Source: Hymenobacter sp. J193
GTDB taxonomy: Bacteria; Bacteroidota; Bacteroidia; Cytophagales; Hymenobacteraceae
Direction of reading: 5' to 3'
DNA: 64,000 bases
Assembly (NCBI RefSeq): GCF_024700075.1
Contig: NZ_JAJONE010000001.1
Span: 124,001-188,000 of the forward strand
In this document: positions 1 through 64,000 of the stretch, piece after piece
How positions within the stretch are numbered: the first letter of the stretch is position 1
Layout of the letters: each line of letters begins with the position of its first letter
The notes under the pieces: model-generated
Seen by the model: the letters and a program-made list of their open reading frames with translations, nothing else
The model's database searches: none
What the model was told of the DNA's origin: nothing
Translations under genes and position numbers: made by a program

Positions 1-2
1 TC

Positions 3-617
3 AACTTCCTCAAAGCCCAGGTGAACCCGCACTTTCTCTTCAACACCCTCAACAACCTGTACCTGATGGTGGTGAAGCAGGACGAGCGCGCCCCCGACAT
101 GGTGCAGCACCTGGCCCACCTGATGCACTACACCGTGTATGAGGCCGAGGCGGCCCTGGTGCCGCTCCGCCAGGAGCTCGGGTTTCTGGAGGCGTACCTG
201 GAGCTGGAGCGCCTGCGCTATGGCCAGAAGGTCAGCATCCGCTACCAGCCGCCCACCGCCGGCACCCACCTGCTCGTCACGCCCCTGCTGTTCTTTCCGT
301 TCGTGGAAAATGCCTTCAAGCATGGCGTCGACAGCAGCCTCGATGCCTCCTGGGTAACTATTACGCTGGACGTGGTAGGCCAGGAGTTGCGCTTTGCGGT
401 GCGCAACAGCTTCAGCCCGGGGGCGCCTGAGCGGGCGTTTGGGGGCGTGGGCATTGCCAACGTGCGCAAGCGCCTGGCCTTGCACTACGCACCCCAGGAC
501 TACCAGCTCACCATCACCCAAGACCCCGACGCCCACACCTACGCCGTAAACCTCACCCTGCACCTGACTTCGGCTCCCGTGCCCGCTGCACTGCTTACTC
601 CTGCTTCTGCCTTATGA
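3..617 (+). CDS. LytS/YehU-type sensor histidine kinase, 5'-truncated by window edge
   Basis: The window opens inside this gene, so only about 204 C-terminal residues are visible. It is a sensor kinase of the His_kinase (PF06580) type. An H-box NPHFLFNTLNNL lies near the visible start, an N-box FPFVENAFKHG about 90 residues later, and a GGVGIANVRKRL ATP-binding box near residue 150. The His of NPHF is the expected phosphorylation site. The membrane or sensor part lies outside the window, so the signal cannot be read. Its TGA overlaps the ATG of the next gene by 4 nt (ATGA), which implies translational coupling with the LytTR regulator as one two-component system. Confidence 0.93.
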   Translation, partial: NFLKAQVNPHFLFNTLNNLYLMVVKQDERAPDMVQHLAHLMHYTVYEAEAALVPLRQELGFLEAYLELERLRYGQKVSIRYQPPTAGTHLLVTPLLFFPFVENAFKHGVDSSLDASWVTITLDVVGQELRFAVRNSFSPGAPERAFGGVGIANVRKRLALHYAPQDYQLTITQDPDAHTYAVNLTLHLTSAPVPAALLTPASAL

Positions 618-1312
618 TCAACTGCCTGATAATCGACGATGAGCCGTTTGCCCGCGAGCTGCTGCAAAGCTACGTGGCCCAGATGCCCAGCCTGCACCTG
701 GTGGCCAGCTGCGAGCATGTGTTCGAGGCCCTGGAGGTGCTCCAGCAGCAGCGCATCGACCTGCTGTTTTCCGACATCAACATGCCCCAGGTCAACGGAC
801 TGGAGTTTATCCGTTCCCTGCACAACGCGCCCTACGTCATCTTCGTCACGGCCTCGCCCCACCACGCCCTGGAAGGCTACGAGCTCGACGCGCTGGACTA
901 TGTGGTGAAGCCCGTGTCATTCCCACGCTTTATGAAGGCTGTGAACAAAGCCCTGACGGTGGTCAACAGTCGCCCGGTGGCGGTGGCGGCGCCGGAGCCG
1001 CAGTTTCTGTTCGTGAAGGAAGGCCACTCCCTGCGGCGGGTGCTGTTCGATGAAATTTACTACATCGAGGGCATGAAGGACTACATCCGCATCGTGCTCA
1101 AAAACCAGATGATCATCACCTACCTGCGCATGAGCCGGGTGGAAGATCAGCTGCCGGCTTCGCGCTTTATCCGCATCCAGAAGTCCTACATCGTGCGCAC
1201 CGACGCCATCCGGGCCATCAGCGGCAACGAAGTAGAGCTCTACGACCTGCCCGAGAAGCTGCCCATCGGCAAGCAGCACAAAGAAGCTCTGCTAGCCCAG
1301 TTCGGGTTGTAG
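614..1312 (+). CDS. LytTR-family DNA-binding response regulator
   Basis: 232-aa cytoplasmic regulator. Residues 1-115 form a receiver domain: acidic pocket IIDDEP, phospho-acceptor Asp in LLFSDINMP, Thr in FVTAS and Lys in YVVKPVSF. Residues 130-232 form a LytTR DNA-binding domain, with LFVKEGHSLRRVLFDEIYYIEG at its start and FIRIQKSYIV followed by LPIGKQHKEAL at its end. Length and order match the AlgR/LytR-type family. It overlaps the upstream kinase gene by 4 nt and is presumably its partner. The target genes cannot be inferred from this window. Confidence 0.95.
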   Translation: MINCLIIDDEPFARELLQSYVAQMPSLHLVASCEHVFEALEVLQQQRIDLLFSDINMPQVNGLEFIRSLHNAPYVIFVTASPHHALEGYELDALDYVVKPVSFPRFMKAVNKALTVVNSRPVAVAAPEPQFLFVKEGHSLRRVLFDEIYYIEGMKDYIRIVLKNQMIITYLRMSRVEDQLPASRFIRIQKSYIVRTDAIRAISGNEVELYDLPEKLPIGKQHKEALLAQFGL

Positions 1313-1398
1313 AAGGGCAATCTGTACGTTATTCTGAGCAGGTGCCGAATCCAGCCAGGGACCGAGGAATCTCGCGTGCTGACATTGCAAAACTATCC

Positions 1399-1502
1399 GT
1401 CATGCTGAGCGAAGCCGAAGCATCTCTACCGCTGGCTAATCATTAGCATTGCAACGAAGCGGTAGAGACGCTTCGACAAGCGGACGCCAGATAAAGCATG
1501 AC
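1399..1502. repeat. Imperfect palindromic intergenic repeat (GTCATGCTGAGCG family), diverged copy
   Basis: The left arm starts GTCATGCTGAGCGAAGC and runs to CTCTACCGC. The right arm runs from GCGGTAGAGACGCTTCGAC to AGCATGAC. Between the last two blocks sits an extra segment missing from the cleaner copy at 30632-30723. A further half-copy-like stretch (TTATTCTGAGCAGG ... GAGGAATCTCGCGTGCTGA) lies just upstream at about 1330-1383. Such elements fold into long hairpins. No coding potential. Confidence 0.75.
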
Positions 1503-1556
1503 GTTCTAATGGGAATACGTTCTGCTCCGCTGCAACCGCCGCCCCGGTTTCCGGGT

Positions 1557-1564
1557 TATCTTTG
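1557..1564 (+). promoter_or_regulatory. Bacteroidota -7 promoter element TATCTTTG upstream of mrp
   Basis: Exact match to the TAnnTTTG consensus of the Bacteroidota primary sigma factor, 29 nt before the ATG chosen for mrp. No convincing -33 TTG is seen. Confidence 0.6.
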
Positions 1565-1593
1565 CATCCGTATTTCCCCGATTGACTTATCGA

Positions 1594-2697
1594 ATGGCAA
1601 CCATAACCAAAGAAGACGTCCTCAAGGCCCTGAGCTACGTGGAGGAGCCCGACCTGGGCAAAGACCTCGTGACGCTCAACATGATTGAGGACGTGCAGAT
1701 CAGCGGCCGCACTATCTCCTTCACGGTAGTACTCACCACGCCCGCCTGCCCCCTCAAGCAGCTCATCCACGATGCCTGCGTGCGCGCCATCCACACCATG
1801 GTGGACGCGGAGGCTGAAGTGGTTGTCGTGATGACCTCACGCGTGACGACCATGCGCCAGAACCGCGACCTGCTGCCCGGCGTGAAGAACATCATTGCCA
1901 TTGCCTCGGGCAAGGGCGGCGTGGGCAAAAGCACTGTGACGGCCAACCTGGCCATTGCCCTGGCCAAATCGGGGGCCAAAGTAGGCCTCGTGGACGCTGA
2001 TATTTCAGGTCCCTCCATGCCCCTCATGTTTGGGGTGATGGACGAGCGGCCCCACGTGTTTCAGGGCCCCGACGGCAAAAACCTGATTCAGCCTGTTGTA
2101 GCCCACGGCGTAAAGCTGATGAGCATTGGCTTCCTGGCCCCGGCCGAGTCGGCCATTGTGTGGCGCGGCCCCATGGCATCGTCGGCCCTCAAGCAGTTCA
2201 TCACGGAAGTAGACTGGGGCGAGTTGGACTACCTGCTCCTCGACATGCCCCCCGGCACCTCCGACATCCACCTCACCATGGTGCAGACGGTGCCCGTCAC
2301 CGGTTCGCTCATCGTGACTACGCCCCAAAAAGTAGCCCTGGCCGACGCCGAGAAGGGTTTGCAGATGTTCCGCCTGCCCCAGATCAACGTGCCGGTGCTG
2401 GGCATTGTGGAGAACATGGCCTGGTTTACGCCTGCCGAGCTGCCTGACAACAAATACTTCATCTTCGGGGAAAGCGGCGGCGTGGCACTGGCCGAAAAGC
2501 ACCAGGTGCCGCTGCTGGGCCAGATTCCGCTGGTGCAGAGCATCCGCGAAAACGGTGACTTGGGTACGCCCGCCATCCTGCAGGAGAACACACCTTCTGC
2601 TGCCGTATTCGCGCAGCTGGCCGAGGAGCTGGCCCGGCAGGTAAGCATCCGTAATGCCGTGGCGCCCAAAACCAACATCGTGGAAATGAAATCGTAG
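1594..2697 (+). CDS. mrp: Mrp/ApbC-type iron-sulfur cluster carrier ATPase
   Basis: 367-aa P-loop ATPase thought to carry and insert Fe-S clusters. Residues ~1-80 form an MIP18/DUF59-like domain containing TTPACPLK. Residues ~95-340 form the ParA/MinD-like ATPase with deviant Walker A GKGGVGKST, switch I VDADISGPSMP and Walker B LLLDMPPGTSD. The CxxC cluster ligands usually found after VENM are missing: the sequence reads VENMAWFTPAELPDNK. I chose the ATG at 1594; a TTG four codons earlier keeps the frame but is less likely. A -7 element ends 29 nt upstream. The NifU-like scaffold gene follows 165 nt downstream, so the pair fits an Fe-S assembly locus. Confidence 0.95.
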   Translation: MATITKEDVLKALSYVEEPDLGKDLVTLNMIEDVQISGRTISFTVVLTTPACPLKQLIHDACVRAIHTMVDAEAEVVVVMTSRVTTMRQNRDLLPGVKNIIAIASGKGGVGKSTVTANLAIALAKSGAKVGLVDADISGPSMPLMFGVMDERPHVFQGPDGKNLIQPVVAHGVKLMSIGFLAPAESAIVWRGPMASSALKQFITEVDWGELDYLLLDMPPGTSDIHLTMVQTVPVTGSLIVTTPQKVALADAEKGLQMFRLPQINVPVLGIVENMAWFTPAELPDNKYFIFGESGGVALAEKHQVPLLGQIPLVQSIRENGDLGTPAILQENTPSAAVFAQLAEELARQVSIRNAVAPKTNIVEMKS

Positions 2698-2792
2698 CAT
2701 TTCCATCGTTTTCAGCTGGTTAAGCTGTCTGCCAGCTCGTCAGGCAACTTTGCGGCTGGTCGGTTTGTTGCTTCCATACGCGCCAAAAGCGC

Positions 2793-2800
2793 TACCTTTG
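2793..2800 (+). promoter_or_regulatory. -7 promoter element TACCTTTG upstream of the NifU-like gene
   Basis: Consensus TAnnTTTG, 62 nt before the ATG. A TTTGTTG at 2764-2770 lies at roughly the right distance to act as the -33 region. Confidence 0.6.
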
Positions 2801-2862
2801 ACCAAGTAATTTGCTGCTAACGGTGCCTTTCCTGGCCCGGCCTGCAGCTCAATCTTAGATTC

Positions 2863-3198
2863 ATGACGCATTCCGCAGCCGTAGAAAACCATCCGCTCCT
2901 GCCTCGCATTGAGCAGGCCCTGGACACCATCCGGCCCTATCTGGCCGCCGACGGGGGCAACGTGCGCGTGCTGGGCATCTCCGACGATATGGTGCTGCAA
3001 CTGGAGCTGCTGGGCGCCTGTGGCACGTGCCCCATGTCGCCGATGACGCTGAAAGCCGGCGTGGAGGAATCGGTGAAGAAAGCCGTGCCCGAAATACGCG
3101 CCGTGGAAGCCATCAACCTCACGCCCATGTCGGCGCAGCCCGCCGGCCAGACCGGCCACCCCGTGTCGCCCGCCCCAGTACCGACGCCCGGGTTTTAA
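2863..3198 (+). CDS. NifU C-terminal-domain Fe-S scaffold protein
   Basis: 111-aa protein consisting of the NifU C-terminal domain. It shows IRPYLAADGGNVRVLGI, then LLGACGTCPMSPMTLKAGVE with the CxxC pair that would bind a labile [4Fe-4S] cluster. The last ~20 residues are a Pro/Ala-rich tail. It lacks the NifU N-terminal domain and so resembles stand-alone Nfu proteins. It has its own -7 element and is followed by a GC-rich hairpin. Its position after mrp suggests a shared role in cluster assembly or delivery. Confidence 0.93.
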   Translation: MTHSAAVENHPLLPRIEQALDTIRPYLAADGGNVRVLGISDDMVLQLELLGACGTCPMSPMTLKAGVEESVKKAVPEIRAVEAINLTPMSAQPAGQTGHPVSPAPVPTPGF

Positions 3199-3218
3199 GC
3201 GTACTTCGATTTATACAG

Positions 3219-3261
3219 CGCGCCCCGCTCCTGCCGGTTTTCCGGTCGGAGGCGGGGCGCG
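3219..3261 (+). terminator. GC-rich terminator-like hairpin after the NifU-like gene
   Basis: CGCGCCCCGC (3219-3228) pairs with GCGGGGCGCG (3252-3261), with inner TCC/GGA and CCGG/CCGG pairing. It lies 20 nt after the stop. No clear T-run follows. It also marks the edge of the AT-rich island. Confidence 0.6.
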
Positions 3262-3281
3262 GTGGTTTGGGAAAATGTAGT

Positions 3282-3572
3282 TTATACAACGCCTAAGAAC
3301 GACAAATGCAGGCACATACCCCATACCATAAGCGCTAATGCTATTAAATATTTTTTGTAAAAATAAAACCACATCCCTATTAATGACAACATATTAATGA
3401 CATGCATGACACTACTAAGCTGGTCAGGAAATATTGTTAATATAATATTTACAGTAAACAATAATTTACATAGCCAACACACAATAGTTGATTTATTAAT
3501 TATTTTCAATTGTGTGTAAGCCTTGACGAGGTTTCCCATTTTTATTTTTTTATTTTTCAACAGCAATACCAT
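3282..3572 (-). CDS. Small AT-rich-island membrane protein, unknown function
   Basis: 96-aa basic and hydrophobic protein with about three predicted membrane segments: IVCWLCKLLFTVNIILTIF, VMHVINMLSLIGMWFYFY and LIALALMVWGMCLHLSFL. No family was recognised. Its ATG (3572-3570) directly abuts the TAG stop (3575-3573) of the nucleotidyltransferase-like gene, so the two are almost certainly co-expressed. Composition is far more AT-rich than the flanking housekeeping genes, which suggests horizontal acquisition. Confidence 0.6.
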   Translation of the reverse strand: MVLLLKNKKIKMGNLVKAYTQLKIINKSTIVCWLCKLLFTVNIILTIFPDQLSSVMHVINMLSLIGMWFYFYKKYLIALALMVWGMCLHLSFLGVV

Positions 3573-4079
3573 CTAGTCCTCCTGCGTCCTGTTTCTATCC
3601 TCCAATTCCTGTATATCAGTTAAATCTTTTGGCCGGGCGCTGGCTGCTTTGTCTGTCATTAGGTCACTATACCCTATGAAGGCAACATCAATTCCTGCTA
3701 AATGCATGACTTCTCTGTTTGCGAAAGCCGAAGCAAATCGTAGAGGTGCTTTAAGCTCGGGGAGAAAATCAATGGTAAAGTCCTCAAATTCGTATTTGAA
3801 GAATGACTTTTTTGGATTGGGCGCTTGCTCACTCTTAAAGGCCGCAACATCTTGCCCAAGTTCTTCCAATGCGTTCAGGAGGTTGAAGTAGTTTGTGTAA
3901 GACGGATTATACCAGAAGTCAAAGTCCGGCTTTTCAGCCACTGCACCGGAGGAAATAGTAGTATATCTGAAATATCCATGCAAGGCAACAGCCGTGCCGC
4001 CAACTATCAAATACTCAACAGAACATTTGTTTAGCACTTGACAGATATTGCTGAAAGTATTGAGCAGATTACTTTCCAC
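3573..4079 (-). CDS. Nucleotidyltransferase-fold protein (MNT/AbiEii-like), accessory
   Basis: 168-aa protein. A nucleotidyltransferase-like signature is visible: EYLIVGGTAVALHGYFR (GG plus helix) followed about 20 residues later by KPDFDFW, giving the Asp-x-Asp metal motif. A later acidic strand FTIDFLPEL could supply the third carboxylate, and a KAASARPKDLTDIQEL tail is typical of AbiEii/MNT-like proteins. I therefore place it in the Pol-beta-like nucleotidyltransferase superfamily, probably a Bacteroidota-specific branch. The start is a GTG at 4079-4077. It overlaps a 54-aa gene by 11 nt and abuts the membrane protein gene downstream. Relatives act in toxin-antitoxin or phage-defence pairs, but the role here is inference only. 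Confidence 0.75.
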   Translation of the reverse strand: MESNLLNTFSNICQVLNKCSVEYLIVGGTAVALHGYFRYTTISSGAVAEKPDFDFWYNPSYTNYFNLLNALEELGQDVAAFKSEQAPNPKKSFFKYEFEDFTIDFLPELKAPLRFASAFANREVMHLAGIDVAFIGYSDLMTDKAASARPKDLTDIQELEDRNRTQED

Positions 4080-4233
4080 TATTTTTATTCTTTTTTACTT
4101 CCTTTCTACTACTTTTCATAAGGGTCATAAGCTCTTTGAATTGCGTCATTTTTCTATCTCTTTCAGGAATATTGTCTGTACTGACTTCCCTCTTTAAAGC
4201 TTTAAAGCTGGTGTACCGAATTAGATTTTCCAT
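4069..4233 (-). CDS. 54-aa small charged protein, partner of the nucleotidyltransferase-like gene
   Basis: Short ORF read directly from the minus strand. It begins MENLIRYTSFKALKREV (ATG at 4233-4231), continues through PERDRKMTQFKELMTLM and ends with a Lys-rich tail KSSRKEVKKNKNSGK. It is strongly basic with helical potential and no membrane segment. The TAA (4071-4069) overlaps the GTG start of the nucleotidyltransferase-like gene by 11 nt, arguing for translational coupling. A tiny basic protein coupled upstream of an MNT-like gene resembles the layout of toxin-antitoxin pairs. No domain was recognised. Confidence 0.6.
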   Translation of the reverse strand: MENLIRYTSFKALKREVSTDNIPERDRKMTQFKELMTLMKSSRKEVKKNKNSGK

Positions 4234-4425
4234 GAGTAAAATGATTTGCTGACGATATTAAAGAGGTCCTGCACTATTAACGGCAAAGTCTGAGCTGCTG
4301 TTCAATATAGCTTCCAGGTCCTTATTCGGGCAGGCGCTTTACTTGACTGTCAACTGCTTGTAGTAAAGGTACTGGCTTTACTATATTTCCAAGTCCTCAT
4401 TCCCACCTCATTCCTCCGCCCCCGC

Positions 4426-4433
4426 TACCTTTG
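4426..4433 (+). promoter_or_regulatory. -7 promoter element TACCTTTG for fumarylacetoacetase
   Basis: Consensus TAnnTTTG, 28 nt upstream of the ATG at 4462. It lies where base composition returns to high GC after the AT-rich island. Between the small gene (ends 4233) and here I see no other feature. Confidence 0.6.
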
Positions 4434-4461
4434 CTGCTCCTACCACCAACCATGCACCCGA

Positions 4462-5745
4462 ATGGCCAACCCCAACGACCCCGCCCTGCACTCCTGGATT
4501 GATATTGCTCCCGGCAGCGACTTTCCAATTCAGAACCTGCCCTTTGGCGTGTTTGAGACGGAGGAGCGCGGGCCGCGCCTGGGCGTGGCCATCGGCGAGT
4601 ACGTGCTGGATCTGTACGCCGTGGCGCAGTTCGGCTTTTTTGAGGACCTGGAGCTGGGGCCGAAGATGCCGAAGATTTTCCGGCGCCGCTCCCTCAACCA
4701 GTTTATCTCCCTGGGCCGACCGGCGTGGCGGGCCGTGCGCCAGCGTGTATCGGAGCTGCTGCGCCACGACAATGCCGCGCTGCGCTCGGATGAGGTGATG
4801 CGCGCTTGCCTGCTGCGCCAGCGCGAGGTGCGGATGCTGCGCCCCATCAAGCCCCACAACTACACCGATTTCTACAGCAGCATCGAGCACGCCACCAACG
4901 TGGGCATCATGTTCCGCGACCCGGCCAACGCCCTGCTGCCCAACTGGCGCCACATTCCCATTGGCTACCACGGTCGGGCTTCGTCCATTGTGGTGAGCGG
5001 CACCGATGTGCGCCGGCCCAACGGGCAGCGCAAAGCCCCCGATGCCCCCGCACCTACCTTCGGCCCTTCGCAGCAGCTGGATTTTGAGCTGGAAATGGCC
5101 TTTGTGGTGGGCCGCGGCACCCAGCTCGGCGACACCGTGCCGGTGCAGCACGCCGAGGAGTACATCTTCGGGCTGGTGCTGTTCAACGACTGGAGCGCGC
5201 GTGATATTCAGAGCTGGGAGTACGTGCCGCTGGGGCCGTTTTTGGGCAAGAGCTTCGGCAGCAGCGTGTCGCCGTGGGTGGTCACGCTCGATGCGCTGGA
5301 GCCTTTCCGGGTGGCCGGCCCCGTGCAGGAACCCGAGCCCCTGCTTTACCTGCGCCAGCTCGACAAGCACAACTTCGACATCAACCTGGAGGTAGCCATC
5401 CAGCCCGAAGCCGGGCCCGAAACCACTGTGTCGCGCTCCAACTTTGGGCTGATGTACTGGAGCATGGCCCAGCAGCTGGCTCACCACAGCTCCAACGGCT
5501 GCAACCTGGAAGTCGGCGACCTGTACGCCTCCGGCACCATCTCCGGCCCCACCCCCGATTCGCTGGGCTCGATGCTGGAGCTGGCCTGGCGCGGCACCCG
5601 CCCCTTGCCCCTGGCCGACGGCTCGGAGCGCAAGTTTCTGCAGGACGGCGACCGGGTGACCATGCGCGGCTACTGCGAGCGGAACGGCCTACGCATCGGC
5701 TTTGGGGAAGTAACGGGCAAAGTGCTGCCCGCCCCGCAGCTGTAG
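4462..5745 (+). CDS. fahA: Fumarylacetoacetase (last step of tyrosine/homogentisate breakdown)
   Basis: 427-aa cytosolic enzyme hydrolysing fumarylacetoacetate to fumarate and acetoacetate. The SH3-like N-terminal domain (residues ~15-115) includes LPFGVFETEERGPRLGVAIG. The catalytic beta-roll domain shows YTDFYSSIEHATNVGIMFR with the metal-ligand Asp, IGYHGRASSIVVSG with the catalytic His, and FNDWSARDIQSWEYVPLG and KSFGSSVSPWVV, both strongly conserved in the family. Length is normal. It has its own promoter and a 15-bp-stem terminator, so it looks monocistronic. No other homogentisate-pathway gene is in this window. Confidence 0.97.
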   Translation: MANPNDPALHSWIDIAPGSDFPIQNLPFGVFETEERGPRLGVAIGEYVLDLYAVAQFGFFEDLELGPKMPKIFRRRSLNQFISLGRPAWRAVRQRVSELLRHDNAALRSDEVMRACLLRQREVRMLRPIKPHNYTDFYSSIEHATNVGIMFRDPANALLPNWRHIPIGYHGRASSIVVSGTDVRRPNGQRKAPDAPAPTFGPSQQLDFELEMAFVVGRGTQLGDTVPVQHAEEYIFGLVLFNDWSARDIQSWEYVPLGPFLGKSFGSSVSPWVVTLDALEPFRVAGPVQEPEPLLYLRQLDKHNFDINLEVAIQPEAGPETTVSRSNFGLMYWSMAQQLAHHSSNGCNLEVGDLYASGTISGPTPDSLGSMLELAWRGTRPLPLADGSERKFLQDGDRVTMRGYCERNGLRIGFGEVTGKVLPAPQL

Positions 5746-5770
5746 CATTGCTTCCGCTTTTACCTTGTCC

Positions 5771-5806
5771 ACAAGGCCCGGCTTCCTGACCGAAGTCGGG
5801 TCTTGT
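5771..5806 (+). terminator. Hairpin terminator after fahA
   Basis: ACAAGGCCCGGCTTC (5771-5785) pairs over 15 positions, with two G-T pairs, with GAAGTCGGGTCTTGT (5792-5806) around a 6-nt loop. It starts 25 nt after the stop codon. Confidence 0.65.
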
Positions 5807-6048
5807 GCTGTAATACATTATGGTCCAATGAAGTACTCTTCGGTTGGCCAACGTACGTGTTTATCCGGAGTACTGCGGGCGAAGTACGTATTTCCGGCTT
5901 ATTACCAAATTCCTGTAACCCTACGGATAGCAGGGAGTACAATTTACTACCATTCAGCCCTTGATTTTTCCAGTCTTTACTTGGGAAAAGCCTACATGCA
6001 AGCGGCCTGAAGGAAAAACATCTACTCTCACTACAAAACAGGAATTGT
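5807..6048. other. Intergenic stretch before the alcohol dehydrogenase gene
   Basis: No supportable gene, repeat or consensus -7 element seen. It presumably carries the promoter and leader of the dehydrogenase gene. Composition is mixed and less GC-rich than the flanking genes. Confidence 0.4.
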
Positions 6049-7188
6049 ATGCTCGCAATGGACTACCGAGGCCCGAAAAGGGTCCGTGCCGTGCAGAAAC
6101 CGATGCCGGAAATCAAGCACCCGCAGGATGCTATTGTGCGGGTGCTGCGTACCTGCATCTGCGGCTCCGACTTACACCTTTACAACGGTAACGTGCCCGA
6201 TACCCGCGTGGGCACCACCTTCGGCCACGAGTTTGTGGGGGAAGTGGTGGAAATCGGCTCGGAAGTTACCAAGCTGAAAACCGGCGACCGGGTACTGGTA
6301 CCCTTCAACATTGCCTGCGGGGAGTGTCACTTCTGTCGGCAGGGCATGTACGGCAACTGCCACGAGTCGAATACCGAAGCTACGGCCGTAGGTGCCATCT
6401 TCGGCTACTCGCACACCGCCGGCGGCTACGACGGCGGCCAGGCTGAGTATGCCCGGGTGCCCTACGCCAACGTGGGCCCCACCATCATCCCCGAGGGAAT
6501 GGACCTCGACGACGCTGTGCTGCTAACTGACGTTGTGCCCACCGGCTACCAGGCCGCCGAAATGGCTGGCATCCAGACCGGCGACACCGTAGTGGTATTT
6601 GGTGCTGGCCCGGTTGGCATTATGGCTGCCCGCTGCGCCTGGCTGTTTGGCGCCGGCCGGGTCATTATCATCGATAAGGAAGAGTACCGCCTTGACTTTG
6701 CCCGCAACTACTCCTACTGTGAGGCTTACAACTTCGAGGAAATCGGCGACCCGGTGGTGTTCATCAAGAAGATTACCGATTGGATTGGGGCCGACTGCGT
6801 GATTGATGCCGTAGGTGCCGAAGCTGCCGGCAACGCCATGCAGACTATCACGGGCCGCAAGCTGCTGCTGCAGGCCGGCTCGGCCACGGCCGTGCACTGG
6901 GCTATCAACTCGGTTAAGAAAGGCGGCGTGGTGTCCATCGTGGGGGTTTACGGCCCGACCGATAACCTCATCCCGATTGGCAACGTGCTGAATAAGGGCC
7001 TGACTATCCGCGCCAACCAGGCGTCGGTGAAGCGCCTGCTGCCGCGCCTGATCCAGCACGTGCAGAACGGTACGCTCAACCCCAAAGGGTTGATTACTCA
7101 CCGCATTCCGCTGGCGGAAGTGGCCGATGGCTACCGCATGTTCTCGGCTAAGCTCGACAACTGCATCAAGCCCGTGTTGATTCCCTAA
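6049..7188 (+). CDS. Zinc-dependent alcohol dehydrogenase, formaldehyde-dehydrogenase-like subgroup
   Basis: 379-aa medium-chain dehydrogenase (MDR). CGSDLHLYNG supplies the catalytic-zinc Cys and TTFGHEFVGEVVEIG the His-Glu pair. The structural-zinc cluster is seen as ACGECHFCRQGMYGNC. The NAD(P)-binding Rossmann motif is VVVFGAGPVGIMAARCAW with an acidic VIIIDKEEYRLDFA strand end, which favours NAD. The long middle (SYCEAYNFEEIGDPV) and ANQASVKRLLPRL tail resemble glutathione-independent formaldehyde dehydrogenases and threonine-dehydrogenase-like enzymes. The true substrate is not known. ATGs at 6049 and 6058 are both possible starts. The next gene begins 27 nt downstream and is probably co-transcribed. 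Confidence 0.93.
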   Translation: MLAMDYRGPKRVRAVQKPMPEIKHPQDAIVRVLRTCICGSDLHLYNGNVPDTRVGTTFGHEFVGEVVEIGSEVTKLKTGDRVLVPFNIACGECHFCRQGMYGNCHESNTEATAVGAIFGYSHTAGGYDGGQAEYARVPYANVGPTIIPEGMDLDDAVLLTDVVPTGYQAAEMAGIQTGDTVVVFGAGPVGIMAARCAWLFGAGRVIIIDKEEYRLDFARNYSYCEAYNFEEIGDPVVFIKKITDWIGADCVIDAVGAEAAGNAMQTITGRKLLLQAGSATAVHWAINSVKKGGVVSIVGVYGPTDNLIPIGNVLNKGLTIRANQASVKRLLPRLIQHVQNGTLNPKGLITHRIPLAEVADGYRMFSAKLDNCIKPVLIP

Positions 7189-7215
7189 TCTGCCACCCCG
7201 AAACGCCGACCTACC

Positions 7216-7746
7216 ATGGAAAACAACGTGATAAATACGCCCATCGACCCCAAGCAGATTCCGGGCTGGGGCGTGGACGCGGACCCCAAGAACGACCCCA
7301 CCTACCCCATGCGGGCCCGCATGAATGTAGGCCAGGACCCCGACAGCAAGCACCGCCCCACCCTGCAGCAGGAAGGCCCCGAGAAGCTGCGCTCCATTGA
7401 GCGGCCCAACGTGTCGGCCGTGTATGGCACTACTGTGCCCCCAAGTGGCCTGAGCGGCATGATTCGCCGGGTAGCTTTCCGGTACAGCGAAAACCGCTAC
7501 CGCCACTGGCTGCCCCTGGTTTTTGCCGACCGCGTGAACGTAGTAGAAGGCATCTTAGACGACTTCGTGCATGGCAAAGTGCCGAACATCTACGCCGAAA
7601 AAGGCTACCCCGTGGAGTGGAAACACAACCGTACCAGCCTGATACTGAAGCTGGCTACCGTGGCCGCAGTGGCTGCTGGCGCCTTGGTATTGCTAAGCTC
7701 AAGCGGAGATAAAAAGGAAAAGCGCAGACCACAGCGCCCTTACTAA
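7216..7746 (+). CDS. Conserved hypothetical protein with C-terminal membrane anchor
   Basis: 176-aa protein of unrecognised family. The first ~70 residues are polar, Pro/Asp-rich and probably extended. The middle contains GMIRRVAFRYSENRYRHWLPLVFADRVNVVEGILDDF, which looks like a folded helical unit. A single hydrophobic helix LKLATVAAVAAGALVLLSS precedes a very basic tail KKEKRRPQRPY. This looks like a tail-anchored inner-membrane protein facing the cytoplasm. It follows the alcohol dehydrogenase gene by 27 nt, so it is likely in the same transcript. Confidence 0.75.
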   Translation: MENNVINTPIDPKQIPGWGVDADPKNDPTYPMRARMNVGQDPDSKHRPTLQQEGPEKLRSIERPNVSAVYGTTVPPSGLSGMIRRVAFRYSENRYRHWLPLVFADRVNVVEGILDDFVHGKVPNIYAEKGYPVEWKHNRTSLILKLATVAAVAAGALVLLSSSGDKKEKRRPQRPY

Positions 7747-7884
7747 GCTGCCAGCAGCGGGCCCAACAACGCGGGGACGCTTCATCAGCCGCTTTATGCA
7801 AGAGCAGCCGTCTATGTGAAAGAGGTGCCGCAAGCTTTTGCCTAGCCCAAACACGTAGCGCCCCGCGCACAATACTCTGTGAGC

Positions 7885-7930
7885 AACACGCCCACGGACG
7901 AGGTGAAACCACCTTGTTCGTGGGCGTGTT
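7885..7930 (+). terminator. Long perfect hairpin, terminator-like, part of a repeated family
   Basis: AACACGCCCACG (7885-7896) pairs perfectly with CGTGGGCGTGTT (7919-7930), with an additional inner AGGTG/CACCT stem. TTTTG follows. A closely similar sequence in inverse orientation occurs at 23046-23086, so this is also a dispersed element. It lies 140 nt after the preceding gene. Confidence 0.7.
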
Positions 7931-8182
7931 TTGTTATGGCCTAGCAGTTATTATTGGCCATAAGGTCAGAAGCACTTGGATAAAATGGGCCTTTCTGACC
8001 TTTATCTGCTGACTGTTTTTATACATTTTCCCAGTATTGGCTGGCGTTTAGGTGGAACGTGCCACGGTTGAAAGCCAGCTACTTACTTACATAATTCACT
8101 ACCATTCAATACAATAAGCGACTTGACAGAGCAGCCAGCAGCCGGGCAACAACAAGGTGACCAAGCTCCCGGCCAGGCGTAG
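7931..8182. other. Intergenic stretch with nothing recognisable
   Basis: Less GC-rich DNA between the hairpin and the next promoter. A short GGCCATAAGGTCAGAA / TTCTGACC inverted match exists around 7957-8003. No gene or RNA could be supported. Confidence 0.35.
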
Positions 8183-8190
8183 TATCTTTG
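8183..8190 (+). promoter_or_regulatory. -7 promoter element TATCTTTG for the 125-aa gene
   Basis: Consensus TAnnTTTG with its last base 17 nt before ATG 8208. It argues that translation starts at 8208 and not at the in-frame GTG further upstream. Confidence 0.55.
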
Positions 8191-8207
8191 CTGATCTAAC
8201 TCGCCCG

Positions 8208-8585
8208 ATGCCTCTTCTATCCCGCTTTTGGTTTTTGCTGCGCTTCGCAACCCTGGCGGTTTCGGTAATTATCGCGCTTGGCCTGAACCACCGGGAAGTG
8301 GAGATGCTGCATCTGCCGGCCGTTCATGCCAAAGCCGGGACCTTAGCAGTGCCCCCTGAGGTATCGGTGGTGAAGCATAAAGTGGTACTGGAGGCAACGC
8401 ATACGCACGGCCATTACGTGGCGCCAGCGGTGTTGGCCTGGCTTCCCAACCCGGCGCTGGCTGCGTGCTGGCAGCCCCTGCTACGCCGCACACTTGCGGT
8501 GCCCCGCCCCCGGGCCGGTGTGCGAGCCGGAGAGTTCTTTCGGGCCCAGCTACTGGCTATGACGATGTCGCCCCAGGCGCCCTAA
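8208..8585 (+). CDS. Hypothetical exported or membrane-anchored protein
   Basis: 125-aa protein beginning MPLLSRFWFLLRFATLAVSVIIALGL, a basic N-terminus and hydrophobic helix that could be a signal peptide or anchor. The mature part has a short His-rich stretch (EATHTHGHYVAP) and an Arg-rich C-terminal half. No family recognised. The start was chosen from the consensus -7 element 17 nt upstream; an in-frame GTG at 8157 lies upstream of that promoter. The gene stands alone between the dehydrogenase unit and secDF. Confidence 0.5.
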   Translation: MPLLSRFWFLLRFATLAVSVIIALGLNHREVEMLHLPAVHAKAGTLAVPPEVSVVKHKVVLEATHTHGHYVAPAVLAWLPNPALAACWQPLLRRTLAVPRPRAGVRAGEFFRAQLLAMTMSPQAP

Positions 8586-8783
8586 TACGGCTTTGTGGCA
8601 TGAGCAGGGGTTGTGCCTGATGACCTGCTTTTGCAGTAGCATCGGGCAAACGCCTATGTGCTTGGCTTTGAAAACGCCATACTTCCTGCACGTGCTCAGA
8701 AGAAATACATCAAGGCATCATTACGGGCCGGTAGTGCTTTCTCACAACTGCCTGTAAGCAATTCACTGCTTAGTAATCATCCA

Positions 8784-11767
8784 ATGCGTAACAAAGGATT
8801 AATCATTGCCCTCACAGTTGTCGTGACAGCGCTGTGCGGCTATTTCCTGTTTTTCACCTACATCTCACGCGGGGTGCAGGACAAGGCCGTGGCCTATGCC
8901 ACCCAGAACGGCAAGCTTAATGAGTCGCGGCGCCAGCATTACCTTGACTCCGTGTGGCGTGCGCCCGTATTCGGCCCCTACACCTACCGTGATGTGCGCC
9001 AGAGTGAGCTGGGCCTGGGCCTGGACCTGAAGGGCGGCATGCACGTGACGCTGGAAGTCTCGCCCGTGGAAATCGTGCGCGCCATGAGCGGTAACTCCAA
9101 AGACGCGGCATTCAATCAGGCTATTGCCCGCGCCCAGGAGCTGCAGAAAACTAATTCGGGCACGCCTTTCACGGCGCTGTTTGCCCGGCAGTACCGCGAG
9201 CTGGCCCCCGGCAAGCCCGTGGCGCGCCTGTTTGCCAACACCGCCAACAAAAGCCGCGGCATTGATATCAACTCTCCTGACGAGAAAGTCATCGGCGCCA
9301 TCAACAAGGAAGTCGAGGAAGCCATTGACCGCTCGTTCGACATCCTGCGCACCCGCGTCGACAAGTTCGGCGTGAATCAGCCCAGCATCCAGCGGGTGAA
9401 AGGAACAGGCCGCCTGCAGATTGAGCTGCCCGGCGTCGACAACCCGGAGCGCGTGCGCAAGCTGCTACAGGGCCAGGCCAAGCTCGAGTTCTGGGAGGTC
9501 TGGAACCAGAATGAAGTCGGCCCCTACCTCATGCAGCTCGATCAGGCCCTGGCTGCCAAGGAAGCCCTGGCCAAAGCCGGCGGCCCAAGCGCAGCCCCCG
9601 CCACCTCTACCGATACCGCAACAGCGGCAGCTGGGGATTCGACCTCGCTGGCCGCCCAGTTGGCCCGGAACAACAAAACCGCCGCCGCAGAAACCGACTC
9701 TGCAGCAGCCTCGAAAGGCGGCGCCCTCTCGCGTCTGTTTACCATGCCCGGCGGCCTGGGCGTGAACGTGCGCGACACTGCCCGCATGAATCGTCTCCTC
9801 CGCTCCGACGAAGCCCGGGCTACCCTACCCCCCAATCTGACCATGCTCTGGGCTTCGAAGCCCACCACCATCGACAAGCAGGAGTACCTGCGGCTGATTC
9901 CGGTGAAGAAGGACCGGAGCGGTGGCGTGGCGCCCCTGTCCGGGGAGGTGGTATCGGACGCCCGTCAGGACTACGACCAGGGCGGTCAGCCGGAGGTGAG
10001 TGTGAGCATGAACCCCTCGGGAGCCCGCAAGTGGCAGAAAATGACGGCCGCCAACGTGGGTCGGCAAGTGGCCATCGTGCTCGACGACTACGTGTACTCC
10101 GACCCGGTGGTCCAGGATGAAATTGCCGGCGGCAACACCAGCATCTCGGGCAGCTTCTCCATCGAGGAAGCCCAGGACTTGGCCCAGGTGCTGAAAGCTG
10201 GCAAGATGCCCGCGCCCACGCGTATTGTGGAGGAAGCCGTGGTGGGCCCCTCACTGGGGCAGGAGGCTATTAATCAGGGGCTGTACTCCTCACTGGCGGG
10301 TCTGGTGCTCATCATGATCTTCATGGCGGGCTACTATGGCAAGGGCGGTATGGTGGCCAACCTGGCCCTGGGCTTCAACATCTTTCTGGTGCTGGGCATC
10401 CTGGCCCAGTTCGGCACGGCGCTTACGCTGCCCGGCATTGCCGGCCTGGTGCTCACCTTCGGCATGGCCGTGGATGCCAACGTGCTGATTTTTGAGCGTA
10501 TCCGGGAGGAGCTGGCCCGAGGCGTCAGCACCAAAGAAGCTATTCACATCGGCTATAGCCGGGCCTTCTCGGCCATCTTCGACTCCAACGTAACCACCCT
10601 GCTGGTAGCCCTTATCCTAGGCTTTTTCGGCACGGGCCCGGTACAGGGCTTTGCCATCACGCTGGGCATTGGCGTGCTCACCTCTTTCCTCACCTCGGTG
10701 TACCTCTCGCACGTTATCGTCGACTGGCTGACCTCGGGGCCGAACGCCACCAGCTGGACTTTCGCCACGTCGGTATCATTCAACATGTTCAAGAATTTCA
10801 ACTTCGACATCGTGGGCAAGCGCAAAATTGCCTACCTGTTCTCGGGGTCTGTTATCATTCTGGGCTTTGTGCTGATGGCCGTGCAGGGCGGCCCCAACCT
10901 GGGCGTGGACTTCCAAGGCGGCCGCAGCTACACCGTCGACTTCAACAAGGCGGTGGTGGCCTCCGACGTGCGCACCGCGCTGGGCGACGAGCTGCAGGGG
11001 GCCGGCATTGAGGTAAAAACCTTCGGAGCACCGCAACGCCTGCGCATCACTACCGGCTACCTGGCCGGCGACGACAGCCAGGCGGCCGACCAGCAAGTAG
11101 AGCAGGCCGTGCGTAAGGGCCTGGCCCAGTACGCCGACAGCAACCCCACCATCGTCAGTTCGTCGAAGGTGGGCGCCACCGTGGCCGACGACATCAAGCA
11201 GACCTCGGCGCTCAGCTTGCTGCTGGCCGTGGTAGGCATCTTCGTGTACGTGCTGTTCCGCTTCGAGAAGTGGCAGTACTCGCTGGCCTCGATTGTGGCG
11301 CTGATACACGACGTGCTGATGGTAATCGTAGCCTTCCCCATTGCCCGCTTTTTCGGCGTTACTTACGAGATGGACCAAGTGTTTGTGGCCGCGGTGCTCA
11401 CCATCCTCGGCTTTTCCATCAACGACACGGTGGTAGTGTACGACCGTATCCGCGAGTACCTGCGCGAAAACCCTACGCTGACGTTTGCCCAGGTGGTAAA
11501 CCCGGCGTTGAACTCCACCTTCTCGCGCACCATCATCACCTCGCTCACGGTGCTGGTAGTAGTGGTGGTGCTCTACATCTTTGGTGGGAAACGCTGCGCT
11601 CCTTCTCGTTTGCCATGATTGTGGGAGTCGTGTTCGGCACGTACTCCACGCTCTTCATTGCCACGCCCATCGTGTTGGATACGTCCGGCCGCAAAGGCGA
11701 CGCGGCTGGCGACGGCCTTGCCGCTCCTCTGGGCGAGTCGCCCCGGCTGAGCTCTACGCCGGTGTAA
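8784..11767 (+). CDS. secDF: Fused SecD-SecF protein-export membrane protein, frameshifted near 3' end
   Basis: RND-type subunit that uses the proton gradient to complete Sec-dependent export. The start is ATG 8784, giving MRNKGLIIALTVVVTALCG as TM1. The SecD half has LGLGLDLKGGMHVTLEV, a large periplasmic P1 domain with an Ala/Thr-rich insertion (residues ~265-320), and FGMAVDANVLIFERIREE in TM4. The SecF half starts near residue 670 with LGVDFQGGRSYTVDF and has LGFSINDTVVVYDRIREY. The frame breaks at 11583-11589: GGTGGGAAACG appears to have lost one G of an expected GGTGGGGAAACG. The conserved end ETLRSFSFAMIVGVVFGTYS continues in the next frame to 11767. Intact length would be 994 aa. Confidence 0.93.
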
Positions 11768-11786
11768 CGGTTGTATGCGAGTAAAA

Positions 11787-11820
11787 AAAGAAAGCCTGGC
11801 CTATTGGCCGGGCTTTCTTT
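11787..11820. terminator. Bidirectional intrinsic terminator between secDF and the YitT-like gene
   Basis: AAAGAAAGCCTGGCC (11787-11801) pairs with GGCCGGGCTTTCTTT (11806-11820) around TATT, flanked by an A-run on the left and a T-run on the right. It can serve both convergent genes. Confidence 0.85.
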
Positions 11821-11862
11821 TAGGGGTGCTTTTTCCAGGCGGCCGCTGCGGCTGGGCGGGCG

Positions 11863-12774
11863 CTAGTGCAGCGGGCGGCGCTTGAGCATGCCGCCCACGG
11901 CATCGTCGACGCTGTGCTGCACGATAAAGGCGTTGGGGTCCAGGCGCTTGATTTCCTCCCGCAGGCTGGGCAGCTCCAGGCGCGTAACCACCGTGAAAAT
12001 AATTTTCCGCTCTTCGCGCTGCTCGCCCCGCTTGCCGAAGCCACTCTCGCCCTTGTATACCGTCACGCCCCGGCCCAGCTTGGTGGTAATGGCTTCCCGC
12101 ACGGCCTCGCTGTGTTCAGAAATGATGGTGACGCCCGTGTACTGCTCGATGCCGGTGAGGATGAAATCGAGCGTCTTGGACGCCGCCACATAAGTCAGAA
12201 TGGAGTACAGCGCCTCGGTGACGCCCAGCACGAAGGCGGCCACCCCGAAGATGAAGATATTGACAATCAGAATGATGTCACTAACCTTTAGCAGGGCCGT
12301 GTTGCGGTTGATGAGCAGCGCCAGAATTTCGGTGCCGTCGAGCACGGCCCCGCCGCGCATGGCCAGCCCGATGCCGGCCCCGATGAACACGCCCCCGAAC
12401 ACGGCGGTAATGAGCAGGTCGGGGGTAACATCGGGGTATGGCACCAGCACCAGGCAGGCGGCCAGGCCCGCAATGGCCGCCGCGCTTTTCAGGGCAAACT
12501 GCACGCCCATCTGCCGGTAGCCCAAAGCCAGAAAAGGCAGGTTGATGAGCAGCAGCCCCCAGGACAGCGGCAACCCCAGCGCGGCCGAGAGCAGCATGGA
12601 AATACCGGTGGCCCCTCCGTCGATAAAGTGGCTCGACAATAGGAAGCCTTTGAGCCCCATGCCGGCCGACAGGATACCAGCCACGATAAAGGCCAGATTC
12701 TTCAGGCCAGTGCGAAAAGTAGGCTTGACCGCGCTTTCTGGTGGTGTTGGGGTTATTCCTGTGGGTGGGTGCAT
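11863..12774 (-). CDS. YitT family membrane protein (DUF161 + DUF2179)
   Basis: 303-aa integral membrane protein. About five to six hydrophobic segments occupy residues 25-215, including the family-typical GFLLSSHFIDGGATGISMLL and IGAGIGLAMRGGAVLDGTEILAL. Residues ~215-300 form the soluble DUF2179 domain (TGVTIISEHSEAVREAITTKLGRGVTVY through TVVTRLELPSLREEIKRLDPNAFIV). Function in the family is unknown, with transport or ligand sensing proposed. It is convergent with secDF and shares its terminator. Confidence 0.93.
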   Translation of the reverse strand: MHPPTGITPTPPESAVKPTFRTGLKNLAFIVAGILSAGMGLKGFLLSSHFIDGGATGISMLLSAALGLPLSWGLLLINLPFLALGYRQMGVQFALKSAAAIAGLAACLVLVPYPDVTPDLLITAVFGGVFIGAGIGLAMRGGAVLDGTEILALLINRNTALLKVSDIILIVNIFIFGVAAFVLGVTEALYSILTYVAASKTLDFILTGIEQYTGVTIISEHSEAVREAITTKLGRGVTVYKGESGFGKRGEQREERKIIFTVVTRLELPSLREEIKRLDPNAFIVQHSVDDAVGGMLKRRPLH

Positions 12775-12827
12775 GAAAAGAAAATAAGTAAAAATCAGCG
12801 CAGACCCAATGCCCGACGCCGCAAAAA

Positions 12828-13495
12828 TCAGTTCAGTCGGAAATTCTTCAGGCTGCCGGGCAGGAGCGGGTGCTTGTCTAGGAGCAGGGCGCGGTAAATG
12901 GCCAGCGTAAAAATCACCAGCAGCGCAATTTTCAGGTTACTGAGCAGCGTGGCAGTGCCTTCGGTGACAACGGAGCCCCGGGAAAGCTCCTGCCCGACCC
13001 GCTGCTGAATCAGGTTGAGGATCCTCAGGTCGCGGTGAATCCGGTCGAACTCCTGCTCCAGCGCCTGGGTAGCAGGGCCGGGCAGCTGCGCCGCCAGCAG
13101 CTGCGTTTCCAGGGCGTTATACCGGTTGAGGCGGGCCCGGAAATCATGAAACAACTGGGCTTCGTCGGCCACCATGTACGTGGCCTGGTAGCCATCAACC
13201 AGCACGGCTATATCCTGATTGTGGCGGGCCAGCTGCCGCCGTACGTGCTGGAGCCGCCCCCGGCGGGGCTGGCAAGGTAACCGGCCAGCAGCTGCTGCTT
13301 GGCATACATCAAGTCGTTGAGCTGAAACAAACCCGTGGCGGGCATCAATCTATCCTGGTACAGCGAAGAAACGGACGTGTTCAGGTCGCGCATCAGCCGC
13401 TTTTCCAGCACGCTGCTGGCCAGGATGGTTAGCATCACGATCAGAAACAGGAAAATCGGCTTAGCCTTGTAGTGGATTCGGGACAGTAGAGGCAT
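12828..13495 (-). pseudogene. Membrane protein with MCP-like four-helix sensor region, frameshifted
   Basis: Two adjacent reading frames make one protein. The first (13495-13208) has a membrane helix FLFLIVMLTILASSVLEKRL and a helical YQDRLMPATGLFQLNDLMYAKQQLLAGYLASP. The second resumes in another frame with RHNQDIAVLVDGYQATYMV and ends with a second membrane helix LLSNLKIALLVIFTLAIYRALLL. Together they resemble the periplasmic 4HB sensor module of chemoreceptors, without any signalling domain. The frame is lost in a C/G-rich run near 13250-13266. Restoring one base gives 222 aa. It is either a real pseudogene or a base-call error. The neighbours give no functional hint. Confidence 0.7.
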
Positions 13496-13675
13496 GATGC
13501 AGAAGCTAGGGGTGAGCGGAACAACCTAAATTGCAGATAAAAAACAGGAAAGTGGGAAAAGCCCCCTGAAAGTCGGCCAGCTTGTCCTGCTTTTTCGCTG
13601 CCGGACGGGCAACCTGCATCGGTCCTGACTGCTTATATTGCCCCGTTTACGAGTTCACGCACATTCACTCCGGGT

Positions 13676-14350
13676 ATGAAAGTTCTGCTGGTGGAAGACG
13701 AGCCCCAACTGGCTTCCTTTATCAAAAAGGGGTTTGAGCACGAAGGCTACGAGCTGACGGTGGCCTACGATGGGCGCACGGGCTGGTCGCTGTACCAGCA
13801 GCAGCCCTACGACCTGGTGGTGCTCGACGTGAACCTCCCCTACCTCAACGGGGTGGAGTTGTGCCGCCACATCCGCGCGGCCCGGCACCGCGTGCCGGTT
13901 CTCATGCTCACGGCCCTCGACAGCTTGGCCGACAAGGAAGCCGGCTTCGAGGCCGGGGCCGACGACTATCTGGCCAAGCCTTTCGCCTTCCGGGAGCTGC
14001 TGCTGCGGGCCCGGGCCCTGACCAAGCGTTACGCCGAAACGGGCGCCCCCCAGTTGCTGCGCCTGGCCGACCTGGAGCTGAACCTGGACTCGAAAATTGT
14101 GACCCGGGCCGGGCAGCGCATCGACCTGACCACCCGCGAATACTCGCTGCTGGAGCACCTGCTGCTCAACCAGGGCCGCATCGTGTCGCGCGTCGACATT
14201 GCCGAGCGAGTGTGGGAAGTGGACTTCGACACCACCACCAACATCATCGACGTGTACGTGGGCTACCTGCGCAAGAAGATCGACAAGGGCTTCGAGCCCA
14301 AGCTCATTCATACCGTGGTGGGCATGGGCTACGTGATGCGGGAGCAATAA
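13676..14350 (+). CDS. OmpR/CusR-type response regulator
   Basis: 224-aa regulator. The receiver domain (1-118) has LLVEDEPQL, phospho-Asp in DLVVLDVNLPYLNG, LMLTAL and YLAKPFAFREL. The winged-helix DNA-binding domain (~125-222) has LTTREYSLLEHLLLNQGRIVSR and FDTTTNIIDVYVGYLRKKID, the recognition-helix region. The closest character is CusR/CopR-like. The partner kinase starts 12 nt downstream and an RND tripartite efflux operon follows, so it probably controls that efflux system in response to metal or envelope stress. The inducer cannot be read from sequence. Confidence 0.95.
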   Translation: MKVLLVEDEPQLASFIKKGFEHEGYELTVAYDGRTGWSLYQQQPYDLVVLDVNLPYLNGVELCRHIRAARHRVPVLMLTALDSLADKEAGFEAGADDYLAKPFAFRELLLRARALTKRYAETGAPQLLRLADLELNLDSKIVTRAGQRIDLTTREYSLLEHLLLNQGRIVSRVDIAERVWEVDFDTTTNIIDVYVGYLRKKIDKGFEPKLIHTVVGMGYVMREQ

Positions 14351-14362
14351 CCCCCGACGCCT

Positions 14363-15742
14363 ATGCTGATTCGCAACAAGCTGATGCTGCGCTTTACGCT
14401 GCTGGTGCTCGGCATCCAGCTCAGCTTTTCCACGTTCATCTACTTTTTCCACGCCAATGCCCGGGCCCAGCGCTTCGAACACCGCCTGGCCAACAGCGCC
14501 ACCCTGGCTGGCCGCCTGCTGGTGCGCACCCACAAGCTGGAAAAGGGCATCATGGGCACCCTGCGCCGCGACGACCTGCTCATCCTGCCCCGAGAGCAAA
14601 TCAGCATCTACGGCCCCGACGACGTGCTGCGCTATAGCAGCGACGACCGTATCGACCAAACCCTGAACCGGCGGCGGCTGGCGGGGCTGACCGCCGGCCA
14701 GCAGGTAACCTACCCCCACCAGGGCCGGCGCGAAACCGTGGGGCTTTCGTTTGCCCATCCGCCCCACGGCCACTACCGCATTTTCGTCTCGGCCGAAGAC
14801 CGGGTAGGGTGGGCGCAGCAGCGGCAGCTGGGTTTGCTGCTGCTGCTGGGCAACGTAGGCGCCCTGGCCACTGCCATTGTCGCGGGCTGGTTTTTTGCCG
14901 GTTCGGCCCTGCGGCCCATTTCACGCGTCATCCGGCAAGCCCGGCGCATTTCGGCTACGAGCCTGGGGCGGCGCCTTTCCGAAGGCAACGGGCGCGACGA
15001 GCTGGCCCAGCTCAGCCGGGTAATCAACCACATGCTGGCCGGGCTGGAAAAGGCTTTCGACGTGCAGCGCAGCTTTCTTTCGCACGCCTCTCACGAGCTG
15101 CGCACCCCACTCACGACGCTGACAGGCACGCTGGAAACCGCCCTGGAGTACGACAAGACCCTACCCGAAGCGCGGCAAAGCCTGGCCCAGAGTCTGCAGG
15201 CCGCCCGCCACCTGAGCGCCCTTACCAACGGCCTGCTCAACCTGGCCCGGGCCGACGGCGCCCTGCCGGCCTTTGCGCCCGTGCGGCTGGACGAGTGCCT
15301 GAACCTGGCTCTGGAGTTTGCCCGTGCCAAGTACCCCGGCCGGGAGTGGCGGCTCTCGTTCGGCGAATTCCCGGCCGACACTGAGGGCGACCTGTTCATG
15401 CTGCCCGGCAACGCCGAGCTGCTGACCACCGCCATCCTGAACCTGCTCGACAACGCCGGCAAGTACTCGCCCGGCGCGGTGCGCACCGAGTTGGCGTACA
15501 GCGACGCGCAGACGCTGCGGGTGCGGGTGCAGGATGCCGGCCCGGGTTTGTCGGCGGAAGAGCTTCAGCAGATCTACGAGCCCCTATACCGCGCCACGGG
15601 CGCCCTGGGCCGCCCCGGCTACGGCCTGGGCCTGCCGCTCACCCAACGCGTGGTGCAGCGCCACGGCGGCCGGCTCGAAATCACCTCGGCTCCGGGGCAG
15701 GGCACCACGGCCACCATGTGGCTGCCGGCCGCGCCGCTGTAG
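14363..15742 (+). CDS. Membrane sensor histidine kinase, partner of the OmpR-type regulator
   Basis: 459-aa kinase. TM1 is LLVLGIQLSFSTFIYFF, followed by a ~130-residue periplasmic domain with THKLEKGIMGTLRRDDLLIL, TM2 is LLLLLGNVGALATAIVAGWFF, and then a HAMP segment SALRPISRVIRQARRIS. The HisKA H-box is SHASHELRTPLTTL; the N-box is ILNLLDNAGKYSPG; G-boxes are VQDAGPGLS and GYGLGLPLTQRVV. It sits 12 nt after its regulator, in front of the efflux operon, and so probably senses an efflux substrate or metal. Confidence 0.95.
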   Translation: MLIRNKLMLRFTLLVLGIQLSFSTFIYFFHANARAQRFEHRLANSATLAGRLLVRTHKLEKGIMGTLRRDDLLILPREQISIYGPDDVLRYSSDDRIDQTLNRRRLAGLTAGQQVTYPHQGRRETVGLSFAHPPHGHYRIFVSAEDRVGWAQQRQLGLLLLLGNVGALATAIVAGWFFAGSALRPISRVIRQARRISATSLGRRLSEGNGRDELAQLSRVINHMLAGLEKAFDVQRSFLSHASHELRTPLTTLTGTLETALEYDKTLPEARQSLAQSLQAARHLSALTNGLLNLARADGALPAFAPVRLDECLNLALEFARAKYPGREWRLSFGEFPADTEGDLFMLPGNAELLTTAILNLLDNAGKYSPGAVRTELAYSDAQTLRVRVQDAGPGLSAEELQQIYEPLYRATGALGRPGYGLGLPLTQRVVQRHGGRLEITSAPGQGTTATMWLPAAPL

Positions 15743-15780
15743 GCCGCGGGGCAGTTGCGGAGCAGTAATCCAACTTTATT

Positions 15781-15865
15781 GTCATCCTGAGCGCAGCGAA
15801 GGACCTTATCACGTCAGAACAAGTCGTTCGAACGTGATAAGGTCCTTCGCTGCGCTCAGGATGAC
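15781..15865. repeat. Perfect 34-bp-arm palindromic repeat (GTCATCCTGAGCG family)
   Basis: The left arm GTCATCCTGAGCGCAGCGAA... (15781-15814) is an exact reverse complement of 15832-15865, with a 17-nt spacer. It lies between the sensor kinase gene and the efflux operon. It would form a very stable RNA hairpin and could attenuate read-through. Related in its outer bases to the repeats at 1399-1502 and 30632-30723. Confidence 0.9.
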
Positions 15866-15995
15866 GTTCTTTTTATTCTGCCTTAAACAAGGGGAGTTGT
15901 GGCTCTCATGTTTTCTCATACGCTTCTCATCTCATTCTCATGTTGGGGCGGGTCCTTTGTGGCACGTTTCACTAGGCTTCGGCCGCCCCACTGCG

Positions 15996-16265
15996 ATGAC
16001 CGGCTCTGAATCCCGTTCCCTCAACTTTCTGGCGCTGCTGCTCGGCGGGGTCCTGGCGCTGTCGCTGGGCCTGAACGGGCTGCTGCTGGCCGCCCGGATT
16101 GAGGACTGGCCCGACGACGTGAGCGCCGAACTGGCCGCTACTACTGCCGACCTGCACCAGACCCAGCGCCTGCTGGCCAGCTGCCAGCAGCACCAGCAAC
16201 GCCAAGACAGCCTGCTCATCCTGTCGCGCAACCTGGTCGCCGGCAAGGTTCTTCCCTTCAAATAA
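15996..16265 (+). CDS. Small single-pass membrane protein heading the efflux operon
   Basis: 89-aa protein MTGSESRSLNFLALLLGG..., with one hydrophobic helix (LLLGGVLALSLGLNGLLLAA) and a periplasmic coiled-coil-like tail rich in Gln and Leu (LAATTADLHQTQRLLASCQ). No family recognised. It ends 17 nt before the membrane-fusion-protein gene, so it is likely the first gene of the RND operon. Its single-helix plus coiled-coil design would suit an accessory protein of the pump, but that is inference. The start is the first ATG downstream of the palindromic repeat. Confidence 0.6.
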   Translation: MTGSESRSLNFLALLLGGVLALSLGLNGLLLAARIEDWPDDVSAELAATTADLHQTQRLLASCQQHQQRQDSLLILSRNLVAGKVLPFK

Positions 16266-16282
16266 CCGCTACTCTTTTTCCG

Positions 16283-17482
16283 ATGAACCAGCCCTCTTTT
16301 AAAATGCCCCTGCTCACTTTATGGACCAGCCCCCGGGCTGCGCTGCGCCAGCGCCTGTGGGGCGGCGTGCTGCTCGCCGTCCTGGCCGCTGGCGTCAGCA
16401 GCTGCTCGGTAGAAGGCAAGACGCCGGAGCAGCCCGCCGCCCCGGAGGTGCTGCCCGTAGTGGCCCTCAAAACCACCGAGCAGGAGCTGTTTCACGACTA
16501 CGTGGCCGACGTGCAGGCCGTGCGCAACGTGGAGGTGCGGGCCCAGGTAGCGGGCTTCCTCGAACAGATTTTCGTGGACGAGGGGCGGCCGGTGAAGAAA
16601 GGCCAGCCGCTGTTCCAGCTTAACGCCAGCGCCCACAAGAACCGGCTCAGCCAGGCTCAGGCCGCGCTGGCTGGTGCCCAGGCCCAGGCCAGCGCCGCCC
16701 GCGTCGAGCGTGAGCGGGTGCGGCTGCTGGTGGAGGAAAACATCATCGCCAAAACCGAGCTGGCGTTGGCCTCAAGCAAGGTGAAGGACGCCGAGGCCCG
16801 CGTGGCCGAGGCCCGGGCCGGGGAAGCCGCCGCCCGCCTCAGCCTGGGCTACACCCTGGTGCGGGCCCCGTTCGACGGCATTATCGACCGGATTCCGCTG
16901 AAGCGGGGCAGTGTGGTGGAAGAAGGCACGCTGCTGACCACGGTCTCGGACCTGCACGAGGTGTACGCCTACTTCAACGTGGGCGAGGGCGAGTACCTGC
17001 AGTACGTGAAAGCCCGGCAGCAGCACCCCGACCGCCACTCCGACTCGGTGCGGCTCACGCTGGCCGATGGTTCGGCGTACCCCATCCCCGGCCACATCGA
17101 AACCACCGAGAGCGAGTTCAACCCCAACACCGGCTCGCTGGCGTTCCGCGCCCGTTTTGCCAACCCCCAACGGATGCTCAAGCATGGCGCCTCGGGCCGC
17201 ATTCGCCTCACCACCACGCTGCCGGCCGCCCTGCTGCTGCCCCAGAAGTCGGTGTTCGAGATTCAGGATAAAAACTACGTCTACGTGGTGGATGCCCAGG
17301 GCGCGGTGCACATGCGCAACTTCGTGCCCCAGACGCGCACCGGCGACTTCTACGTGGTGAAGCAGGGCCTCAAGCCCGGCGAGCGGGTGGTATACGAGGG
17401 CGCGGCCAGCCTCCGCGACGGGCAGCGCATCCAGCCGAAAGCCGTGCACCTGGATTCGCTGCTGGCCCTGGCGGCCCGGTAA
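16283..17482 (+). CDS. RND efflux periplasmic adaptor (membrane fusion) lipoprotein
   Basis: 399-aa MFP of the AcrA/MexA type, linking the inner-membrane pump to the outer-membrane channel. Basic N-terminus, hydrophobic stretch and lipobox-like VSSCSVEG (Cys ~45) suggest a lipoprotein. VRAQVAGFLEQIFVDEGRPVKKGQPLFQLN is the lipoyl/barrel-sandwich half, followed by an alpha-hairpin with Ala/Gln-rich heptads (residues ~115-180), then LGYTLVRAPFDGIID, the second lipoyl half. The beta-barrel and membrane-proximal domains follow. It is 87 nt upstream of the pump gene. Confidence 0.95.
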   Translation: MNQPSFKMPLLTLWTSPRAALRQRLWGGVLLAVLAAGVSSCSVEGKTPEQPAAPEVLPVVALKTTEQELFHDYVADVQAVRNVEVRAQVAGFLEQIFVDEGRPVKKGQPLFQLNASAHKNRLSQAQAALAGAQAQASAARVERERVRLLVEENIIAKTELALASSKVKDAEARVAEARAGEAAARLSLGYTLVRAPFDGIIDRIPLKRGSVVEEGTLLTTVSDLHEVYAYFNVGEGEYLQYVKARQQHPDRHSDSVRLTLADGSAYPIPGHIETTESEFNPNTGSLAFRARFANPQRMLKHGASGRIRLTTTLPAALLLPQKSVFEIQDKNYVYVVDAQGAVHMRNFVPQTRTGDFYVVKQGLKPGERVVYEGAASLRDGQRIQPKAVHLDSLLALAAR

Positions 17483-17569
17483 CCCCGGCCCGGCTCCGGC
17501 CGCCCCCGCTCCTCAACTCTTCTTTCTGAACCAACCCGCTGGCTCTTCGCTGAGCCGGCGCTCCTTCCC

Positions 17570-20500
17570 ATGTTCAATATCTTCATCCGACGGCCAATAC
17601 TCTCGCTGGTAATTTCGGTGTTCCTGGTGCTGCTGGGCGGGCTGGCCTTGTTCACACTGCCCATCACGCAGTTTCCCGACATCGTGCCGCCCTCGGTGAC
17701 GGTGACGGCCAAGTACACCGGCGCCAACGCCGAGGTGTGCGCCAAGGCCGTGGCCACGCCGCTGGAGCGCGCCATCAACGGCGTGCCGGGCATGACCTAC
17801 ATGAACTCGGTGAGCTCCAACAACGGCGTGACGCTCATCACGGTGTTCTTCAAAGTAGGCACCGACCCCGACCTGGCCGCTGTGGGCGTGCAGAACCGTG
17901 TGACGACCATTCTGGACGAGCTGCCGGAGGAGGTTATCAAGGCGGGTGTGACGACGGAAAAGGAGGTAAACTCCATGCTGCTCTACCTCAACATCACGAG
18001 CGACGACAAGGCCGCCGGCGAGAAGTTCATCTACAACTTCGCCGACATCAATGTATTGCAGGAGCTCAAGCGCATTGATGGTGTGGGCTTTGCTGAAATC
18101 ATGGGCTCGCGCGAGTACTCCATGCGCGTGTGGCTGAAGCCCGACCGCATGGCGGCCTACGACGTGGGCACCGACGAAGTGGTGGCCGCCATCCGGGCCC
18201 AGAACGTGGAGGCCGCGCCGGGCAAATCGGGCGAAAGCTCGGGCGCCGAAAAGGCGCAGTCGATGCAGTACGTGCTGCGCTACACGGGCAAGTTTTTCGA
18301 GCCCGACCAGTACCGCAACATCGTGGTGCGGGCCAACGCCGACGGCTCGGTGCTGCGCCTGCGCGAGGTGGCCGACGTGGAGTTCGGCTCGCTCACCTAC
18401 AGCATGGCTTCCAAAACCGACGGCAAACCCTCGGCGGCCATCATGCTCAAGCAGCGCCCGGGCTCCAACGCTTCGGACGTCATCGCCAACGTGAAAACGC
18501 GCATGGCCGAGCTGCAAACCAGCAGCTTCCCGCCCGGCATGAAGTACAGCATCGCCTACGACGTGTCGCGCTTCCTCGACGCCAGTATTCACGAGGTAAT
18601 GCGCACGTTGTTTGAGGCTTTCCTGCTGGTGTTCGTCATCGTGTACCTGTTTTTGCAGGACTGGCGCTCCACGCTGATTCCGGCGCTGGCCGTGCCCGTG
18701 GCCCTCATTGGCACCCTGTTTTTCATGCAGACGCTGGGCTTCTCAATTAACCTGCTCACGCTGTTTGCGCTGGTGCTGGCCATTGGCATTGTGGTCGATA
18801 ACGCCATTGTGGTGGTGGAAGCCGTGCACGCCAAAATGCAGGAAAAGCACCTGCCGGCGCGCGCAGCCACCTTCGAGGCCATGGGCGAAATCAGCTCCTC
18901 GCTCATTGCCATCACGCTGGTGATGTCGGCGGTGTTCATCCCGGTTTCCTTCATGGAAGGGCCCGTGGGCGTGTTCTACCGGCAGTTTTCGCTCACGCTG
19001 GCCATTGCCATTGTCATTTCGGGTATTAATGCCGTGACGCTCACGCCGGCCCTGTGCGCGCTGCTGCTCAAGCACACGCCACTGGCGGAAGGCGAGAAGC
19101 CCAAGGGACTAATGGGTCGCTTTTTTGCCGGATTCAACCGGCGCTATGAGGCGCTGGCGGGGCGCTACCAGGGCCTGCTGCGGGCGGTGGCCGGGCGCCG
19201 CGTGGTGACGCTGCTGGTGCTGGCGGGCTTCTGCGCCGCCACCTGGGGCGTGAACAAGATTCTGCCCTCGGGCTTTATCCCGACCGAGGACCAGGGCATG
19301 GTGTACGTGAACGTGACCACACCCGCCGGCGCCACCGTGGAGCGCACCGAGGCCGTGCTCGACGAAGTGCAGCGCATTGCCAGTAAGCTGGGGCCGGTAG
19401 AGTCGGTATCGACGCTGGCCGGCTACAGCCTGGTGAACGAGGTGGCCGGCTCCAGCTATGGCATGGGCATGATTAACCTCAAGCCCTGGGACCAGCGCGA
19501 GCAGTCGGTGGCCCAGTTCATTGCCGAGCTGGAAGAGAAAACCAAGGGCATCAGCGACGCTGACATTCAGTTTCTGCCGCCGCCCACAGTGCCGGGCTTC
19601 GGTAACAGCAGCGGCTTTGAGCTGCGTTTGCTGGACAAGTCGGGCACGGGCGACTTGCAGAAAACTGCCGCAGTGTCGCAGACTTTCCTCACCGCTTTGC
19701 GCAAGGACCCGGCCATCGGCGGCGCCTTCACCTCGTTCGACCCCAACTTCCCGCAGTACCTGATTCACGTCGACCAGGACATGGCCGCCAAAAAGGGAGT
19801 GACCATCGACGCGGCCATGAGCACGCTGCAGACGCTGATGGGCAGCTATTACGCCTCCAACTTCATCCGCTTCGGGCAGATGTACAAGGTGATGGTGCAG
19901 GCCGGCCCCGAGTACCGCAGCCGCCCCGACGACCTGCTGGCTTTGCACGTGAAAAACGACCGGGGCGAGATGGTGCCCTTCTCCACCTTCGTGAAGCTGG
20001 AGCGCGTCTTCGGCCCCGACCAGCTCACGCGCTACAACATGTACACCTCGGCTATGCTCAACGGCGACGCCGCTCCCGGCTACAGCTCCGGCGACGCCAT
20101 CACGGCCATCGAGAAGGTAGCGGCCAAGGAGCTGCCCCGCGGCTACGCCTACGAGTGGAGCGGTATGACCCGCGAGCAGATTCTGAGCGGCGACCAGGCC
20201 CTGTACGTCTTCGGCGTGGTGCTCATCTTCGTGTACCTGCTGCTGGCGGCGCAGTACGAAAGCCTGCTGCTCCCCCTGCCCGTGCTGCTGAGCTTGCCCA
20301 CCGGCGTGTTCGGCGCCTTCCTCAGCCTAAAGCTGCTGGGACTGGAAAACAACATCTACGCCCAGGTGGCGCTGGTGATGCTGGTGGGTTTGCTCGGTAA
20401 GAATGCCATTCTCATCATCGAGTTTGCCGAGCAGCAGCGCCGGGCCGGAGCTTCGGTGCTCGATGCCGCCGTGGAAGGGGCCGTGTCGCGCCTGCGGCCC

Positions 20501-20752
20501 ATCCTGATGACCTCCTTCGCCTTCATCGCGGGCCTGATTCCGCTGGTCATTGCCAGCGGGGCCGGGGCCCTGGGCAACCGCTCCATCGGCACGGCGGCGG
20601 CGGGCGGCATGCTCATCGGCACGCTGTTCGGCATGGTGCTGATTCCCGGCCTGTACGTGCTGTTTGCCTCCTTCGAGAAAGTGAAAAACTTGGAGGCCGA
20701 CGAGCCGGCGGAAGCGGAGGAAGTGCGGGAGCGGGAGCTGGTGGCGCATTAA
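17570..20752 (+). CDS. RND efflux pump inner-membrane permease (HAE1/AcrB-like)
   Basis: 1060-aa proton-driven exporter of the AcrB family and of normal length. It begins MFNIFIRRPILSLVISVFLVLLGG (TM1) and has two homologous halves of six TMs with large periplasmic loops. The TM4 motif reads LAIGIVVDNAIVVVEAV, so the second Asp of the usual DD proton-relay pair is Asn here. The TM10 Lys is kept (GLLGKNAILIIEFA). GFIPTEDQGMVYVNV marks the second periplasmic domain. Genes for the adaptor (upstream) and the outer-membrane channel (downstream) flank it, giving a complete tripartite system controlled probably by the adjacent two-component pair. Confidence 0.97.
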   Translation: MFNIFIRRPILSLVISVFLVLLGGLALFTLPITQFPDIVPPSVTVTAKYTGANAEVCAKAVATPLERAINGVPGMTYMNSVSSNNGVTLITVFFKVGTDPDLAAVGVQNRVTTILDELPEEVIKAGVTTEKEVNSMLLYLNITSDDKAAGEKFIYNFADINVLQELKRIDGVGFAEIMGSREYSMRVWLKPDRMAAYDVGTDEVVAAIRAQNVEAAPGKSGESSGAEKAQSMQYVLRYTGKFFEPDQYRNIVVRANADGSVLRLREVADVEFGSLTYSMASKTDGKPSAAIMLKQRPGSNASDVIANVKTRMAELQTSSFPPGMKYSIAYDVSRFLDASIHEVMRTLFEAFLLVFVIVYLFLQDWRSTLIPALAVPVALIGTLFFMQTLGFSINLLTLFALVLAIGIVVDNAIVVVEAVHAKMQEKHLPARAATFEAMGEISSSLIAITLVMSAVFIPVSFMEGPVGVFYRQFSLTLAIAIVISGINAVTLTPALCALLLKHTPLAEGEKPKGLMGRFFAGFNRRYEALAGRYQGLLRAVAGRRVVTLLVLAGFCAATWGVNKILPSGFIPTEDQGMVYVNVTTPAGATVERTEAVLDEVQRIASKLGPVESVSTLAGYSLVNEVAGSSYGMGMINLKPWDQREQSVAQFIAELEEKTKGISDADIQFLPPPTVPGFGNSSGFELRLLDKSGTGDLQKTAAVSQTFLTALRKDPAIGGAFTSFDPNFPQYLIHVDQDMAAKKGVTIDAAMSTLQTLMGSYYASNFIRFGQMYKVMVQAGPEYRSRPDDLLALHVKNDRGEMVPFSTFVKLERVFGPDQLTRYNMYTSAMLNGDAAPGYSSGDAITAIEKVAAKELPRGYAYEWSGMTREQILSGDQALYVFGVVLIFVYLLLAAQYESLLLPLPVLLSLPTGVFGAFLSLKLLGLENNIYAQVALVMLVGLLGKNAILIIEFAEQQRRAGASVLDAAVEGAVSRLRPILMTSFAFIAGLIPLVIASGAGALGNRSIGTAAAGGMLIGTLFGMVLIPGLYVLFASFEKVKNLEADEPAEAEEVRERELVAH

Positions 20753-20805
20753 GCCTCACGGGACCCCTCCGGGGCCGGCCCCCTTCCCTCGCTTAATGCG
20801 CGACA

Positions 20806-20921
20806 TGGGGGAGAGGGGGAGCCTGACGACTTCAATCGGACTTCAATTATTGAACTGAGCTATTGACTAGAGCTAAAAACTAGTCCCCCTCTCCGAGGGA
20901 GAGGGGGTTAGGGGGTGAGGC
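20806..20921. repeat. Inverted C/G-run repeat between pump and channel genes
   Basis: GGAGAGGGGGA (20810-20820) is complementary to TCCCCCTCTCC (20884-20894), and the right side also folds on itself as CCCCCTCTCC-GA-GGGAGAGGGGG. The right arm continues TTAGGGGGTGAGG. Non-coding. A hairpin here could set the ratio of channel to pump. Confidence 0.6.
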
Positions 20922-20949
20922 CCACCCCAGCACAAAACCCTGACCTGCC

Positions 20950-22392
20950 ATGCGCCTGCTTTCAGCCCTTCTTTTCAGCCTTACCCTGCTAGCTACCAGT
21001 TGCCGGGTGGCGGCCCCGGCCGAGCCCACGGCCGGGGCGCCGCTGCCGGCGGCCTTCACCCCGCGCGCGACAGCCACCGACACGCTCCACGCCGGCGCCC
21101 AGCCCTGGCGCCAGTTTTTCCAGGACCCCGCCCTGACGGCCCTCATCGACACGGCGCTGCGCCAGAATCTGGACCTGCAGCTGGCCCTGCAGCGCGTGGA
21201 AACTGCCCGGGCCCAGTACCTGGCCCGCCGCGGGGCGCTGCTGCCCACGGTGTCGGCCGCTGCCTCGGCCAGCGCCGACCGGTACGGCCGCTACACCCTC
21301 AACGGGGTGGGCAACTTCGACACCAACCTGTCGCCCAACATCGATGGGCCGCAGCGCATTCCCGGGCCGGTGACGCCGGAGTTTTTCGTGGGGCTGCGCA
21401 GCTCCTGGGAAATTGACCTTTGGGGCAAGCTGCGCCAGCGCCGTCAGGCGGCCTACCTGCGGGTGTTGGCCTCGGAGCAGGGCCGCCACCTCGTCACAAC
21501 CAACGTGGTAGCCGAAGTGGCTCGCCTCTACTACGAGCTGCTCACGGCCGACAACCAGCTGGCCGTGCTGGACCGCAACACGGCCCTGCAGCGCGAAGCC
21601 CTGGACCTGATGCGCGTGCAGAAGCAGGCCGGCCGGGCCACCGAGCTGGCCGTGCAGCAGTTTGCGGCCCAGGTAGCCCGCACCGAAAGCCTGGCCCACG
21701 AAGCCCGGCAACGCGTGACCGAAGCCGAAACCGGCCTCAACCAGCTGCTGGGGCGCTACCGGCGCGCCATCACCCGAGGCCGGCCGCTGCCCGGGCAGGT
21801 ACTGCCCGAGCGCCTCAGCGCCGGCGTGCCCGCCACGGCCCTGCTGCGCCGGCCCGACGTGCGCCAGGCCGAGCTGGAGATGCAGGCCGCCCGCGCCGAC
21901 GTGGCCGCCGCCCGGGCCGCCTTCCTGCCCGCCCTCACCCTCACGCCTTATGTGGGCTTCAACTCCTACCGCAGCGCCAAGCTCTTCGACCCGGCTTCGC
22001 TGGCCTACGGGGCTCTGGCCGGCCTCACGGGCCCGCTGCTGAACCGGGCCCAGTTCAAGGCCGACTTCCGCCTGGCCACGGCCGGCAGCTACGAGTCTTA
22101 CTACCGCTACCAGCAGTCGCTGCAAACCGGCTTCCGCGAAGTGGTGAACGGCCTGCAGGGGCTGGAAAACTACCGCGCCGCCGCCGCCGCCCGCCAGCAG
22201 GAAGTTGAGTTGCTGAGCCGGGCCGTGGCCACGTCCAACAAGCTGTTCGTGGCCGGCTATGCCACCTACCTCGAAGTTATTACCGCCCAACGCAGCGTGC
22301 TCGAAGCCGAGCTGAGTCTGGCCGAGTCGCGCCATAGCCAGCTGCTGCAGAGCGTGGGTTTGTACCGGGCCCTGGGCGGGGGCTGGCAGTAG
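20950..22392 (+). CDS. TolC/NodT-type outer-membrane efflux channel lipoprotein
   Basis: 480-aa outer-membrane factor. The signal peptide ends in a lipobox LLATSCR (Cys ~18). The NodT-type repeat structure is visible: WRQFFQDPALTALIDTALRQNLDLQLALQRVETARAQY (first OEP repeat) and LLRRPDVRQAELEMQAARADVAAARAAFLP (start of the second repeat). LGLRSSWEIDLWGKLRQRRQAAY is typical of the family. It is the third component of the tripartite efflux system, in the same orientation and separated from the pump gene only by a palindromic repeat. Confidence 0.95.
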   Translation: MRLLSALLFSLTLLATSCRVAAPAEPTAGAPLPAAFTPRATATDTLHAGAQPWRQFFQDPALTALIDTALRQNLDLQLALQRVETARAQYLARRGALLPTVSAAASASADRYGRYTLNGVGNFDTNLSPNIDGPQRIPGPVTPEFFVGLRSSWEIDLWGKLRQRRQAAYLRVLASEQGRHLVTTNVVAEVARLYYELLTADNQLAVLDRNTALQREALDLMRVQKQAGRATELAVQQFAAQVARTESLAHEARQRVTEAETGLNQLLGRYRRAITRGRPLPGQVLPERLSAGVPATALLRRPDVRQAELEMQAARADVAAARAAFLPALTLTPYVGFNSYRSAKLFDPASLAYGALAGLTGPLLNRAQFKADFRLATAGSYESYYRYQQSLQTGFREVVNGLQGLENYRAAAAARQQEVELLSRAVATSNKLFVAGYATYLEVITAQRSVLEAELSLAESRHSQLLQSVGLYRALGGGWQ

Positions 22393-22422
22393 TTGATTTT
22401 TATTTTTTGCCTGCCTGATACC

Positions 22423-22875
22423 ATGACTACCGACCTGCTAACCCGCCACCTGATGAAAACCCTGCATTCACCGTCCGATATCTACGTGACCCGGCTGGAC
22501 TACGCGCGGCTGATGGAACTGGTGCAGCAAGAGCACCCGGCAGTTGCGTCCCCTGCCTTGACCACGCTGGAGCATGAGCTGACCCGTGCTCATCTGGTTG
22601 ATTCCTACGATATTCTACCGGATGTAGTGACCATGAACTCCCGCATCAAGCTCCGGGATTTGCACAGCATCGACGAGTTGGAAATCACCTTGGTATACCC
22701 GCCAGATGCGGACCTAAGCCGCAACCGCATTTCCATCCTCAGCCCGGTGGCCATTGCCGTGCTGGGCGCGCGGCTGGGCGACAAAGTGCGGTGGCCCGCT
22801 GCGCAGGGCCCGGCCAGCTACTGGGTCGAAGCCATTCTGCACCAGCCTGAAGCGGCCGGCGACTGGCACAGCTAG
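22423..22875 (+). CDS. GreA/GreB- or Rnk-like C-terminal-domain protein
   Basis: 150-aa cytoplasmic protein. Residues ~15-50 give a short helical N-terminus (IYVTRLDYARLMELVQQ) and residues ~65-140 resemble the GreA/GreB C-terminal FKBP-like domain: VVTMNSRIKLRDL, ELEITLVYPPDADLSRNRISILSPVAIAVLGARLGDKVRW. This matches Rnk/GreA-like regulators that bind RNA polymerase near the secondary channel, but the short coiled coil means a role distinct from GreA. ATG 22423 is preferred over an upstream in-frame non-ATG start. It is 30 nt after the channel gene, so it could be read in the same transcript. Confidence 0.8.
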   Translation: MTTDLLTRHLMKTLHSPSDIYVTRLDYARLMELVQQEHPAVASPALTTLEHELTRAHLVDSYDILPDVVTMNSRIKLRDLHSIDELEITLVYPPDADLSRNRISILSPVAIAVLGARLGDKVRWPAAQGPASYWVEAILHQPEAAGDWHS

Positions 22876-23262
22876 GGCCAGGCAGCAATCCAATTGGGCC
22901 GGCTATTGTTCCCTGCCTTGCCGTCGGCGTCCGGCCTGAGCCGCTATTCACTTCTTTGCTGTCTTCAGGTTCAATTTCGCGGCTTTTGCTCAGCCTGAAA
23001 TATGAGTTAACCTTCTCACCCTGAGCCAACCAATATCCATAAAGCATGCCCACGAACAAGGCGTTTTTCACCTCGCTCGTGGGCGTACTGCTCACAGATA
23101 GTATACGCAGAGGCCAGCTACGACCACTGCTCTTTGGGGCCCAGTAGCTAACGGCGCTTCCTCTGGCTCCTGAGCATCTGACTGGAAACGGGATTCAGAC
23201 TGAGTACCCGCGCACGCAGATGCGCGGACTGTTGTGTCTCAAATAGCTTAAGCGCTGCTTAT
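22876..23262. other. Intergenic region between convergent genes
   Basis: Holds the repeated hairpin at 23046-23086 and otherwise no recognisable gene. It lies between the plus-strand GreA-like gene and the minus-strand acs gene, so transcription should end here from both sides. Confidence 0.45.
23046..23086 (-). terminator. Hairpin related to the one at 7885-7930, inverse orientation
   Basis: GCCCACGA (23048-23055) pairs with TCGTGGGC (23077-23084). The loop contains AAGGCGTTTTTCACCT. Most positions match the reverse complement of the 7885-7930 hairpin, including GCCCACGAACAAGG and TCACCTCG. It can serve as terminator for the converging genes. Confidence 0.6.
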
Positions 23263-25188
23263 TTATTTCTTTCCTTTGATAATCTCGTCTACCACGGCCG
23301 GGTCCAGCAGCGTGGAGGTGTCGCCGAGGTTGCTGGTTTCGCCTTCGGCCACTTTGCGCAGGATGCGGCGCATGATTTTGCCCGAGCGGGTTTTGGGTAG
23401 CCCCGCTACCAGCTGAATTTTGTCGGGCTTGGCAATCTTGCCGATTTCGGCCACCACCGTTTCAATAATGCTGGCCTCGATGTGCTGGCGGTCGGCTTCG
23501 CGCTCCGGCAGGGCCTCGCCCAGAATCACGTAGGCGTAGATGCCCTGGCCTTTCACATCGTGCGGGTAGCCCACCACGGCCGATTCGATGACGTGGCTGT
23601 TCTGGTTGATGGCGTTTTCGATTTCGGCCGTGCCGAAGCGGTGGCCCGACACGTTGATAACATCATCCACCCGGCCGATAATGCGGTAGAGGCCCTGCTC
23701 GTCGCGGCGGGCACCGTCGCCGGTGAAGTAGTAGCCGGCGTACGGCGCAAAGTACGTCTGGCGGGCGCGCTCATGGTCGCCGTAGGTGGTACGAATGATA
23801 CCCGGCCAGCTTTGCTTGATGGCCAGATACCCTTCCTGGTCGTTGCCTTCTATTTCCTGGCCTTCCTGGGTGAGCAGCACGGGCAGCACCCCGGGCAGCG
23901 GCAGCCCAGCGCGGGCCGGCACCGAGGGCGTAATGCCCGCCAGCGCCGAAATCATGATGCCACTGGTTTCCGTCTGCCACCAGGTATCTACGATGGGGCA
24001 CCGCTCCTTGCCCACGTGGGTATGGTACCAGTGCCAGGCCTCCTCGTTGATGGGCTCCCCCACCGAGCCCAGCACCCGCAGCGAGTCGAGCGAGTAGCTG
24101 AGCACGTTGTCCAGCGGCGCGGCCATCAGGCTTCGGATAGCAGTAGGTGCGGTGTAGAAAATCGTGACGGAGTGCTTGTCAATCACCTCCCAGAAGCGGC
24201 CGGCATCGGGGTAGGTGGGAATGCCCTCGAACATGAGCGAGGTGCTGCCGGCCAGCAGGGGCCCGTAGAGCAGGTATGAGTGGCCCGTTACCCAGCCAAT
24301 GTCGGCCGTGCACCAGTAGATGTCATTTTCCTCTATCTGAAACACGTTGCGGAACGTGTAGTCGGTCCACACCATGTAGCCGGCGGTGGTGTGCACTACG
24401 CCCTTGGGCTTGCCGGTGCTGCCCGAGGTGTAGAGAATAAACAGCGGGTCTTCGGCGGCCATTTCCTCGGCGGGGCAGGTTTTGGCTACCCCCTCGGCTT
24501 CTTCGTGGTACCATACGTCGCGGCCCTCCTCCATCTGCACGGGCCAGCCCAGGTGCTCCACCACAATCACGCGGCGCACCGAGGGGCAGATTTCCAGGGC
24601 TTCATCTACTACCCGCTTCACCGGAATCTGCTTGGCGCCCCGGTTCAGGCCGTCAGCCGTGAGCACCACGGTAGCTTGGGCATCGTTCACCCGGTCGGCA
24701 ATAGCGGTGGCCGAGAAGCCGGCGAAAATAACGGAGTGCACCGCCCCGATGCGGGCGCAGGCCAGCACCGCAATAGCCAGCTCCGGAATCATCGGCATGT
24801 ATAAGCACACCCGGTCGCCTTTTTCCACGCCGTTGTTGTGCAGCACGTTGGCAAACTGACACACGCGCTGGTGCAGTTCCCGGTAGGTGAGGCGCATGTG
24901 CCGCTCCTTGGAGTCATTGGGCTCCCATATCAGGGCTAGCTTGTTGCCGCGCGTGGCCAGGTGGCGGTCGAGGCAGTTTTCGGTGATGTTGAGGCGCGCT
25001 CCGGCAAACCACTCATTTTTCCCGGCCGACATATCGGAGCTGAGCACCTTGTCCCACTTGCGGCGCCAGGTGAAGGGCGCGGCCACCGAGGCCCAGAACT
25101 CCTCGGGGTGATGAATGCTGAGGTGGTAGGCTTCGTGGTAGCCTTCGATGCTACGGATGCGAGGGTGCTTAGCGGGCGTTTCGGGCAT
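23263..25188 (-). CDS. acs: Acetyl-CoA synthetase (AMP-forming)
   Basis: 641-aa ANL-superfamily enzyme making acetyl-CoA from acetate, ATP and CoA. Motifs in order: EGYHEAYHLSIHHPEEFW near the N-terminus, A3 loop LYTSGSTGKPKGVVHT, A5 WWQTETSGIM, A7 YYFTGDGARRDEQGLYRIIGRVDDVIN, A8 VSGHRFGTAEIE, and A10 KTRSGKIMRRILRK with the catalytic Lys that is usually reversibly acetylated. ATG 25188 is preferred. An upstream ATG at 25245 would add 19 atypical residues encoded by an AT-rich leader. It follows a receiver gene and an SLC5-STAC kinase gene, an arrangement known from acetate-switch regulation. Confidence 0.96.
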   Translation of the reverse strand: MPETPAKHPRIRSIEGYHEAYHLSIHHPEEFWASVAAPFTWRRKWDKVLSSDMSAGKNEWFAGARLNITENCLDRHLATRGNKLALIWEPNDSKERHMRLTYRELHQRVCQFANVLHNNGVEKGDRVCLYMPMIPELAIAVLACARIGAVHSVIFAGFSATAIADRVNDAQATVVLTADGLNRGAKQIPVKRVVDEALEICPSVRRVIVVEHLGWPVQMEEGRDVWYHEEAEGVAKTCPAEEMAAEDPLFILYTSGSTGKPKGVVHTTAGYMVWTDYTFRNVFQIEENDIYWCTADIGWVTGHSYLLYGPLLAGSTSLMFEGIPTYPDAGRFWEVIDKHSVTIFYTAPTAIRSLMAAPLDNVLSYSLDSLRVLGSVGEPINEEAWHWYHTHVGKERCPIVDTWWQTETSGIMISALAGITPSVPARAGLPLPGVLPVLLTQEGQEIEGNDQEGYLAIKQSWPGIIRTTYGDHERARQTYFAPYAGYYFTGDGARRDEQGLYRIIGRVDDVINVSGHRFGTAEIENAINQNSHVIESAVVGYPHDVKGQGIYAYVILGEALPEREADRQHIEASIIETVVAEIGKIAKPDKIQLVAGLPKTRSGKIMRRILRKVAEGETSNLGDTSTLLDPAVVDEIIKGKK

Positions 25189-25252
25189 GGGAACGGTGAC
25201 GTTTTGAGGTGGTGAAGTTGTAAATAAAGTTTGATAATGGCGCATGGTTGCC

Positions 25253-25633
25253 CTACGAATGGCCGGCCGCCAGCAGCTCTTTCACTTTGTCCATGAGCTG
25301 GCGGGTGCTGAAGGGCTTGGGCAGGTAGAGGTCGGCGCCGGCCTCGTAGCCTTTCTGAATGTCGGCCTCCTTGCTTTTGGCCGACAGAAAGATAACGCGG
25401 CTGGTGGCCCGGTCAGCGCGCTGGCGCAGGTGGCGGCACACCTGGTAGCCGTCCACGTCAGGCATCATAATATCAAGCAGCACCACGTCGAAAGCCGTGC
25501 GGTCGATGGCCTCCAGGGCTTCGGTGCCGTTGCGGGCAATGCTGACGGAGTAGCCGGCTTTGCGCATCAGGAACTCCAGGGACATGACGATATTCGGCTC
25601 GTCGTCGACAATGAGAATGTGAGGAGGCATCAT
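25253..25633 (-). CDS. Stand-alone receiver-domain response regulator
   Basis: 126-aa single-domain regulator: HILIVDDEPNIVMS, phospho-Asp in DVVLLDIMMPDVDGYQ, IFLSAKSKE and LYLPKPFSTRQLMDKV. There is no output domain, unlike the LuxR-type CrbR/ErdR regulators of comparable acs loci. ATG 25633 follows the inverted-repeat cassette by only 2 nt. acs starts 64 nt downstream and the SLC5-STAC kinase gene lies just upstream in the same orientation, so this is presumably the kinase's phosphorylation target or a connector to another output. Confidence 0.92.
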   Translation of the reverse strand: MMPPHILIVDDEPNIVMSLEFLMRKAGYSVSIARNGTEALEAIDRTAFDVVLLDIMMPDVDGYQVCRHLRQRADRATSRVIFLSAKSKEADIQKGYEAGADLYLPKPFSTRQLMDKVKELLAAGHS

Positions 25634-25635
25634 TT

Positions 25636-25796
25636 CAATTAGTAATTCAGAATTAGCAATGAATAACTCTGACGAGGACACGTATTCCAGGCCCAACTAT
25701 TTATCAGCCCGATAATCTGACAAGTAGAAGCAGTTGACAAAAGCGCATGACTGCTTAAATAATTACTCATTCCTAATTATCAATTACTAATTAACC
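25636..25796. repeat. Inverted short-tandem-repeat cassette H1 (AATTAGT type)
   Basis: Left array CAATTAGTAATTCAGAATTA... (25636-25669); right array (25758-25796) reads on the other strand AATTAGTAATTGATAATTAG.... Arms are built from degenerate 7-bp words (AATTAGT, AATTGAT and similar). The ~90-nt centre is not AT-rich and encodes nothing. On the minus strand the cassette supplies the last Asn codon and TAG of the kinase gene and ends 2 nt before the receiver gene's ATG. Confidence 0.85.
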
Positions 25797-28534
25797 AGCG
25801 GCAGTTCCACCGAGAAGCAGGCGCCGTGGCCGGGCTGGCTTTCCACCCAGATGCGGCCGGCGTGCAGCTCCACTATCTTTTTGGTGATGGCCAGCCCCAG
25901 CCCCGAGCCCTCGGGCTTGCGCATGGTCTGGTGGCGCGCCTGGAAGAACTTGTCGAAGATAAGCTGGTGAAACTCCGGGTCGATGCCCTTGCCGTTGTCC
26001 TGCACCGCGAGGCGCAGCAGGTCAGTCGTGGCCTCCACTCCTACCGCAATGCGGCCGGAGCCATCGGCGCGGCAGGATTTTACGGCGTTGGAGAGCAGGT
26101 TCACCAGCACCTGCATCAGCCGGTCCCGGTCGCCGGGCAAGTGCGGCAGGCCGGGCGGTACGGCCAGGTCCAGTTGGATGTGCTTGTCGCGCAGCAACTG
26201 GCCTACGGCTTCCAGCGCGTCGGTTACTACATCGGCTACATCCACCGGCATTAGGTCCAAGGTGGCCTTGCCCGACTCGTACTTTTCCAGGTCCAGCACC
26301 AGCGTAATTAGCCGCCCCAGCCGTTCCGATTCCCGGGTGATGGTGAGCAGAAACCGTTGCCGCTCCTCTTCTTCCAGGTCGGGGTTGTCGGTCAGGATTT
26401 CGGCCAGGGCCCGGATGCTGGTAAGCGGAGTGCGCAGCTCGTGCGTGACGGTGTACAGAAACTCATCCTTGTGCTGATCCAGCTCCTGCAGCTGGTCGTA
26501 GGCAGCCTGCAGCTCCTGCGTCAGGCGCTGGAGCTGGCGCTGCTGCTTCTGGAGCTGGCGGTTGGCTTCGAGCAGCTGCTGACTTTCCTTGAGAATGCCC
26601 ACCACGTTATCGAAGCTGATGTCCTCCACTCCCACCGAGGAGCGCAGCAGCAGCCGGGCCGAGGCAGGCCCAATAGAGCCGGCCAGCAGCTTTTCGGCGT
26701 AAGCCAGCAGGTGCGGGTCGGCCTGGGGCGGGGTTGTGGAGTCCGTCAGGTGAGCTTCGGGAAATTGTTCCTGAAAAGCCCGTAGGGCCTGGGTGGTGCG
26801 CTTTTTCCCGAGGAAGCCGGTGAGCAGGGCGCGCACGTCGGGCAGGGGCGCGGCGCTGTGCCAGCCGGCCGGCCCCTCGAAGCCGGAGCCGTGCCGGAAT
26901 ACGTCCACGAACACCTCGGCCTGCCGCTGCTCCAGGGCCGTAGGTTGCCGCCCGAGCGAGACGCCCACGTACAAGCCCAGGTTGAAAAACCAGCTCCAGA
27001 ACAAGCCGTGCGAAAGGTAATCCAGCCCGTCAAGGCCAAACAGGGCAAATGGCCGCAGCCAGCTTTGGTTGAATAGCCCACGCGTGAGCAGGTCGGCAGC
27101 CAGCATATCGGGCCCAACGAGTGTGGGCAAGACCAGGGTAAAAAACCAGATGACGAACCCCGCCAGGATGCCGGCCGTAGCGCCCTGGCGGGTGCCGCCC
27201 TTCCAGTAAAGCCCGCCCAGCACCACCGGCACAAACTGCGCCACCGCCGCAAACGACACCAGCCCGATGTTGACGAGCGGCAGCAGGTGGCCCACCACGG
27301 CGTAGTAGCCGTAGGCCAGCAGCAGCACCAGCACCACGGCCAGGCGGCGGCTGTGCAGGGCTACCTGCCCCAGGTAGGCAAACCACCGGGCACCCTCGGC
27401 GCGGGCAGCGGGCACGCGCACCAGCAGCGGCATCAGCAGGTGGTTGCTCATCATCACGCTCAGGGCAATGGTTTCCACGATAATCATGCTGCTGGCCGCC
27501 GACAGCCCGCCCAGGTAAATGAGCAGCGCCAGCCACGGGTGGCCCGCCTGCAGGGGCAGCGCCAGCACAAAGGTATCGGCGTCGAAGCGCCCGTCGGCGT
27601 CGAGCAGGCGGCCGCCAAAGGCCAGAGGCAGCACAAACAGGTTGATGATAATGAGGTAGAGCGGAAACAGCCACATGGCTTTGCGCAGGTGGTCCTCGTT
27701 TACGTTCTCCACCACCGAAACCTGAAACTGGCGCGGCAGCAGCAGAATGGCGGCCATACTCAGCAGCAGCAGCGTGAACCACTGCCCCGGCGTGGTCCCG
27801 GCCCCGTCCAACGTAAACAGGCGGCGAAGCTCCGGCAACGCGGCGGCCTGCTCGAATACATCGGCAAAGCCCCCGAACAGGCCGTAGGTTACAAAGAGAC
27901 CCGCCGCCAGAAAGGCCACCAGCTTCACCAGACTTTCCAGGGCCACGGCCAGCACCATGCCTTCGTGCCGCTCGGTGGCTTCGATGGAGCGCACCCCGAA
28001 GATGATGGTAAAAAACGCCAGCGCCACCGTGGTATAAAAGGCCGAACCCACCCCGGCCGAGGCCGCTTGCGCCGGCAGGGCCACGCTGACCGGCTGCGTC
28101 AGGATGTCGAAAGAAGCCGCAATGGCCTTTATCTGGAGGGCAATGTAGGGCACCACGCCCAGCACGCACACCACCGTAACCAGAGCGCCCAGGGAGGCAC
28201 TCTTGCCGTAGCGGGCCGAAATGAAATCGGCAATGGAAGTGAGGCGCTGCCGGCGGCAGATGCGGATAATCTTGCGCATTACCAACCAGTTGGCCGGGGC
28301 CATAAGCGTAGGTCCCAGGTAGATACCCACAAACTCCAGCCCGAAGTGCGCCGCCCGGCCCACGGAGCCGTAGTACGTCCAAGCGGTGCAGTACACGGCC
28401 ATGCTCAGGGCGTACACGTAGGGGTTGCTCACCAGGCTCCGCCGAGCCGCCGACCGGCGCTCCGCCGCGTACGCCACCCCAAACAACAGGGCGAGGTAGC
28501 CGAAGGAAAAGCCAAGAACCAGCCAGATGGGCAT
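25787..28534 (-). CDS. SLC5-STAC hybrid sensor histidine kinase (CbrA/CrbS-like)
   Basis: 915-aa membrane protein. Residues ~1-560 are a sodium:solute-symporter (SLC5) domain with about 13 hydrophobic segments (for example NPYVYALSMAVYCTAWTYYG and YGKSASLGALVTVVCVLG). Residues ~580-690 resemble the STAC linker, ending in AEKLLAGSIGPASARLLL. A coiled coil LLEANRQLQKQQRQLQRL leads to HisKA with VTHELRTPLTSIRAL, N-box LVNLLSNAVKS and G-boxes VQDNGKGIDPEF and GSGLGLAITKKIV. This is the CbrA/CrbS architecture, where transport or binding of a nutrient controls the kinase. Next to acs and two carboxylate-type transport genes, acetate sensing is plausible. Its last codon and stop come from repeat cassette H1. 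Confidence 0.95.
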   Translation of the reverse strand: MPIWLVLGFSFGYLALLFGVAYAAERRSAARRSLVSNPYVYALSMAVYCTAWTYYGSVGRAAHFGLEFVGIYLGPTLMAPANWLVMRKIIRICRRQRLTSIADFISARYGKSASLGALVTVVCVLGVVPYIALQIKAIAASFDILTQPVSVALPAQAASAGVGSAFYTTVALAFFTIIFGVRSIEATERHEGMVLAVALESLVKLVAFLAAGLFVTYGLFGGFADVFEQAAALPELRRLFTLDGAGTTPGQWFTLLLLSMAAILLLPRQFQVSVVENVNEDHLRKAMWLFPLYLIIINLFVLPLAFGGRLLDADGRFDADTFVLALPLQAGHPWLALLIYLGGLSAASSMIIVETIALSVMMSNHLLMPLLVRVPAARAEGARWFAYLGQVALHSRRLAVVLVLLLAYGYYAVVGHLLPLVNIGLVSFAAVAQFVPVVLGGLYWKGGTRQGATAGILAGFVIWFFTLVLPTLVGPDMLAADLLTRGLFNQSWLRPFALFGLDGLDYLSHGLFWSWFFNLGLYVGVSLGRQPTALEQRQAEVFVDVFRHGSGFEGPAGWHSAAPLPDVRALLTGFLGKKRTTQALRAFQEQFPEAHLTDSTTPPQADPHLLAYAEKLLAGSIGPASARLLLRSSVGVEDISFDNVVGILKESQQLLEANRQLQKQQRQLQRLTQELQAAYDQLQELDQHKDEFLYTVTHELRTPLTSIRALAEILTDNPDLEEEERQRFLLTITRESERLGRLITLVLDLEKYESGKATLDLMPVDVADVVTDALEAVGQLLRDKHIQLDLAVPPGLPHLPGDRDRLMQVLVNLLSNAVKSCRADGSGRIAVGVEATTDLLRLAVQDNGKGIDPEFHQLIFDKFFQARHQTMRKPEGSGLGLAITKKIVELHAGRIWVESQPGHGACFSVELPLVN

Positions 28535-28540
28535 TTATTT

Positions 28541-28668
28541 GACAATTAGTAATGAACAATCAGTAATTAATATCTCAGGAGAGGCCGAAGCCAATCAGGA
28601 GCACGAAAGCCCTGCGTTACAAACGAATACCTAATTCCTCATTACTGATTATCAATTACTAATTCTTC
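28541..28668. repeat. Inverted short-tandem-repeat cassette H2 (AATTAGT type)
   Basis: Left array CAATTAGTAATGAACAATCA... (28543-28574); right array (28630-28668) reads on the other strand AATTAGTAATTGATAATCAG.... The centre (~55 nt) is GC-richer. The cassette fills the gap between the small membrane protein gene, whose final Asn codon and TAG it supplies, and the kinase ATG. Confidence 0.85.
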
Positions 28669-28880
28669 GTTGATCTTACCAGCCAGCCGGTGGCCAGCAC
28701 CAGCGCAATCCAGGCCAGGAGCACGTAGAGGTAGAGCACCGGAATGCCGGCTAGCCGCGCATCGTGATTGAAGACCCCCAGAAACGGGAAGTTGAGCAGC
28801 ACGGCAAACAGCAGCCCCACGAAGAGCAGCCGCTGCCCGCGCCGCTGCTCCGGGCGCTCCTGCGGGGAAATAGGTGGCAT
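28659..28880 (-). CDS. Small two-helix membrane protein, probable symporter accessory (DUF3311-like)
   Basis: 73-aa protein with two membrane helices: LLFVGLLFAVLLNFPFLGVF and GIPVLYLYVLLAWIALVLATGWL. The N-terminus is polar and Arg/Glu-rich. Size and the FNFP...GIPVLYLYVLLAW pattern resemble DUF3311 / small accessory proteins encoded next to SLC5 symporters. It lies directly upstream of the SLC5-STAC kinase gene on the same strand, which supports an accessory role to its transporter domain. The last codon AAT and stop TAG belong to repeat cassette H2. Confidence 0.7.
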   Translation of the reverse strand: MPPISPQERPEQRRGQRLLFVGLLFAVLLNFPFLGVFNHDARLAGIPVLYLYVLLAWIALVLATGWLVRSTKN

Positions 28881-28983
28881 AAATACGTTAGTTGAGCGTT
28901 GCTAACTTGCGGGTTGGGAGGCTATAGTATTCACCCTGTAACGCCAGCCTCCAATTCCTAGTGGCGCGGCATCCGGGTCATGC

Positions 28984-29016
28984 GAAGTCCGCCGGGCCAG
29001 CGGCACGACGGACTTC
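28984..29016 (-). terminator. Hairpin downstream of the MHS symporter gene
   Basis: GAAGTCCG (28984-28991) pairs with CGGACTTC (29009-29016), with further partial pairing inside. It lies ~30 nt beyond the stop of the minus-strand symporter gene. No T-run, so activity as a terminator is uncertain. Confidence 0.5.
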
Positions 29017-29044
29017 TCGATTTCACGAATTCACTTTATCACCG

Positions 29045-30550
29045 CTAGTCCATGATGCGCACGTTGCGCACATCCCGCATGTAGATGACCCCAATCACGA
29101 AGCAAACGAAAGCCACCAGCACCGGATAAGCCAGCCCAATCAGGCTGCTATGGTCTTTGGCGAAGGTGCCCTCGGGCTGAGTGGCGGCCCACACCCCTAT
29201 CCAGGTGGCTACCAGCGGCACAAAGCCCCCGAATACGCCATTGCCAATGTGGTAGGGCACCGAGAGGCTGGTGTAGCGCACTTTGGTAGGAAACAGCTCC
29301 ACCAAGTAGGCCGCAATGGGCCCGTACACCATCGTCACGAACAGCACCAGGATGAAGGTCAGCGCAATCATGGCGGGGATGTTGGGCGTGAGGGCCTTCA
29401 TGACGGCGGGCACGGCTTTGCCGGCGGCATCCACGGTGGCAGGGGTAATTTCGGTGATGGGGCCGGCAAATGCCTTGATGCCGTAGAACAGCGGAATGGT
29501 GAACAAGGCCCCGCAAATCATGCCCGTCATGATGATGCGCTTACGGCCGATGCGGTCGGACAAGCTGCCGAAGTACACGAACAGCGGCGTGGCCAGCAGC
29601 ATGGCCACTACCAGAATGGTACTGGAATCCACGAGGTCCATCTTCAGGGTATTATTCATGAAGGAATAGGCCTGAAACTGGCTGGTGTAGAAGATTACGC
29701 CCTGGCCCATCGTGACGCCGAACAGGGCAATGAGCACCAGGCGGCGGTTTACGGGGTTCACGAAGGAGTCGCGCAGGGGGTTGGTGCTGGTGGTGCCGGC
29801 GGCCTTGGCCTTGGCAAACAGCGGCGACTCGTGCAGCTTGCGCCGGATGTAATACGAGGCTATAACCAGCAGGCCCGAGAGCAGGAACGGCACCCGCCAG
29901 CCCCACTCCTTGAAGGCTTCCTCGCCCAGAATCTTGCGCGTAATCACAATCACGGAAATGCTCAGAATCAGCCCGCCGGTGGCCGTAATCTGGATGAAGC
30001 TGGTAAAGAAGCCCCGCTTTTTATCGGGGGCATGCTCGGCCACGTAGGTAGCGGCCCCGCCGTACTCCCCGCCCAGGGCCAGGCCCTGTAGTAGGCGCAG
30101 CACCACCACAATCAGCGGGGCCGCAATACCGATTTTATCGTAGCCCGGCACCAGCCCGGTCACGAATGTGGCCCCACCCATAATCAGCAGCGTCACCAGG
30201 AAAGTGTACTTGCGCCCGATCATGTCGCCGATGCGGCCGAAGAACAAGGCCCCGAACGGCCGCACCACAAAGCCCGCCCCAAACACGGCCAGCGCCCCCA
30301 GCAGGGAATCTTCCAGCTTGCCCGTGGCCCCAAACAGCACCGGCCCGATAATGGCGGCCAGCGACCCGAAAATGTAGAAGTCGTACCACTCGATGACGGT
30401 GCCCACCGAGGAGGCGGTAATCACCTGCCAGATTTTGCTGGACGAAACGGCGTTGTTGTCGTGGGTTACGGATTCGTCGGCAGCGGGGCTGCCCACGGGC
30501 GCGGCACCGGCGTAGGCAGCCGCGTCGCGCTGGGGTAAGTTCTGGTGCAT
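29045..30550 (-). CDS. MFS transporter, metabolite:H+ symporter (MHS) family
   Basis: 501-aa, 12-TM major facilitator. The N-terminal ~35 residues are polar, then SSVGTVIEWYDFYIFGSLAAIIGP (TM1, the MHS-typical EWYDFY), GRIGDMIGRKYTF (loop 2-3 signature), RLLQGLALGGEYGGAATYVAEHAP (TM4 signature of MHS) and a second-half GSLSDRIGRKRII. Relatives move carboxylates, shikimate, proline/betaine or 2-oxoglutarate. Between a porin gene and the acs/SLC5-kinase genes, an organic acid such as acetate, lactate or a dicarboxylate is the likely cargo, but that is inference. Confidence 0.93.
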   Translation of the reverse strand: MHQNLPQRDAAAYAGAAPVGSPAADESVTHDNNAVSSSKIWQVITASSVGTVIEWYDFYIFGSLAAIIGPVLFGATGKLEDSLLGALAVFGAGFVVRPFGALFFGRIGDMIGRKYTFLVTLLIMGGATFVTGLVPGYDKIGIAAPLIVVVLRLLQGLALGGEYGGAATYVAEHAPDKKRGFFTSFIQITATGGLILSISVIVITRKILGEEAFKEWGWRVPFLLSGLLVIASYYIRRKLHESPLFAKAKAAGTTSTNPLRDSFVNPVNRRLVLIALFGVTMGQGVIFYTSQFQAYSFMNNTLKMDLVDSSTILVVAMLLATPLFVYFGSLSDRIGRKRIIMTGMICGALFTIPLFYGIKAFAGPITEITPATVDAAGKAVPAVMKALTPNIPAMIALTFILVLFVTMVYGPIAAYLVELFPTKVRYTSLSVPYHIGNGVFGGFVPLVATWIGVWAATQPEGTFAKDHSSLIGLAYPVLVAFVCFVIGVIYMRDVRNVRIMD

Positions 30551-30631
30551 ACTCTTGGGGGAATTTGGAGTGGAAGGTTCGTTTTGCGGGACTGGTAGCG
30601 GGTTTTCAGCAAATCGTCACGCTGAATTTTG

Positions 30632-30723
30632 GGTCATGCTGAGCGAAGCCGAAGCATCTCTACCGCTTCGTCCGCAATGATTCAATACAGCGGTAGAGAT
30701 GCTTCGACAAGCTCAGCATGACC
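30632..30723. repeat. Palindromic intergenic repeat (GTCATGCTGAGCG family)
   Basis: The left arm begins GGTCATGCTGAGCGAAGCC and the right arm ends CGACAAGCTCAGCATGACC. About 34-nt arms match except for a few central changes, around a ~20-nt loop. It lies upstream of the symporter gene and downstream of the porin gene, both on the minus strand. Same family as 1399-1502. Confidence 0.85.
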
Positions 30724-30752
30724 ATTGATTTTTGAATCAAATAGCCTGCTTC

Positions 30753-32276
30753 TTACAGGAAAATCTGCGTCTGGAGGGTTATTTCGGGCTTGTAGTCCAC
30801 ACCGTTGATGGTGCCGGTGGTAGGCACGTAGCCCTGGAAGTCGGGGCGGGCGCGGTAGTTGAGCGTCACCTTGGCGTTGTGGCCATCAAGCAGCAGGTTC
30901 ACGCCGGCATCGTACACGTTGGCACTTTTCGTGTCGCCGTTGCTGGTGCGCAGGCCCTCGTAGCGGCTGTGCAGGTAGGCCACGTAGGGCTGCAGCCGGG
31001 CTTTCGGGCCCAGCAGCTTCTGGGGCAGCAGGTAGCCGGCCTGCCCGTAGAACGAGTTGCCGGTGCCCGACTGCGGCACGGCGTTGCCGCGGGTCGGGGC
31101 CGTGCCGTAGCCGGGGTTTTCGGGCCCTACAAAGCGCACGTGGTTCGGGCCCATGTCGTAGTTGTAATACACGCCGTACAGCGTAATGGCCGTGCGCGCA
31201 GTTGTATCCAGGGGCACGTCGTAGAAGGCGTCTACACCGAACAGCTTCAGATCGTGCTTGCGGGTAGCTACCTGCCCGAACGGGTCGGCCGCTACGACGG
31301 GCGTCACCGGCACGGCGCTGGAAGTCGCCCGCGAGTACATGGCGTCCTTGTTGTAGAGGAAGCCCGCGCCCACGGAAAACACGCGCTTGGTGCCCAGGTA
31401 GGTACCGGTATAGTACGGCAGCAGGTTGGCTTCGGGCTCCAGGAAGTTGTAGCTCACGTAGCCCTGGTACACGTGGCTGGTATTCTGCGGGCTGTAGGCG
31501 GCAATGCCGGTGCCGGTGCTGGTGACTATGCCATCGGTAGTTGTGGTAGTGCCCAGGCTCAGGGGTGTGCTGGCTTGGTTGGTCAGGAAGGCGTCGCTCA
31601 CGGAAAAGCGGTAGTCCAGCTTCTGAATCCTTCCCTTGGCGTATACCCCAAACCAGCGCGCAAACTGGTCGGTCTGCTCAATGGTGGGAAAGTTGGTCAG
31701 CGGCAGGTCCATTGTCAGGATGCTGGTGGTGCTGGCGCTGGTGAGGCGAGAAATGCCGTTGAAGTAGTGCAGGCCGCCGCCCAGGCTCAGGTACTTGTTT
31801 ACCTTGTACTCCGTCACGGCCTCGTGAATGAAGAACTGCGGCTTCTTGCCATCGGTGGCCGGCGCTACGCCCCCGCTCACGGCGTTCTGGTTGTTGATGC
31901 CCAGGTGGGTGTAGATGAGAAAGCGCGGGTTCAGCTGGGCAATAATCATGAAGCGCGAGCGGCGCAGGCCGAAGTCTACCTGGCCTTTCTGCGGCTTGCC
32001 GGGAGCCCGAAGCGTGCCGGTGTTGTTTTCGGTGTAGCGCGAGTACACCTGGTGCCAGGTCATAAAGCGCAGGTACTTTGAGCCGTCGGGCGAAATGTTC
32101 ACCTTCATACCACCCCCGTACGGCGCCGATTTGGCGGGTGCCGCCGGCGTGGGCGGCGCGGCCGGCGCGGCGGGTGGCGGGGCCGGTTGGGCCGGGGGTG
32201 CGGGTTGCACCTGGGCTGTGGCGACCGTAGCCGTGAGCAGGGCACTCAGAGCCAGCGCATAACGAGCATTTTGCAT
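30753..32276 (-). CDS. Outer-membrane porin (OprO/OprP-like beta-barrel)
   Basis: 507-aa exported protein. Signal peptide MQNARYALALSALLTATVATA, then a ~30-residue Pro/Ala linker, then a beta-barrel starting MKVNISPDGSKYLRFMTWHQVYSRY. Alternating aromatic/polar strands run throughout and the protein ends in PEITLQTQIFL with a terminal hydrophobic residue, as expected for barrel insertion. It resembles the phosphate-selective-porin-like proteins of Bacteroidota. As it precedes the MHS symporter on the same strand, it probably admits the same organic acid through the outer membrane. No TonB box or plug domain is seen. Confidence 0.85.
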   Translation of the reverse strand: MQNARYALALSALLTATVATAQVQPAPPAQPAPPPAAPAAPPTPAAPAKSAPYGGGMKVNISPDGSKYLRFMTWHQVYSRYTENNTGTLRAPGKPQKGQVDFGLRRSRFMIIAQLNPRFLIYTHLGINNQNAVSGGVAPATDGKKPQFFIHEAVTEYKVNKYLSLGGGLHYFNGISRLTSASTTSILTMDLPLTNFPTIEQTDQFARWFGVYAKGRIQKLDYRFSVSDAFLTNQASTPLSLGTTTTTDGIVTSTGTGIAAYSPQNTSHVYQGYVSYNFLEPEANLLPYYTGTYLGTKRVFSVGAGFLYNKDAMYSRATSSAVPVTPVVAADPFGQVATRKHDLKLFGVDAFYDVPLDTTARTAITLYGVYYNYDMGPNHVRFVGPENPGYGTAPTRGNAVPQSGTGNSFYGQAGYLLPQKLLGPKARLQPYVAYLHSRYEGLRTSNGDTKSANVYDAGVNLLLDGHNAKVTLNYRARPDFQGYVPTTGTINGVDYKPEITLQTQIFL

Positions 32277-32416
32277 GGTTGCGGGGAATTACGGTTAGGG
32301 GAAACTCAGATCGGATGTCCGCCACCACGACAGGATGCCGGACTGGTACTGCCAAGTAGTACAATCCCCCGCTGGAACCCACCCGCCAGCTATATTTCCG
32401 CTAACCCACTATAGCT

Positions 32417-32839
32417 CTAAGCCTGCTTGAACCGCTCCCACCGAATCATCATGTACTTGTCGCCCAGCTCCGTCACCATCAGGCCGGCGCTTTTCAGGTT
32501 TTCGGGCTTCTGAAAAAACTCAGCCAGCTCTTTCTGATTGAGGATTTTGTAGGTGGGATGATAGTCGGTCTGGCGGGGAGCTTTCACGCCGTATTTCTTC
32601 ACCCAGTTCATCACCGACACGTGGCTTACGCCCAGCAGCCGCTCAATCTCGCGGTAGCTCACGCCCTCCATAAACAGCTGCAGGGCCTTGATGACGTAGT
32701 ATGGATTGGTTTCCTTGCCCGCCTTGGCCACAGAGTAGTGGTAGCCGCAGTTCTTGCACTTGAAGCGCTGCCGCCCGCCCACTACGCCACTTTTGGTAGC
32801 TTCCAAGGATTCGCATTTGGGGCAGCGCAACTGAGACAT
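32417..32839 (-). CDS. IS1 InsA-like zinc-finger/HTH protein, probably domesticated
   Basis: 140-aa protein. An N-terminal zinc ribbon has two CxxC pairs: LRCPKCESLEATKSG and FKCKNCGYHYSV. A helix-turn-helix follows, GVSYREIERLLGVSHVSVMNWVKKYG, as in InsA of IS1-type elements. The C-terminal ~40 residues (ILNQKELAEFFQK through YMMIRWERFKQA) are unrelated to a transposase catalytic domain. There is no InsB-like ORF and no terminal inverted repeats nearby. I read it as a stand-alone DNA-binding regulator derived from a transposase. It is divergent from the 195-aa gene at 32928. Confidence 0.8.
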   Translation of the reverse strand: MSQLRCPKCESLEATKSGVVGGRQRFKCKNCGYHYSVAKAGKETNPYYVIKALQLFMEGVSYREIERLLGVSHVSVMNWVKKYGVKAPRQTDYHPTYKILNQKELAEFFQKPENLKSAGLMVTELGDKYMMIRWERFKQA

Positions 32840-32927
32840 AGGCAGAGTAAGTAAGGGCTTACCTTCGAGCTATAGGCAGTTAGTAAAGATATAGTATTTT
32901 AGCAAATAATTCACTCTATACGCCCCT

Positions 32928-33515
32928 ATGCCGGCTCCCAAGAAGATACGTGGCAAGCGCCGCCACCTTCGTTACATTCCCAGTCTACAACCTCAACCCG
33001 AGCCGCTACCGAATGATGCGCTACAAGCGTGTAACTGCTATTACAACCAGTTAGGCCTGGGAGTCTGGCACTTTCATAGCCGATTACCACCATGGCAAAT
33101 TCGGCAGCGAGCTGCAACTCACTTATTGAATACATTTTTTTCGTGGGAAGCGCAGTTGCGTCTTCAAGGTGAGAGGTACAAGTTGAGTATCCGGCTCGTT
33201 TCTCCCGAGTTTGCCCATGAATCACATGTAGAAGCCTTGATACGAGAGAGAATAGGAATGTACCCACCTATTTATGGAGACATGGTAGTAGATGGCCCCG
33301 CCTTACCACTGGAGTATCGGCAGTTGCCCGGCTCAGAGTTCCTCACTTGGACAACACACCCGTGGAATATCTTTCTCGATCTATTCGATTATCCCAATAG
33401 CTGGCCCGCCTGGGCGCTACGCAAGCCACACCGTCCTTATCAGGCCTCTGATGGAGAAGAATACTTACTGGTGCAAACCGGCTGGGTGTGGGTAGGCCAG
33501 CGGGCTGATGCCTGA
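32928..33515 (+). CDS. Hypothetical protein, possibly DUF3916-like
   Basis: 195-aa soluble protein, rich in Trp, Pro and Arg. It begins MPAPKKIRGKRRHLRYIPSL, then WHFHSRLPPWQIRQRAATHLLNTFF, then a central beta-rich part (YKLSIRLVSPEFAHESHVEALI) and a Trp-rich end. The basic KKIRGKRRHLR start and the WHFHSRLPP...IRQRA pattern recall DUF3916 proteins, but I am not sure. The base composition is lower in GC than neighbours, suggesting an accessory gene. It ends 3 nt before the converging M28 peptidase gene. Confidence 0.65.
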   Translation: MPAPKKIRGKRRHLRYIPSLQPQPEPLPNDALQACNCYYNQLGLGVWHFHSRLPPWQIRQRAATHLLNTFFSWEAQLRLQGERYKLSIRLVSPEFAHESHVEALIRERIGMYPPIYGDMVVDGPALPLEYRQLPGSEFLTWTTHPWNIFLDLFDYPNSWPAWALRKPHRPYQASDGEEYLLVQTGWVWVGQRADA

Positions 33516-33518
33516 ATA

Positions 33519-34451
33519 CTACCGTTCCAGCACCACGGCTAGCAGCGCATCCACAGTCAGGCCCAGGCGACGCATATCCAGCCGATCAATGGTATCAGTG
33601 GACTGGTGGTAATGCTTGTTGCGGTAGAAGGCGGTGTCGGTGAGCAGCACGGCCGGGAAGCCGAAGTGCCAGTAGTTGAGGTGGTCGGAGAAGTCGATGC
33701 CGGGCAGCCAGGCCGGAGCCTTGAAGCGTTTCACGGGAAGTGCGGCTGCGGCCCGGTAGTGGCGGGCAAACTGTCGTCCAAACCGGCCGTTGCCGAATTT
33801 CTGCGCCACCGTCACGTAGTTGCCGCGGTTGCCATACAGCCATTTCAGCGGGGCCAAGGGATAATCTTGGGTGTGCTTCCGGTCATCGTAGTAGCCCAGG
33901 GTTTCCAGGGCCACCATGCCGCGAACCGCCACCCCCGCATCGTGCAGGGCTTTGGCGTGCACATAGCTACCCATGTTTTTGGTGCGAAAAAATGGTGGTT
34001 CTTCCAGGGTATAGGCTACCACATCCACGCGGTAAGGCAACGCGGGCTGACGGCCTAGCAGCCGCGCCACTTCTAGTAGGGCCGCAACGCCGGTACCGTT
34101 GTCATCGGCGCCGGGCTGCTCCCCATACACGTCGTAGTGCGCCCCAATGATGAGGCGAGGCCCATCTGCAGGGCCAAACGAACCCAGGATATTACGGTAC
34201 CCGCGACCTTCCACGGAGTAGATCTGCTCAGTAGGGCGGGCACCAACAGCGGCTAACTCGGCTTTGATGTAGTCGGCGGCCTGGTTGAGGCTCGCCAGGT
34301 GCTGGTAGTTGCGCGGCTCGGGCGTGGTGGTGAGAGCCACGATATGCCAGCGCAGCTGGGCAGTATCGGCTAAAGCACCGGTCGGACCTTGAGCTACCGC
34401 CGGGGACGTCAACAGGCCGAGCAGAGCCAAGCTCAGCAGCAGCGGCTTCAT
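33519..34451 (-). CDS. Secreted M28-family zinc aminopeptidase
   Basis: 310-aa exported metallopeptidase. Signal peptide MKPLLLSLALLGLLTSPAVAQ; ATG 34451 chosen because it gives this peptide and overlaps the kptA stop by 4 nt (ATGA). Zinc-binding motifs are in order: IIGAHYDVYGEQPGADDNGTGVAALLE (His and bridging Asp), TLEEPPFF (catalytic Glu and ligand Glu), and a later FSDHLNYWHFGFPAVLLTDTAFYRN with a C-terminal HQSTDT giving the last His. It probably trims peptides in the periplasm or outside. It is the last gene of the SPFH/NAD-kinase-like/kptA operon. Confidence 0.92.
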   Translation of the reverse strand: MKPLLLSLALLGLLTSPAVAQGPTGALADTAQLRWHIVALTTTPEPRNYQHLASLNQAADYIKAELAAVGARPTEQIYSVEGRGYRNILGSFGPADGPRLIIGAHYDVYGEQPGADDNGTGVAALLEVARLLGRQPALPYRVDVVAYTLEEPPFFRTKNMGSYVHAKALHDAGVAVRGMVALETLGYYDDRKHTQDYPLAPLKWLYGNRGNYVTVAQKFGNGRFGRQFARHYRAAAALPVKRFKAPAWLPGIDFSDHLNYWHFGFPAVLLTDTAFYRNKHYHQSTDTIDRLDMRRLGLTVDALLAVVLER

Positions 34452-34999
34452 ACGATTCCGGGCTGCTCCGGCTGCAGGTACTGCGGCGGCACGGCGGCCG
34501 TCAGCCACACCCCGTTGGCCGACTGGTAGAACGCAATTCCCGCCTCGTGCATAGCCCCGGCCGCCACCAGGAGAATAGCGGGCTGGCCATGGCGCCGGCC
34601 TACAGCTTCGGCCGTAGCGCGGTCGGGTGAGAGATGCACGTGCTGGCGGCTGCCCGGCCGAAGCCCTTCAGCCAGAATGCTGGCCACAAACCGGGTGGCC
34701 GTGCCGTGGTACAGGGTGGCGGGTGGCACTATAGGCGTCAGTCCCAGGTCAACTTCCACGGAGTGGCCCTGGCTGGCCCGCAGCAGCTGGCCGTCCTCGG
34801 AAAAGGCAAACCGCTTTTTGTCGTTGGAGGCTACTACTTCCTGCAGCTGAGCCAGGGAAATACTGGCGTCGCGGGCTTGCAGGGCCGCCAGGAGGTCGGC
34901 TACCGGCACCCAGCCCTGGGCATCGAGGGTGAGGCCCAGCTCATCGGGGCGGTGGCGCAGGGCGTAGCTCAGGAGCTTGCTTAGCTGGGTATTCTGCAT
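34448..34999 (-). CDS. kptA: RNA 2'-phosphotransferase KptA/Tpt1
   Basis: 183-aa enzyme that removes an RNA 2'-phosphate using NAD+, yielding nicotinamide and ADP-ribose 1'',2''-cyclic phosphate. The N-terminal winged-helix has LSKLLSYALRHRPDELGLTLDAQGWV with the first catalytic Arg. The ADP-ribosyl-transferase-like half shows LYHGTATRFVASILAEGL (catalytic His), RQHVHLSPD and ILLVAAGAMHEAGIAFYQSANGVWL. ATG 34999 (MQNTQLSKLL) is preferred over one ten codons upstream. Its bacterial physiological substrate is unclear. The gene overlaps the M28 gene by 4 nt and follows the NAD-kinase-like gene by 33 nt. Confidence 0.95.
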   Translation of the reverse strand: MQNTQLSKLLSYALRHRPDELGLTLDAQGWVPVADLLAALQARDASISLAQLQEVVASNDKKRFAFSEDGQLLRASQGHSVEVDLGLTPIVPPATLYHGTATRFVASILAEGLRPGSRQHVHLSPDRATAEAVGRRHGQPAILLVAAGAMHEAGIAFYQSANGVWLTAAVPPQYLQPEQPGIV

Positions 35000-35032
35000 A
35001 CTGAAAAGAAGTAAATAGGCAATTGGCAACGG

Positions 35033-35959
35033 TTAGCCTTTCAAGACCAGCCGCGCTTTTTCCGGGGCCACCCCGATAGTGGCAATAGCGCCGGAATTGA
35101 ACTGTAAGAAGTCGGTTTCCACGCCATCGGAGAAGATGACTCCGTTCATCGGCATCATGGATTCCACCCGCAGAGGCGTCGTCGTATCCAGTAAGCCCGC
35201 CGTCAGACCGGCTTGCGTGCGTTTGCTCTGAAATGGCTCCCGCACCACAAACATCAGCTCTTCCTCCGTCAGGACCGGCCGCGGTAGGGTTTCTTCTGAA
35301 TCATCCAGGAAACGGCTCATGCCGGCCGTCATGTTGAATACGGAGCTCAGCCAGCCCGTTGAGCCCGATTTTGTGGACACGATGATGCCCGACGAAGAAT
35401 GCTGCTCCTGCTCCTCCTGGTAAACAATGTGGTAGCGGGCCGACACGTGCGAGGCAGCCCCAATGAACAGGTCGTTGAATGCCAGCAGGCGCTGCCCGTC
35501 GTGGAGGCGGGCTTCGGCCAGCGTGGCTTCCCGCACCCGAAACCGCTCGGCCATGACGCGCTCCACGGCCGGCAGAAAGTCCTGGGGCGTGAAGGGCAGC
35601 AGCACCCCGTCGTTCCGTTCCTGGTCGGGGTTCACGGCAATAATAGGAATGCCGCCCACATACTTGGCCGTATTGGCTACCAGTCCATCCTGCCCCACTA
35701 CCACCACCAGCTGCTTGTGGTTAAACAAAAACGAAGGCAGGTACGCCCGCTCGACTACCTTGTTCTTGATAACCGACGACAGGCGGCGCTGCACCAGGGA
35801 AAACGACTCCTGGAAGCGGGCATTTTCGGCCTCGTACTCGGCAAACTCGCCCCCCACGCTTTCGATGTAGAACTTAGCCTGCGCCTTCGTATTGAAACGC
35901 TCCATGAGCTGCTCCAGGCGGGTTTTGTTGCGCACCAGGATGGCATAATCGAGGCTCAT
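35033..35959 (-). CDS. NAD-kinase/diacylglycerol-kinase superfamily protein
   Basis: 308-aa cytoplasmic protein related to NAD kinases. The usual GGDG motif appears as VVVVGQDGLVANTAKYV, followed by IPIIAVNPDQERNDGVLLPF, and a glycine-rich IIVSTKSGSTGWLSSVF in place of the usual TGSTAY loop. The C-terminus forms the beta-sandwich with VIFSDGVETDFLQFNSGAIATIGVAPEKA. Such divergent members are often called sugar kinases; the actual substrate is unknown. Its ATG overlaps the TGA of the SPFH gene by 4 nt, implying tight co-expression. Confidence 0.8.
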   Translation of the reverse strand: MSLDYAILVRNKTRLEQLMERFNTKAQAKFYIESVGGEFAEYEAENARFQESFSLVQRRLSSVIKNKVVERAYLPSFLFNHKQLVVVVGQDGLVANTAKYVGGIPIIAVNPDQERNDGVLLPFTPQDFLPAVERVMAERFRVREATLAEARLHDGQRLLAFNDLFIGAASHVSARYHIVYQEEQEQHSSSGIIVSTKSGSTGWLSSVFNMTAGMSRFLDDSEETLPRPVLTEEELMFVVREPFQSKRTQAGLTAGLLDTTTPLRVESMMPMNGVIFSDGVETDFLQFNSGAIATIGVAPEKARLVLKG

Positions 35960-36987
35960 CGGCGGCCGGGCTGGGGCTTGTCGGAATCCGTTAGCAGGGT
36001 ATCGAGTAAATCGGGGGAGATGTTGAGGTTGCCGATTTTGCCCGCGTTTTCGGCCAGCTCCCGGAAGGCCAGGGCAATGTTGAACTTCGGGTCGGGGTTG
36101 TTGCTGAGGGCCACCAGCAGCTTCCAGTCCATATCCTTGTAGGGCCGCAGGGTGGTTTCCAGCACGTAGCCCCGGGTTTCGGCTTCCTTGCGCTGGTTTT
36201 CGGCGTTCTGCTCAATCAGAAGCTTGCGCTGCTCTTCCACCGAAATGTCGGCCTGCACTTTCATTTCGCGCAGCTTGCGGGTGCTTTCCGCCTTCTGCAT
36301 CTCGCCTTCCGTTTTCTTCTCGGCAATCTGCTTGTTCTTCTCCTCCACCGCTATTTCGGTGTTCAGCTCGCTTTCCCGGATCTTGCGTTCCTGCTCCACG
36401 GCAAAGTTGCGGCGCTCAAACACGGCCTGGTCGGCTTCCTGCTGAATCTTCTCGCGGGTTTCGGTTTCCAGGGCGCGGCCCATTTCCGGGGTGGCTTTCA
36501 CGGCCAGAATGTTCACGCTCAGCACTTCAATACCCAGCAGCATAATGGCCTTGGAAGCAGCCAGTCCCTCGGCAATGTTTACCTCAATGGCTTTGGCTGC
36601 GCGCATGGCGTCCTTCAGTCCCAGGCTGTGCACGAAGGTGGCGGTAGCCGTCTGGGCCTCGTTGATGATGCGCTGGTGCAGCTTTTCCAGATCGTTTTTC
36701 TTGTATACGCCCCGGCTGTCGACTGTAAAGTCGAGCTGTTCGGCGAGCTGCTTGGGGTTGCCGGCTTTGTAGGTAATCTGCCCCTGGATGGATACCGTCT
36801 GGTAGTCGTGGGTGGTTTCGTTGAAGATAAAGGGCAGGTCGTTGCTGCCCATGGGAATAGCCACGATGGAGCTGTTTGGTCCGAAATAGTAGAACGACAA
36901 CCCCCGCCCTTCTTTCGCAATGCGGCCATTCTTGTAATGAATGGCGTAGGTCATTGAGTCAAACTGAATGTGGTTTATTCCGAACAT
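35956..36987 (-). CDS. SPFH/Band-7 domain membrane-scaffold protein
   Basis: 343-aa protein of the stomatin/prohibitin/flotillin class. ATG 36987 (MFGINHIQFDSMTYAIHYKNG) is chosen; the longer in-frame extension has an unlikely sequence. Residues ~25-185 form the SPFH fold (VSIQGQITYKAGNPKQLAEQLDFTV; IEVLSVNILAVKATPEM). Residues ~190-290 are a long highly charged coiled coil (EKIQQEADQAVFERRNFAVEQERKIRESELN), followed by a short C-terminal domain. No strong transmembrane helix is visible, so membrane association would be peripheral. It heads the operon with the NAD-kinase-like, kptA and M28 genes. Confidence 0.88.
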   Translation of the reverse strand: MFGINHIQFDSMTYAIHYKNGRIAKEGRGLSFYYFGPNSSIVAIPMGSNDLPFIFNETTHDYQTVSIQGQITYKAGNPKQLAEQLDFTVDSRGVYKKNDLEKLHQRIINEAQTATATFVHSLGLKDAMRAAKAIEVNIAEGLAASKAIMLLGIEVLSVNILAVKATPEMGRALETETREKIQQEADQAVFERRNFAVEQERKIRESELNTEIAVEEKNKQIAEKKTEGEMQKAESTRKLREMKVQADISVEEQRKLLIEQNAENQRKEAETRGYVLETTLRPYKDMDWKLLVALSNNPDPKFNIALAFRELAENAGKIGNLNISPDLLDTLLTDSDKPQPGRR

Positions 36988-37080
36988 AGCAAGGCTGGTT
37001 GAGCAGTAGGCACAGCGGTAAAAGTATCCATAGTTCAGAATTCTTCTGTTCTTATCCTTCCCCAACCGGTTCTTTGCCTG

Positions 37081-37227
37081 ATGATCAGCCATTTCCGACG
37101 CCTTCCGCTGGTAATTTTCGGCGCTTGCTTTATCGGCTTTGTCGTTATTTACAGCGAGTACCGAGCCACGGATGCAATATTGCGGCAAACCGGTCTGGCC
37201 CTGGTAGCGAGGCTATTGCAGACTTAA
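37081..37227 (+). CDS. Possible 48-aa small membrane protein
   Basis: Short ORF MISHFRRLPLVIFGACFIGF... with one hydrophobic helix (LPLVIFGACFIGFVVIYSEY) and an amphipathic tail ending ALVARLLQT. It lies in the divergent region between the SPFH gene and the 182-aa membrane protein gene. A TTCTTTG near 37070 is close to a -7 element. The support is only the coherent membrane-protein-like composition, so it may be spurious. Confidence 0.4.
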   Translation: MISHFRRLPLVIFGACFIGFVVIYSEYRATDAILRQTGLALVARLLQT

Positions 37228-37320
37228 AAACAGTTAGCTTGACGGCATACGCTTGAGCCGTAGCGCCGCAAAATAGTCGTTTATCTTGCCGCGTTTACGA
37301 CCCGTCTTTAGCTTTTCCCG

Positions 37321-37869
37321 ATGCCTGCTACACTTGACGCGTTTCAACCCCGGCCGAAGACAGCGAGGCGCTGGATGTTTGGCCTGGGCCTGCTGGCGTT
37401 GCTGCTGGTAGTGCAGCTGGAAACGAATGCCTGGCTTTTCCCACTGGTTGTGGTTCTGGCGGCGGTGAGTGTACTGGTCATCCCCGTTGGCTTTCTCCTA
37501 AGCAAACCGCCCCGGCGCGCCTACTGGCTGATTGTGGCAAGCGCAATGGCGCTACAGCTACCTCTGTTTCCCCTCATCCACCACTGGCAGGAAAGCATTT
37601 CTCAGCGGCGGGCCGCCACAATCATTCAGGCCCTGGAAGCCTACCGCCACGACCAGCAGCAGTTGCCTGATTCATTGGAGCAGTTGACGCCCCGGTATCT
37701 GTCTCGCCTGCCAAGCACAGGCTTTGGCACATTCACCCACGCTCCTTTCTTTTACTACTCACCCGGCCTCACGGAGGATTCTACTCAGTATATGCTGGGG
37801 TATGGCGTGGGACTTTTCGGTCAGGCCACCTACGACAACCACAGCCGGCGCTGGCACTACGACGACTGA
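37321..37869 (+). CDS. Membrane protein of unknown function with a pseudopilin-like C-terminal part
   Basis: 182-aa protein with about three membrane helices: MFGLGLLALLLVVQLETNAWLF, LVVVLAAVSVLVIPVGFLL and YWLIVASAMALQLPLFPL. The C-terminal ~85 residues (ATIIQALEAYRHDQQQLPDSLEQLTPRYLSRLPSTGFG...FFYYSPG) look like the globular part of type II pseudopilin-like proteins, with a helix followed by the LPDSLEQLTPRYL pattern. No assembled secretion system is encoded nearby. Unknown function. Confidence 0.7.
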   Translation: MPATLDAFQPRPKTARRWMFGLGLLALLLVVQLETNAWLFPLVVVLAAVSVLVIPVGFLLSKPPRRAYWLIVASAMALQLPLFPLIHHWQESISQRRAATIIQALEAYRHDQQQLPDSLEQLTPRYLSRLPSTGFGTFTHAPFFYYSPGLTEDSTQYMLGYGVGLFGQATYDNHSRRWHYDD

Positions 37870-38047
37870 GAAGCTGATTGTGTTGGCTAAAAGAGTCATA
37901 GAAACGGTGTATACACCTACTTGCGTCTCGTTGTTGAACGACAATCGTTGTAATGGCGCGGCCGAGGAGACGCTCTACACCGTTTGGTAACCGGAAAAGT
38001 TAACGCAAGCGGTTCCTAATTGGCCGGCAACGGCGAACTTCGCCCCC

Positions 38048-38971
38048 ATGCCCACTCCCACCCCATTCCGCAGCATCACCCCCTCCGACTTATCTCCTTC
38101 CGACTGGCACCCCTTTATGGTGGGCGCCGTGGCTCCGCGCCCGGTGGCTTTCGTGAGTACCGTGGATGCCGAAGGCCGTGTGAACCTGAGCCCCTATAGC
38201 TTCTTCAACTGCTTTGGCTCCAACCCACCCATCCTGGCGTTTTCGCCCGCCAACCGGGTGCGCGACAACTCCCAGAAGCACACCCTGGAAAACGTGCGTG
38301 AGGTAGCGGAGTGCGTGGTGCACATCTGCGACTACGCCATGGTGGAGCAGATGTCGTTGGCCAGCACGGAGTATGCCAAAGGTGTAAACGAGTTTGTGAA
38401 GGCCGGTTTTACGGAGGTGGCAAGCCAGCGGGTGCGCCCGCCCCGGGTGCTGGAAGCCCCGGCCGCCTTCGAGTGCGTGGTGGAGCAGGTGATTGAGCTG
38501 GGCCAGAACAACGGGGCCGGCAACCTGGTGCTGTGCCGGGTGGTGCTGGCCTACTTCCGCGAGGACATTATCCTGCCCTCCGGCATCGGCATCGACCCGA
38601 GGAAGCTCGACGCCGTGGCTCGTCTCGGCGGCGACTGGTACAGCCGCTCCGCCCAAACCTTGTTCGAAGTACCCAAACCCAACCGCAACCTCGGTATCGG
38701 CTTCGATCAGCTCCCGGCCCACATCCGTCACTCCGAGGTGCTAACAGGTAATAACCTAGGCCGCCTCGCCAACGTGGAAGCCCACGCCCTGCCTACGCCC
38801 GAAGAAGTGCAAGCCTACCGTCACACGCCTGCCGTGCAGGCTATTCTGCAACTCCCGGATGCCGCCGCGCAACAGTCAGCTCTTATGAAACTCGGAAAGC
38901 AGTTGCTGGAAGCCGGTCAGGTGCTGGACGCGTGGAAGGCGCTTTTGCTGGCGGCTGCCCCGGCAGAATAG
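38048..38971 (+). CDS. Flavin reductase-like (FMN-binding split barrel) protein
   Basis: 307-aa protein. Residues ~18-190 form a flavin-reductase-like split barrel: HPFMVGAVAPRPVAFVSTVDAEGRVNLSPYSFFNCFGSNPPILAFSPA is the FMN-binding strand-loop region, and HICDYAMVEQMSLASTEYAKGVNEF matches the family. Residues ~235-300 are an additional helical region ending in Ala-rich sequence. It may reduce FMN for a partner oxygenase or act as an FMN-dependent oxidoreductase; no partner lies adjacent. It stands alone on the plus strand. Confidence 0.9.
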   Translation: MPTPTPFRSITPSDLSPSDWHPFMVGAVAPRPVAFVSTVDAEGRVNLSPYSFFNCFGSNPPILAFSPANRVRDNSQKHTLENVREVAECVVHICDYAMVEQMSLASTEYAKGVNEFVKAGFTEVASQRVRPPRVLEAPAAFECVVEQVIELGQNNGAGNLVLCRVVLAYFREDIILPSGIGIDPRKLDAVARLGGDWYSRSAQTLFEVPKPNRNLGIGFDQLPAHIRHSEVLTGNNLGRLANVEAHALPTPEEVQAYRHTPAVQAILQLPDAAAQQSALMKLGKQLLEAGQVLDAWKALLLAAAPAE

Positions 38972-39006
38972 GCAGGCTTTCTACATCCATTGCTTCAGTG
39001 GCAACA

Positions 39007-39043
39007 CCTGATTGCTTCGGTCGTCGTACCTGAAGCAATCAGG
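39007..39043. terminator. Hairpin between converging flavin-reductase and ald genes
   Basis: CCTGATTGCTTC (39007-39018) pairs perfectly with GAAGCAATCAGG (39032-39043). It is 36 nt after the flavin reductase stop and in the region where ald transcription arrives from the other side. A second weaker ATTGCTCC/GGAGCAAT pairing follows at 39054-39105. Confidence 0.6.
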
Positions 39044-39145
39044 CACAACACTCATTGCTCCACTCAGGTCGTGCGCTTGCTCCGCCTGGCATGAGCGGAG
39101 CAATAGCTATAAGACATCTTACTGCGCTTCTGCTGTGCCGTCCAC

Positions 39146-39184
39146 AAAATCTGTGCAATCCGAAAAATCCGTGCGAATCCGTGG
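39146..39184. repeat. One-sided degenerate short repeat array (AATCCGTG type) next to the ald stop
   Basis: AAATCTGTGCAATCCG, then AAAAATCCGTGCGAATCCG and TGG: degenerate repetitions of AATC(C/T)GTG. It ends 3 nt before the ald stop codon. No inverted partner is seen on the far side. Similar in style to the inverted cassettes elsewhere in the window. Confidence 0.5.
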
Positions 39185-39186
39185 TT

Positions 39187-40413
39187 TTAATTCCGCACGG
39201 CAATCATCAAGCCCAGCTCCTTGTACCGCATGTTGAATTTCTTGGCAATGGCGGAGTTGGTGAGGGAGCCTTTGTAGGCGTACACGCCGGAACGGAAATG
39301 CTCGTTGGTGAACAGCACCTCGTTGATGCCCCCATGCTGGCTGATTTCCTGCAGAATGGGCGTGAAGATGTTGCTCAGGGCGTTGGTAGCGGTGCGCGGC
39401 ACGCGCGAGGCAATGTTGGGCACGCAGTAGTGCACCACGTCGTACTTGCGGTATACCGGCTTGCTGTGGCTGGTCATTTCTGAGGTTTCGAAGCAGCCGC
39501 CCTGGTCGATGCTCACGTCGATGATGACGGAGCCCGGCGACATGCTGGCTACCACATCCTCCGGCACCATAAACGGAATGCGGCCCTCTTCGGCATTCAG
39601 CGCCCCAATCACCACGTCGGCGCGACGGATCTGCTGGTTCAGGGTGTAGGTATCCAGCGTGCTGGTGAAGAGCTGAATGCCCAGGTTTTGCTTGAGGCGA
39701 CGCAGTTTGTAGAGGTGATTGTCGAACACCTTCACCTCGGCGCCCAGGCCCGTAGCCGCGCGGGCGGCGTACTCGGCCACGGTGCCTGCCCCCAAAATAA
39801 CTACCTGGGAGGGCGGTACGCCCGTAATACCACCCAGAATCACACCTTTGCCCTCGTTGGAGCGGGCCAGGTACTCGGCGGCCACCAGCATCACCGTAGA
39901 GCCCGCAATTTCCGACATAGCCCGCACCACCGGCCGGGCCCCCGAGGGGTCCTTGATCAGCTCAAAGCTGATGGCATTCACCTTTTTGCGCAGGATACCG
40001 GTGATATACTCGCTGGTGAGGGAGCCAAACTGCAGGGCCGAAATCAGGGTCTGGTTGGGCCGCAGCAAGTCGATTTCCTCGGCCGTAGGGGGCGCTACTT
40101 TCAGCACGATATCGGCCTGAAACACTTCCTTGGGCGTGTAGGCAATGCTGGCGCCGGCCTCGGAGTAGTTGTGGTCGGAGTACTTGCTGGGCTCCCCGGC
40201 CCCGCTTTCCATCACCACCTCGTGGCCTTCTTCCACCAGGTGCTTCACGGCCTCGGGCGTGAGGCAGATGCGGTTTTCCTGCAAGGAGGTTTCGCGGGGC
40301 AGCCCGATAAACAGCTTGCGCTTGCGTGTTTCCACGGCCAGCATGGATTCCTGCGTGAAGTACGCGCGGCTGGCAGCCAGCGCCTCAAATCCAGGGGGTA
40401 CTGCTTCGGGCAT
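39187..40413 (-). CDS. ald: Alanine dehydrogenase
   Basis: 408-aa NAD-dependent enzyme interconverting L-alanine and pyruvate plus ammonia. The N-terminal catalytic domain has IGLPRETSLQENRICLTPEAV (substrate-binding Arg region) and GHEVVMESGAGEPSKYSDHNYSEAGA. The Rossmann domain shows VVILGAGTVAEYAARAATGLGAEVKVFD, and the C-terminal catalytic part has VIIDVSIDQGGCFETSEMTSHSKPVY and VPNIASRVPRTATNALSN. Length is slightly more than usual because of a ~25-residue N-terminal extension. ATG 40413 lies 6 nt from repeat cassette H3, which separates it from tsaE on the same strand. Confidence 0.95.
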   Translation of the reverse strand: MPEAVPPGFEALAASRAYFTQESMLAVETRKRKLFIGLPRETSLQENRICLTPEAVKHLVEEGHEVVMESGAGEPSKYSDHNYSEAGASIAYTPKEVFQADIVLKVAPPTAEEIDLLRPNQTLISALQFGSLTSEYITGILRKKVNAISFELIKDPSGARPVVRAMSEIAGSTVMLVAAEYLARSNEGKGVILGGITGVPPSQVVILGAGTVAEYAARAATGLGAEVKVFDNHLYKLRRLKQNLGIQLFTSTLDTYTLNQQIRRADVVIGALNAEEGRIPFMVPEDVVASMSPGSVIIDVSIDQGGCFETSEMTSHSKPVYRKYDVVHYCVPNIASRVPRTATNALSNIFTPILQEISQHGGINEVLFTNEHFRSGVYAYKGSLTNSAIAKKFNMRYKELGLMIAVRN

Positions 40414-40419
40414 CTTGGT

Positions 40420-40522
40420 TTAATTAGTAATTAATAATTAACAATTAGTAATGAGCTGATTCAGTGGGCCTTGAGGCTGAAACACCGAATTCTTCATTAT
40501 TAATTACCAATTATTAATTCCC
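40420..40522. repeat. Inverted short-tandem-repeat cassette H3 (AATTAGT type)
   Basis: Left array AATTAGTAATTAATAATTA... with AATTAGT AATTAAT AATTAAC AATTAGT as successive 7-bp words (40422-40449). The right array (40487-40522) reads on the other strand GGGAATTAATAATTGGTAAT.... The centre is ~35 nt. The right array encodes the last residues (ELIIGN) and TAA of tsaE, and the left array stops 6 nt from the ald ATG. Confidence 0.85.
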
Positions 40523-40919
40523 TCGCAGAGGGTCCGGTGACGGTGAGCGTGAGGAGTAGCCGATCAGACGGCAGCAGGGCTTCGATGCGGCCGGGCCACT
40601 CTATCAGGCAAAGATAGCCAGAATCGAAGTACTCCAATGCTCCTATATCCAGGGCCTCCTGGGCAGAGTTGAGGCGGTAGAAGTCGAAGTGGTAGATGGG
40701 TTGGTCGCGGGCGTCGCGGTACTCATTCACGAGCGAGAACGTGGGGCTGCTTACCTCTTCCGTCACGCCCAGGCTGGCACACAGCGCTTTAATGAAGGTG
40801 GTTTTGCCCGCCCCCATTTCGCCCTCGAAGCATACGATGGAGTGGCCCGCCAGCGCCTCGCGCACCTGGGCCGCCGCCGCCGGCAGCGCCGCCAAATCAG
40901 GAATTTCAACTGTCTGCAT
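40500..40919 (-). CDS. tsaE: tRNA threonylcarbamoyladenosine biosynthesis ATPase TsaE
   Basis: 139-aa P-loop ATPase needed with TsaB/TsaD for the t6A modification of tRNA. Walker A is FEGEMGAGKTTFIKALC, then SSPTFSLVNEY (switch), HFDFYRLNSAQEALDIGALEYF and LIEWPGRIEALLP. ATG 40919 (MQTVEIPDLAALP) is chosen since a consensus -7 element lies just upstream. The final residues ELIIGN and the stop are encoded by AT-rich repeat cassette H3, so the native C-terminus may have been altered. Confidence 0.94.
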   Translation of the reverse strand: MQTVEIPDLAALPAAAAQVREALAGHSIVCFEGEMGAGKTTFIKALCASLGVTEEVSSPTFSLVNEYRDARDQPIYHFDFYRLNSAQEALDIGALEYFDSGYLCLIEWPGRIEALLPSDRLLLTLTVTGPSARELIIGN

Positions 40920-40924
40920 ACCGG

Positions 40925-40932
40925 CAAAGGTA
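40925..40932 (-). promoter_or_regulatory. -7 promoter element TACCTTTG for tsaE, nearly leaderless
   Basis: CAAAGGTA on the plus strand is TACCTTTG on the minus strand, only 5 nt from the tsaE ATG. The transcript would have an extremely short or no leader. It overlaps the first bases of cassette H5. Confidence 0.6.
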
Positions 40933-41104
40933 AGGAGGTGATGAGGTAACAGTAAGCCTGGCGGCAGACTTAGCCATGGAAGATGGCGCGTCTGCCCGCC
41001 GACGGATAAAAGCAAGTCTCCTGACTTGCGGCCGCCCCAGCCACCAGTTACCTGTCACGTGTCACCTCATCACCCTGTCACCTCATCACCTGTCACTCTA
41101 TTAC
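40928..41104. repeat. Inverted short-tandem-repeat cassette H5 (GTGATGAG/GTGACAG type)
   Basis: Left array AAGGAGGTGATGAGGTAACAG (within 40929-40956). The right array (41046-41098) reads on the other strand GTGACAG GTGATGAG GTGACAGG GTGATGAG GTGACAC GTGACAG GTAACTG. The centre contains two further hairpins, GGCAGAC/GTCTGCC and GCAAGTC-tcct-GACTTGC. It separates divergent tsaE and aminotransferase genes. Confidence 0.8.
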
Positions 41105-41132
41105 CTTTACCCGACCACAACCACACCGCACT

Positions 41133-42389
41133 ATGCAAGTTTCCCGGATGGCGGGCAGCCTCATTGGCTCCGAAATCATCAAAATTGGCAATGAAGTAAA
41201 CGACATGATCCGCCGGGGGGAGCAGATCTGTAACCTCACCATCGGCGACTTCGACCCCGGCATCTTCCCGATTCCCGACGAGCTGGCCGCGGAAATCACC
41301 CAGGCCTACGCGGCGCACAACACCAACTACCCGCCCGCCAATGGCGTGGCCGAGCTGCGCCAGAGCGTAAGCCAGTTCCTGGCCGACCGCCTGGGCCTGC
41401 AGTACTCGCCCAATGACATCCTGGTGGCCGGCGGCTCCCGCCCGCTCATCTACGCTACCTACCTGGCCCTCATCGACCCCGGCGACAAAGTGGTGTTCCC
41501 GGTGCCCTCCTGGAACAACAACCACTACTGCCACCTTTCCGGCGCCGAGGGACTGATGGTGACCACCACGCCCGAAAACAACTTTATGCCCTCGGCTGCC
41601 GACGTGGCACCCCACCTGGCCGGAGCTACGCTGCTGGCGCTCTGCTCCCCGCTCAACCCTACCGGCACCGTCTTCACCAAGGTTGATCTGGAGGAAATCT
41701 GCGACCTGGTCATTGCCGAAAACCAGCGCCGCGGCCCCGACGAAAAGCCGCTGTACATCATGTACGACCAGATTTACTGGCTGCTGACCTTCGGCAACAC
41801 CGAGCACTACGACCCGGTGAACCTGCGCCCCGAGCTGCGCGACTACGTTATCTACATCGACGGCATTTCCAAGTGCCTGGCCGCTACCGGCGTGCGCGTG
41901 GGCTACGCGTTTGGCCCCAGCGTCATCATCGATAAGATGAAAGCCATCCTGGGCCACGTGGGGGCCTGGGCGCCCAAAGCCGAGCAGGTTGCCACCGCCG
42001 CCTACCTGCCCCACCAAACCGACGTCGACCATTTCCTCACTGATTTCCGCCACCGCGTGCAGGCCAGCCTCAACGCCCTTTACCAGGGCCTCACGGAGCT
42101 GCGCCGGCAGGGCTACCCCGTTCAGGCCGTCGTGCCGATGGGCGCAATTTACCTGACCATCAAGCTGGACGTGCTGGGCAAAACCACGCCCGCCGGCCAG
42201 CAACTCACTTCCACGAAAGAGCTAACGTCCTACCTTATCAGTGAGGCGCGGCTGGCCCTGGTGCCCTTCAGCGCCTTCGGCTCGGAGCACTCCGAGCCCT
42301 GGTTCCGGGCCTCCGTGGGTGGCGCCTCCCTGGAGTCTATCCAGGCGGCCCTGCCCCGCCTGCGGGCCGCCCTGGACGCCCTACGGTAA
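41133..42389 (+). CDS. PLP-dependent aminotransferase, class I/II
   Basis: 418-aa fold-type I aminotransferase. Features: ICNLTIGDFDPGIFPIPDEL, NTNYPPANGVAELRQSVSQFL, PSWNNNHYCHLSGAEG (aromatic stacking on PLP), LCSPLNPTGTVF, YIMYDQIYWLLTFG (Asp-x-x-Tyr pair) and YIDGISKCLAATGVRVGYAFG with the Schiff-base Lys; WFRASVGGASLESIQAALPRL carries the carboxylate-binding Arg. The specific substrate is not clear; aspartate/aromatic-type enzymes are the nearest. TACCTTTA at 41102-41109 is a near-consensus -7 element. Divergent from tsaE across cassette H5. Confidence 0.93.
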   Translation: MQVSRMAGSLIGSEIIKIGNEVNDMIRRGEQICNLTIGDFDPGIFPIPDELAAEITQAYAAHNTNYPPANGVAELRQSVSQFLADRLGLQYSPNDILVAGGSRPLIYATYLALIDPGDKVVFPVPSWNNNHYCHLSGAEGLMVTTTPENNFMPSAADVAPHLAGATLLALCSPLNPTGTVFTKVDLEEICDLVIAENQRRGPDEKPLYIMYDQIYWLLTFGNTEHYDPVNLRPELRDYVIYIDGISKCLAATGVRVGYAFGPSVIIDKMKAILGHVGAWAPKAEQVATAAYLPHQTDVDHFLTDFRHRVQASLNALYQGLTELRRQGYPVQAVVPMGAIYLTIKLDVLGKTTPAGQQLTSTKELTSYLISEARLALVPFSAFGSEHSEPWFRASVGGASLESIQAALPRLRAALDALR

Positions 42390-42412
42390 CCGCTTTCGGC
42401 GGCTACCACCTG

Positions 42413-42444
42413 AGCCCGGAACTGCCTTGCAGCTTCGGGCTTTT
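42413..42444 (+). terminator. Intrinsic terminator after the aminotransferase gene
   Basis: AGCCCGGAA pairs with TTCGGGCT (one bulge) with an inner CTGC-ctt-GCAG stem, followed directly by TTTTGCTTTT. It lies 24 nt after the stop. Confidence 0.75.
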
Positions 42445-42612
42445 GCTTTTCCTGGCCTGCTTGGTAGTTGCCAGGAGCAAAAGCCTCTGCTTCTCTTGCT
42501 CTGCCTTACAGTTTGCCTTGGCGCTTCGCAAGCCGCACTTGCTGCTCTACCCCAAACCGTCAGAAAAATATTTTTCTGTTAATCAATTCGTTACGCTGCC
42601 ATTCTATTGTTA

Positions 42613-42628
42613 TACGAAATTATTCGTG
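42613..42628. promoter_or_regulatory. Probable MarR operator TACGAA-N4-TTCGTG upstream of marR
   Basis: A palindrome differing at one base from the two perfect TACGAA-N4-TTCGTA sites ahead of the receptor gene. Its position 56 nt upstream of the MarR ATG suggests autoregulation. An unrelated 18-bp palindrome CAGAAAAATATTTTTCTG lies at 42562-42579. Confidence 0.7.
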
Positions 42629-42683
42629 TAGCTCAGGCAACCTCTATGATATGTCATAGGTCTTTATAGCAAACTGATTCAAC

Positions 42684-43109
42684 ATGCTTTCCCGGATCAT
42701 CTTCTACTCCATCGATAAGGCCATCCGAACCTACCGGAAGCTGGCCCAGACCAACATCGACCGGGCGGGCATTGCCATTACCATTGATCAGTGGCTGGTG
42801 CTGCGCGTGATTGAGGAAGACCAGGGCCTGACCCAGACCGAAATTGCTGAGCGGGTGCTGAAAGATCAGGCCTCCGTGGCCCGCATGATTGCGCTGCTGC
42901 TCAAGCACGGGCTGCTGGCCTCCGAGTCGGTGGCTCACGATGCCCGCCGCAACCGGCTGCAAGTGACGCCCCAGGGCCAGGCTACGCTGGCGGCTGTGGA
43001 GCCGGTAATTCTGCGCAACCGCGCCCAGGCGCTGCAGGGCATTTCGGACGAGGAGCTGGCTACCCTGCGCCGCCTGCTGGAACGCATATACCTCAACTGC
43101 TCTACCTGA
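42684..43109 (+). CDS. MarR-family transcriptional regulator
   Basis: 141-aa winged-helix repressor. Features: RKLAQTNIDRAGIAITIDQWLVLRVI (N-terminal dimerisation helix), EDQGLTQTEIAERVLKDQASVARMIALLLKHGLLASES (helix-turn-helix), VAHDARRNRLQVTPQGQATL (wing with DxRxxR-like motif) and LRRLLERIYLNCS at the end. One TACGAA-N4-TTCGTG site lies upstream and two TACGAA-N4-TTCGTA sites lie between it and the next gene, so it most likely controls itself and the TonB-dependent receptor. The ligand is unknown. Confidence 0.94.
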   Translation: MLSRIIFYSIDKAIRTYRKLAQTNIDRAGIAITIDQWLVLRVIEEDQGLTQTEIAERVLKDQASVARMIALLLKHGLLASESVAHDARRNRLQVTPQGQATLAAVEPVILRNRAQALQGISDEELATLRRLLERIYLNCST

Positions 43110-43175
43110 GCTCTGCCCCTGCTGCCAGCGCGCCGGCTTATCGGCTTATCGTCAGAAACAAAATAATTTTGAATA

Positions 43176-43214
43176 TACGAACACCTTCGTACATTTACTA
43201 CGAAATCATTCGTA
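43176..43214. promoter_or_regulatory. Two tandem MarR operators TACGAA-N4-TTCGTA ahead of the receptor gene
   Basis: Perfect palindromic arms at 43176-43191 (spacer CACC) and 43199-43214 (spacer ATCA), 23 bp apart and about two helical turns, placing them on the same DNA face. They lie 60-100 nt upstream of the receptor ATG. Confidence 0.8.
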
Positions 43215-43274
43215 CCAGCTCTGTGCTGTTCGGATGCCCGCTGCTGCTTTCCCTCACCAACCTTCTTCTTTGCT

Positions 43275-45716
43275 ATGAAAACCCTTTCATTTACCTTATT
43301 GAGCACGTTGCTGGCGCTGGCAGCCCGGGCTCAGAACGCCCCCGTTACCGGTCAGGTGCGTGATGCCCAGGGCGCGGCCGTGGAGTTTGCCACCGTCACC
43401 CTGCACCGCGCTGCCGACACGGTGGTGGTGAAATCGGAGTTCAGCGACGAGCGGGGCGCTTACCGGCTGGAGTCGGCTGCGGCCGGCCGCTACCTGGTTT
43501 CGGTGGCGCAGCTTGGCTTCCGGCGGGCCTGGACCGGGCCGCTGGAAGTTGCCGGCAGTCCGGTGGCAGCGCCTCTCATCACCCTACAGACCAGCGGGGC
43601 TACTACTCTGAAGGAAGTGACGGTGGTAGGCAGCAAGCCGCTGTATGAGCGCCAGGCCGACCGTACGGTGGTAAACGTGGAAGGCAGCACGCTGGCGGCG
43701 GGCAATACGAGCCTGGATGTGCTGCGCCGCTCGCCTGGCGTGACGGTGGACGGCAACGACAACCTGGCTTTACGGGGCCGGCAGGGCCTGCTGGTGCTCA
43801 TCGATGGCAAGCGCCAGCCGATGACGGGCACCGAGCTGGCCGATTACCTGCGTGGGCTGCCGGCCGACCAGCTTAAAAGCATTGAGCTGATAACCAACCC
43901 GCCGGCCAAGTACGACGCGCAGGGCGGCGCGGGCATCATTGCCATCAACCTCAAAAAGGACCAGCGCCAGGGCAGCAACGGCTCTGTGCAGGCCAGCCTG
44001 GGCTACGGGCGCTACCACAAAGCTACCGCAGGCCTGACGCTGAACCACCGGCGCAAGCATTACAACGTGTTTGGCTCCTACACCTTCGCCGACCGCCGCA
44101 ACTACAGCGCCCTTACCATCAACCGCGACTTTTTCGACTACGCGGACAACACCCAGACGCTGGTGGGCAAGTCGTTTCAGGACAATGAAAGCGTGGGCCA
44201 CGGCCTTTCGCACAGCTGGAAAGCCGGGCTGGACTATACGCTTTCGGAGCGCACCACCATCGGGACGGTGTTCAACGGGCTGGCCCTTAGAACCGACAGC
44301 AAAGGCTCCAACTTCTCGGAGCAGTACACCGCCGGCGGGGAGCTGACGCGACGCTACACCTCCGACAACCGCCGCAACGGCGACGTGCCCAACTTCTCGG
44401 GCAACGTGAACTTCCGGCATACCTTCGCCGACTCGCTGGGAGGCCACGAGCTGACGGCCGATGCCGACTACGCCCGCTACGACACGCGCCGCGACCAGTT
44501 GCTGGACACCCGCTTTTCGTTCCCACGCGACTCGGCCGACCGGTTCACCAGCGACCAGCAAAGCCTGCTCACCATTCAATCGGTGAAGCTGGACTACACC
44601 CGGCCCCTGAGCAAGGCGCTGCGCCTGGAGGCGGGCGGCAAAGTCAGCTGGGTGTACTCCGACAACGACCTAGAGTTCCGGATTCCGGCCACGGGCGGCG
44701 ACGTGAGCCAATTGGTACGCGACCCGCTCCGCTCCAACCGCTTCCGCTACGACGAGAATATTGTGGCCGGCTACTTCAACTTCAACCAGACGCTGCCGCA
44801 GTGGACGCTGCAGGCCGGCCTGCGCGGGGAGCAAACCAACGCCGTGGGCAAGCCCGAAGCCGATTCGCTGCGCTTCAGCCGGCACTACTTCCAGCTGTTC
44901 CCGAGTGCGGCCGTGAAGCACACGTTCTCGGACAAGCACGAGCTGGCCCTGTCGCTGAGCCGGCGCATCGACCGGCCTTCGTACGGGCAGCTGAACCCGT
45001 TCCGCTCCTACATCGACGTGACGACTTATGGGGCCGGCAACCCCGAGCTGCTGCCGCAAACCAGCTACAACATGGAGCTAACGCACACCTTTCAGCAGAA
45101 ATACAGCGTGGGTTTAAGCTACGCTGTCACGTCGGACCCGATTATTGGGACGGTGCAGCCCGCCAAGGACGGGGGCCGGGTGGTGGTTTCGACCAGCCAG
45201 AACCTGGAGCGGCAGTACAACTACTCGCTCACGATTACGGCGCCGGTGGAGCCAGCCAAGTGGTGGAGCGTGTACAACAACGCGGTGTTTTACTATAGCC
45301 GCTTCGTGGGCAACCTGGCCGGCACTGCGCTGAACGCAGGCAGCCCCGCCTTCAACCTGAGCAGCAACAGCACCTTCACCCTGGGCCACGACTGGAAGGC
45401 CGACCTGAACGCCACATACCAATCCAAGGAGCGGTACGGGTACTTTCTCTCCAAGCCGCAGGGCGAACTTTCCGTGGGCGTGCAGAAAGGCTTGTGGAAC
45501 AACAAAGCCACCGTGAAGCTCAACGCTACCGACTTGCTGTACACCAACAAGGGTCGGGCTACCACGTCCTTCAACAACTACACCGAGCGGTTTTACCAGC
45601 GGTTTGAGTCGCGGGTGGTCACATTGTCGCTCAACTACCGCTTCGGCAACGACAAGTTGGCGCCGAGCAAGCGCCGGCAGGGTGGTGCCGAAGACGAAAA
45701 GCGCCGGGCGCAGTAA
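43275..45716 (+). CDS. TonB-dependent receptor-like outer-membrane beta-barrel protein
   Basis: 813-aa outer-membrane protein. Signal peptide MKTLSFTLLSTLLALAARA; residues ~25-110 are a carboxypeptidase-regulatory-like Ig domain (VTGQVRDAQGAAVEFATVTL); residues ~115-225 a plug-like domain (LDVLRRSPGVTVDGNDNLALRGRQGLLVLIDGKRQ; ELITNPPAKYDAQGGAGIIAI); the rest is an ~22-strand barrel of the outer-membrane beta-barrel family (OMP_b-brl_3), ending in an aromatic-rich strand and a basic tail RRQGGAEDEKRRAQ. It probably imports a small ligand with TonB energy. The two MarR operators upstream indicate inducible expression. Confidence 0.93.
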   Translation: MKTLSFTLLSTLLALAARAQNAPVTGQVRDAQGAAVEFATVTLHRAADTVVVKSEFSDERGAYRLESAAAGRYLVSVAQLGFRRAWTGPLEVAGSPVAAPLITLQTSGATTLKEVTVVGSKPLYERQADRTVVNVEGSTLAAGNTSLDVLRRSPGVTVDGNDNLALRGRQGLLVLIDGKRQPMTGTELADYLRGLPADQLKSIELITNPPAKYDAQGGAGIIAINLKKDQRQGSNGSVQASLGYGRYHKATAGLTLNHRRKHYNVFGSYTFADRRNYSALTINRDFFDYADNTQTLVGKSFQDNESVGHGLSHSWKAGLDYTLSERTTIGTVFNGLALRTDSKGSNFSEQYTAGGELTRRYTSDNRRNGDVPNFSGNVNFRHTFADSLGGHELTADADYARYDTRRDQLLDTRFSFPRDSADRFTSDQQSLLTIQSVKLDYTRPLSKALRLEAGGKVSWVYSDNDLEFRIPATGGDVSQLVRDPLRSNRFRYDENIVAGYFNFNQTLPQWTLQAGLRGEQTNAVGKPEADSLRFSRHYFQLFPSAAVKHTFSDKHELALSLSRRIDRPSYGQLNPFRSYIDVTTYGAGNPELLPQTSYNMELTHTFQQKYSVGLSYAVTSDPIIGTVQPAKDGGRVVVSTSQNLERQYNYSLTITAPVEPAKWWSVYNNAVFYYSRFVGNLAGTALNAGSPAFNLSSNSTFTLGHDWKADLNATYQSKERYGYFLSKPQGELSVGVQKGLWNNKATVKLNATDLLYTNKGRATTSFNNYTERFYQRFESRVVTLSLNYRFGNDKLAPSKRRQGGAEDEKRRAQ

Positions 45717-45897
45717 GAATTGCACCATTACTTATAGAACCCACATACCGGAACGAGCTAGTGACCTTAATTAGGCTTCCCTGGCTCGTTCTGTCGTTGT
45801 TGCACGACTTGTTGCTGAACTTATTGTTCAAACAAGTAGGAGGACTACATGCAATTAGTAACCCCTAAAGCAAACTATGAGGTAGTATCAGGGTAAT

Positions 45898-46419
45898 TTA
45901 GAAAGGCATAGCCGTATCGTTTGCTTGGATAGCTACGCGTAATGATGCCGCACGCAAACTTGATTCTTGGTACAGCCTTGCTTCAGATTTTACCTGTTCA
46001 TAGAATTTGCCAATGATTCTTCTTCTATTGTCAGCTGACCAAAACTCGGCTCTATCATATATGATATCATATCTGGCCAAGCTTATTCGCTGAATGTTTA
46101 CTTCTATTTCATCTAGGAGGTTTGTTCTGAAATCAACCTCTTCCTGCCATTCCAAATCCAGCAATAACTGAATTGCGCCACCTACTTCATCCGCAAATGG
46201 AGTAGTAAGGGCAATAGTAATGGTTTCTTCCAGCAAAGGATATGGGTAAATACGGAGTCCTGTATTAGGTGGGCATTCTAAATCGTAGATGAAATCATAT
46301 TGCGTCCAGTAGCGTCCAGCCGCATCTTCGAAAACTGTTAATCCTTTAGCCTCGTGTGGGGTTAAACGAGCAAGCATATGCCACACAATCACCTGATCCT
46401 CTATAAAATACCTTTGCAT
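45898..46419 (-). CDS. Hypothetical protein in low-GC segment
   Basis: 173-aa soluble acidic protein MQRYFIEDQVIVWHMLARLTP..., with a beta-rich first half (GRYWTQYDFIYDLECPPNTGLRIYPYPLLEETITIAL) and a helical second half (GAIQLLLDLEWQEEVDFRTNLLDEIEVNIQRISLARYDIIYDRAEF). No family recognised. Base composition is clearly lower in GC than flanking porX and the receptor gene, so it is probably an acquired gene. Its shape could suit an immunity or accessory protein, but there is no toxin gene nearby to support that. Confidence 0.65.
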   Translation of the reverse strand: MQRYFIEDQVIVWHMLARLTPHEAKGLTVFEDAAGRYWTQYDFIYDLECPPNTGLRIYPYPLLEETITIALTTPFADEVGGAIQLLLDLEWQEEVDFRTNLLDEIEVNIQRISLARYDIIYDRAEFWSADNRRRIIGKFYEQVKSEARLYQESSLRAASLRVAIQANDTAMPF

Positions 46420-46434
46420 AATATGGAAATGAAA

Positions 46435-46463
46435 GCGGCAGGCTCATTATAGAACCCGCCGCT
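46435..46463 (-). terminator. Possible hairpin downstream of porX
   Basis: GCGGC (46435-46439) and neighbouring GG pair with CC and GCCGC (46455-46462) around an AT-rich loop. Located between the porX stop and the next minus-strand gene. Weak. Confidence 0.35.
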
Positions 46464-46485
46464 ACCAAAGTATCAAAAATGCTGC

Positions 46486-48051
46486 TTACCCCCGCGGGCT
46501 CAGCGTCACGTACGGGATGATGCACTCTTCCAGGGAGATACCGCCGTGCTGGAACGTGTCCTTGTAGTAGTTCACGTAGTAGTTGTAGTTGTTGGGGTAG
46601 GCGAAGAAATAGTCGCCGACGGTGAAGACGTAGGCCGTGCTCACGTTTTCGCGGGGCAGGAATACGCGCTCCGGCTTGCGTACGGTGTACACGTCGCGGG
46701 AGTCGTCGAAGCCCAGGTTTTTGCCGTGCTTGTAGCGCAGGTTGGTGTTGGTGTTCCGGTCGCCCACAATCTTGTAGGGGCGGCGCACCCGAATGGTGCC
46801 GTGGTCGGTGGTGATGATGAGCTTGCCTTTCTTCTCGGCAATAACCTGCAACATCTCATACAAGGGCGAGTGCAGAAACCACGAGCGGGTGATGCTGCGG
46901 TACGCCGACTCATCGGCCGCCAGCTCCCGGATCATGGCCATGTCAGTGCGGGCGTGGGAAAGCATGTCCACGAAGTTGTAGACGATGACGTTGCACTTGT
47001 AGTTGTTGTGCAGGTTGCTCATTTTGCCCAGCAGGTCCTTGCCCGCCTGCAGGTTGGTCACCTTGTTGTAGCTGAACTTGTGCTTCTGGTTGGCCTTCTG
47101 GAACATGATTTCCATGAACTCGGCCTCGTGTAGGTTCTTGCCCTCGTCGTCGTCGTCCCACACCCACAGGTTGGGGTATTTCTTCTGAATTTCGCCCGGC
47201 ATCATGCCCGAGAAGATGGCGTTGCGGGCGTAGGCCGTGGTAGTGGGCAGAATGCTGTAGTAGGTTTCCTCGGAGTCGACAGTGAACAGCTCGGCAATGA
47301 TGGGCTCGAGCACCTTCCACTGGTCGTAGCGCAGGTTGTCGATAAGCACGAAGTACACGGGCTGGTCGCCGGTTTCCTTGAGCAGCGGGAATACGCGCTT
47401 CTGGAACAGCTCGTGCGACATGAGCGGAGCGTCCTTGTCGTCGCCGTTCACCCAGTCCTCGTAGTTCTCGGTGATGAAGCGGCCGAAGTACGTGTTGGCC
47501 TCATCCTTCTGCATATTGAAGACCTCAGCCATGCTCTTGCCTTCCGTCTCGTTGATTTCCAGCTCCCAGTACACCAGCTTCTTGTACACGTCGGCCCACT
47601 CTGAGGGCGAGAGGCGGTCGGAAAGCTGCATGCCCAGCTGGCGGAAGTCGCGCTGGTAGCCGGAGTTGGTGGCTTCGCTGATGAGGCGCTTATTGTCGAG
47701 CACCCGCTTCACCGACAGCAGAATCTGGTTGGGGTTAACGGGCTTGATGAGGTAATCGGCAATTTTGGCGCCGATGGCCGACTCCATGATGTGCTCTTCC
47801 TCGCTCTTGGTAATCATGACCACGGGCACGGTGGGCCGCACGGCTTTGATTTCGGTGAGGGTTTCGAGGCCCGTAAGGCCGGGCATGTTCTCGTCCAGAA
47901 ATACGATATCGTAGGTTTTCTCCTGGATTTCCTCAATGGCATCGGCGCCGGAGTTGACGCCCGTCACGTCGTAGCCTTTTTCCTTGAGAAAGAGAATGTG
48001 GGGTTTCAGCAGGTCGATTTCGTCGTCGGCCCAGAGAATGGAGTATTGCAT
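46486..48051 (-). CDS. porX: PorX-type response regulator with PglZ (alkaline-phosphatase-like) domain
   Basis: 521-aa regulator. The receiver domain (1-120) has ILWADDEIDLL, phospho-Asp in DIVFLDENMPGLTG, VMITKS and YLIKPVNPNQIL. A helical connector follows, then a PglZ domain (~205-515) with DNLRYDQWK, ILPTTTAYARNAIFSGMMPG (metal-binding Thr), NFVDMLSHARTDM and IITTDHGTIRVRRPY (Asp-His ligands). This is the architecture of PorX, which controls type IX secretion genes in Bacteroidota and cleaves oligonucleotides in reported homologues. Length matches. ATG 48051 is chosen; an in-frame extension upstream reads through the GGGGTCTT repeats. The whole upstream region is the repeat-bounded element H6. 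Confidence 0.95.
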   Translation of the reverse strand: MQYSILWADDEIDLLKPHILFLKEKGYDVTGVNSGADAIEEIQEKTYDIVFLDENMPGLTGLETLTEIKAVRPTVPVVMITKSEEEHIMESAIGAKIADYLIKPVNPNQILLSVKRVLDNKRLISEATNSGYQRDFRQLGMQLSDRLSPSEWADVYKKLVYWELEINETEGKSMAEVFNMQKDEANTYFGRFITENYEDWVNGDDKDAPLMSHELFQKRVFPLLKETGDQPVYFVLIDNLRYDQWKVLEPIIAELFTVDSEETYYSILPTTTAYARNAIFSGMMPGEIQKKYPNLWVWDDDDEGKNLHEAEFMEIMFQKANQKHKFSYNKVTNLQAGKDLLGKMSNLHNNYKCNVIVYNFVDMLSHARTDMAMIRELAADESAYRSITRSWFLHSPLYEMLQVIAEKKGKLIITTDHGTIRVRRPYKIVGDRNTNTNLRYKHGKNLGFDDSRDVYTVRKPERVFLPRENVSTAYVFTVGDYFFAYPNNYNYYVNYYKDTFQHGGISLEECIIPYVTLSPRG

Positions 48052-48054
48052 AGG

Positions 48055-48722
48055 TTGGGGTCTTGGGGTCTTGGGGTCTTGGGGTCTTGGTTTTTGGCCA
48101 TTTCCATTTTTCCCAAGCTGTTTTAAATGCAGCAATGCGTAGGGCAAAGCAACTAGCTTTACCGTGAATCCGGTAAATAAGATACATTCTTGCATCGTCG
48201 TTTTTCACTAACCCCCGTTTCGGGAGCCGTATGTTCGATTTTCGCAAGCTGCGTATCTGGCAGAAAGGGCAGGAACTGACGTTGACTATCTACCGCATCA
48301 CGCGCCATTTTCCCAAAGAAGAATTGTTTGGCCTGACCAGTCAGATGCGGCGCGCGGCGGCTTCGGTGCCCCACAACATTGCCAAAGGCTGCGGGCGACA
48401 ATCAGCGCCCGACCTGCTGCGCTTTCTGACTATTGCCATGGGCTCGGCCAGCGAGCTGGCTTCACAGTTGCTCCTGGCCCAAGGGCTGGAGTATCTATCA
48501 ACGGAAACCGCTGAACAATTATTGTCCGACACCGAAAAGCTGCGCCGTATGCTGACTGCCTACTATCAGATGGTAAAAGCCAACCTACCCGACCAGCGCG
48601 CCACGTAGTTTTACCAGGATTAACGCCTTTCCTTTACATTCCTTCAGCAATAACTGCTCGCTTCGGGCTTGGGTCGTTGGACAATCAAAGACCCTAAGAC
48701 CCCAAGACCCTAAGACCCCAAT
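48055..48722. mobile_element. Inverted-repeat element H6 (GGGGTCTT octamers) carrying a four-helix-bundle gene
   Basis: Left end TTGGGGTCTT followed by three more GGGGTCTT octamers and GGTTTTTGGCCA (48055-48100). The right end reads on the other strand TTGGGGTCTTAGGGTCTT, then GGGGTCTTAGGGTCTT and TGATTGTCC. The ~36-nt arms match at nearly every position. Inside is a single gene (48231-48608). The element fills the entire space between the divergent ATGs of porX and the HD gene. No transposase gene. The architecture matches 23S rRNA intervening sequences (stem-forming ends plus IVP gene), but it lies outside rRNA. Confidence 0.75.
48231..48608 (+). CDS. Four-helix-bundle protein of the 23S intervening-sequence (IVP/S23) family
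   Basis: 125-aa protein. FDFRKLRIWQKGQELTLTIYRITRHFP, LFGLTSQMRRAAASVPHNIAKGCGR, LLRFLTIAMGSASELASQLLLAQGL and LLSDTEKLRRMLTAYYQMVK give the four amphipathic helices of the TIGR02436/S23-type family, with the family hallmark QMRRAAxSVPxNIAxG. Proteins of this family are encoded in 23S rRNA intervening sequences and are structurally related to the Avd protein of diversity-generating retroelements. The biochemical role is unknown. This copy sits inside element H6 between inverted octamer arrays. Confidence 0.92.
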   Translation: MFDFRKLRIWQKGQELTLTIYRITRHFPKEELFGLTSQMRRAAASVPHNIAKGCGRQSAPDLLRFLTIAMGSASELASQLLLAQGLEYLSTETAEQLLSDTEKLRRMLTAYYQMVKANLPDQRAT

Positions 48723-49950
48723 GAACAAAAAGAAAATCTTCAACGACCCTGTGTACGGCTTCGTGACCATTCCCACGGAGCTGTTGTTTGACCTGATTGA
48801 GCATTCGTACTTTCAGCGGCTGCGGCGCATTCAGCAGCTGGGGCTTACCATGTTCGTGTACCCAGGGGCCCTGCACACGCGCTTTCACCACGCGCTGGGT
48901 GCCATGCACCTGATGACACTGGCGTTGCGCACGCTCAAGGATAAAGGGGTGAAGATTTCGGCCAAGGAAGGCGAGGCCGCCATGGCGGCCATTCTGCTCC
49001 ACGACATCGGCCACGGCCCCCTCTCCCACGCCCTGGAGCGCAGCATTTTCCACGATGTGCACCACGAGCAGGTGAGTTTGCACCTGATGAAGAAGCTGAA
49101 CGCGCAGTTTGGCGGGGCCCTGGCATTGGCCATCGAAATCTTCCAGGGCACCTACCACCGGCCGTTTTTCCACCAGCTGGTGAGCAGCCAGCTGGATATG
49201 GACCGGCTCGACTACCTCAACCGGGACTCGTTCTACACCGGCGTGCAGGAAGGCCGCCCCGGCGCCGACCGCCTCATCAAGATGCTCACGGTAGTGGACG
49301 AGCGGCTGGTGCTGGAGGAAAAAGCGGTGTACAGCATAGAGAACTTTCTGGTGAGCCGCCGCCTGATGTACTGGCAGGTGTACCTGCATAAAACCGTCAC
49401 GTCGGCCGAACAGATGGTGATTCGGATTATGCAGCGCGCCCGGGATTTGGTGCGGGCTGGCGTGGCGGTGCCGGCTTCGCCCAACCTGCACTTTTTCCTT
49501 TCGCGCAACGTCACCCAGCAGGAGTTTGAGGCCGACGACCAGATCCTGCGCCGCTTCACCCGCCTCGACGATACCGACGTGTGGGGAGCGGTAAAGCTTT
49601 GGGCCGACCACCCCGACAAAGTGCTGAACTACCTGGCTCAAAGTATGCTCGACCGGCACCTGTTCAAGATTCAGCTGCAGGCCGAGCCGTTTGAGGAAGA
49701 CTTCCAGCTGGGCATCGTGGAGCTGATTGCCGAGCACTTCCAGCTGCCGCCCGCCGATGCCGCCCAGCTGATGCTTACCGGGCGCATCAGCAACAACGCC
49801 TACGATGCCGACGGCCAGGACACCATCGACGTGCTGACCAAGCGCGGCCGGGTAGTGAACGTGGCCGAAGCCTCCGACCTGCCCAACATCAAAGCCCTGG
49901 GCCAGCGCGTGGAAAAGCACTACATCTGCTACCCCAAGGAGATACTATGA
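48721..49950 (+). CDS. HD-domain phosphohydrolase (dNTPase/SAMHD1-like)
   Basis: 409-aa cytoplasmic metal-dependent hydrolase. HD-domain residues in order: LHTRFHHALGAMHLM (first His), ILLHDIGHGPLSHALE (His-Asp), and SSQLDMDRLDYLNRDSFYTG (final Asp). The start MNKKKIFNDPVYGFVTIPTELLFDLIEHSYFQRLRRIQQLG is typical of dGTPase-like HD proteins in Bacteroidota. Its ATG directly follows the last AAGACCCC repeat of H6, so its promoter and leader are provided by, or lie within, that element. lpxD follows downstream. Confidence 0.93.
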   Translation: MNKKKIFNDPVYGFVTIPTELLFDLIEHSYFQRLRRIQQLGLTMFVYPGALHTRFHHALGAMHLMTLALRTLKDKGVKISAKEGEAAMAAILLHDIGHGPLSHALERSIFHDVHHEQVSLHLMKKLNAQFGGALALAIEIFQGTYHRPFFHQLVSSQLDMDRLDYLNRDSFYTGVQEGRPGADRLIKMLTVVDERLVLEEKAVYSIENFLVSRRLMYWQVYLHKTVTSAEQMVIRIMQRARDLVRAGVAVPASPNLHFFLSRNVTQQEFEADDQILRRFTRLDDTDVWGAVKLWADHPDKVLNYLAQSMLDRHLFKIQLQAEPFEEDFQLGIVELIAEHFQLPPADAAQLMLTGRISNNAYDADGQDTIDVLTKRGRVVNVAEASDLPNIKALGQRVEKHYICYPKEIL

Positions 49951-49959
49951 GGTAGTGCT

Positions 49960-50038
49960 TAGTGCTTGGTGCCTAGTGCTTAGAACAGCGGCTTGCTTAT
50001 CCATGAACGACCTAAGCACCAAGCACCAAGCACTAAGC
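49960..50038. repeat. Inverted short-tandem-repeat cassette H7 (TAGTGCT type)
   Basis: Left array TAGTGCT TAGTGCT TGGTGCC TAGTGCT TAG; the right array reads on the other strand GTGCTTAGTGCTTGGTGC and TTGGTGCTTAGG. The centre is ~28 nt. It occupies the gap between the HD gene and lpxD, ending just before the lpxD promoter. Confidence 0.85.
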
Positions 50039-50050
50039 ACGATTATTCCC

Positions 50051-50058
50051 TACTTTTG
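50051..50058 (+). promoter_or_regulatory. -7 promoter element TACTTTTG for lpxD
   Basis: TAnnTTTG match, 7 nt before the ATG, giving an almost leaderless transcript. It lies directly after cassette H7. Confidence 0.55.
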
Positions 50059-50065
50059 TCCTCCT

Positions 50066-51106
50066 ATGGAATTTACGGTAGCCCAGGTAGCGGAAGTATT
50101 GCACGGCACAGTCGAAGGCGACGCCGCGCTACGCATTGATCGGCTGGCAAAAATCGAAGAGGCCCAGGCGGGCGCCATTACGTTTCTGGCCAACCCCAAG
50201 TACGAGCCCCAGCTTTATACCACCCACGCCACGGCCATAATTGTGAGCCGCACGCTGGAGCTGCGCCAGCCGGTGGCGGCCACGCTTATCCGCGTAGACG
50301 ACCCTTACTCCTGCTTTACGGCTTTGCTGGAATTCTACCAGCAGAATGCCCGCACTGGCCGGCGCGGGGTGGAAGAGCCCGCCTTTCTGGGCCCCGGCTC
50401 CACCATCGGCGACAACCACTTCCGCGGTGCCTTCTCCTACATCGGGGAGAGCTGCGTGATTGGCCGCGACGTGCTGATTTTCCCCAACGCCACCATCGGC
50501 GACCGGTGCCGCATCGGCGACGGTACCGTGATTTACGCCGGCGCCAAGATTTACGCCGATACGGTGATTGGGGCCCGCTGCGTGGTGCACGCCGGCGCTG
50601 TTATCGGCTCCGATGGGTTCGGCTTTGCCCCCCAGCCTGATGGCTCCTACCGCCCCATTCCGCAGATTGGCAACGTGGTGCTGGAAGACAACGTGAGCAT
50701 CGGCGCCAATGCCACCATCGACTGCGCGACGCTGGGCTCCACCATCATCCGGGAAGGCAGCAAAATCGATAACCTGGTGCAGATTGCCCACAACGTGGAA
50801 ATCGGGCGTCACACCGTAGTAGCTTCGCAAACCGGCATTTCGGGCTCCACCAAAATCGGGGACTTCTGCGTGCTGGCCGGGCAGGCCGGGCTGGCCGGAC
50901 ACCTCACGCTGGCGAACCGCACCACCGTCACGGCCCAGTCGGGCGTGGGCAAGTCCATCAAGGAGGAAGGGGTATTGCTGCAAGGCTCCCCAGCCTTCGC
51001 CCTGCGCGACAGTCTGCGGGCCAACGCCATCTTCCGGCACCTGCCCGAACTGGAGCGCCGCGTCACCGCGCTGGAGCGCAACCAAACCGAACAGGAAAAG
51101 CCCTAG
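50066..51106 (+). CDS. lpxD: UDP-3-O-(3-hydroxyacyl)glucosamine N-acyltransferase LpxD
   Basis: 346-aa enzyme adding the second acyl chain in lipid A synthesis. The N-terminal uridine-binding domain (1-100) is MEFTVAQVAEVLHGTVEGD ... DAALRIDRLAKIEEAQAGAITFLANPKY. A left-handed beta-helix of hexapeptide repeats covers ~110-310 (IGRDVLIFPNATIGDRCRIGDG; GSDGFGFAPQPDGSYRPIPQIGNVVLEDNVSIGANATID), with catalytic His in LVQIAHNVEIGRHTVV. ATG 50066 is chosen from the domain start and the -7 element. It leads the lpxD / lpxC-fabZ / lpxA cluster. Confidence 0.97.
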   Translation: MEFTVAQVAEVLHGTVEGDAALRIDRLAKIEEAQAGAITFLANPKYEPQLYTTHATAIIVSRTLELRQPVAATLIRVDDPYSCFTALLEFYQQNARTGRRGVEEPAFLGPGSTIGDNHFRGAFSYIGESCVIGRDVLIFPNATIGDRCRIGDGTVIYAGAKIYADTVIGARCVVHAGAVIGSDGFGFAPQPDGSYRPIPQIGNVVLEDNVSIGANATIDCATLGSTIIREGSKIDNLVQIAHNVEIGRHTVVASQTGISGSTKIGDFCVLAGQAGLAGHLTLANRTTVTAQSGVGKSIKEEGVLLQGSPAFALRDSLRANAIFRHLPELERRVTALERNQTEQEKP

Positions 51107-51123
51107 CTTTGCAGCCTATTTTG

Positions 51124-51215
51124 AGTTGTCAGTTGCCCGTTGTCCGTTGTCAGGCCCACCCCATTTCCGTGGCCCTTGCACCTGTCAACCGGCAACGGGC
51201 AACGGATAACTGACC
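51124..51215. repeat. Inverted short-tandem-repeat cassette H8 (GTTGTCA/GTTGCCC type)
   Basis: Left array GTTGTCA GTTGCCC GTTGTCC GTTGTCA (51125-51152); the right array reads on the other strand GTCAGTTATCCGTTGCCC and GTTGCCGGTTGACAGG. The centre is ~28 nt. It fills the lpxD-lpxC gap up to 2 nt before the lpxC ATG. Confidence 0.85.
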
Positions 51216-51217
51216 AA

Positions 51218-52612
51218 ATGAACGACAAGCAACATACCATCAAGGCTCCGGTGACGGTAAGCGGCATTGGGCTGCACACCGGCGTGGTGGCCACTATGAC
51301 TTTCTGCCCGGCCCCCATCAACCACGGCTACAAGTTTCAGCGCATCGATTTGCCTGGTCAGCCCCTCGTGGACGCCGACGTGGACAACGTGGTGGATTTA
51401 AGCCGCGGCACCACCATCGAGCAGAACGGGGCCCGCGTAAATACCGTGGAGCACACGCTGGCCGCGCTGGTAGGGTTGCAGATTGACAACGTGCTGATTC
51501 AGCTGGATGGCCCCGAGCCGCCCATTATGGATGGCAGCAGCTACGAGTTCATCAAGCCCCTGCAGGAAGTAGGCCTGGAAGAACAGAACGCCCTGCGCAA
51601 CTACTTCGAAATTCCCGACGAGGTGCGGTTCGTGGACAATGCCCGCGCCGTGGAAATTGCCGGCCTGCCCCTGAACGACTACCGCGTGACGGTGATGGTG
51701 GATTACAACTCCCCGGTGCTGGGCTCCCAGCACGCATCCCTCACCGACATAACCCAGTTTGCCTCCGAAATTGCTTCCTCACGCACCTTCTGCTTTCTGC
51801 ACGAGCTGGAGGCTCTCTACAAGCAAAACCTCATCAAGGGCGGCGACCTGAGCAACGCCATTGTGGTGGTGGACCGCGTAGTGAGCGAGGATGAGCTGAG
51901 CGAGCTGGCTACCATGCTGGGCAAGCCCAAAGTGGCCGTAAAAAAGGAAGGCATCCTCAACAACGTGGACCTGCGCCACAAAAACGAGCCCGCCCGCCAC
52001 AAGCTCCTCGACCTGATTGGGGACCTGGCCCTGGTAGGCCGCCCGCTGAAGGGCCAGATCCTGGCCGCCCGGCCCGGCCACGCCGCCAACGTGGCCTTTG
52101 CCAAGAAAATCAAGAAGAAGATGCTGGAGGCCAACACCTCCCCGGTGCCCACCTACGACCCTTCGCGGGAGCCGGTGATGGACATCAACCGCATCAGCCA
52201 GATTCTGCCGCACCGCTACCCTTTCCTGCTCATCGACAAGATTATTCACCTCGACGCCAACACGGTGACGGGCGTGAAGAACGTGACGATGAACGAGCCA
52301 TTCTTTCCTGGTCACTTTCCCGGCAACCCCATTATGCCCGGCGTGCTACAGATTGAAGCTATGGCCCAGACCGGCGGCATTCTGGTACTCAACACCGTGC
52401 CTGACCCGGAGAATTACTGGACGTACTTTATGGGCATTGAGAGTTGCCGCTTCCGTCGCAAAGTATTGCCCGGCGACACCATCATTTTCAAGTGCCATTT
52501 GTTAGCACCTATCAAGCGGGGCATTGCCAAGATGAGCGGCAAGGCTTTCGTGAATGGCAAAGTGGTGATGGAGGCCGAAATGACCGCCAGCATCGTCCGC
52601 AAAGACGCCTGA
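51218..52612 (+). CDS. lpxC-fabZ: LpxC-FabZ fusion: UDP-3-O-acyl-GlcNAc deacetylase / 3-hydroxyacyl-ACP dehydratase
   Basis: 464-aa bifunctional protein typical of Bacteroidota. Residues 1-305 are LpxC, the committed step of lipid A synthesis, with zinc ligands in ARVNTVEHTLAALVG (His) and RHKLLDLIGDLALVG (His, Asp), and the catalytic His in RPGHAANVAF. Residues ~320-464 are FabZ: QILPHRYPFLLIDKI, FFPGHFPGNPIMPGVLQIEAMAQTGG with catalytic His, and CHLLAPIKRGIAKMSGKAFVNGKVVMEAEM. ATG 51218 begins MNDKQHTIKAPVTVSGIGLHTG, a normal LpxC start. An upstream in-frame extension is encoded by the repeat cassette and rejected. Confidence 0.98.
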   Translation: MNDKQHTIKAPVTVSGIGLHTGVVATMTFCPAPINHGYKFQRIDLPGQPLVDADVDNVVDLSRGTTIEQNGARVNTVEHTLAALVGLQIDNVLIQLDGPEPPIMDGSSYEFIKPLQEVGLEEQNALRNYFEIPDEVRFVDNARAVEIAGLPLNDYRVTVMVDYNSPVLGSQHASLTDITQFASEIASSRTFCFLHELEALYKQNLIKGGDLSNAIVVVDRVVSEDELSELATMLGKPKVAVKKEGILNNVDLRHKNEPARHKLLDLIGDLALVGRPLKGQILAARPGHAANVAFAKKIKKKMLEANTSPVPTYDPSREPVMDINRISQILPHRYPFLLIDKIIHLDANTVTGVKNVTMNEPFFPGHFPGNPIMPGVLQIEAMAQTGGILVLNTVPDPENYWTYFMGIESCRFRRKVLPGDTIIFKCHLLAPIKRGIAKMSGKAFVNGKVVMEAEMTASIVRKDA

Positions 52613-52616
52613 TTTT

Positions 52617-52720
52617 GAATTAGTAATTAATAATTGAGAATGAATAATTCTCGGACGAAAAGCGCGTTTCGCTTCGTTGAGACAATTCTTAATTATTAAT
52701 TCTTAATTACTAATTACTCC
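52617..52720. repeat. Inverted short-tandem-repeat cassette H4 (AATTAGT type)
   Basis: Left array AATTAGTAATTAATAATTGA (52618-52637) continuing AATGAATAATTC; the right array (52684-52717) reads on the other strand AGTAATTAGTAATTAAGAAT and TAATAATTAAG. The centre (TCGGACG...) is GC-rich with its own small hairpin. It fills the gap from 4 nt after the lpxC-fabZ stop to 8 nt before the lpxA ATG. Confidence 0.85.
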
Positions 52721-52728
52721 TTCCCCGA

Positions 52729-53529
52729 ATGAACCAGCCGCTCGCCTATATCCACCCCGAGGCCATTATTGCGCAGAACGTCGTAGTAGAGCCGTTTACC
52801 ACGATTGACAAGGACGTGGAAATCGGGGAAGGCACCTGGATTGGCCCCAACGTGACCATTATGGCCGGGGCCCGTATTGGCAAAAACTGCAAGGTTTTCC
52901 CCGGCGCGGTGATTTCGGCCATGCCCCAGGACCTGAAGTTTGCGGGCGAAAAAACCACTGCCCACATCGGCGACAACACCGTGATTCGGGAGTGCGTGAC
53001 GATAAACCGCGGGACCATAGACAAGCTCAAGACCGTGGTAGGCGCCAACTGCCTGATTATGGCCTACGTACATGTGGCTCACGACTGTGTAATCGGCAAC
53101 AACTGCATCCTGGCCAACACGGTGCAGGTAGCCGGCCACGTCGAAATCGGCGACTACGCCATTATTGGCGGCTCCTCGTCCATCCATCAGTTCGTGCACA
53201 TCGGCGCCCACGCCATGATTTCGGGCGGCTCGTTGATTCGTAAGGACGTGCCCCCGTTCGTGAAGGCCGGCCGCGAGCCGCTCAGCTACGCGGGCATCAA
53301 TTCCATCGGGCTGCGCCGCCGGGGCTTCTCCGACCAGAAGATTGCCGAAATCCAGCAGCTCTACCGCCTGCTATTCCTGAGCGGGCTGAACAACAATGCC
53401 GCCCTCGATCAGATTGAGCTGGAGTTGGCCCCCTCGCCCGAGCGCGACGAAGTAGTGAACTTCATCCGCAACTCCGGCCGGGGCGTTATCAAAGGCTACT
53501 CGCGCAACGGCAACGGCAGCGGAGAGTAA
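52729..53529 (+). CDS. lpxA: UDP-N-acetylglucosamine acyltransferase LpxA
   Basis: 266-aa first enzyme of lipid A synthesis. Hexapeptide repeats run from the start (LAYIHPEAIIAQNVVVEPFTTI; VEIGEGTWIGPNVTIMAGARIG) to ~190, with catalytic His in CLIMAYVHVAHDCVIGNNC and substrate-specificity residues around SSIHQFVHIGAHAMISGGS. The C-terminal helical domain begins LSYAGINSIGLRRRGFSDQKIAEIQQLYRLLF. Length is normal. It comes last in the lpx cluster, with repeat cassettes separating all three genes. Confidence 0.98.
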   Translation: MNQPLAYIHPEAIIAQNVVVEPFTTIDKDVEIGEGTWIGPNVTIMAGARIGKNCKVFPGAVISAMPQDLKFAGEKTTAHIGDNTVIRECVTINRGTIDKLKTVVGANCLIMAYVHVAHDCVIGNNCILANTVQVAGHVEIGDYAIIGGSSSIHQFVHIGAHAMISGGSLIRKDVPPFVKAGREPLSYAGINSIGLRRRGFSDQKIAEIQQLYRLLFLSGLNNNAALDQIELELAPSPERDEVVNFIRNSGRGVIKGYSRNGNGSGE

Positions 53530-53548
53530 TAGCCTTCAGCTAACAGCT

Positions 53549-54181
53549 ATGCAGATTGAGGCCCAAGGGCTGGGAAAGCGCTTCGTGCGCGAGTGGATTT
53601 TCCGGGGCCTGACGCACACTTTCCGGCCGGGCACGGCCACGGCCATTCTGGGCCCGAACGGCGCGGGCAAAAGTACCCTGCTCAACACCTTGTCGGGCCA
53701 GCTGCTGGCTTCCGAAGGCACGCTGGCGTACTCGCGGGGTGGGCAGAAAGTGGCCGTGGAAAACGTACCACCATTGCTAGCCTACGCCGCGCCCTACCTG
53801 GAGCTGATTGAGGAACTGACGCTCACGGAGCTGCTGCAGTTTCATACGCGCTTCAAGCCGTTGCGGCCCGGTTTCTCCCCGGCGCGGCTTATCGAGCTGA
53901 TGTACCTGGATAAGTCGCGCCACAAGCTGGTACGGGACTTTTCTTCCGGCATGAAGCAGCGCCTCAAGCTGGCCCTGGCCCTCTACTCCGACGCTCCGCT
54001 CCTGCTCCTCGATGAGCCTACCACCAACCTCGACCGCACCGGTGTAGCCTGGTATCAGGAGCACGTGCGCGCCACACTGGCGGGGCGTCTGGTATTGGTG
54101 TCGAGCAACGTACCGGAGGAGTATGACTTCTGCCAGGAGCAACTCAATATCACCGATTTCGGGGCCCAGGCCGCCCGTTGA
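53549..54181 (+). CDS. ABC transporter ATP-binding protein, short form
   Basis: 210-aa ATPase. Walker A is LGPNGAGKSTLLNTLSG, signature LVRDFSSGMKQRLKLALALYSDA (SSGMKQR variant of LSGGQ), Walker B LLLLDEPTTNLDRTG, and the switch region is LVLVSSNVPEEYDF, where the usual H-loop His is replaced by Asn in SSN. No permease gene is adjacent. It follows lpxA by 19 nt in the same direction and could be co-transcribed. Function unassigned. Confidence 0.9.
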   Translation: MQIEAQGLGKRFVREWIFRGLTHTFRPGTATAILGPNGAGKSTLLNTLSGQLLASEGTLAYSRGGQKVAVENVPPLLAYAAPYLELIEELTLTELLQFHTRFKPLRPGFSPARLIELMYLDKSRHKLVRDFSSGMKQRLKLALALYSDAPLLLLDEPTTNLDRTGVAWYQEHVRATLAGRLVLVSSNVPEEYDFCQEQLNITDFGAQAAR

Positions 54182-54381
54182 TTTTCCGGCTACTCTCGTA
54201 TTTTTGGGTAAAGCCCCTTCGTTATGCCTGCCCAGCTTCCACTCTACAGTTAGCCGGACGCCAAGATTAGCTTACTGGATTGAGGATACCACAGCCTAGC
54301 ATCCCCGGAAATACCGCGCTGATTTGCCCTGTCAGAACCCTACTTTGCTGGCCAACGCAACCTTCGCAACCCCTGCGCCCG

Positions 54382-54389
54382 TATCTTTG
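54382..54389 (+). promoter_or_regulatory. -7 promoter element TATCTTTG for the acidic 119-aa gene
   Basis: Exact TAnnTTTG match, 59 nt upstream of the ATG at 54449. The preceding 190 nt after the ABC gene show nothing else. Confidence 0.6.
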
Positions 54390-54448
54390 CCGCCCGTGCA
54401 CCGCATTTTCTTCTTCGATTTTTCACTCTTTACTGCCTTAGCAAGGCC

Positions 54449-54808
54449 ATGAGACAATACGACAACCTCGACGACGATTTCCTCGATGATGACGACGAGC
54501 TGGATAGCTTCGCCAAAACCGGCGGCAGCAAAACCCGCGGCTCCTCCGAGGACCAGCTTTCGGCCAAGTACGCCGACTATCTGATGTGGCGCGACACGGG
54601 CTCCTCCCACGACGAGGCCCTGGACCTGGCCAGTATGACCGAAGAAGAGTACACCACCGCCGAAGCGGCCGAAGACCCCGACAGCAGCCGCGGCTTCAGT
54701 TCCTTGGACGACGAGGACGAAGATGCCTTTGACGACCTCGACGATGACGACAGCTTCGGCAGCCGCAGCAGCAAAAGCAAAGGCCGATACGACGATGACG
54801 ACTACTAG
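54449..54808 (+). CDS. Very acidic low-complexity protein, unknown function
   Basis: 119-aa protein with Asp/Glu runs at both ends (LDDDFLDDDDELDSF; LDDEDEDAFDDLDDDDSFGS) and a short middle that could fold (SEDQLSAKYADYLMWRDTGSSHDEALDLA). No signal peptide or membrane helix. Probably a disordered cytoplasmic protein. It has its own consensus promoter and a strong terminator, supporting a real gene. Its TAG stop is the first three bases of the (TAGAGCT)8 array. Confidence 0.75.
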   Translation: MRQYDNLDDDFLDDDDELDSFAKTGGSKTRGSSEDQLSAKYADYLMWRDTGSSHDEALDLASMTEEEYTTAEAAEDPDSSRGFSSLDDEDEDAFDDLDDDDSFGSRSSKSKGRYDDDDY

Positions 54809-54861
54809 AGCTTAGAGCTTAGAGCTTAGAGCTTAGAGCTTAGAGCTTAGAGCTTAGAGCT
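54806..54861. repeat. Perfect tandem array (TAGAGCT) x8
   Basis: Eight exact copies of a 7-bp unit, starting in the stop codon of the acidic gene and ending 12 nt before a terminator stem. No inverted partner follows. Same unit length as the intergenic inverted cassettes, so it looks like a one-sided member of that class. Perfect units suggest recent expansion or homogenisation. Confidence 0.95.
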
Positions 54862-54873
54862 TAGAATGTATCA

Positions 54874-54907
54874 AAAAGGCCCCGCAATGGTTGTCGCGGG
54901 GCCTTTT
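54874..54907 (+). terminator. Strong intrinsic terminator
   Basis: AAAAGGCCCCGC (54874-54885) pairs perfectly with GCGGGGCCTTTT (54896-54907), then CTTTTTC. Serves the acidic gene and may also stop the converging DUF4197 gene. Confidence 0.88.
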
Positions 54908-54958
54908 CTTTTTCTGTGGATGAGACAATGACTCTGATCCTATGCACAGGCGCTAACC

Positions 54959-55702
54959 CTATTTCCGGCCGAACACGCGCTTGAGCAGCTCGGTGGTGCG
55001 GGCAATGGGGTTTTCACGGATGTTGGCTTCTTCCTGGGCAATGAGCGTGAACAGCCCGTCGATGGCCTTGCCGGTGGCGTACTGGTTCAGGTCGGTTTGC
55101 ACGGGCTTCACCAGCGGAATCTGGTTGTAGCGCGTGGTGAGGCTGGTGTAGTAGCGCGTGGCCCCCACTTTATCGAGGCTCTGCTGGATGATGGGCTGGA
55201 AGGCCGTGGTGAGCTGCGCGGTGGTGGTGCGCTTGAGGTACTGCGTGGCCGCGTCCTTCTCCCCCGTCAGGATATTCCATACGTCGGAAAAGGTGAGGCT
55301 CTTGATGGCGGAAATGAAGATGGGCTTGGCGCTTTTAGCCGCGTCTTCGGCGCCCCGGTTCAAGCTCAGCTCAAACTTATCGACTTCTGCGCCCAGGCCA
55401 ATTTTGCGGAGCGTGGTAGCCACGCGTTGGGCATCGGCGGGGAAAGGAATACGAATCAGGTTGTTGAGGTAGAAGCCGTCCTGCTGCGAGGCCTGGTCGG
55501 CGCCTTTGCTGATGCCCTGCACCAGCGCTTCCTTCAGGCCACTGGCGGCTTCCTGTTGCGTAACCGCGCCGGTTTGGGTAGTAGAAGTTGGCTTGGGTAG
55601 CGTGATGCTCCCTACGCGGGGCAGCGTAATAGTCTGGGCGCAGGCGGAGAAGCTTAGGCTGGCGCCCAAAGCCAAAATCAGCGAATAGCGAAAGTTTTTC
55701 AT
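54959..55702 (-). CDS. DUF4197 family exported protein
   Basis: 247-aa protein. Signal peptide MKNFRYSLILALGASLSFSACAQ (possible lipobox Cys). A DUF4197 domain occupies most of the rest: AASGLKEALVQGISKGADQASQQDGFYLNNLIRIPFPADAQRVATTLRKIGL, LSLNRGAEDAAKSAKPIFISAIKSLTFSDVWNIL and TGKAIDGLFTLIAQEEANIRENP. These are conserved features of a helical periplasmic or lipoprotein family of unknown role. ATG 55702 is chosen for the signal peptide. It is divergent from cinA. Confidence 0.92.
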   Translation of the reverse strand: MKNFRYSLILALGASLSFSACAQTITLPRVGSITLPKPTSTTQTGAVTQQEAASGLKEALVQGISKGADQASQQDGFYLNNLIRIPFPADAQRVATTLRKIGLGAEVDKFELSLNRGAEDAAKSAKPIFISAIKSLTFSDVWNILTGEKDAATQYLKRTTTAQLTTAFQPIIQQSLDKVGATRYYTSLTTRYNQIPLVKPVQTDLNQYATGKAIDGLFTLIAQEEANIRENPIARTTELLKRVFGRK

Positions 55703-55788
55703 AAATCGAAGCGGCAAAGGTCGGTTGGCTGTACGGCAGCCTGGGCCGCCCGTTTGCATAAACCGGACCAGTTTTTTGTTGTTTGCTG

Positions 55789-55857
55789 CTAGTTACGAGT
55801 TGCCAGTCGAAACCAAGCCCGGCAACCGACTACCAGCCACTTACCGCCGACTACAAG
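55789..55857. repeat. Probable degenerate inverted short-repeat cassette upstream of cinA
   Basis: TAGTTACGAGTTGCCAGTCG on the left; GGCAACCGACTACCAGCC and CGCCGACTACAAG on the right, which on the other strand read GTAGTCGG...GGTAGTCGGTTGCC. The 7-bp rhythm (AGTTACG AGTTGCC AGTC) is recognisable but diverged. Confidence 0.4.
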
Positions 55858-55903
55858 CCTCGAAACCCCGACAATCCTTCCCTTCACCCCACGTCACGTA
55901 CTC

Positions 55904-57160
55904 ATGCAGCCAGTCCCCACGGCCGAAATCATTACCATCGGCGACGAACTTCTATACGGCCAGGTTATCGACACCAACTCGGCCTTTCTGGGCCAGGAGT
56001 TGGGCAAGCTCGGCATCCGGGTACGACAGATTACCAGCGTCTCCGACCGCGCCGACGAAATTGTGACGGCGCTGGACCTGGCCCGCACCCGCGCCAATGT
56101 GGTGCTGACCACCGGCGGCCTGGGCCCCACCAAAGACGACCTGACCAAGCACATCCTCACCCGCTACTTCAACACGGAGCTGGTTCTCGACGAGCCGTCG
56201 TTGCGCAACGTGGAGGCCATCTTCGCCCGCTTCAACCGACCCGTCACGGAAGTCAACCGCCAGCAGGCGTTTCTGCCCGCCTCCTGCGTGCCCGTGCCTA
56301 ACGCTATGGGTACCGCGCCCGGCATGTGGTTCGAGGACCAGGGCACCGTGTTTGTGAGCATGCCCGGCGTGCCCTTCGAGATGAAGCGCATGATGACTGA
56401 CACCGTGCTGCCCCGTTTGGCCGCGCACTTCCAGGTGCCGCCCATCGAGCACATTGTGGTACAGACTGCCGGCCTGGGCGAGTCGATGCTGGCCGAGCAG
56501 ATTGCCGACTGGGAAGACGCCCTGCCCGCCAACGTGAAGCTGGCTTACCTGCCTTCGCTGGGGGCCGTGCGCCTGCGCCTCACCGGCACCGACGACGGAC
56601 AGCCCGACCTGCGCGGCCGCATGGAAGCCCTGCTACCGGCTTTGCGCGCGCAGCTCGGCTCACACATTTTCGCCGAAACCGACATCCCACTGGAGCAGGC
56701 CGTGGGCCAGCTGCTGGCCGCGCGGGGCCTCACGGTGAGCACCGCCGAGAGCTGCACCGGCGGCTATCTGGCCCACAAGCTCACGAGCGTAGCGGGCAGC
56801 TCCCAATATTTCCGGGGTAGCGTGGTGGCGTATCATAACGACATCAAAATCAACCGGCTGGGAGTGCTGCCTGAAACCCTGGCTGCACATGGGGCCGTGA
56901 GCGAGGAAGTGGTGCGCCAGATGGCCGAGGGCGCCCGCCAGCGTCTGGGCACCGACGTGGCCTTGGCTACCAGTGGCATTGCTGGTCCCGATGGCGGCAC
57001 CGAGGAAAAGCCCGTGGGCACCTTCTGGCTGGCCTACGCCGACGAGCACCAGACCATAGCCCGCAAAATCGCGTTCAACCGCAGCCGTCAGCTCAACATT
57101 GAGTACGTGACGCACGCCCTGCTCAACCTCTTGCGCCTCAGCTTGCCCGCCGCCGAGTAG
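55904..57160 (+). CDS. cinA: CinA-like protein (MoCF-like domain plus NMN amidohydrolase)
   Basis: 418-aa protein. The N-terminal MoCF/MogA-like domain (1-170) has AEIITIGDELLYGQVIDTNSAFLG and VVLTTGGLGPTKDDLTK and in this family hydrolyses ADP-ribose. The C-terminal CinA domain (~255-415) has LTVSTAESCTGGYLAHKLTSVAGSSQYFRGSVVAYHNDIK and LATSGIAGPDGGTEEKPVGTFWLAYA, the PncC nicotinamide-mononucleotide deamidase part. It participates in pyridine-nucleotide recycling. Full length. Divergent from the DUF4197 gene. Confidence 0.96.
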   Translation: MQPVPTAEIITIGDELLYGQVIDTNSAFLGQELGKLGIRVRQITSVSDRADEIVTALDLARTRANVVLTTGGLGPTKDDLTKHILTRYFNTELVLDEPSLRNVEAIFARFNRPVTEVNRQQAFLPASCVPVPNAMGTAPGMWFEDQGTVFVSMPGVPFEMKRMMTDTVLPRLAAHFQVPPIEHIVVQTAGLGESMLAEQIADWEDALPANVKLAYLPSLGAVRLRLTGTDDGQPDLRGRMEALLPALRAQLGSHIFAETDIPLEQAVGQLLAARGLTVSTAESCTGGYLAHKLTSVAGSSQYFRGSVVAYHNDIKINRLGVLPETLAAHGAVSEEVVRQMAEGARQRLGTDVALATSGIAGPDGGTEEKPVGTFWLAYADEHQTIARKIAFNRSRQLNIEYVTHALLNLLRLSLPAAE

Positions 57161-57213
57161 CAGTCTGCCAAGGCTGGGTTGGAATCGGCATTGGCGCGCC
57201 CGGTCAAAAAGGC

Positions 57214-57221
57214 TACCTTTG
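57214..57221 (+). promoter_or_regulatory. -7 promoter element TACCTTTG for the E2 gene
   Basis: Consensus match flanked by the inverted GGTCAAAAAGG...CCTTTGACC, 95 nt before the ATG. The surrounding palindrome GGTCAAA(N9)TTTGACC (57202-57224) might be an operator. Confidence 0.6.
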
Positions 57222-57316
57222 ACCGGTTTTTCGGCCCACCCACCCAAGCTTAGTGGACCGGAGCTGCAGTTCTGCCCCCAACCCAATCCCCCCAACTTTA
57301 CATTTTCTGATTACGC

Positions 57317-58714
57317 ATGGCACGAGTGGAAATGGTGATGCCCAAAATGGGCGAAAGCATTATGGAAGGCACCGTCCTGAAATGGCTCAAACAAGTAGGT
57401 GAAGCCATTGAGCAGGACGAGTCGGTGCTGGAAGTAGCTACCGACAAGGTAGATACCGAGGTACCCGCCATTCATGCCGGCGTGCTGCAGGAAATTCTGG
57501 TGCAGGAAGGCCAGGTAGTGGCCGTGGGCGCACCTATTGCCATCATCGAAACCGACGCGGCCAGCGCCGGCGCAGCGGCACCCACCGCCGCGGCTCCTGC
57601 TGCCGAACCAGCCGCCAGCAACGGCGCTGCCACGACTCCCGAGGTTCCTTATCTGCCCGAGCCGCACGACCCGCAGGCCAATCAGCAAACCGCTGTAGCC
57701 CAGCCCGGCCGCTTCTACTCCCCACTGGTGCTCAGCATTGCCCGCGAAGAAGGCATTTCTATGACGGACCTCGAGTGCCTGCCCGGCACCGGCTCCGAGG
57801 GCCGCGTCACCAAGAAAGACATCCTCGACTACGTAGCCGGCGGCAAAGAGCCCCTGGCGGCAGCCCCCGCACCCGCGGCAGCTACCGCAACTGCTCCTGC
57901 CGCCACTCCGTCGCCCGCCCCGCAAGCGCCCCCAGCTGCAGCCCAAGTCCCCAAGTCCCCAAGTCCCCAAGTCCCCACGAGCAAACCCGCGCCTTCGGTA
58001 AGCGGCGGACAGGAGCTGGTGGAAATGGACCGGATGCGCAAGATGATTGCCCAACGCATGGTGGACTCCAAGCGCATTTCGCCCCACGTGACGAGCTTCG
58101 TGGAAGCCGACGTGACCGAAATCGTGAACTGGCGCAACAAGCACAAGGATGCCTACAAAAAGCGCGAGGGCGAAAACCTCACCTTCACGCCCATCTTCGT
58201 GCAGGCCATTGCCCGCGCCATCCAGGACTTCCCGATGATCAACGTGTCGATTGATGGGGACTACATCATCAAGAAGCGCGACATCAACGTGGGCGTGGCC
58301 GTGGCGCTGCCCTCGGGCAACCTCATCGTGCCAGTGATTCACAACGCCGACCAGCTGAACCTGAACGGCCTGACCAAGCGCGTAAACGACCTGGCCGCCC
58401 GGGCCCGGGCCAATAAGCTCAAGCCCGAAGACCTGGAAGGCGGGACGTATACCCTCTCCAACGTGGGCTCTTTCGGCAACGTGATGGGCACGCCCATCAT
58501 CATGCAGCCGCAGGTGGCCATCATGGCCGTGGGCGCCATTAAGAAGAAGCCGGCCGTGATTGAAACGCCTCAGGGTGACCTGATTGGCATCCGTCACTTC
58601 ATGTTCCTCTCGCACTCCTACGACCACCGCGTGGTGGATGGTTCGCTGGGTGGCATGTTCGTTCGCAAAGTGGCCGACTACCTCGAGCAGTTCGACCCCA
58701 ACACGGCCATCTAG
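57317..58714 (+). CDS. 2-oxo acid dehydrogenase E2 (dihydrolipoyl acyltransferase)
   Basis: 465-aa core enzyme of a 2-oxo acid dehydrogenase complex. One lipoyl domain (1-78) has the lipoylated Lys44 in VATDKVDTEVPA. After an Ala-rich linker comes the peripheral-subunit-binding domain (~132-170: PLVLSIAREEGISMTDLECLPGTGSEGRVTKKDIL), then a second linker containing the octamer-encoded VPKSPSPQVPTS stretch, and the catalytic domain (~235-465) ending SHSYDHRVVDGSLGG with the catalytic His-Asp. Branched-chain or 2-oxoglutarate type cannot be decided. No E1 or E3 genes are adjacent. A terminator follows. Confidence 0.95.
   Translation: MARVEMVMPKMGESIMEGTVLKWLKQVGEAIEQDESVLEVATDKVDTEVPAIHAGVLQEILVQEGQVVAVGAPIAIIETDAASAGAAAPTAAAPAAEPAASNGAATTPEVPYLPEPHDPQANQQTAVAQPGRFYSPLVLSIAREEGISMTDLECLPGTGSEGRVTKKDILDYVAGGKEPLAAAPAPAAATATAPAATPSPAPQAPPAAAQVPKSPSPQVPTSKPAPSVSGGQELVEMDRMRKMIAQRMVDSKRISPHVTSFVEADVTEIVNWRNKHKDAYKKREGENLTFTPIFVQAIARAIQDFPMINVSIDGDYIIKKRDINVGVAVALPSGNLIVPVIHNADQLNLNGLTKRVNDLAARARANKLKPEDLEGGTYTLSNVGSFGNVMGTPIIMQPQVAIMAVGAIKKKPAVIETPQGDLIGIRHFMFLSHSYDHRVVDGSLGGMFVRKVADYLEQFDPNTAI
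57945..57976 (+). repeat. Tandem octamer array (AAGTCCCC) x4 inside the E2 linker
   Basis: Four perfect AAGTCCCC units at 57945-57976. Since 8 is not a multiple of 3, the encoded peptide repeats every 24 nt and reads through three frames as Gln-Val-Pro-Lys-Ser-Pro-Ser-Pro. It sits in a Pro/Ala-rich linker where insertion is tolerated. One base different from the AAGACCCC octamer of element H6. Confidence 0.9.
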
Positions 58715-58763
58715 CCGCTTTGTCAGGCGTCAAGTCAAGATGACGCATCACTAACTTACCAGA

Positions 58764-58795
58764 CAGGGCGAGGCAACTGCTTCGCCCTGCTTTTT
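58764..58795 (+). terminator. Intrinsic terminator after the E2 gene
   Basis: CAGGGCGA (58764-58771) pairs with TCGCCCTG (58782-58789), followed by CTTTTT. It ends 4 nt before the ATG of the next small gene, so that gene would be transcribed only on read-through or from a promoter inside. Confidence 0.8.
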
Positions 58796-58799
58796 GCCC

Positions 58800-59006
58800 A
58801 TGAACAAAGTACTTTCCCTGGCCGCCCTGCTCATTGCCCTCGGCCTGATCCTGTTTTTGTATCAGCAGCTCAACACCACCGAAAAGGCGTTGAAGCTGGC
58901 CGAAAAGCGGTTTGCCGACTGCGAACAAGTCAATTTCCAACTGCAGAACCAACTCATGCTGGTGAAACGCGGGGACATACCTGACAGTCTGAAGGTGAAG
59001 CAGTAA
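58800..59006 (+). CDS. Small single-pass membrane protein, unknown
   Basis: 68-aa protein MNKVLSLAALLIALGLILFL..., with one N-terminal hydrophobic helix followed by a coiled-coil-like segment (LNTTEKALKLAEKRFADCEQVNFQLQNQLML). ATG 58800 is chosen over the TTG two codons earlier. It follows the E2 terminator by a few bases. No family recognised. Similar in design to the small protein ahead of the efflux operon (15996-16265). Confidence 0.6.
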   Translation: MNKVLSLAALLIALGLILFLYQQLNTTEKALKLAEKRFADCEQVNFQLQNQLMLVKRGDIPDSLKVKQ

Positions 59007-59008
59007 CA

Positions 59009-59033
59009 AGTATTTAGTGCCTGGTGCTTACGT
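59009..59033. repeat. Short degenerate remnant of a TTAGTGC-type repeat
   Basis: TATTTAGTGCCTGGTGCTTACG resembles two to three units of the TAGTGCT words in cassette H7, directly after the small gene's stop. No inverted partner. Confidence 0.35.
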
Positions 59034-59068
59034 TGCCGGAGCCACCGGACTATTCGCTCATATAATAA

Positions 59069-59105
59069 CAGAACGCCCCACCGACATACATCGTGGGGCG
59101 TTCTG
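59069..59105. terminator. Strong hairpin terminator
   Basis: CAGAACGCCCCAC (59069-59081) pairs perfectly with GTGGGGCGTTCTG (59093-59105), followed by TTTTAAG. It lies between the small gene and the converging receptor gene. The rest of 59106-59277 shows nothing recognisable. Confidence 0.85.
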
Positions 59106-59277
59106 TTTTAAGTCGTCTGCGGATTGGTGGAGCAGGTAGTAGCGGCACGACATGGGGTGGGTATTGCCTTGGCCCGGGCACCTGCGCCGCCGCCAGACTG
59201 CGCAACGGCGGGCAGGGGCAAGCCCCGCCCCTACAATTGCCGGCCCGTTACCTGTGCCAAGCACGAAGCTCCAACCT

Positions 59278-61869
59278 CTACGGGCGGCCGCCGCTTTGCT
59301 GGGCGGGCGCTTCGGTGGGGGCGCCGCCACCATCCTTCAGGTCGTCGTTGTTGACGGACTTCTTGCGCCGCTGCGGGGCCATGCTCATCTTGCCGATGCG
59401 GTAGCTGAGGGTAGCCCGCACGCTGGTACGGTGCAGTACGTTCAGGCTGTTCTGGTCGAGCAGCGGTGAGCTTACCTCGCTGCGAATGCGCCACTTGGGC
59501 GTGAAGAAGTTGTCGGCGCCGATGCCGAAGGAGCCTTTCTTGTCGGCGAAGTCCTTTTTCAGGCTGAGGCTGTACACGCCGATGCCGCCCTGGTAGCCCT
59601 GGAGCTGCACCTGACGGCCCCGGTAGAAGGAGAAGAACTGCAGGCCCCAGCCCTTGGTGAAGTTGTAGCTGCCCATGAGGCGGCCGCTGGCTACCCAGCC
59701 CTTGTTGCTGGCCGAGAAGCGCACGTCGGTGGTATTGTTGTCGAGCACGGCGTAGTACACATCCACGCCGCCGCCCACGGTGAGCTTGTTGTTCAGGTTC
59801 ACGTTGGCAAACACGCTGGTGCCGTAGGCGTTTTCGGTGCCGATGTTGCCGTAGCCCGTCCGGATGGTGTCGCCGTTGGCGCTGGCCGTGCGGATGGGCT
59901 GGATGGAGTTGTTGGTGTTGCGGGCGAAGGCCGTGAAGTTGAGCGAGGTCTGCTTGATAAAGGTGTTGTAGCCCAGTTCGAAGTTATTGGTGTACTCCGG
60001 GTCCAGCTTCGGGTTGCCCTCGGTGATGTTGACCGGGTTCTGGGCCTGGCGGTTGGGGTTCAGAAACTGCAACGACGGGCGCTGGATACGCTTATTGTAG
60101 GCCGCCTTCACGGTGTTGCCGTTCTTGAGCTTCTTCGACAGGTTTACGCTGGGAACCAGCACCCCGTAGCTCGGAATCTTAGCTACCTCCGAGGTTTCAA
60201 AGTTGGCGTCGATGGTGGTGTACTCGTAGCGGGTGCCCGCTTTCAGGGTGTAGTTCTCGCCGAAGCCCAGGGTGTAGGAAGCGTAGGCCGCCGCCACGTT
60301 CTGCCGGTAGGTAAAGACGTTGGATAAGCCCAGGCCCGGCTGCGGCTGCCCGTTGGTGAGGGTGGTGTAGTCACTTTCCACCTGACGGGAAATATTCTTG
60401 CCACCAAGCTCCAATAATTGCTTGTCGCCCAGCGGTGTCTGGTAGTCAGCCTGCACCGTTACTTCCTGGTTGTAGCTGTCGTTGAGGTTGCGCAGCTCGG
60501 TACCGGCCTGGGCGCCCTCCAGGATGTCGTTGGTGAAGTCGTTCTGGCGGTTGTTGCGGCTGTACTGGGTTTGCAGGCTCAGCTCACGCTGGGGCAAAGC
60601 GAAGTTGTGGGTGTAGCCCAAACTCAAATCCAGGGTATTGGCCTTGTCGAACACCTTCACGTCGCGCACGGTGGCGGCGGGGTTGGTGGTGCCATCGAAG
60701 CGCTGGATGCTGGTGGTGAGGCCGTCCTGGTAGGTGGTGCCGTTGCGCATGCCCAGCTGGGCCGAGGCCGTGAGGAAGTTCTGCTTGTTGATGTCGTAGT
60801 CCCAGCCCAGGGAATAGCGCCCCCCGAACTGGTTGTTGCGCGTTTCGGCCGACTGTGTGGTGGTACTTAGCTTGGTGCGGGTGCTCAGGTCGTTGCCGGT
60901 GATGCTGTAGGTGGTCTGCTCGTTTTCGAAGGAGCCCGGCGTGTTATAGCCGCCACGCCCGCCCGCGTTCAGCGAGAAGCCCATCTTGCCAGCCCGGTAC
61001 GAGGCCGACACGCCGGCGTCGGCAGCACGCAGCCCCCCGCTCACGCGCCCGTCCAGCGTAAATCCTTGCAGGTTGTTTTGCTTGGTGACGATGTTGATGA
61101 TGCCGCCCGAGCCTTCGGCGTCGTACTTGGCCGAGGGCGCGGTAATTACCTCCACGCTCTTGATCTGGTCGGCCGGAATCTGCTTGAGGGCGTCGGCAAT
61201 GGAGTTGGCCGCAATGGTGCTGGGGCGGTTGTTGATGAGCACCCGGATGTTCTGGGAGCCGCGCAGGGTCACATTGCCGTCGAGGTCCACCGAGAGGCTG
61301 GGCACGCGGCGCAGCACGTCGGTGGCGTCGCCGCCCCGGGTGGTTTCGTCCTTCTCGGCGTTGTACACGGTGCGGTCTACCTTTTCCTCAATCAGGCTGC
61401 GCTGGCCTTCTACCACCACTTCCCCCAGCTTTTGGGTTGTAGACGCCAGCGTGACGGTACCCAGGGCCACGGTGTTGCCATCTTCGGTGATGACCACGCC
61501 CGGCTTTTCAATCTGCTGGTAGCCGATAAAGCTGATCTGCACAGTGTAGGTGCCGGCCGCCACGCGCGTGAGGACGAACTTGCCGTTGTCGTCGGCGGCG
61601 GTGCCATCCACGGGCTTGTTGGTGGCGGGGTCGAACAAGGCAATGGTGGCAAACGGCACCGGCTGCTTGCTGGTAGCATCGAGCACCGTGCCGGTGATGC
61701 GGCCGGTGCCTTCGCGGGGCTGAGCGGCGGGCCCGGCCGGGGCGCCGACAGGCCTTCCGGCACCGGCTGGGCGGGTAGCACCAGCGGGCCGCTCAGGGGC
61801 GGCGGGTTGCTGGGCAAAGGCCGCCGTACCCCCGGCGGTCAGTAAAATCAACAGAACAATTCGTTTCAT
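59278..61869 (-). CDS. TonB-dependent receptor-like outer-membrane protein
   Basis: 863-aa outer-membrane protein. Signal peptide MKRIVLLILLTAGGTAAFAQ; a ~35-residue Pro/Ala/Gly-rich linker; a carboxypeptidase-regulatory-like domain (GRITGTVLDATSKQPVPFATIALFD); a plug (DVLRRVPSLSVDLDGNVTLRGSQNIRVLINNRP; VEVITAPSAKYDAEGSGGIINIVTKQNNLQG); and a large beta-barrel (OMP_b-brl_3 type). The barrel strands end at SVRATLSYRIGKMSMAPQRRKKSVNND, followed by a ~25-residue Gly/Ala/Gln tail beyond the last strand. Probable ligand importer. No regulator gene is adjacent. Confidence 0.93.
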   Translation of the reverse strand: MKRIVLLILLTAGGTAAFAQQPAAPERPAGATRPAGAGRPVGAPAGPAAQPREGTGRITGTVLDATSKQPVPFATIALFDPATNKPVDGTAADDNGKFVLTRVAAGTYTVQISFIGYQQIEKPGVVITEDGNTVALGTVTLASTTQKLGEVVVEGQRSLIEEKVDRTVYNAEKDETTRGGDATDVLRRVPSLSVDLDGNVTLRGSQNIRVLINNRPSTIAANSIADALKQIPADQIKSVEVITAPSAKYDAEGSGGIINIVTKQNNLQGFTLDGRVSGGLRAADAGVSASYRAGKMGFSLNAGGRGGYNTPGSFENEQTTYSITGNDLSTRTKLSTTTQSAETRNNQFGGRYSLGWDYDINKQNFLTASAQLGMRNGTTYQDGLTTSIQRFDGTTNPAATVRDVKVFDKANTLDLSLGYTHNFALPQRELSLQTQYSRNNRQNDFTNDILEGAQAGTELRNLNDSYNQEVTVQADYQTPLGDKQLLELGGKNISRQVESDYTTLTNGQPQPGLGLSNVFTYRQNVAAAYASYTLGFGENYTLKAGTRYEYTTIDANFETSEVAKIPSYGVLVPSVNLSKKLKNGNTVKAAYNKRIQRPSLQFLNPNRQAQNPVNITEGNPKLDPEYTNNFELGYNTFIKQTSLNFTAFARNTNNSIQPIRTASANGDTIRTGYGNIGTENAYGTSVFANVNLNNKLTVGGGVDVYYAVLDNNTTDVRFSASNKGWVASGRLMGSYNFTKGWGLQFFSFYRGRQVQLQGYQGGIGVYSLSLKKDFADKKGSFGIGADNFFTPKWRIRSEVSSPLLDQNSLNVLHRTSVRATLSYRIGKMSMAPQRRKKSVNNDDLKDGGGAPTEAPAQQSGGRP

Positions 61870-62242
61870 ATCAAAGAAAAACAGCCCCGGAGCTGGCTTT
61901 GTCAGCCTTCCAGTGCCTCAAAATTACGCGCCCACCAGGGCGCCCCAGCCGGATATCGACCAACGCCCGGCTTCCGGCGACTGATGCCGCCAAAGCCTCG
62001 CGCCAACCAGGCAGCGCGACACAGACACTTAGTTTGCCACCGAGGTGGCACGCGCCGCCAAAAAACCGCCAAAAACGGCTAATGTTCTTTCTCGCCACTC
62101 GCTTATCGGCTTTCTTCTGCAACTTTTGCAAGACCTCAGCTGCCGTTTTTCCTTCCCTGCCTCCCATTTCAGATGCGGGCGAAGCTCTGTCCAACGCGTT
62201 AGAAACACAGCCGGCTACTGGTGCGGGTAACCGCCAACACAT
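61870..62242. other. Intergenic region between receptor and membrane-protein genes
   Basis: No gene supported. It holds small palindromes: GCGCCC-acca-GGGCGC near 61927-61942 and TGCCACCGAGGTGGCA at 62035-62050. It presumably carries the receptor gene promoter on the minus strand. Confidence 0.4.
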
Positions 62243-62304
62243 CAACGCCCCCGCATGGCGCCCCTGGTTCGTTCGGAACCAAGATGCGCCACGCGGGGGC
62301 GTTG
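62243..62304. terminator. Three-tier long hairpin downstream of the frameshifted membrane-protein gene
   Basis: CAACGCCCCCGC (62243-62254) pairs perfectly with GCGGGGGCGTTG (62293-62304). Inner TGGCGC/GCGCCA and TGGTTC/GAACCA stems continue towards a GTTCG loop. It lies 20 nt after the stop of the minus-strand gene. No T-run on either side, so it may be a repeat element or an mRNA-stabilising structure rather than a classic terminator. Confidence 0.65.
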
Positions 62305-62324
62305 CTGGACGCAACAGGCAGAGG

Positions 62325-63073
62325 TTACCGGGCAGCTGCGGCCAGAGCCGGACGTGGACGCAGCAATTGGTACAGGCTGGCGGCGTGGCTGAACAGCACC
62401 ACCGGCACAATAAACGTGGGTAACCACACGAAGGGGAAGCGCACCACGGCTACGTTGGGCTGCTCGAAGGCAAACTGCTGCGCAGGCGTAGGGGCCGTGA
62501 GCAGGGCCAGCGTTACGATAGTCCCCAACAACGCCAGGCTGCCCAGGTGCCAGGCCAGCAGCCCGCCGCGCCCCAGGCGCTGCCGCCGGTAGAGAGCGGC
62601 TACTACCGGGGCCGAGAGGCCGGCCAGTACGTCGAAGTTGCGGCCGGCAAAGGTCATCAGCTCGGGCACCAGGTGGGCGGCGGCCAGGCTGTATAGGCCT
62701 ACCTCCACTCCTACCCGTACCACGCTTAGTTCCGCCAGTTCGGCCAGCGGCAGCCGCGCCACCGCCCGCCGTCCCGCCGTCCCGCCCCCGACAACAGCAC
62801 AGCCGCCAGCACCAGCACGGTGGGCAAAATGCCCGCCACCACCAGGCGAGGGGGCAGAATTTCTAGGTTCTGCTGATAAAACCCCGCCAATGCCAGCCCA
62901 CCTTGCAGTGCCAGCCAACCGCCCATCAGCAGCCAGTAGCGCCCCGTAGGCAAGCCTGCCCGGTGCAGTACCCGCACCAGCAGCACCGCCGTGGCCGCCG
63001 TGCAAATGATGAACAGCGCGCTCAACCACAGGGGCGCAGGGGCATGCAGGTACTGAAGATTGGCAGTGGGCAT
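62325..63073 (-). pseudogene. Multi-pass membrane protein, frameshifted
   Basis: Two overlapping frames make one protein of about seven membrane helices. The first part (from ATG 63073: MPTANLQYLHAPAPLWLSALF) has LSALFIICTAATAVLLVRVL, YWLLMGGWLALQGGLALAGFY and RLVVAGILPTVLVLAAVLLSG. The second frame picks up with VARLPLAELAELSVVRVGVEVGLYSLAAAHLVPEL and ends with VWLPTFIVPVVLFSHAASLYQLL. The break is in the GC-rich run 62770-62795. One restored base gives 249 aa. No family recognised with confidence. It is either genuine decay or a base-call error. Confidence 0.65.
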
Positions 63074-63113
63074 AAGAAGTACAGGAACCAGAAAATATGG
63101 ACAGAACATATTG

Positions 63114-63194
63114 CCAAGCACAACTGAGGCATCCTGCGCACTGGCGGAGGCTGTTGCTCTCCCTCAGCGGGCAGAAAGCCTCAGTTGTGCTTGG
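63114..63194. terminator. Large perfect-arm inverted repeat between ptrB and the membrane-protein gene
   Basis: CCAAGCACAACTGAGGC (63114-63130) is an exact reverse complement of 63178-63194, with a 47-nt loop. It lies 15 nt beyond the ptrB stop and just upstream of the next minus-strand gene. It may terminate ptrB transcription or be a small palindromic element. Confidence 0.65.
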
Positions 63195-63209
63195 GTTGAT
63201 AAGAAGTGA

Positions 63210-64000
63210 CTACGACTTCACGCCCAGTAGCATCAGCATAAAGGCAAACTGCCGGGCCGTGTCGTGGAGGGACTTGAAGCGGCCGGAGGCGCCCCCGTGG
63301 CCGGCAGCCATATCGGTGTGGAGCAGCAGCAGGTTGTTGTCGGTTTTGGTGGCGCGCAGCTTGGCAACCCACTTGGCGGGCTCGAAGTACTGCACCTGCG
63401 AGTCGTGCAGGCCCGTCGTCACAAGCATATTGGGGTAGGCCTGCGCTTTCACCTGGTCGTAGGGCGAGTAGGAAAGCATATAGTCGTAGAACTCCTTCTG
63501 GTTGGGGTTGCCCCACTCGTCGTACTCCCCGGTGGTGAGCGGAATGCTTTCGTCCAGCATCGTCGTCACCACATCCACGAAGGGCACGGCGGCCACCACG
63601 CCCTTGTAGTACTCGGGGTGCAGGTTCACGATGGCGCCCATCAGCAGGCCACCGGCCGAACCGCCCATGGCAAACAGCTTGCTGGCGGAGGTGTACTTCT
63701 GGTCGATGAGGAACTTGGAGCAGTCGGTGAAGTCGGTGAAGGTGTTTTTCTTCTTGAGCTTCTTGCCGTTTTCATACCACTGCCGGCCCAGCTCCTGCCC
63801 GCCCCGAATATGGCAGATGACGTAGGCAAAGCCCCGATCCAAGAGGCTCAGGCGGGCCGAGCTAAAGGCAGCATCCATTGAGAGGCCGTAGGAGCCGTAG
63901 GCGTACTGCAAGAGCGGGGCGCTACCATCTTTCTTAAACCCTTTACGATACACAATGGATAGCGGAATCTGCGTACCGTCGGCGGCCGGGGCGTAGGCAC
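63210..64000 (-). CDS. ptrB: Oligopeptidase B / prolyl-oligopeptidase family S9 peptidase, 5' end outside window
   Basis: About 263 C-terminal residues, including the whole catalytic core of an S9A peptidase. The reading frame continues to the window edge ([17 protein letters not shown]), so the N-terminal propeller is not seen. Motifs: [46 protein letters not shown], nucleophile Ser in [16 protein letters not shown], Asp in [23 protein letters not shown] and His in [13 protein letters not shown]. This is the oligopeptidase B pattern, cleaving peptides after basic residues. Terminated by the large inverted repeat downstream. Confidence 0.94.

Follow-up and report, generated by a model that had tools for sequence, protein, structure and literature searches.

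Inverted short-word arrays around an S23 gene of Hymenobacter sp. J193 point to a candidate intergenic element

Introduction

The window analysed here, a 64,000-nt stretch of the Hymenobacter sp. J193 genome (NZ_JAJONE010000001.1), raises the question of why a gene for an S23/IVP four-helix-bundle protein should lie between inverted arrays of a short word, and whether this arrangement is peculiar to one locus or recurs around such genes. A sequence-only reading of the window had likened it to the intervening sequences (IVSs) of 23S rRNA, which RNase III excises without religation. In an IVS, according to the part of PMC4990558 available to us, a small loop is replaced by a stem with an S23 open reading frame (ORF), for example in Coxiella and Leptospira; the same part reports an S23 pentamer and records that a mobility role for the IVS ORF was once suggested.

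S23 proteins have solved structures and no assigned function, and heptamer repeats occur in several phyla without a known cause. The STRR of cyanobacteria are also made of intergenic tandem 7-nt words. Heptamer arrays described in the available portions of two papers include GGGAATC in Xanthomonas and GGGGA(C/T)T in Nostoc, with 70 convergent inverted pairs in X. campestris (PMC4692102), and TAACTGA in Beggiatoaceae, cyanobacteria and five Bacteroidetes (PMC4679880). A text search found the term S23 absent from the texts of both, and no link of S23 genes to word arrays was found in the open-access literature, preprints not being covered.

Results

The element between porX and the HD gene

The inverted GGGGTCTT arrays and the S23 gene that they enclose, the sole gene of the element, occupy the entire porX–HD intergenic region (Table 1), as the sequence-only reading had described. 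The arms of 34 nt lie 599 nt apart and score 29.0, a value implying 32 complementary positions of 34. Directly before the ATG of both divergent genes stands (AAGACCCC)n, the common leader that had been claimed, with the last base of the right array being the A of the HD start codon. The 16-mer had six matches at one mismatch or fewer and none in 100 shuffles. The S23 ORF matched PF05635 (23S_rRNA_IVP) with an E-value of 3.6e-38 and 130.5 bits (curated cut-off 33.8) and TIGR02436 with 1e-36 and 125.4 bits (cut-off 24), and the left neighbour was identified as PorX (NF052313, 832 bits). The solved S23 relatives 2GSC and 2RLD contain five chains per entry. An Rfam scan of window positions 47500–52800 gave no rRNA around the element and sub-threshold hairpin-like matches only. 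The likeness to an IVS therefore extends to the complementary-end stem with an S23 ORF in its loop; having no rRNA location, the element is not an IVS as defined.

Table 1. The porX–HD element, its neighbours and the gene-less cassettes, in window positions
Feature	Position	Strand	Description
Left arm	48055..48090	+	Tandem TTGGGGTC x 4.5, perfect copies, G-rich reading inward
Right arm	48688..48721	+	AAGACCCTAAGACCCC x 2.1 (two perfect 16-nt units); inverse of left arm
S23/IVP four-helix-bundle protein gene	48231..48608	+	125 aa; in the element loop
porX, neighbour	46486..48051	-	ATG 3 nt from left arm
HD-domain protein gene, neighbour	48721..49950	+	ATG abuts right arm
Gene-less cassette	25637..25792	.	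AATTAGT word; matches arms of the genome's own S23 locus L005
Gene-less cassette	28544..28664	.	AATTAGT word
Gene-less cassette	40421..40513	.	AATTAGT word
Gene-less cassette	49955..50040	.	TTAGTGC; different word at the site in sister genome G034
Gene-less cassette	51124..51211	.	TTGTCAG type; GTTTCTG words here in the sister genome
Gene-less cassette	52618..52718	.	AATTAGT word; same arms, different loop in the sister genome

Arms around S23 genes in the genus and beyond

Arms were scored by local alignment of the 400 nt upstream of a gene with the reverse complement of the 400 nt downstream, usually with a threshold of 17. Two nulls were used: cross-pairing of upstream and downstream DNA from different loci, and 20 dinucleotide shuffles, made for each locus from its own downstream DNA. 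Excluded before counting were L116 and L264, at contig ends, and weak or broken genus matches (G040:C1:1448329, G004:C1:4338515/4338693, G011:C1:1934530/1934658 and G024:C1:622824).

Seven TIGR02436 matches were found in the genome of the window, which has 5.66 Mb in 7 contigs. Reading of the flanks placed all seven between inverted short-word arrays, each with a different word, of the types GGGGTCTT, AGAGCTTAG, GGTTTTT, GTAACAC/GTGACAG, AATTAGT, TGAAAGG and AATGTGC. Throughout the genus, 69 of 75 S23 loci reached 17 and six fell under it, compared with 29 of 30 GxxExxY loci and 1 of 30 loci of the HD core-gene control. Cross-pairs reached the threshold in 67/600 cases for S23 (11%), 137/600 for GxxExxY and 172/600 for HD, figures that make cross-pairing a harsh null in the genus. 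S23 loci without clear arms include L054, L056, L070, L092, L114 and L133.

Among the S23 loci of Bacteroidota, taken as best-scoring matches and not as random draws, 48 of 69 reached 16 (null 79/1000, 8%) and 41 of 69 reached 17 (null 49/1000). The named loci, likewise the best-scoring 80 of at least 583 and not random draws, left 78 usable entries once L303 and L315, at contig ends, were set aside; 24 of 36 in Bacteroidota (L361, from Ignavibacteriae, being counted there) and 32 of 42 in other phyla reached 17, with cross-pair nulls of 5.2% and 5.5%, respectively. Within this best 80 of at least 583, arms were found in Planctomycetota, Acidobacteriota, Chloroflexota, Verrucomicrobiota, Nitrospirota, Actinomycetota, Pseudomonadota, Omnitrophica and Elusimicrobia; Rfam scans covering 40 of the 43 non-Bacteroidota loci detected no rRNA. 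S23 loci exceeded all 20 dinucleotide shuffles in 72/75 cases in the genus, 50/69 in the phylum and 31/39 in other phyla (from the best 80 of at least 583, with 39 of the 42 loci taken and L288, L290 and L334 left out); the controls did so in 28/30 (GxxExxY), 2/8 (Y1 transposase) and 5/30 (HD) cases. The enrichment of inverted word arrays that the sequence-only reading had predicted for S23 genes was thus strong at all three levels.

In 864 kb of two genomes, 39 of 713 mechanically called genes reached 17. Word-type arms, defined by a self-similarity above 0.6 at a lag of 6–9 nt and with one simple triplet-run case set aside, were present in three S23 rows (3/3 S23); the other word-armed rows were the two orthologues of a 2.7-kb gene lying between two separate gene-less cassettes. 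None of the 204 other genes of up to 600 nt in the 864 kb had word-type arms, and 11 reached 17 via other inverted repeats.

S23 matches were also held by 24 plasmid records, with arms in four of the six examined. On viral contigs 30 of 40 S23 loci reached 17, a raw count without a null that includes several near-duplicates, and no word arrays were found in the viral S23 lineage L392–L394 and L402. On a Pseudanabaena plasmid (L404, NZ_CP112875.1) an armed S23 gene lies between cas6 and cas4. The GxxExxY (TIGR04256) genes L165–L194, including L170 from the window's own genome, also lie between inverted arrays, with longer arms.

Format of the arms

Comparison of the arms across loci shows a shared format (a 7-nt period, a length of about 35 nt, mostly G-rich reading inward, RTNAGTW) and not a shared sequence. 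Pooled self-similarity was 0.52–0.64 at lag 7 and 0.52–0.61 at lag 14, against 0.22–0.38 at all remaining lags to 18. For loci with a score of at least 17, the best lag was 7 in 48/69 loci of the genus, 32/40 of the phylum and 25/29 of other phyla, and 8 in 19, 8 and 1 loci, with median arm lengths of 36, 37.5 and 31 nt; named loci were again the best 80 of at least 583, and the other-phyla set comprised 35 of the 42 non-Bacteroidota loci (without L287, L290, L293, L298, L301, L342 and L360, mostly with no clear arms), so its counts are conditional on arms. In the same sets, from the best 80 of at least 583, G exceeded C in the left arm in 64/69, 37/40 and 23/29 loci, compared with 35 of 90 non-word inverted repeats. 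The octamer word noted by the sequence-only reading is accordingly true of the window element and a local variant, 7 being the commonest word length over S23 loci. GxxExxY arms had best lags of 9, 10 or 12 and a median length of 56 nt.

When the words of 105 period-7 loci were aligned by rotation, RTNAGTW emerged (central A 0.70, G 0.84) with an information of 2.83 bits, compared with a mean of 2.07 and a maximum of 2.14 in 40 trials of a column-permuted null. About five heptads per arm alongside a pentameric protein is a suggestive coincidence of numbers, and nothing more.

Gene and arms as one unit

From 41 HD matches we obtained 30 oriented porX–HD regions, of which two had both the gene and the arrays and 28 (223–714 nt) had neither; in these 28, the S23 profile gave no match and no word-array pair was found, with L145 holding one weak non-array inverted repeat. 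Two outcomes had been named beforehand as speaking against the sequence-only reading, namely a lack of enrichment around other such genes and orthologous porX–HD regions with the gene but without the arrays. No such region was found among the 30, and with the enrichment described above both checks came out in favour of that interpretation and support it.

A TTAGTGC S23 element of G034, the sister of the window's genome (G000), is wholly missing in G000, where 66 array-free nt stand at the site. At porX–HD and at two further sites, called site 1 and site 2, the flank bins closest to the element begin 240 nt from the gene match and are 0.91–0.98 identical between G034 and G000; the S23 proteins are 0.61, 0.75 and 0.69 identical, respectively, and their words or word variants differ. 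The G034 proteins are closer to same-word alleles of other species (0.80–0.82 at site 1 and 0.90–0.91 at site 2), relative to which the nearest flank bins show identities of 0.69–0.90 and 0.85–0.93; the downstream bin of site 2, at 0.91–0.93 to the donors and 0.91 to the sister, does not tell the two apart. Alignment identity breaks, as judged by eye, at the outer arm ends, beside start or stop codons, and empty sites differ too much from filled ones to reveal a target-site duplication. Compared site by site, the gene and its arms form a unit: at fixed intergenic sites both are there or both are missing, and where one differs so does the other. From these comparisons, gain, loss and exchange seem to affect gene and arrays jointly, as would be expected of a single, previously undescribed mobile unit.

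Words and proteins

Among 92 armed loci, forming 4023 pairs at non-orthologous sites, strong word matches occurred in 0–1.4% of pairs with an S23 identity below 50%, in 12% at 50–60% and in 25% at 60–80%, and a Mantel comparison of word and protein gave 0/500. By this comparison arm word and S23 protein co-diversify, a pattern to be expected from joint inheritance and from recognition alike. The S23 clades follow the sites, 14 site groups requiring 13 changes on the tree against a shuffled mean of 40; at site groups 3 and 12, one site is occupied by different S23 lineages.

The stem pairs of same-word orthologs comprised 16 compensated, 159 broken, 72 gained, 74 half-changed and 978 unchanged cases, a distribution suggesting that arms are newly made and decay afterwards, and not that selection maintains them; maintenance of the stem by compensatory change was not supported. 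Avoidance of shared words within a genome was not supported either (3/93 pairs within and 37/2247 between genomes).

A GGGGTCTT-type word also stands beside the porX start codon in the S23-free regions L139–L142, L145, L149, L151, L153 and L154, at the place taken in the window by the left arm of the element. The arm of the porX element ranked first of 70 arms in 10 of the 28 S23-free porX leaders, nine with a shuffle P of at most 0.01. The element may go to matching words, or its word may have been recruited from the site.

Gene-less cassettes

Gene-less cassettes with 7/8-nt words numbered 23 in 464 kb of G000 and 19 in 400 kb of G034, a close relative. Same-genome S23 arms were matched at a score of at least 18 by 13 and 12 of them, respectively (permuted-word null 3.9% and 1.6%), and any S23 arm of the genus by 19 and 18 (null 8.7% and 6.6%); at a score of 13, the genome's own S23 set explained 15/23 and 13/19 cassettes and the sister set 14 and 12. 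Five orthologous gene-less sites, including those at 49955 and 51124 of the window, have different words or another repeat type in G000 and G034.

Across 41 genomes, the three that have a GTATTGAGTATTGAGA S23 gave the highest counts of this word (20, 18 and 12; next 7), with the reversed control reaching 10 in one genome. TTAGTGC was frequent in G035 (69; one S23 locus there was left out of the analysis), G012 (67), G002 (46) and G020 (31), in the last of which no S23 was found. It was rare in G034 (4) and G037 (1), although both have a TTAGTGC S23; G008, which also has one, had 85. Genomes can thus have many hairpins of a word and no S23 of the same word (TTAGTGC in G012, G002 and G020), and the remaining two words counted had a mixed relation to same-genome S23. 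That gene-less words depend strictly on an S23 in the same genome was not upheld; agreement was best for GTATTGAGTATTGAGA and was lacking for TTAGTGC. The proposal that the cassettes are reduced relatives of the gene-bearing element agrees with the words that they have in common with S23 arms; these words track a same-genome S23 only in part.

Discussion

Arms at most S23 loci, their presence or absence as a unit with the gene and the co-diversification of word and protein together imply that the S23 genes seen are, for the most part, components of an intergenic element in which no transposase is recognisable. The feature in the window is, in our estimation, rather probably one copy of such a widespread element, formed by two inverted short-word arrays with one S23 gene in the loop. 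We also lean towards an explanation in which the S23 pentamer of this unit recognises its own word array and host enzymes copy the hairpin. The S23 homopentamer would recognise the array as a single-strand hairpin (RNA or ssDNA), perhaps with one heptad per subunit, and would bring it to host replication or repair enzymes; these would copy it to a second intergenic site, inserting it there or overwriting what stands there, with a preference for sites with an existing hairpin or a matching word. Gene-less cassettes would then be reduced copies of the S23 element, and the 23S rRNA IVS would be what results when such a stem comes to lie in a helix of rRNA. It is our inference that S23 binds to the arms and is what drives the copying; sequence comparisons revealed neither a catalytic domain in the element nor transposition, and cassettes without a cognate S23, the scarcity of compensatory arm changes and the presence of GxxExxY genes in similar arrays argue against a simple trans model. 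S23 loci at which no arms were found, the lack of word avoidance within genomes and the downstream flank of site 2, equally close to sister and donors, also count against the explanation.

Were S23 a host regulator that binds hairpins of its own word in transcripts and controls the stability or translation of a gene set and of itself, the cassettes would be binding sites and the words would change as the regulon is rewired. Arms abutting start or stop codons and S23 clades keeping to the same site across species would agree with this, as would the regulatory role proposed, in the available part of PMC4679880, for heptamer arrays just upstream of start codons. We consider such regulation unlikely, because the single-site alleles conflict with the sister relation of G000 and G034, orthologous gene-less sites have different words between conserved flanks, and compensatory change in stems is scarce. 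Polymerase slippage and template switching could instead make and mirror the arrays, with S23 and its neighbours as passengers and alleles swapped between species by short-tract homologous recombination. Single long tandem runs (window 54806–54865), S23 clades bound to sites at which alleles swap, and the nearest downstream bin of site 2, equally similar to donors (0.91–0.93) and sister (0.91), would all be expected of such a process. It leaves unexplained why a single gene family sits in the loop (3/3 against 0/204), and does so in many phyla, and why S23 arms and gene-less cassettes have a common vocabulary; moreover, flanks are sister-like on either side of site 1 and, at site 2, upstream, and groups 3 and 12 have different S23 lineages at one site. 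We rate it as rather improbable.

Quite improbable, in our judgement, is that the hairpins are moved by known machinery acting in trans (a reverse transcriptase or a RAYT/Y1 transposase) with S23 as an accessory, as Avd is to a retroelement reverse transcriptase, even though a hairpin population and the master gene that it flanks are reminiscent of REPINs and RAYTs (as set out in the part of PMC3733652 available), PF05635 proteins and Avd are given as homologous in the accessible part of PMC10053308, and two of eight Y1 loci exceed their own shuffles for an inverted pair. RVT_1 was present in 10 and Y1_Tnp in 27 of the 41 genus genomes, drafts in which enzymes of a past spread may since have been lost, and the draft genome of G034 has five S23 genes and many cassettes but neither RVT_1 nor Y1_Tnp. 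A profile search gave no Y1_Tnp match in the draft genomes G034, G005, G022 or G037. Neither enzyme was upheld as a required partner, cassette-rich G034 being without both.

Recognition by S23 with copying by host enzymes, the explanation that we prefer, can be extended further, although we put this wider form forward tentatively and as falling somewhat short of probable. S23 genes may define a bacteria-wide class of mobile or homing elements with ends of free sequence but fixed format, namely inverted arrays of about five heptads that read G-rich inward and follow RTNAGTW, a pentameric non-catalytic protein reading the array word by word and host enzymes copying hairpins into or over others; many heptamer repeats would be their gene-less progeny and the rRNA IVS their best-known outpost. 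S23 proteins and heptamer repeats would be linked by a testable partner relation of one protein to one word. If true, this would give an origin for rRNA-fragmenting inserts, make S23 a candidate ring protein for recognition word by word, and add a kind of element by which intergenic DNA beside start and stop codons is rewritten.

Relation to known systems

MITEs and TIR transposons have inverted ends and occur in gene-bearing and gene-less forms, as does the S23 element, whose ends, however, vary in sequence between elements and which has no transposase. Like the IVS as presented in the available part of PMC4990558, which replaces a small loop, the S23 element is patchily distributed and carries its ORF in the loop of a complementary-end stem; unlike it, the window element is intergenic, its arms are word arrays and it has many gene-less relatives. 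REPINs and RAYTs, to judge from the accessible part of PMC3733652, similarly combine a flanked master gene with short repeats that stand as inverted pairs dispersed through intergenic DNA, but the S23 element lacks a Y1 transposase and has heptad arrays of variable word in place of one GTAG-tagged palindrome. Heptamer array repeats resemble most S23 arms in being intergenic tandem 7-nt words (the window's own word has 8 nt), whereas those in the available portions of PMC4692102 and PMC4679880 are linked to no gene. As for the relation to Avd raised by the sequence-only reading, a homologous four-helix-bundle protein according to the accessible part of PMC10053308, the Avd model matched the S23 ORF weakly (1.2e-4, 22 bits) and below its cut-off of 80, and, in contrast to diversity-generating retroelements, the S23 element has no reverse transcriptase gene.

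Other repeats in and near the window

Two long one-sided tandem arrays in the window, TAGAGCT x 8.6 at 54806–54865 and CCCAAGTC x 4.5 at 57942–57977, for which no inverted partner was found, are perhaps expanded single arms. An inverted-repeat family of the GTCATGCTGAGCGCAGCGAAGCATCTC type occurs at 15781–15865 of the window and in many places in L195–L214, sometimes nested in word cassettes or occupying an orthologous cassette site. Just downstream of a same-word S23 element, L007 holds at 1747–1838 a hairpin with 40-nt arms that are 100% complementary and a 12-nt loop.
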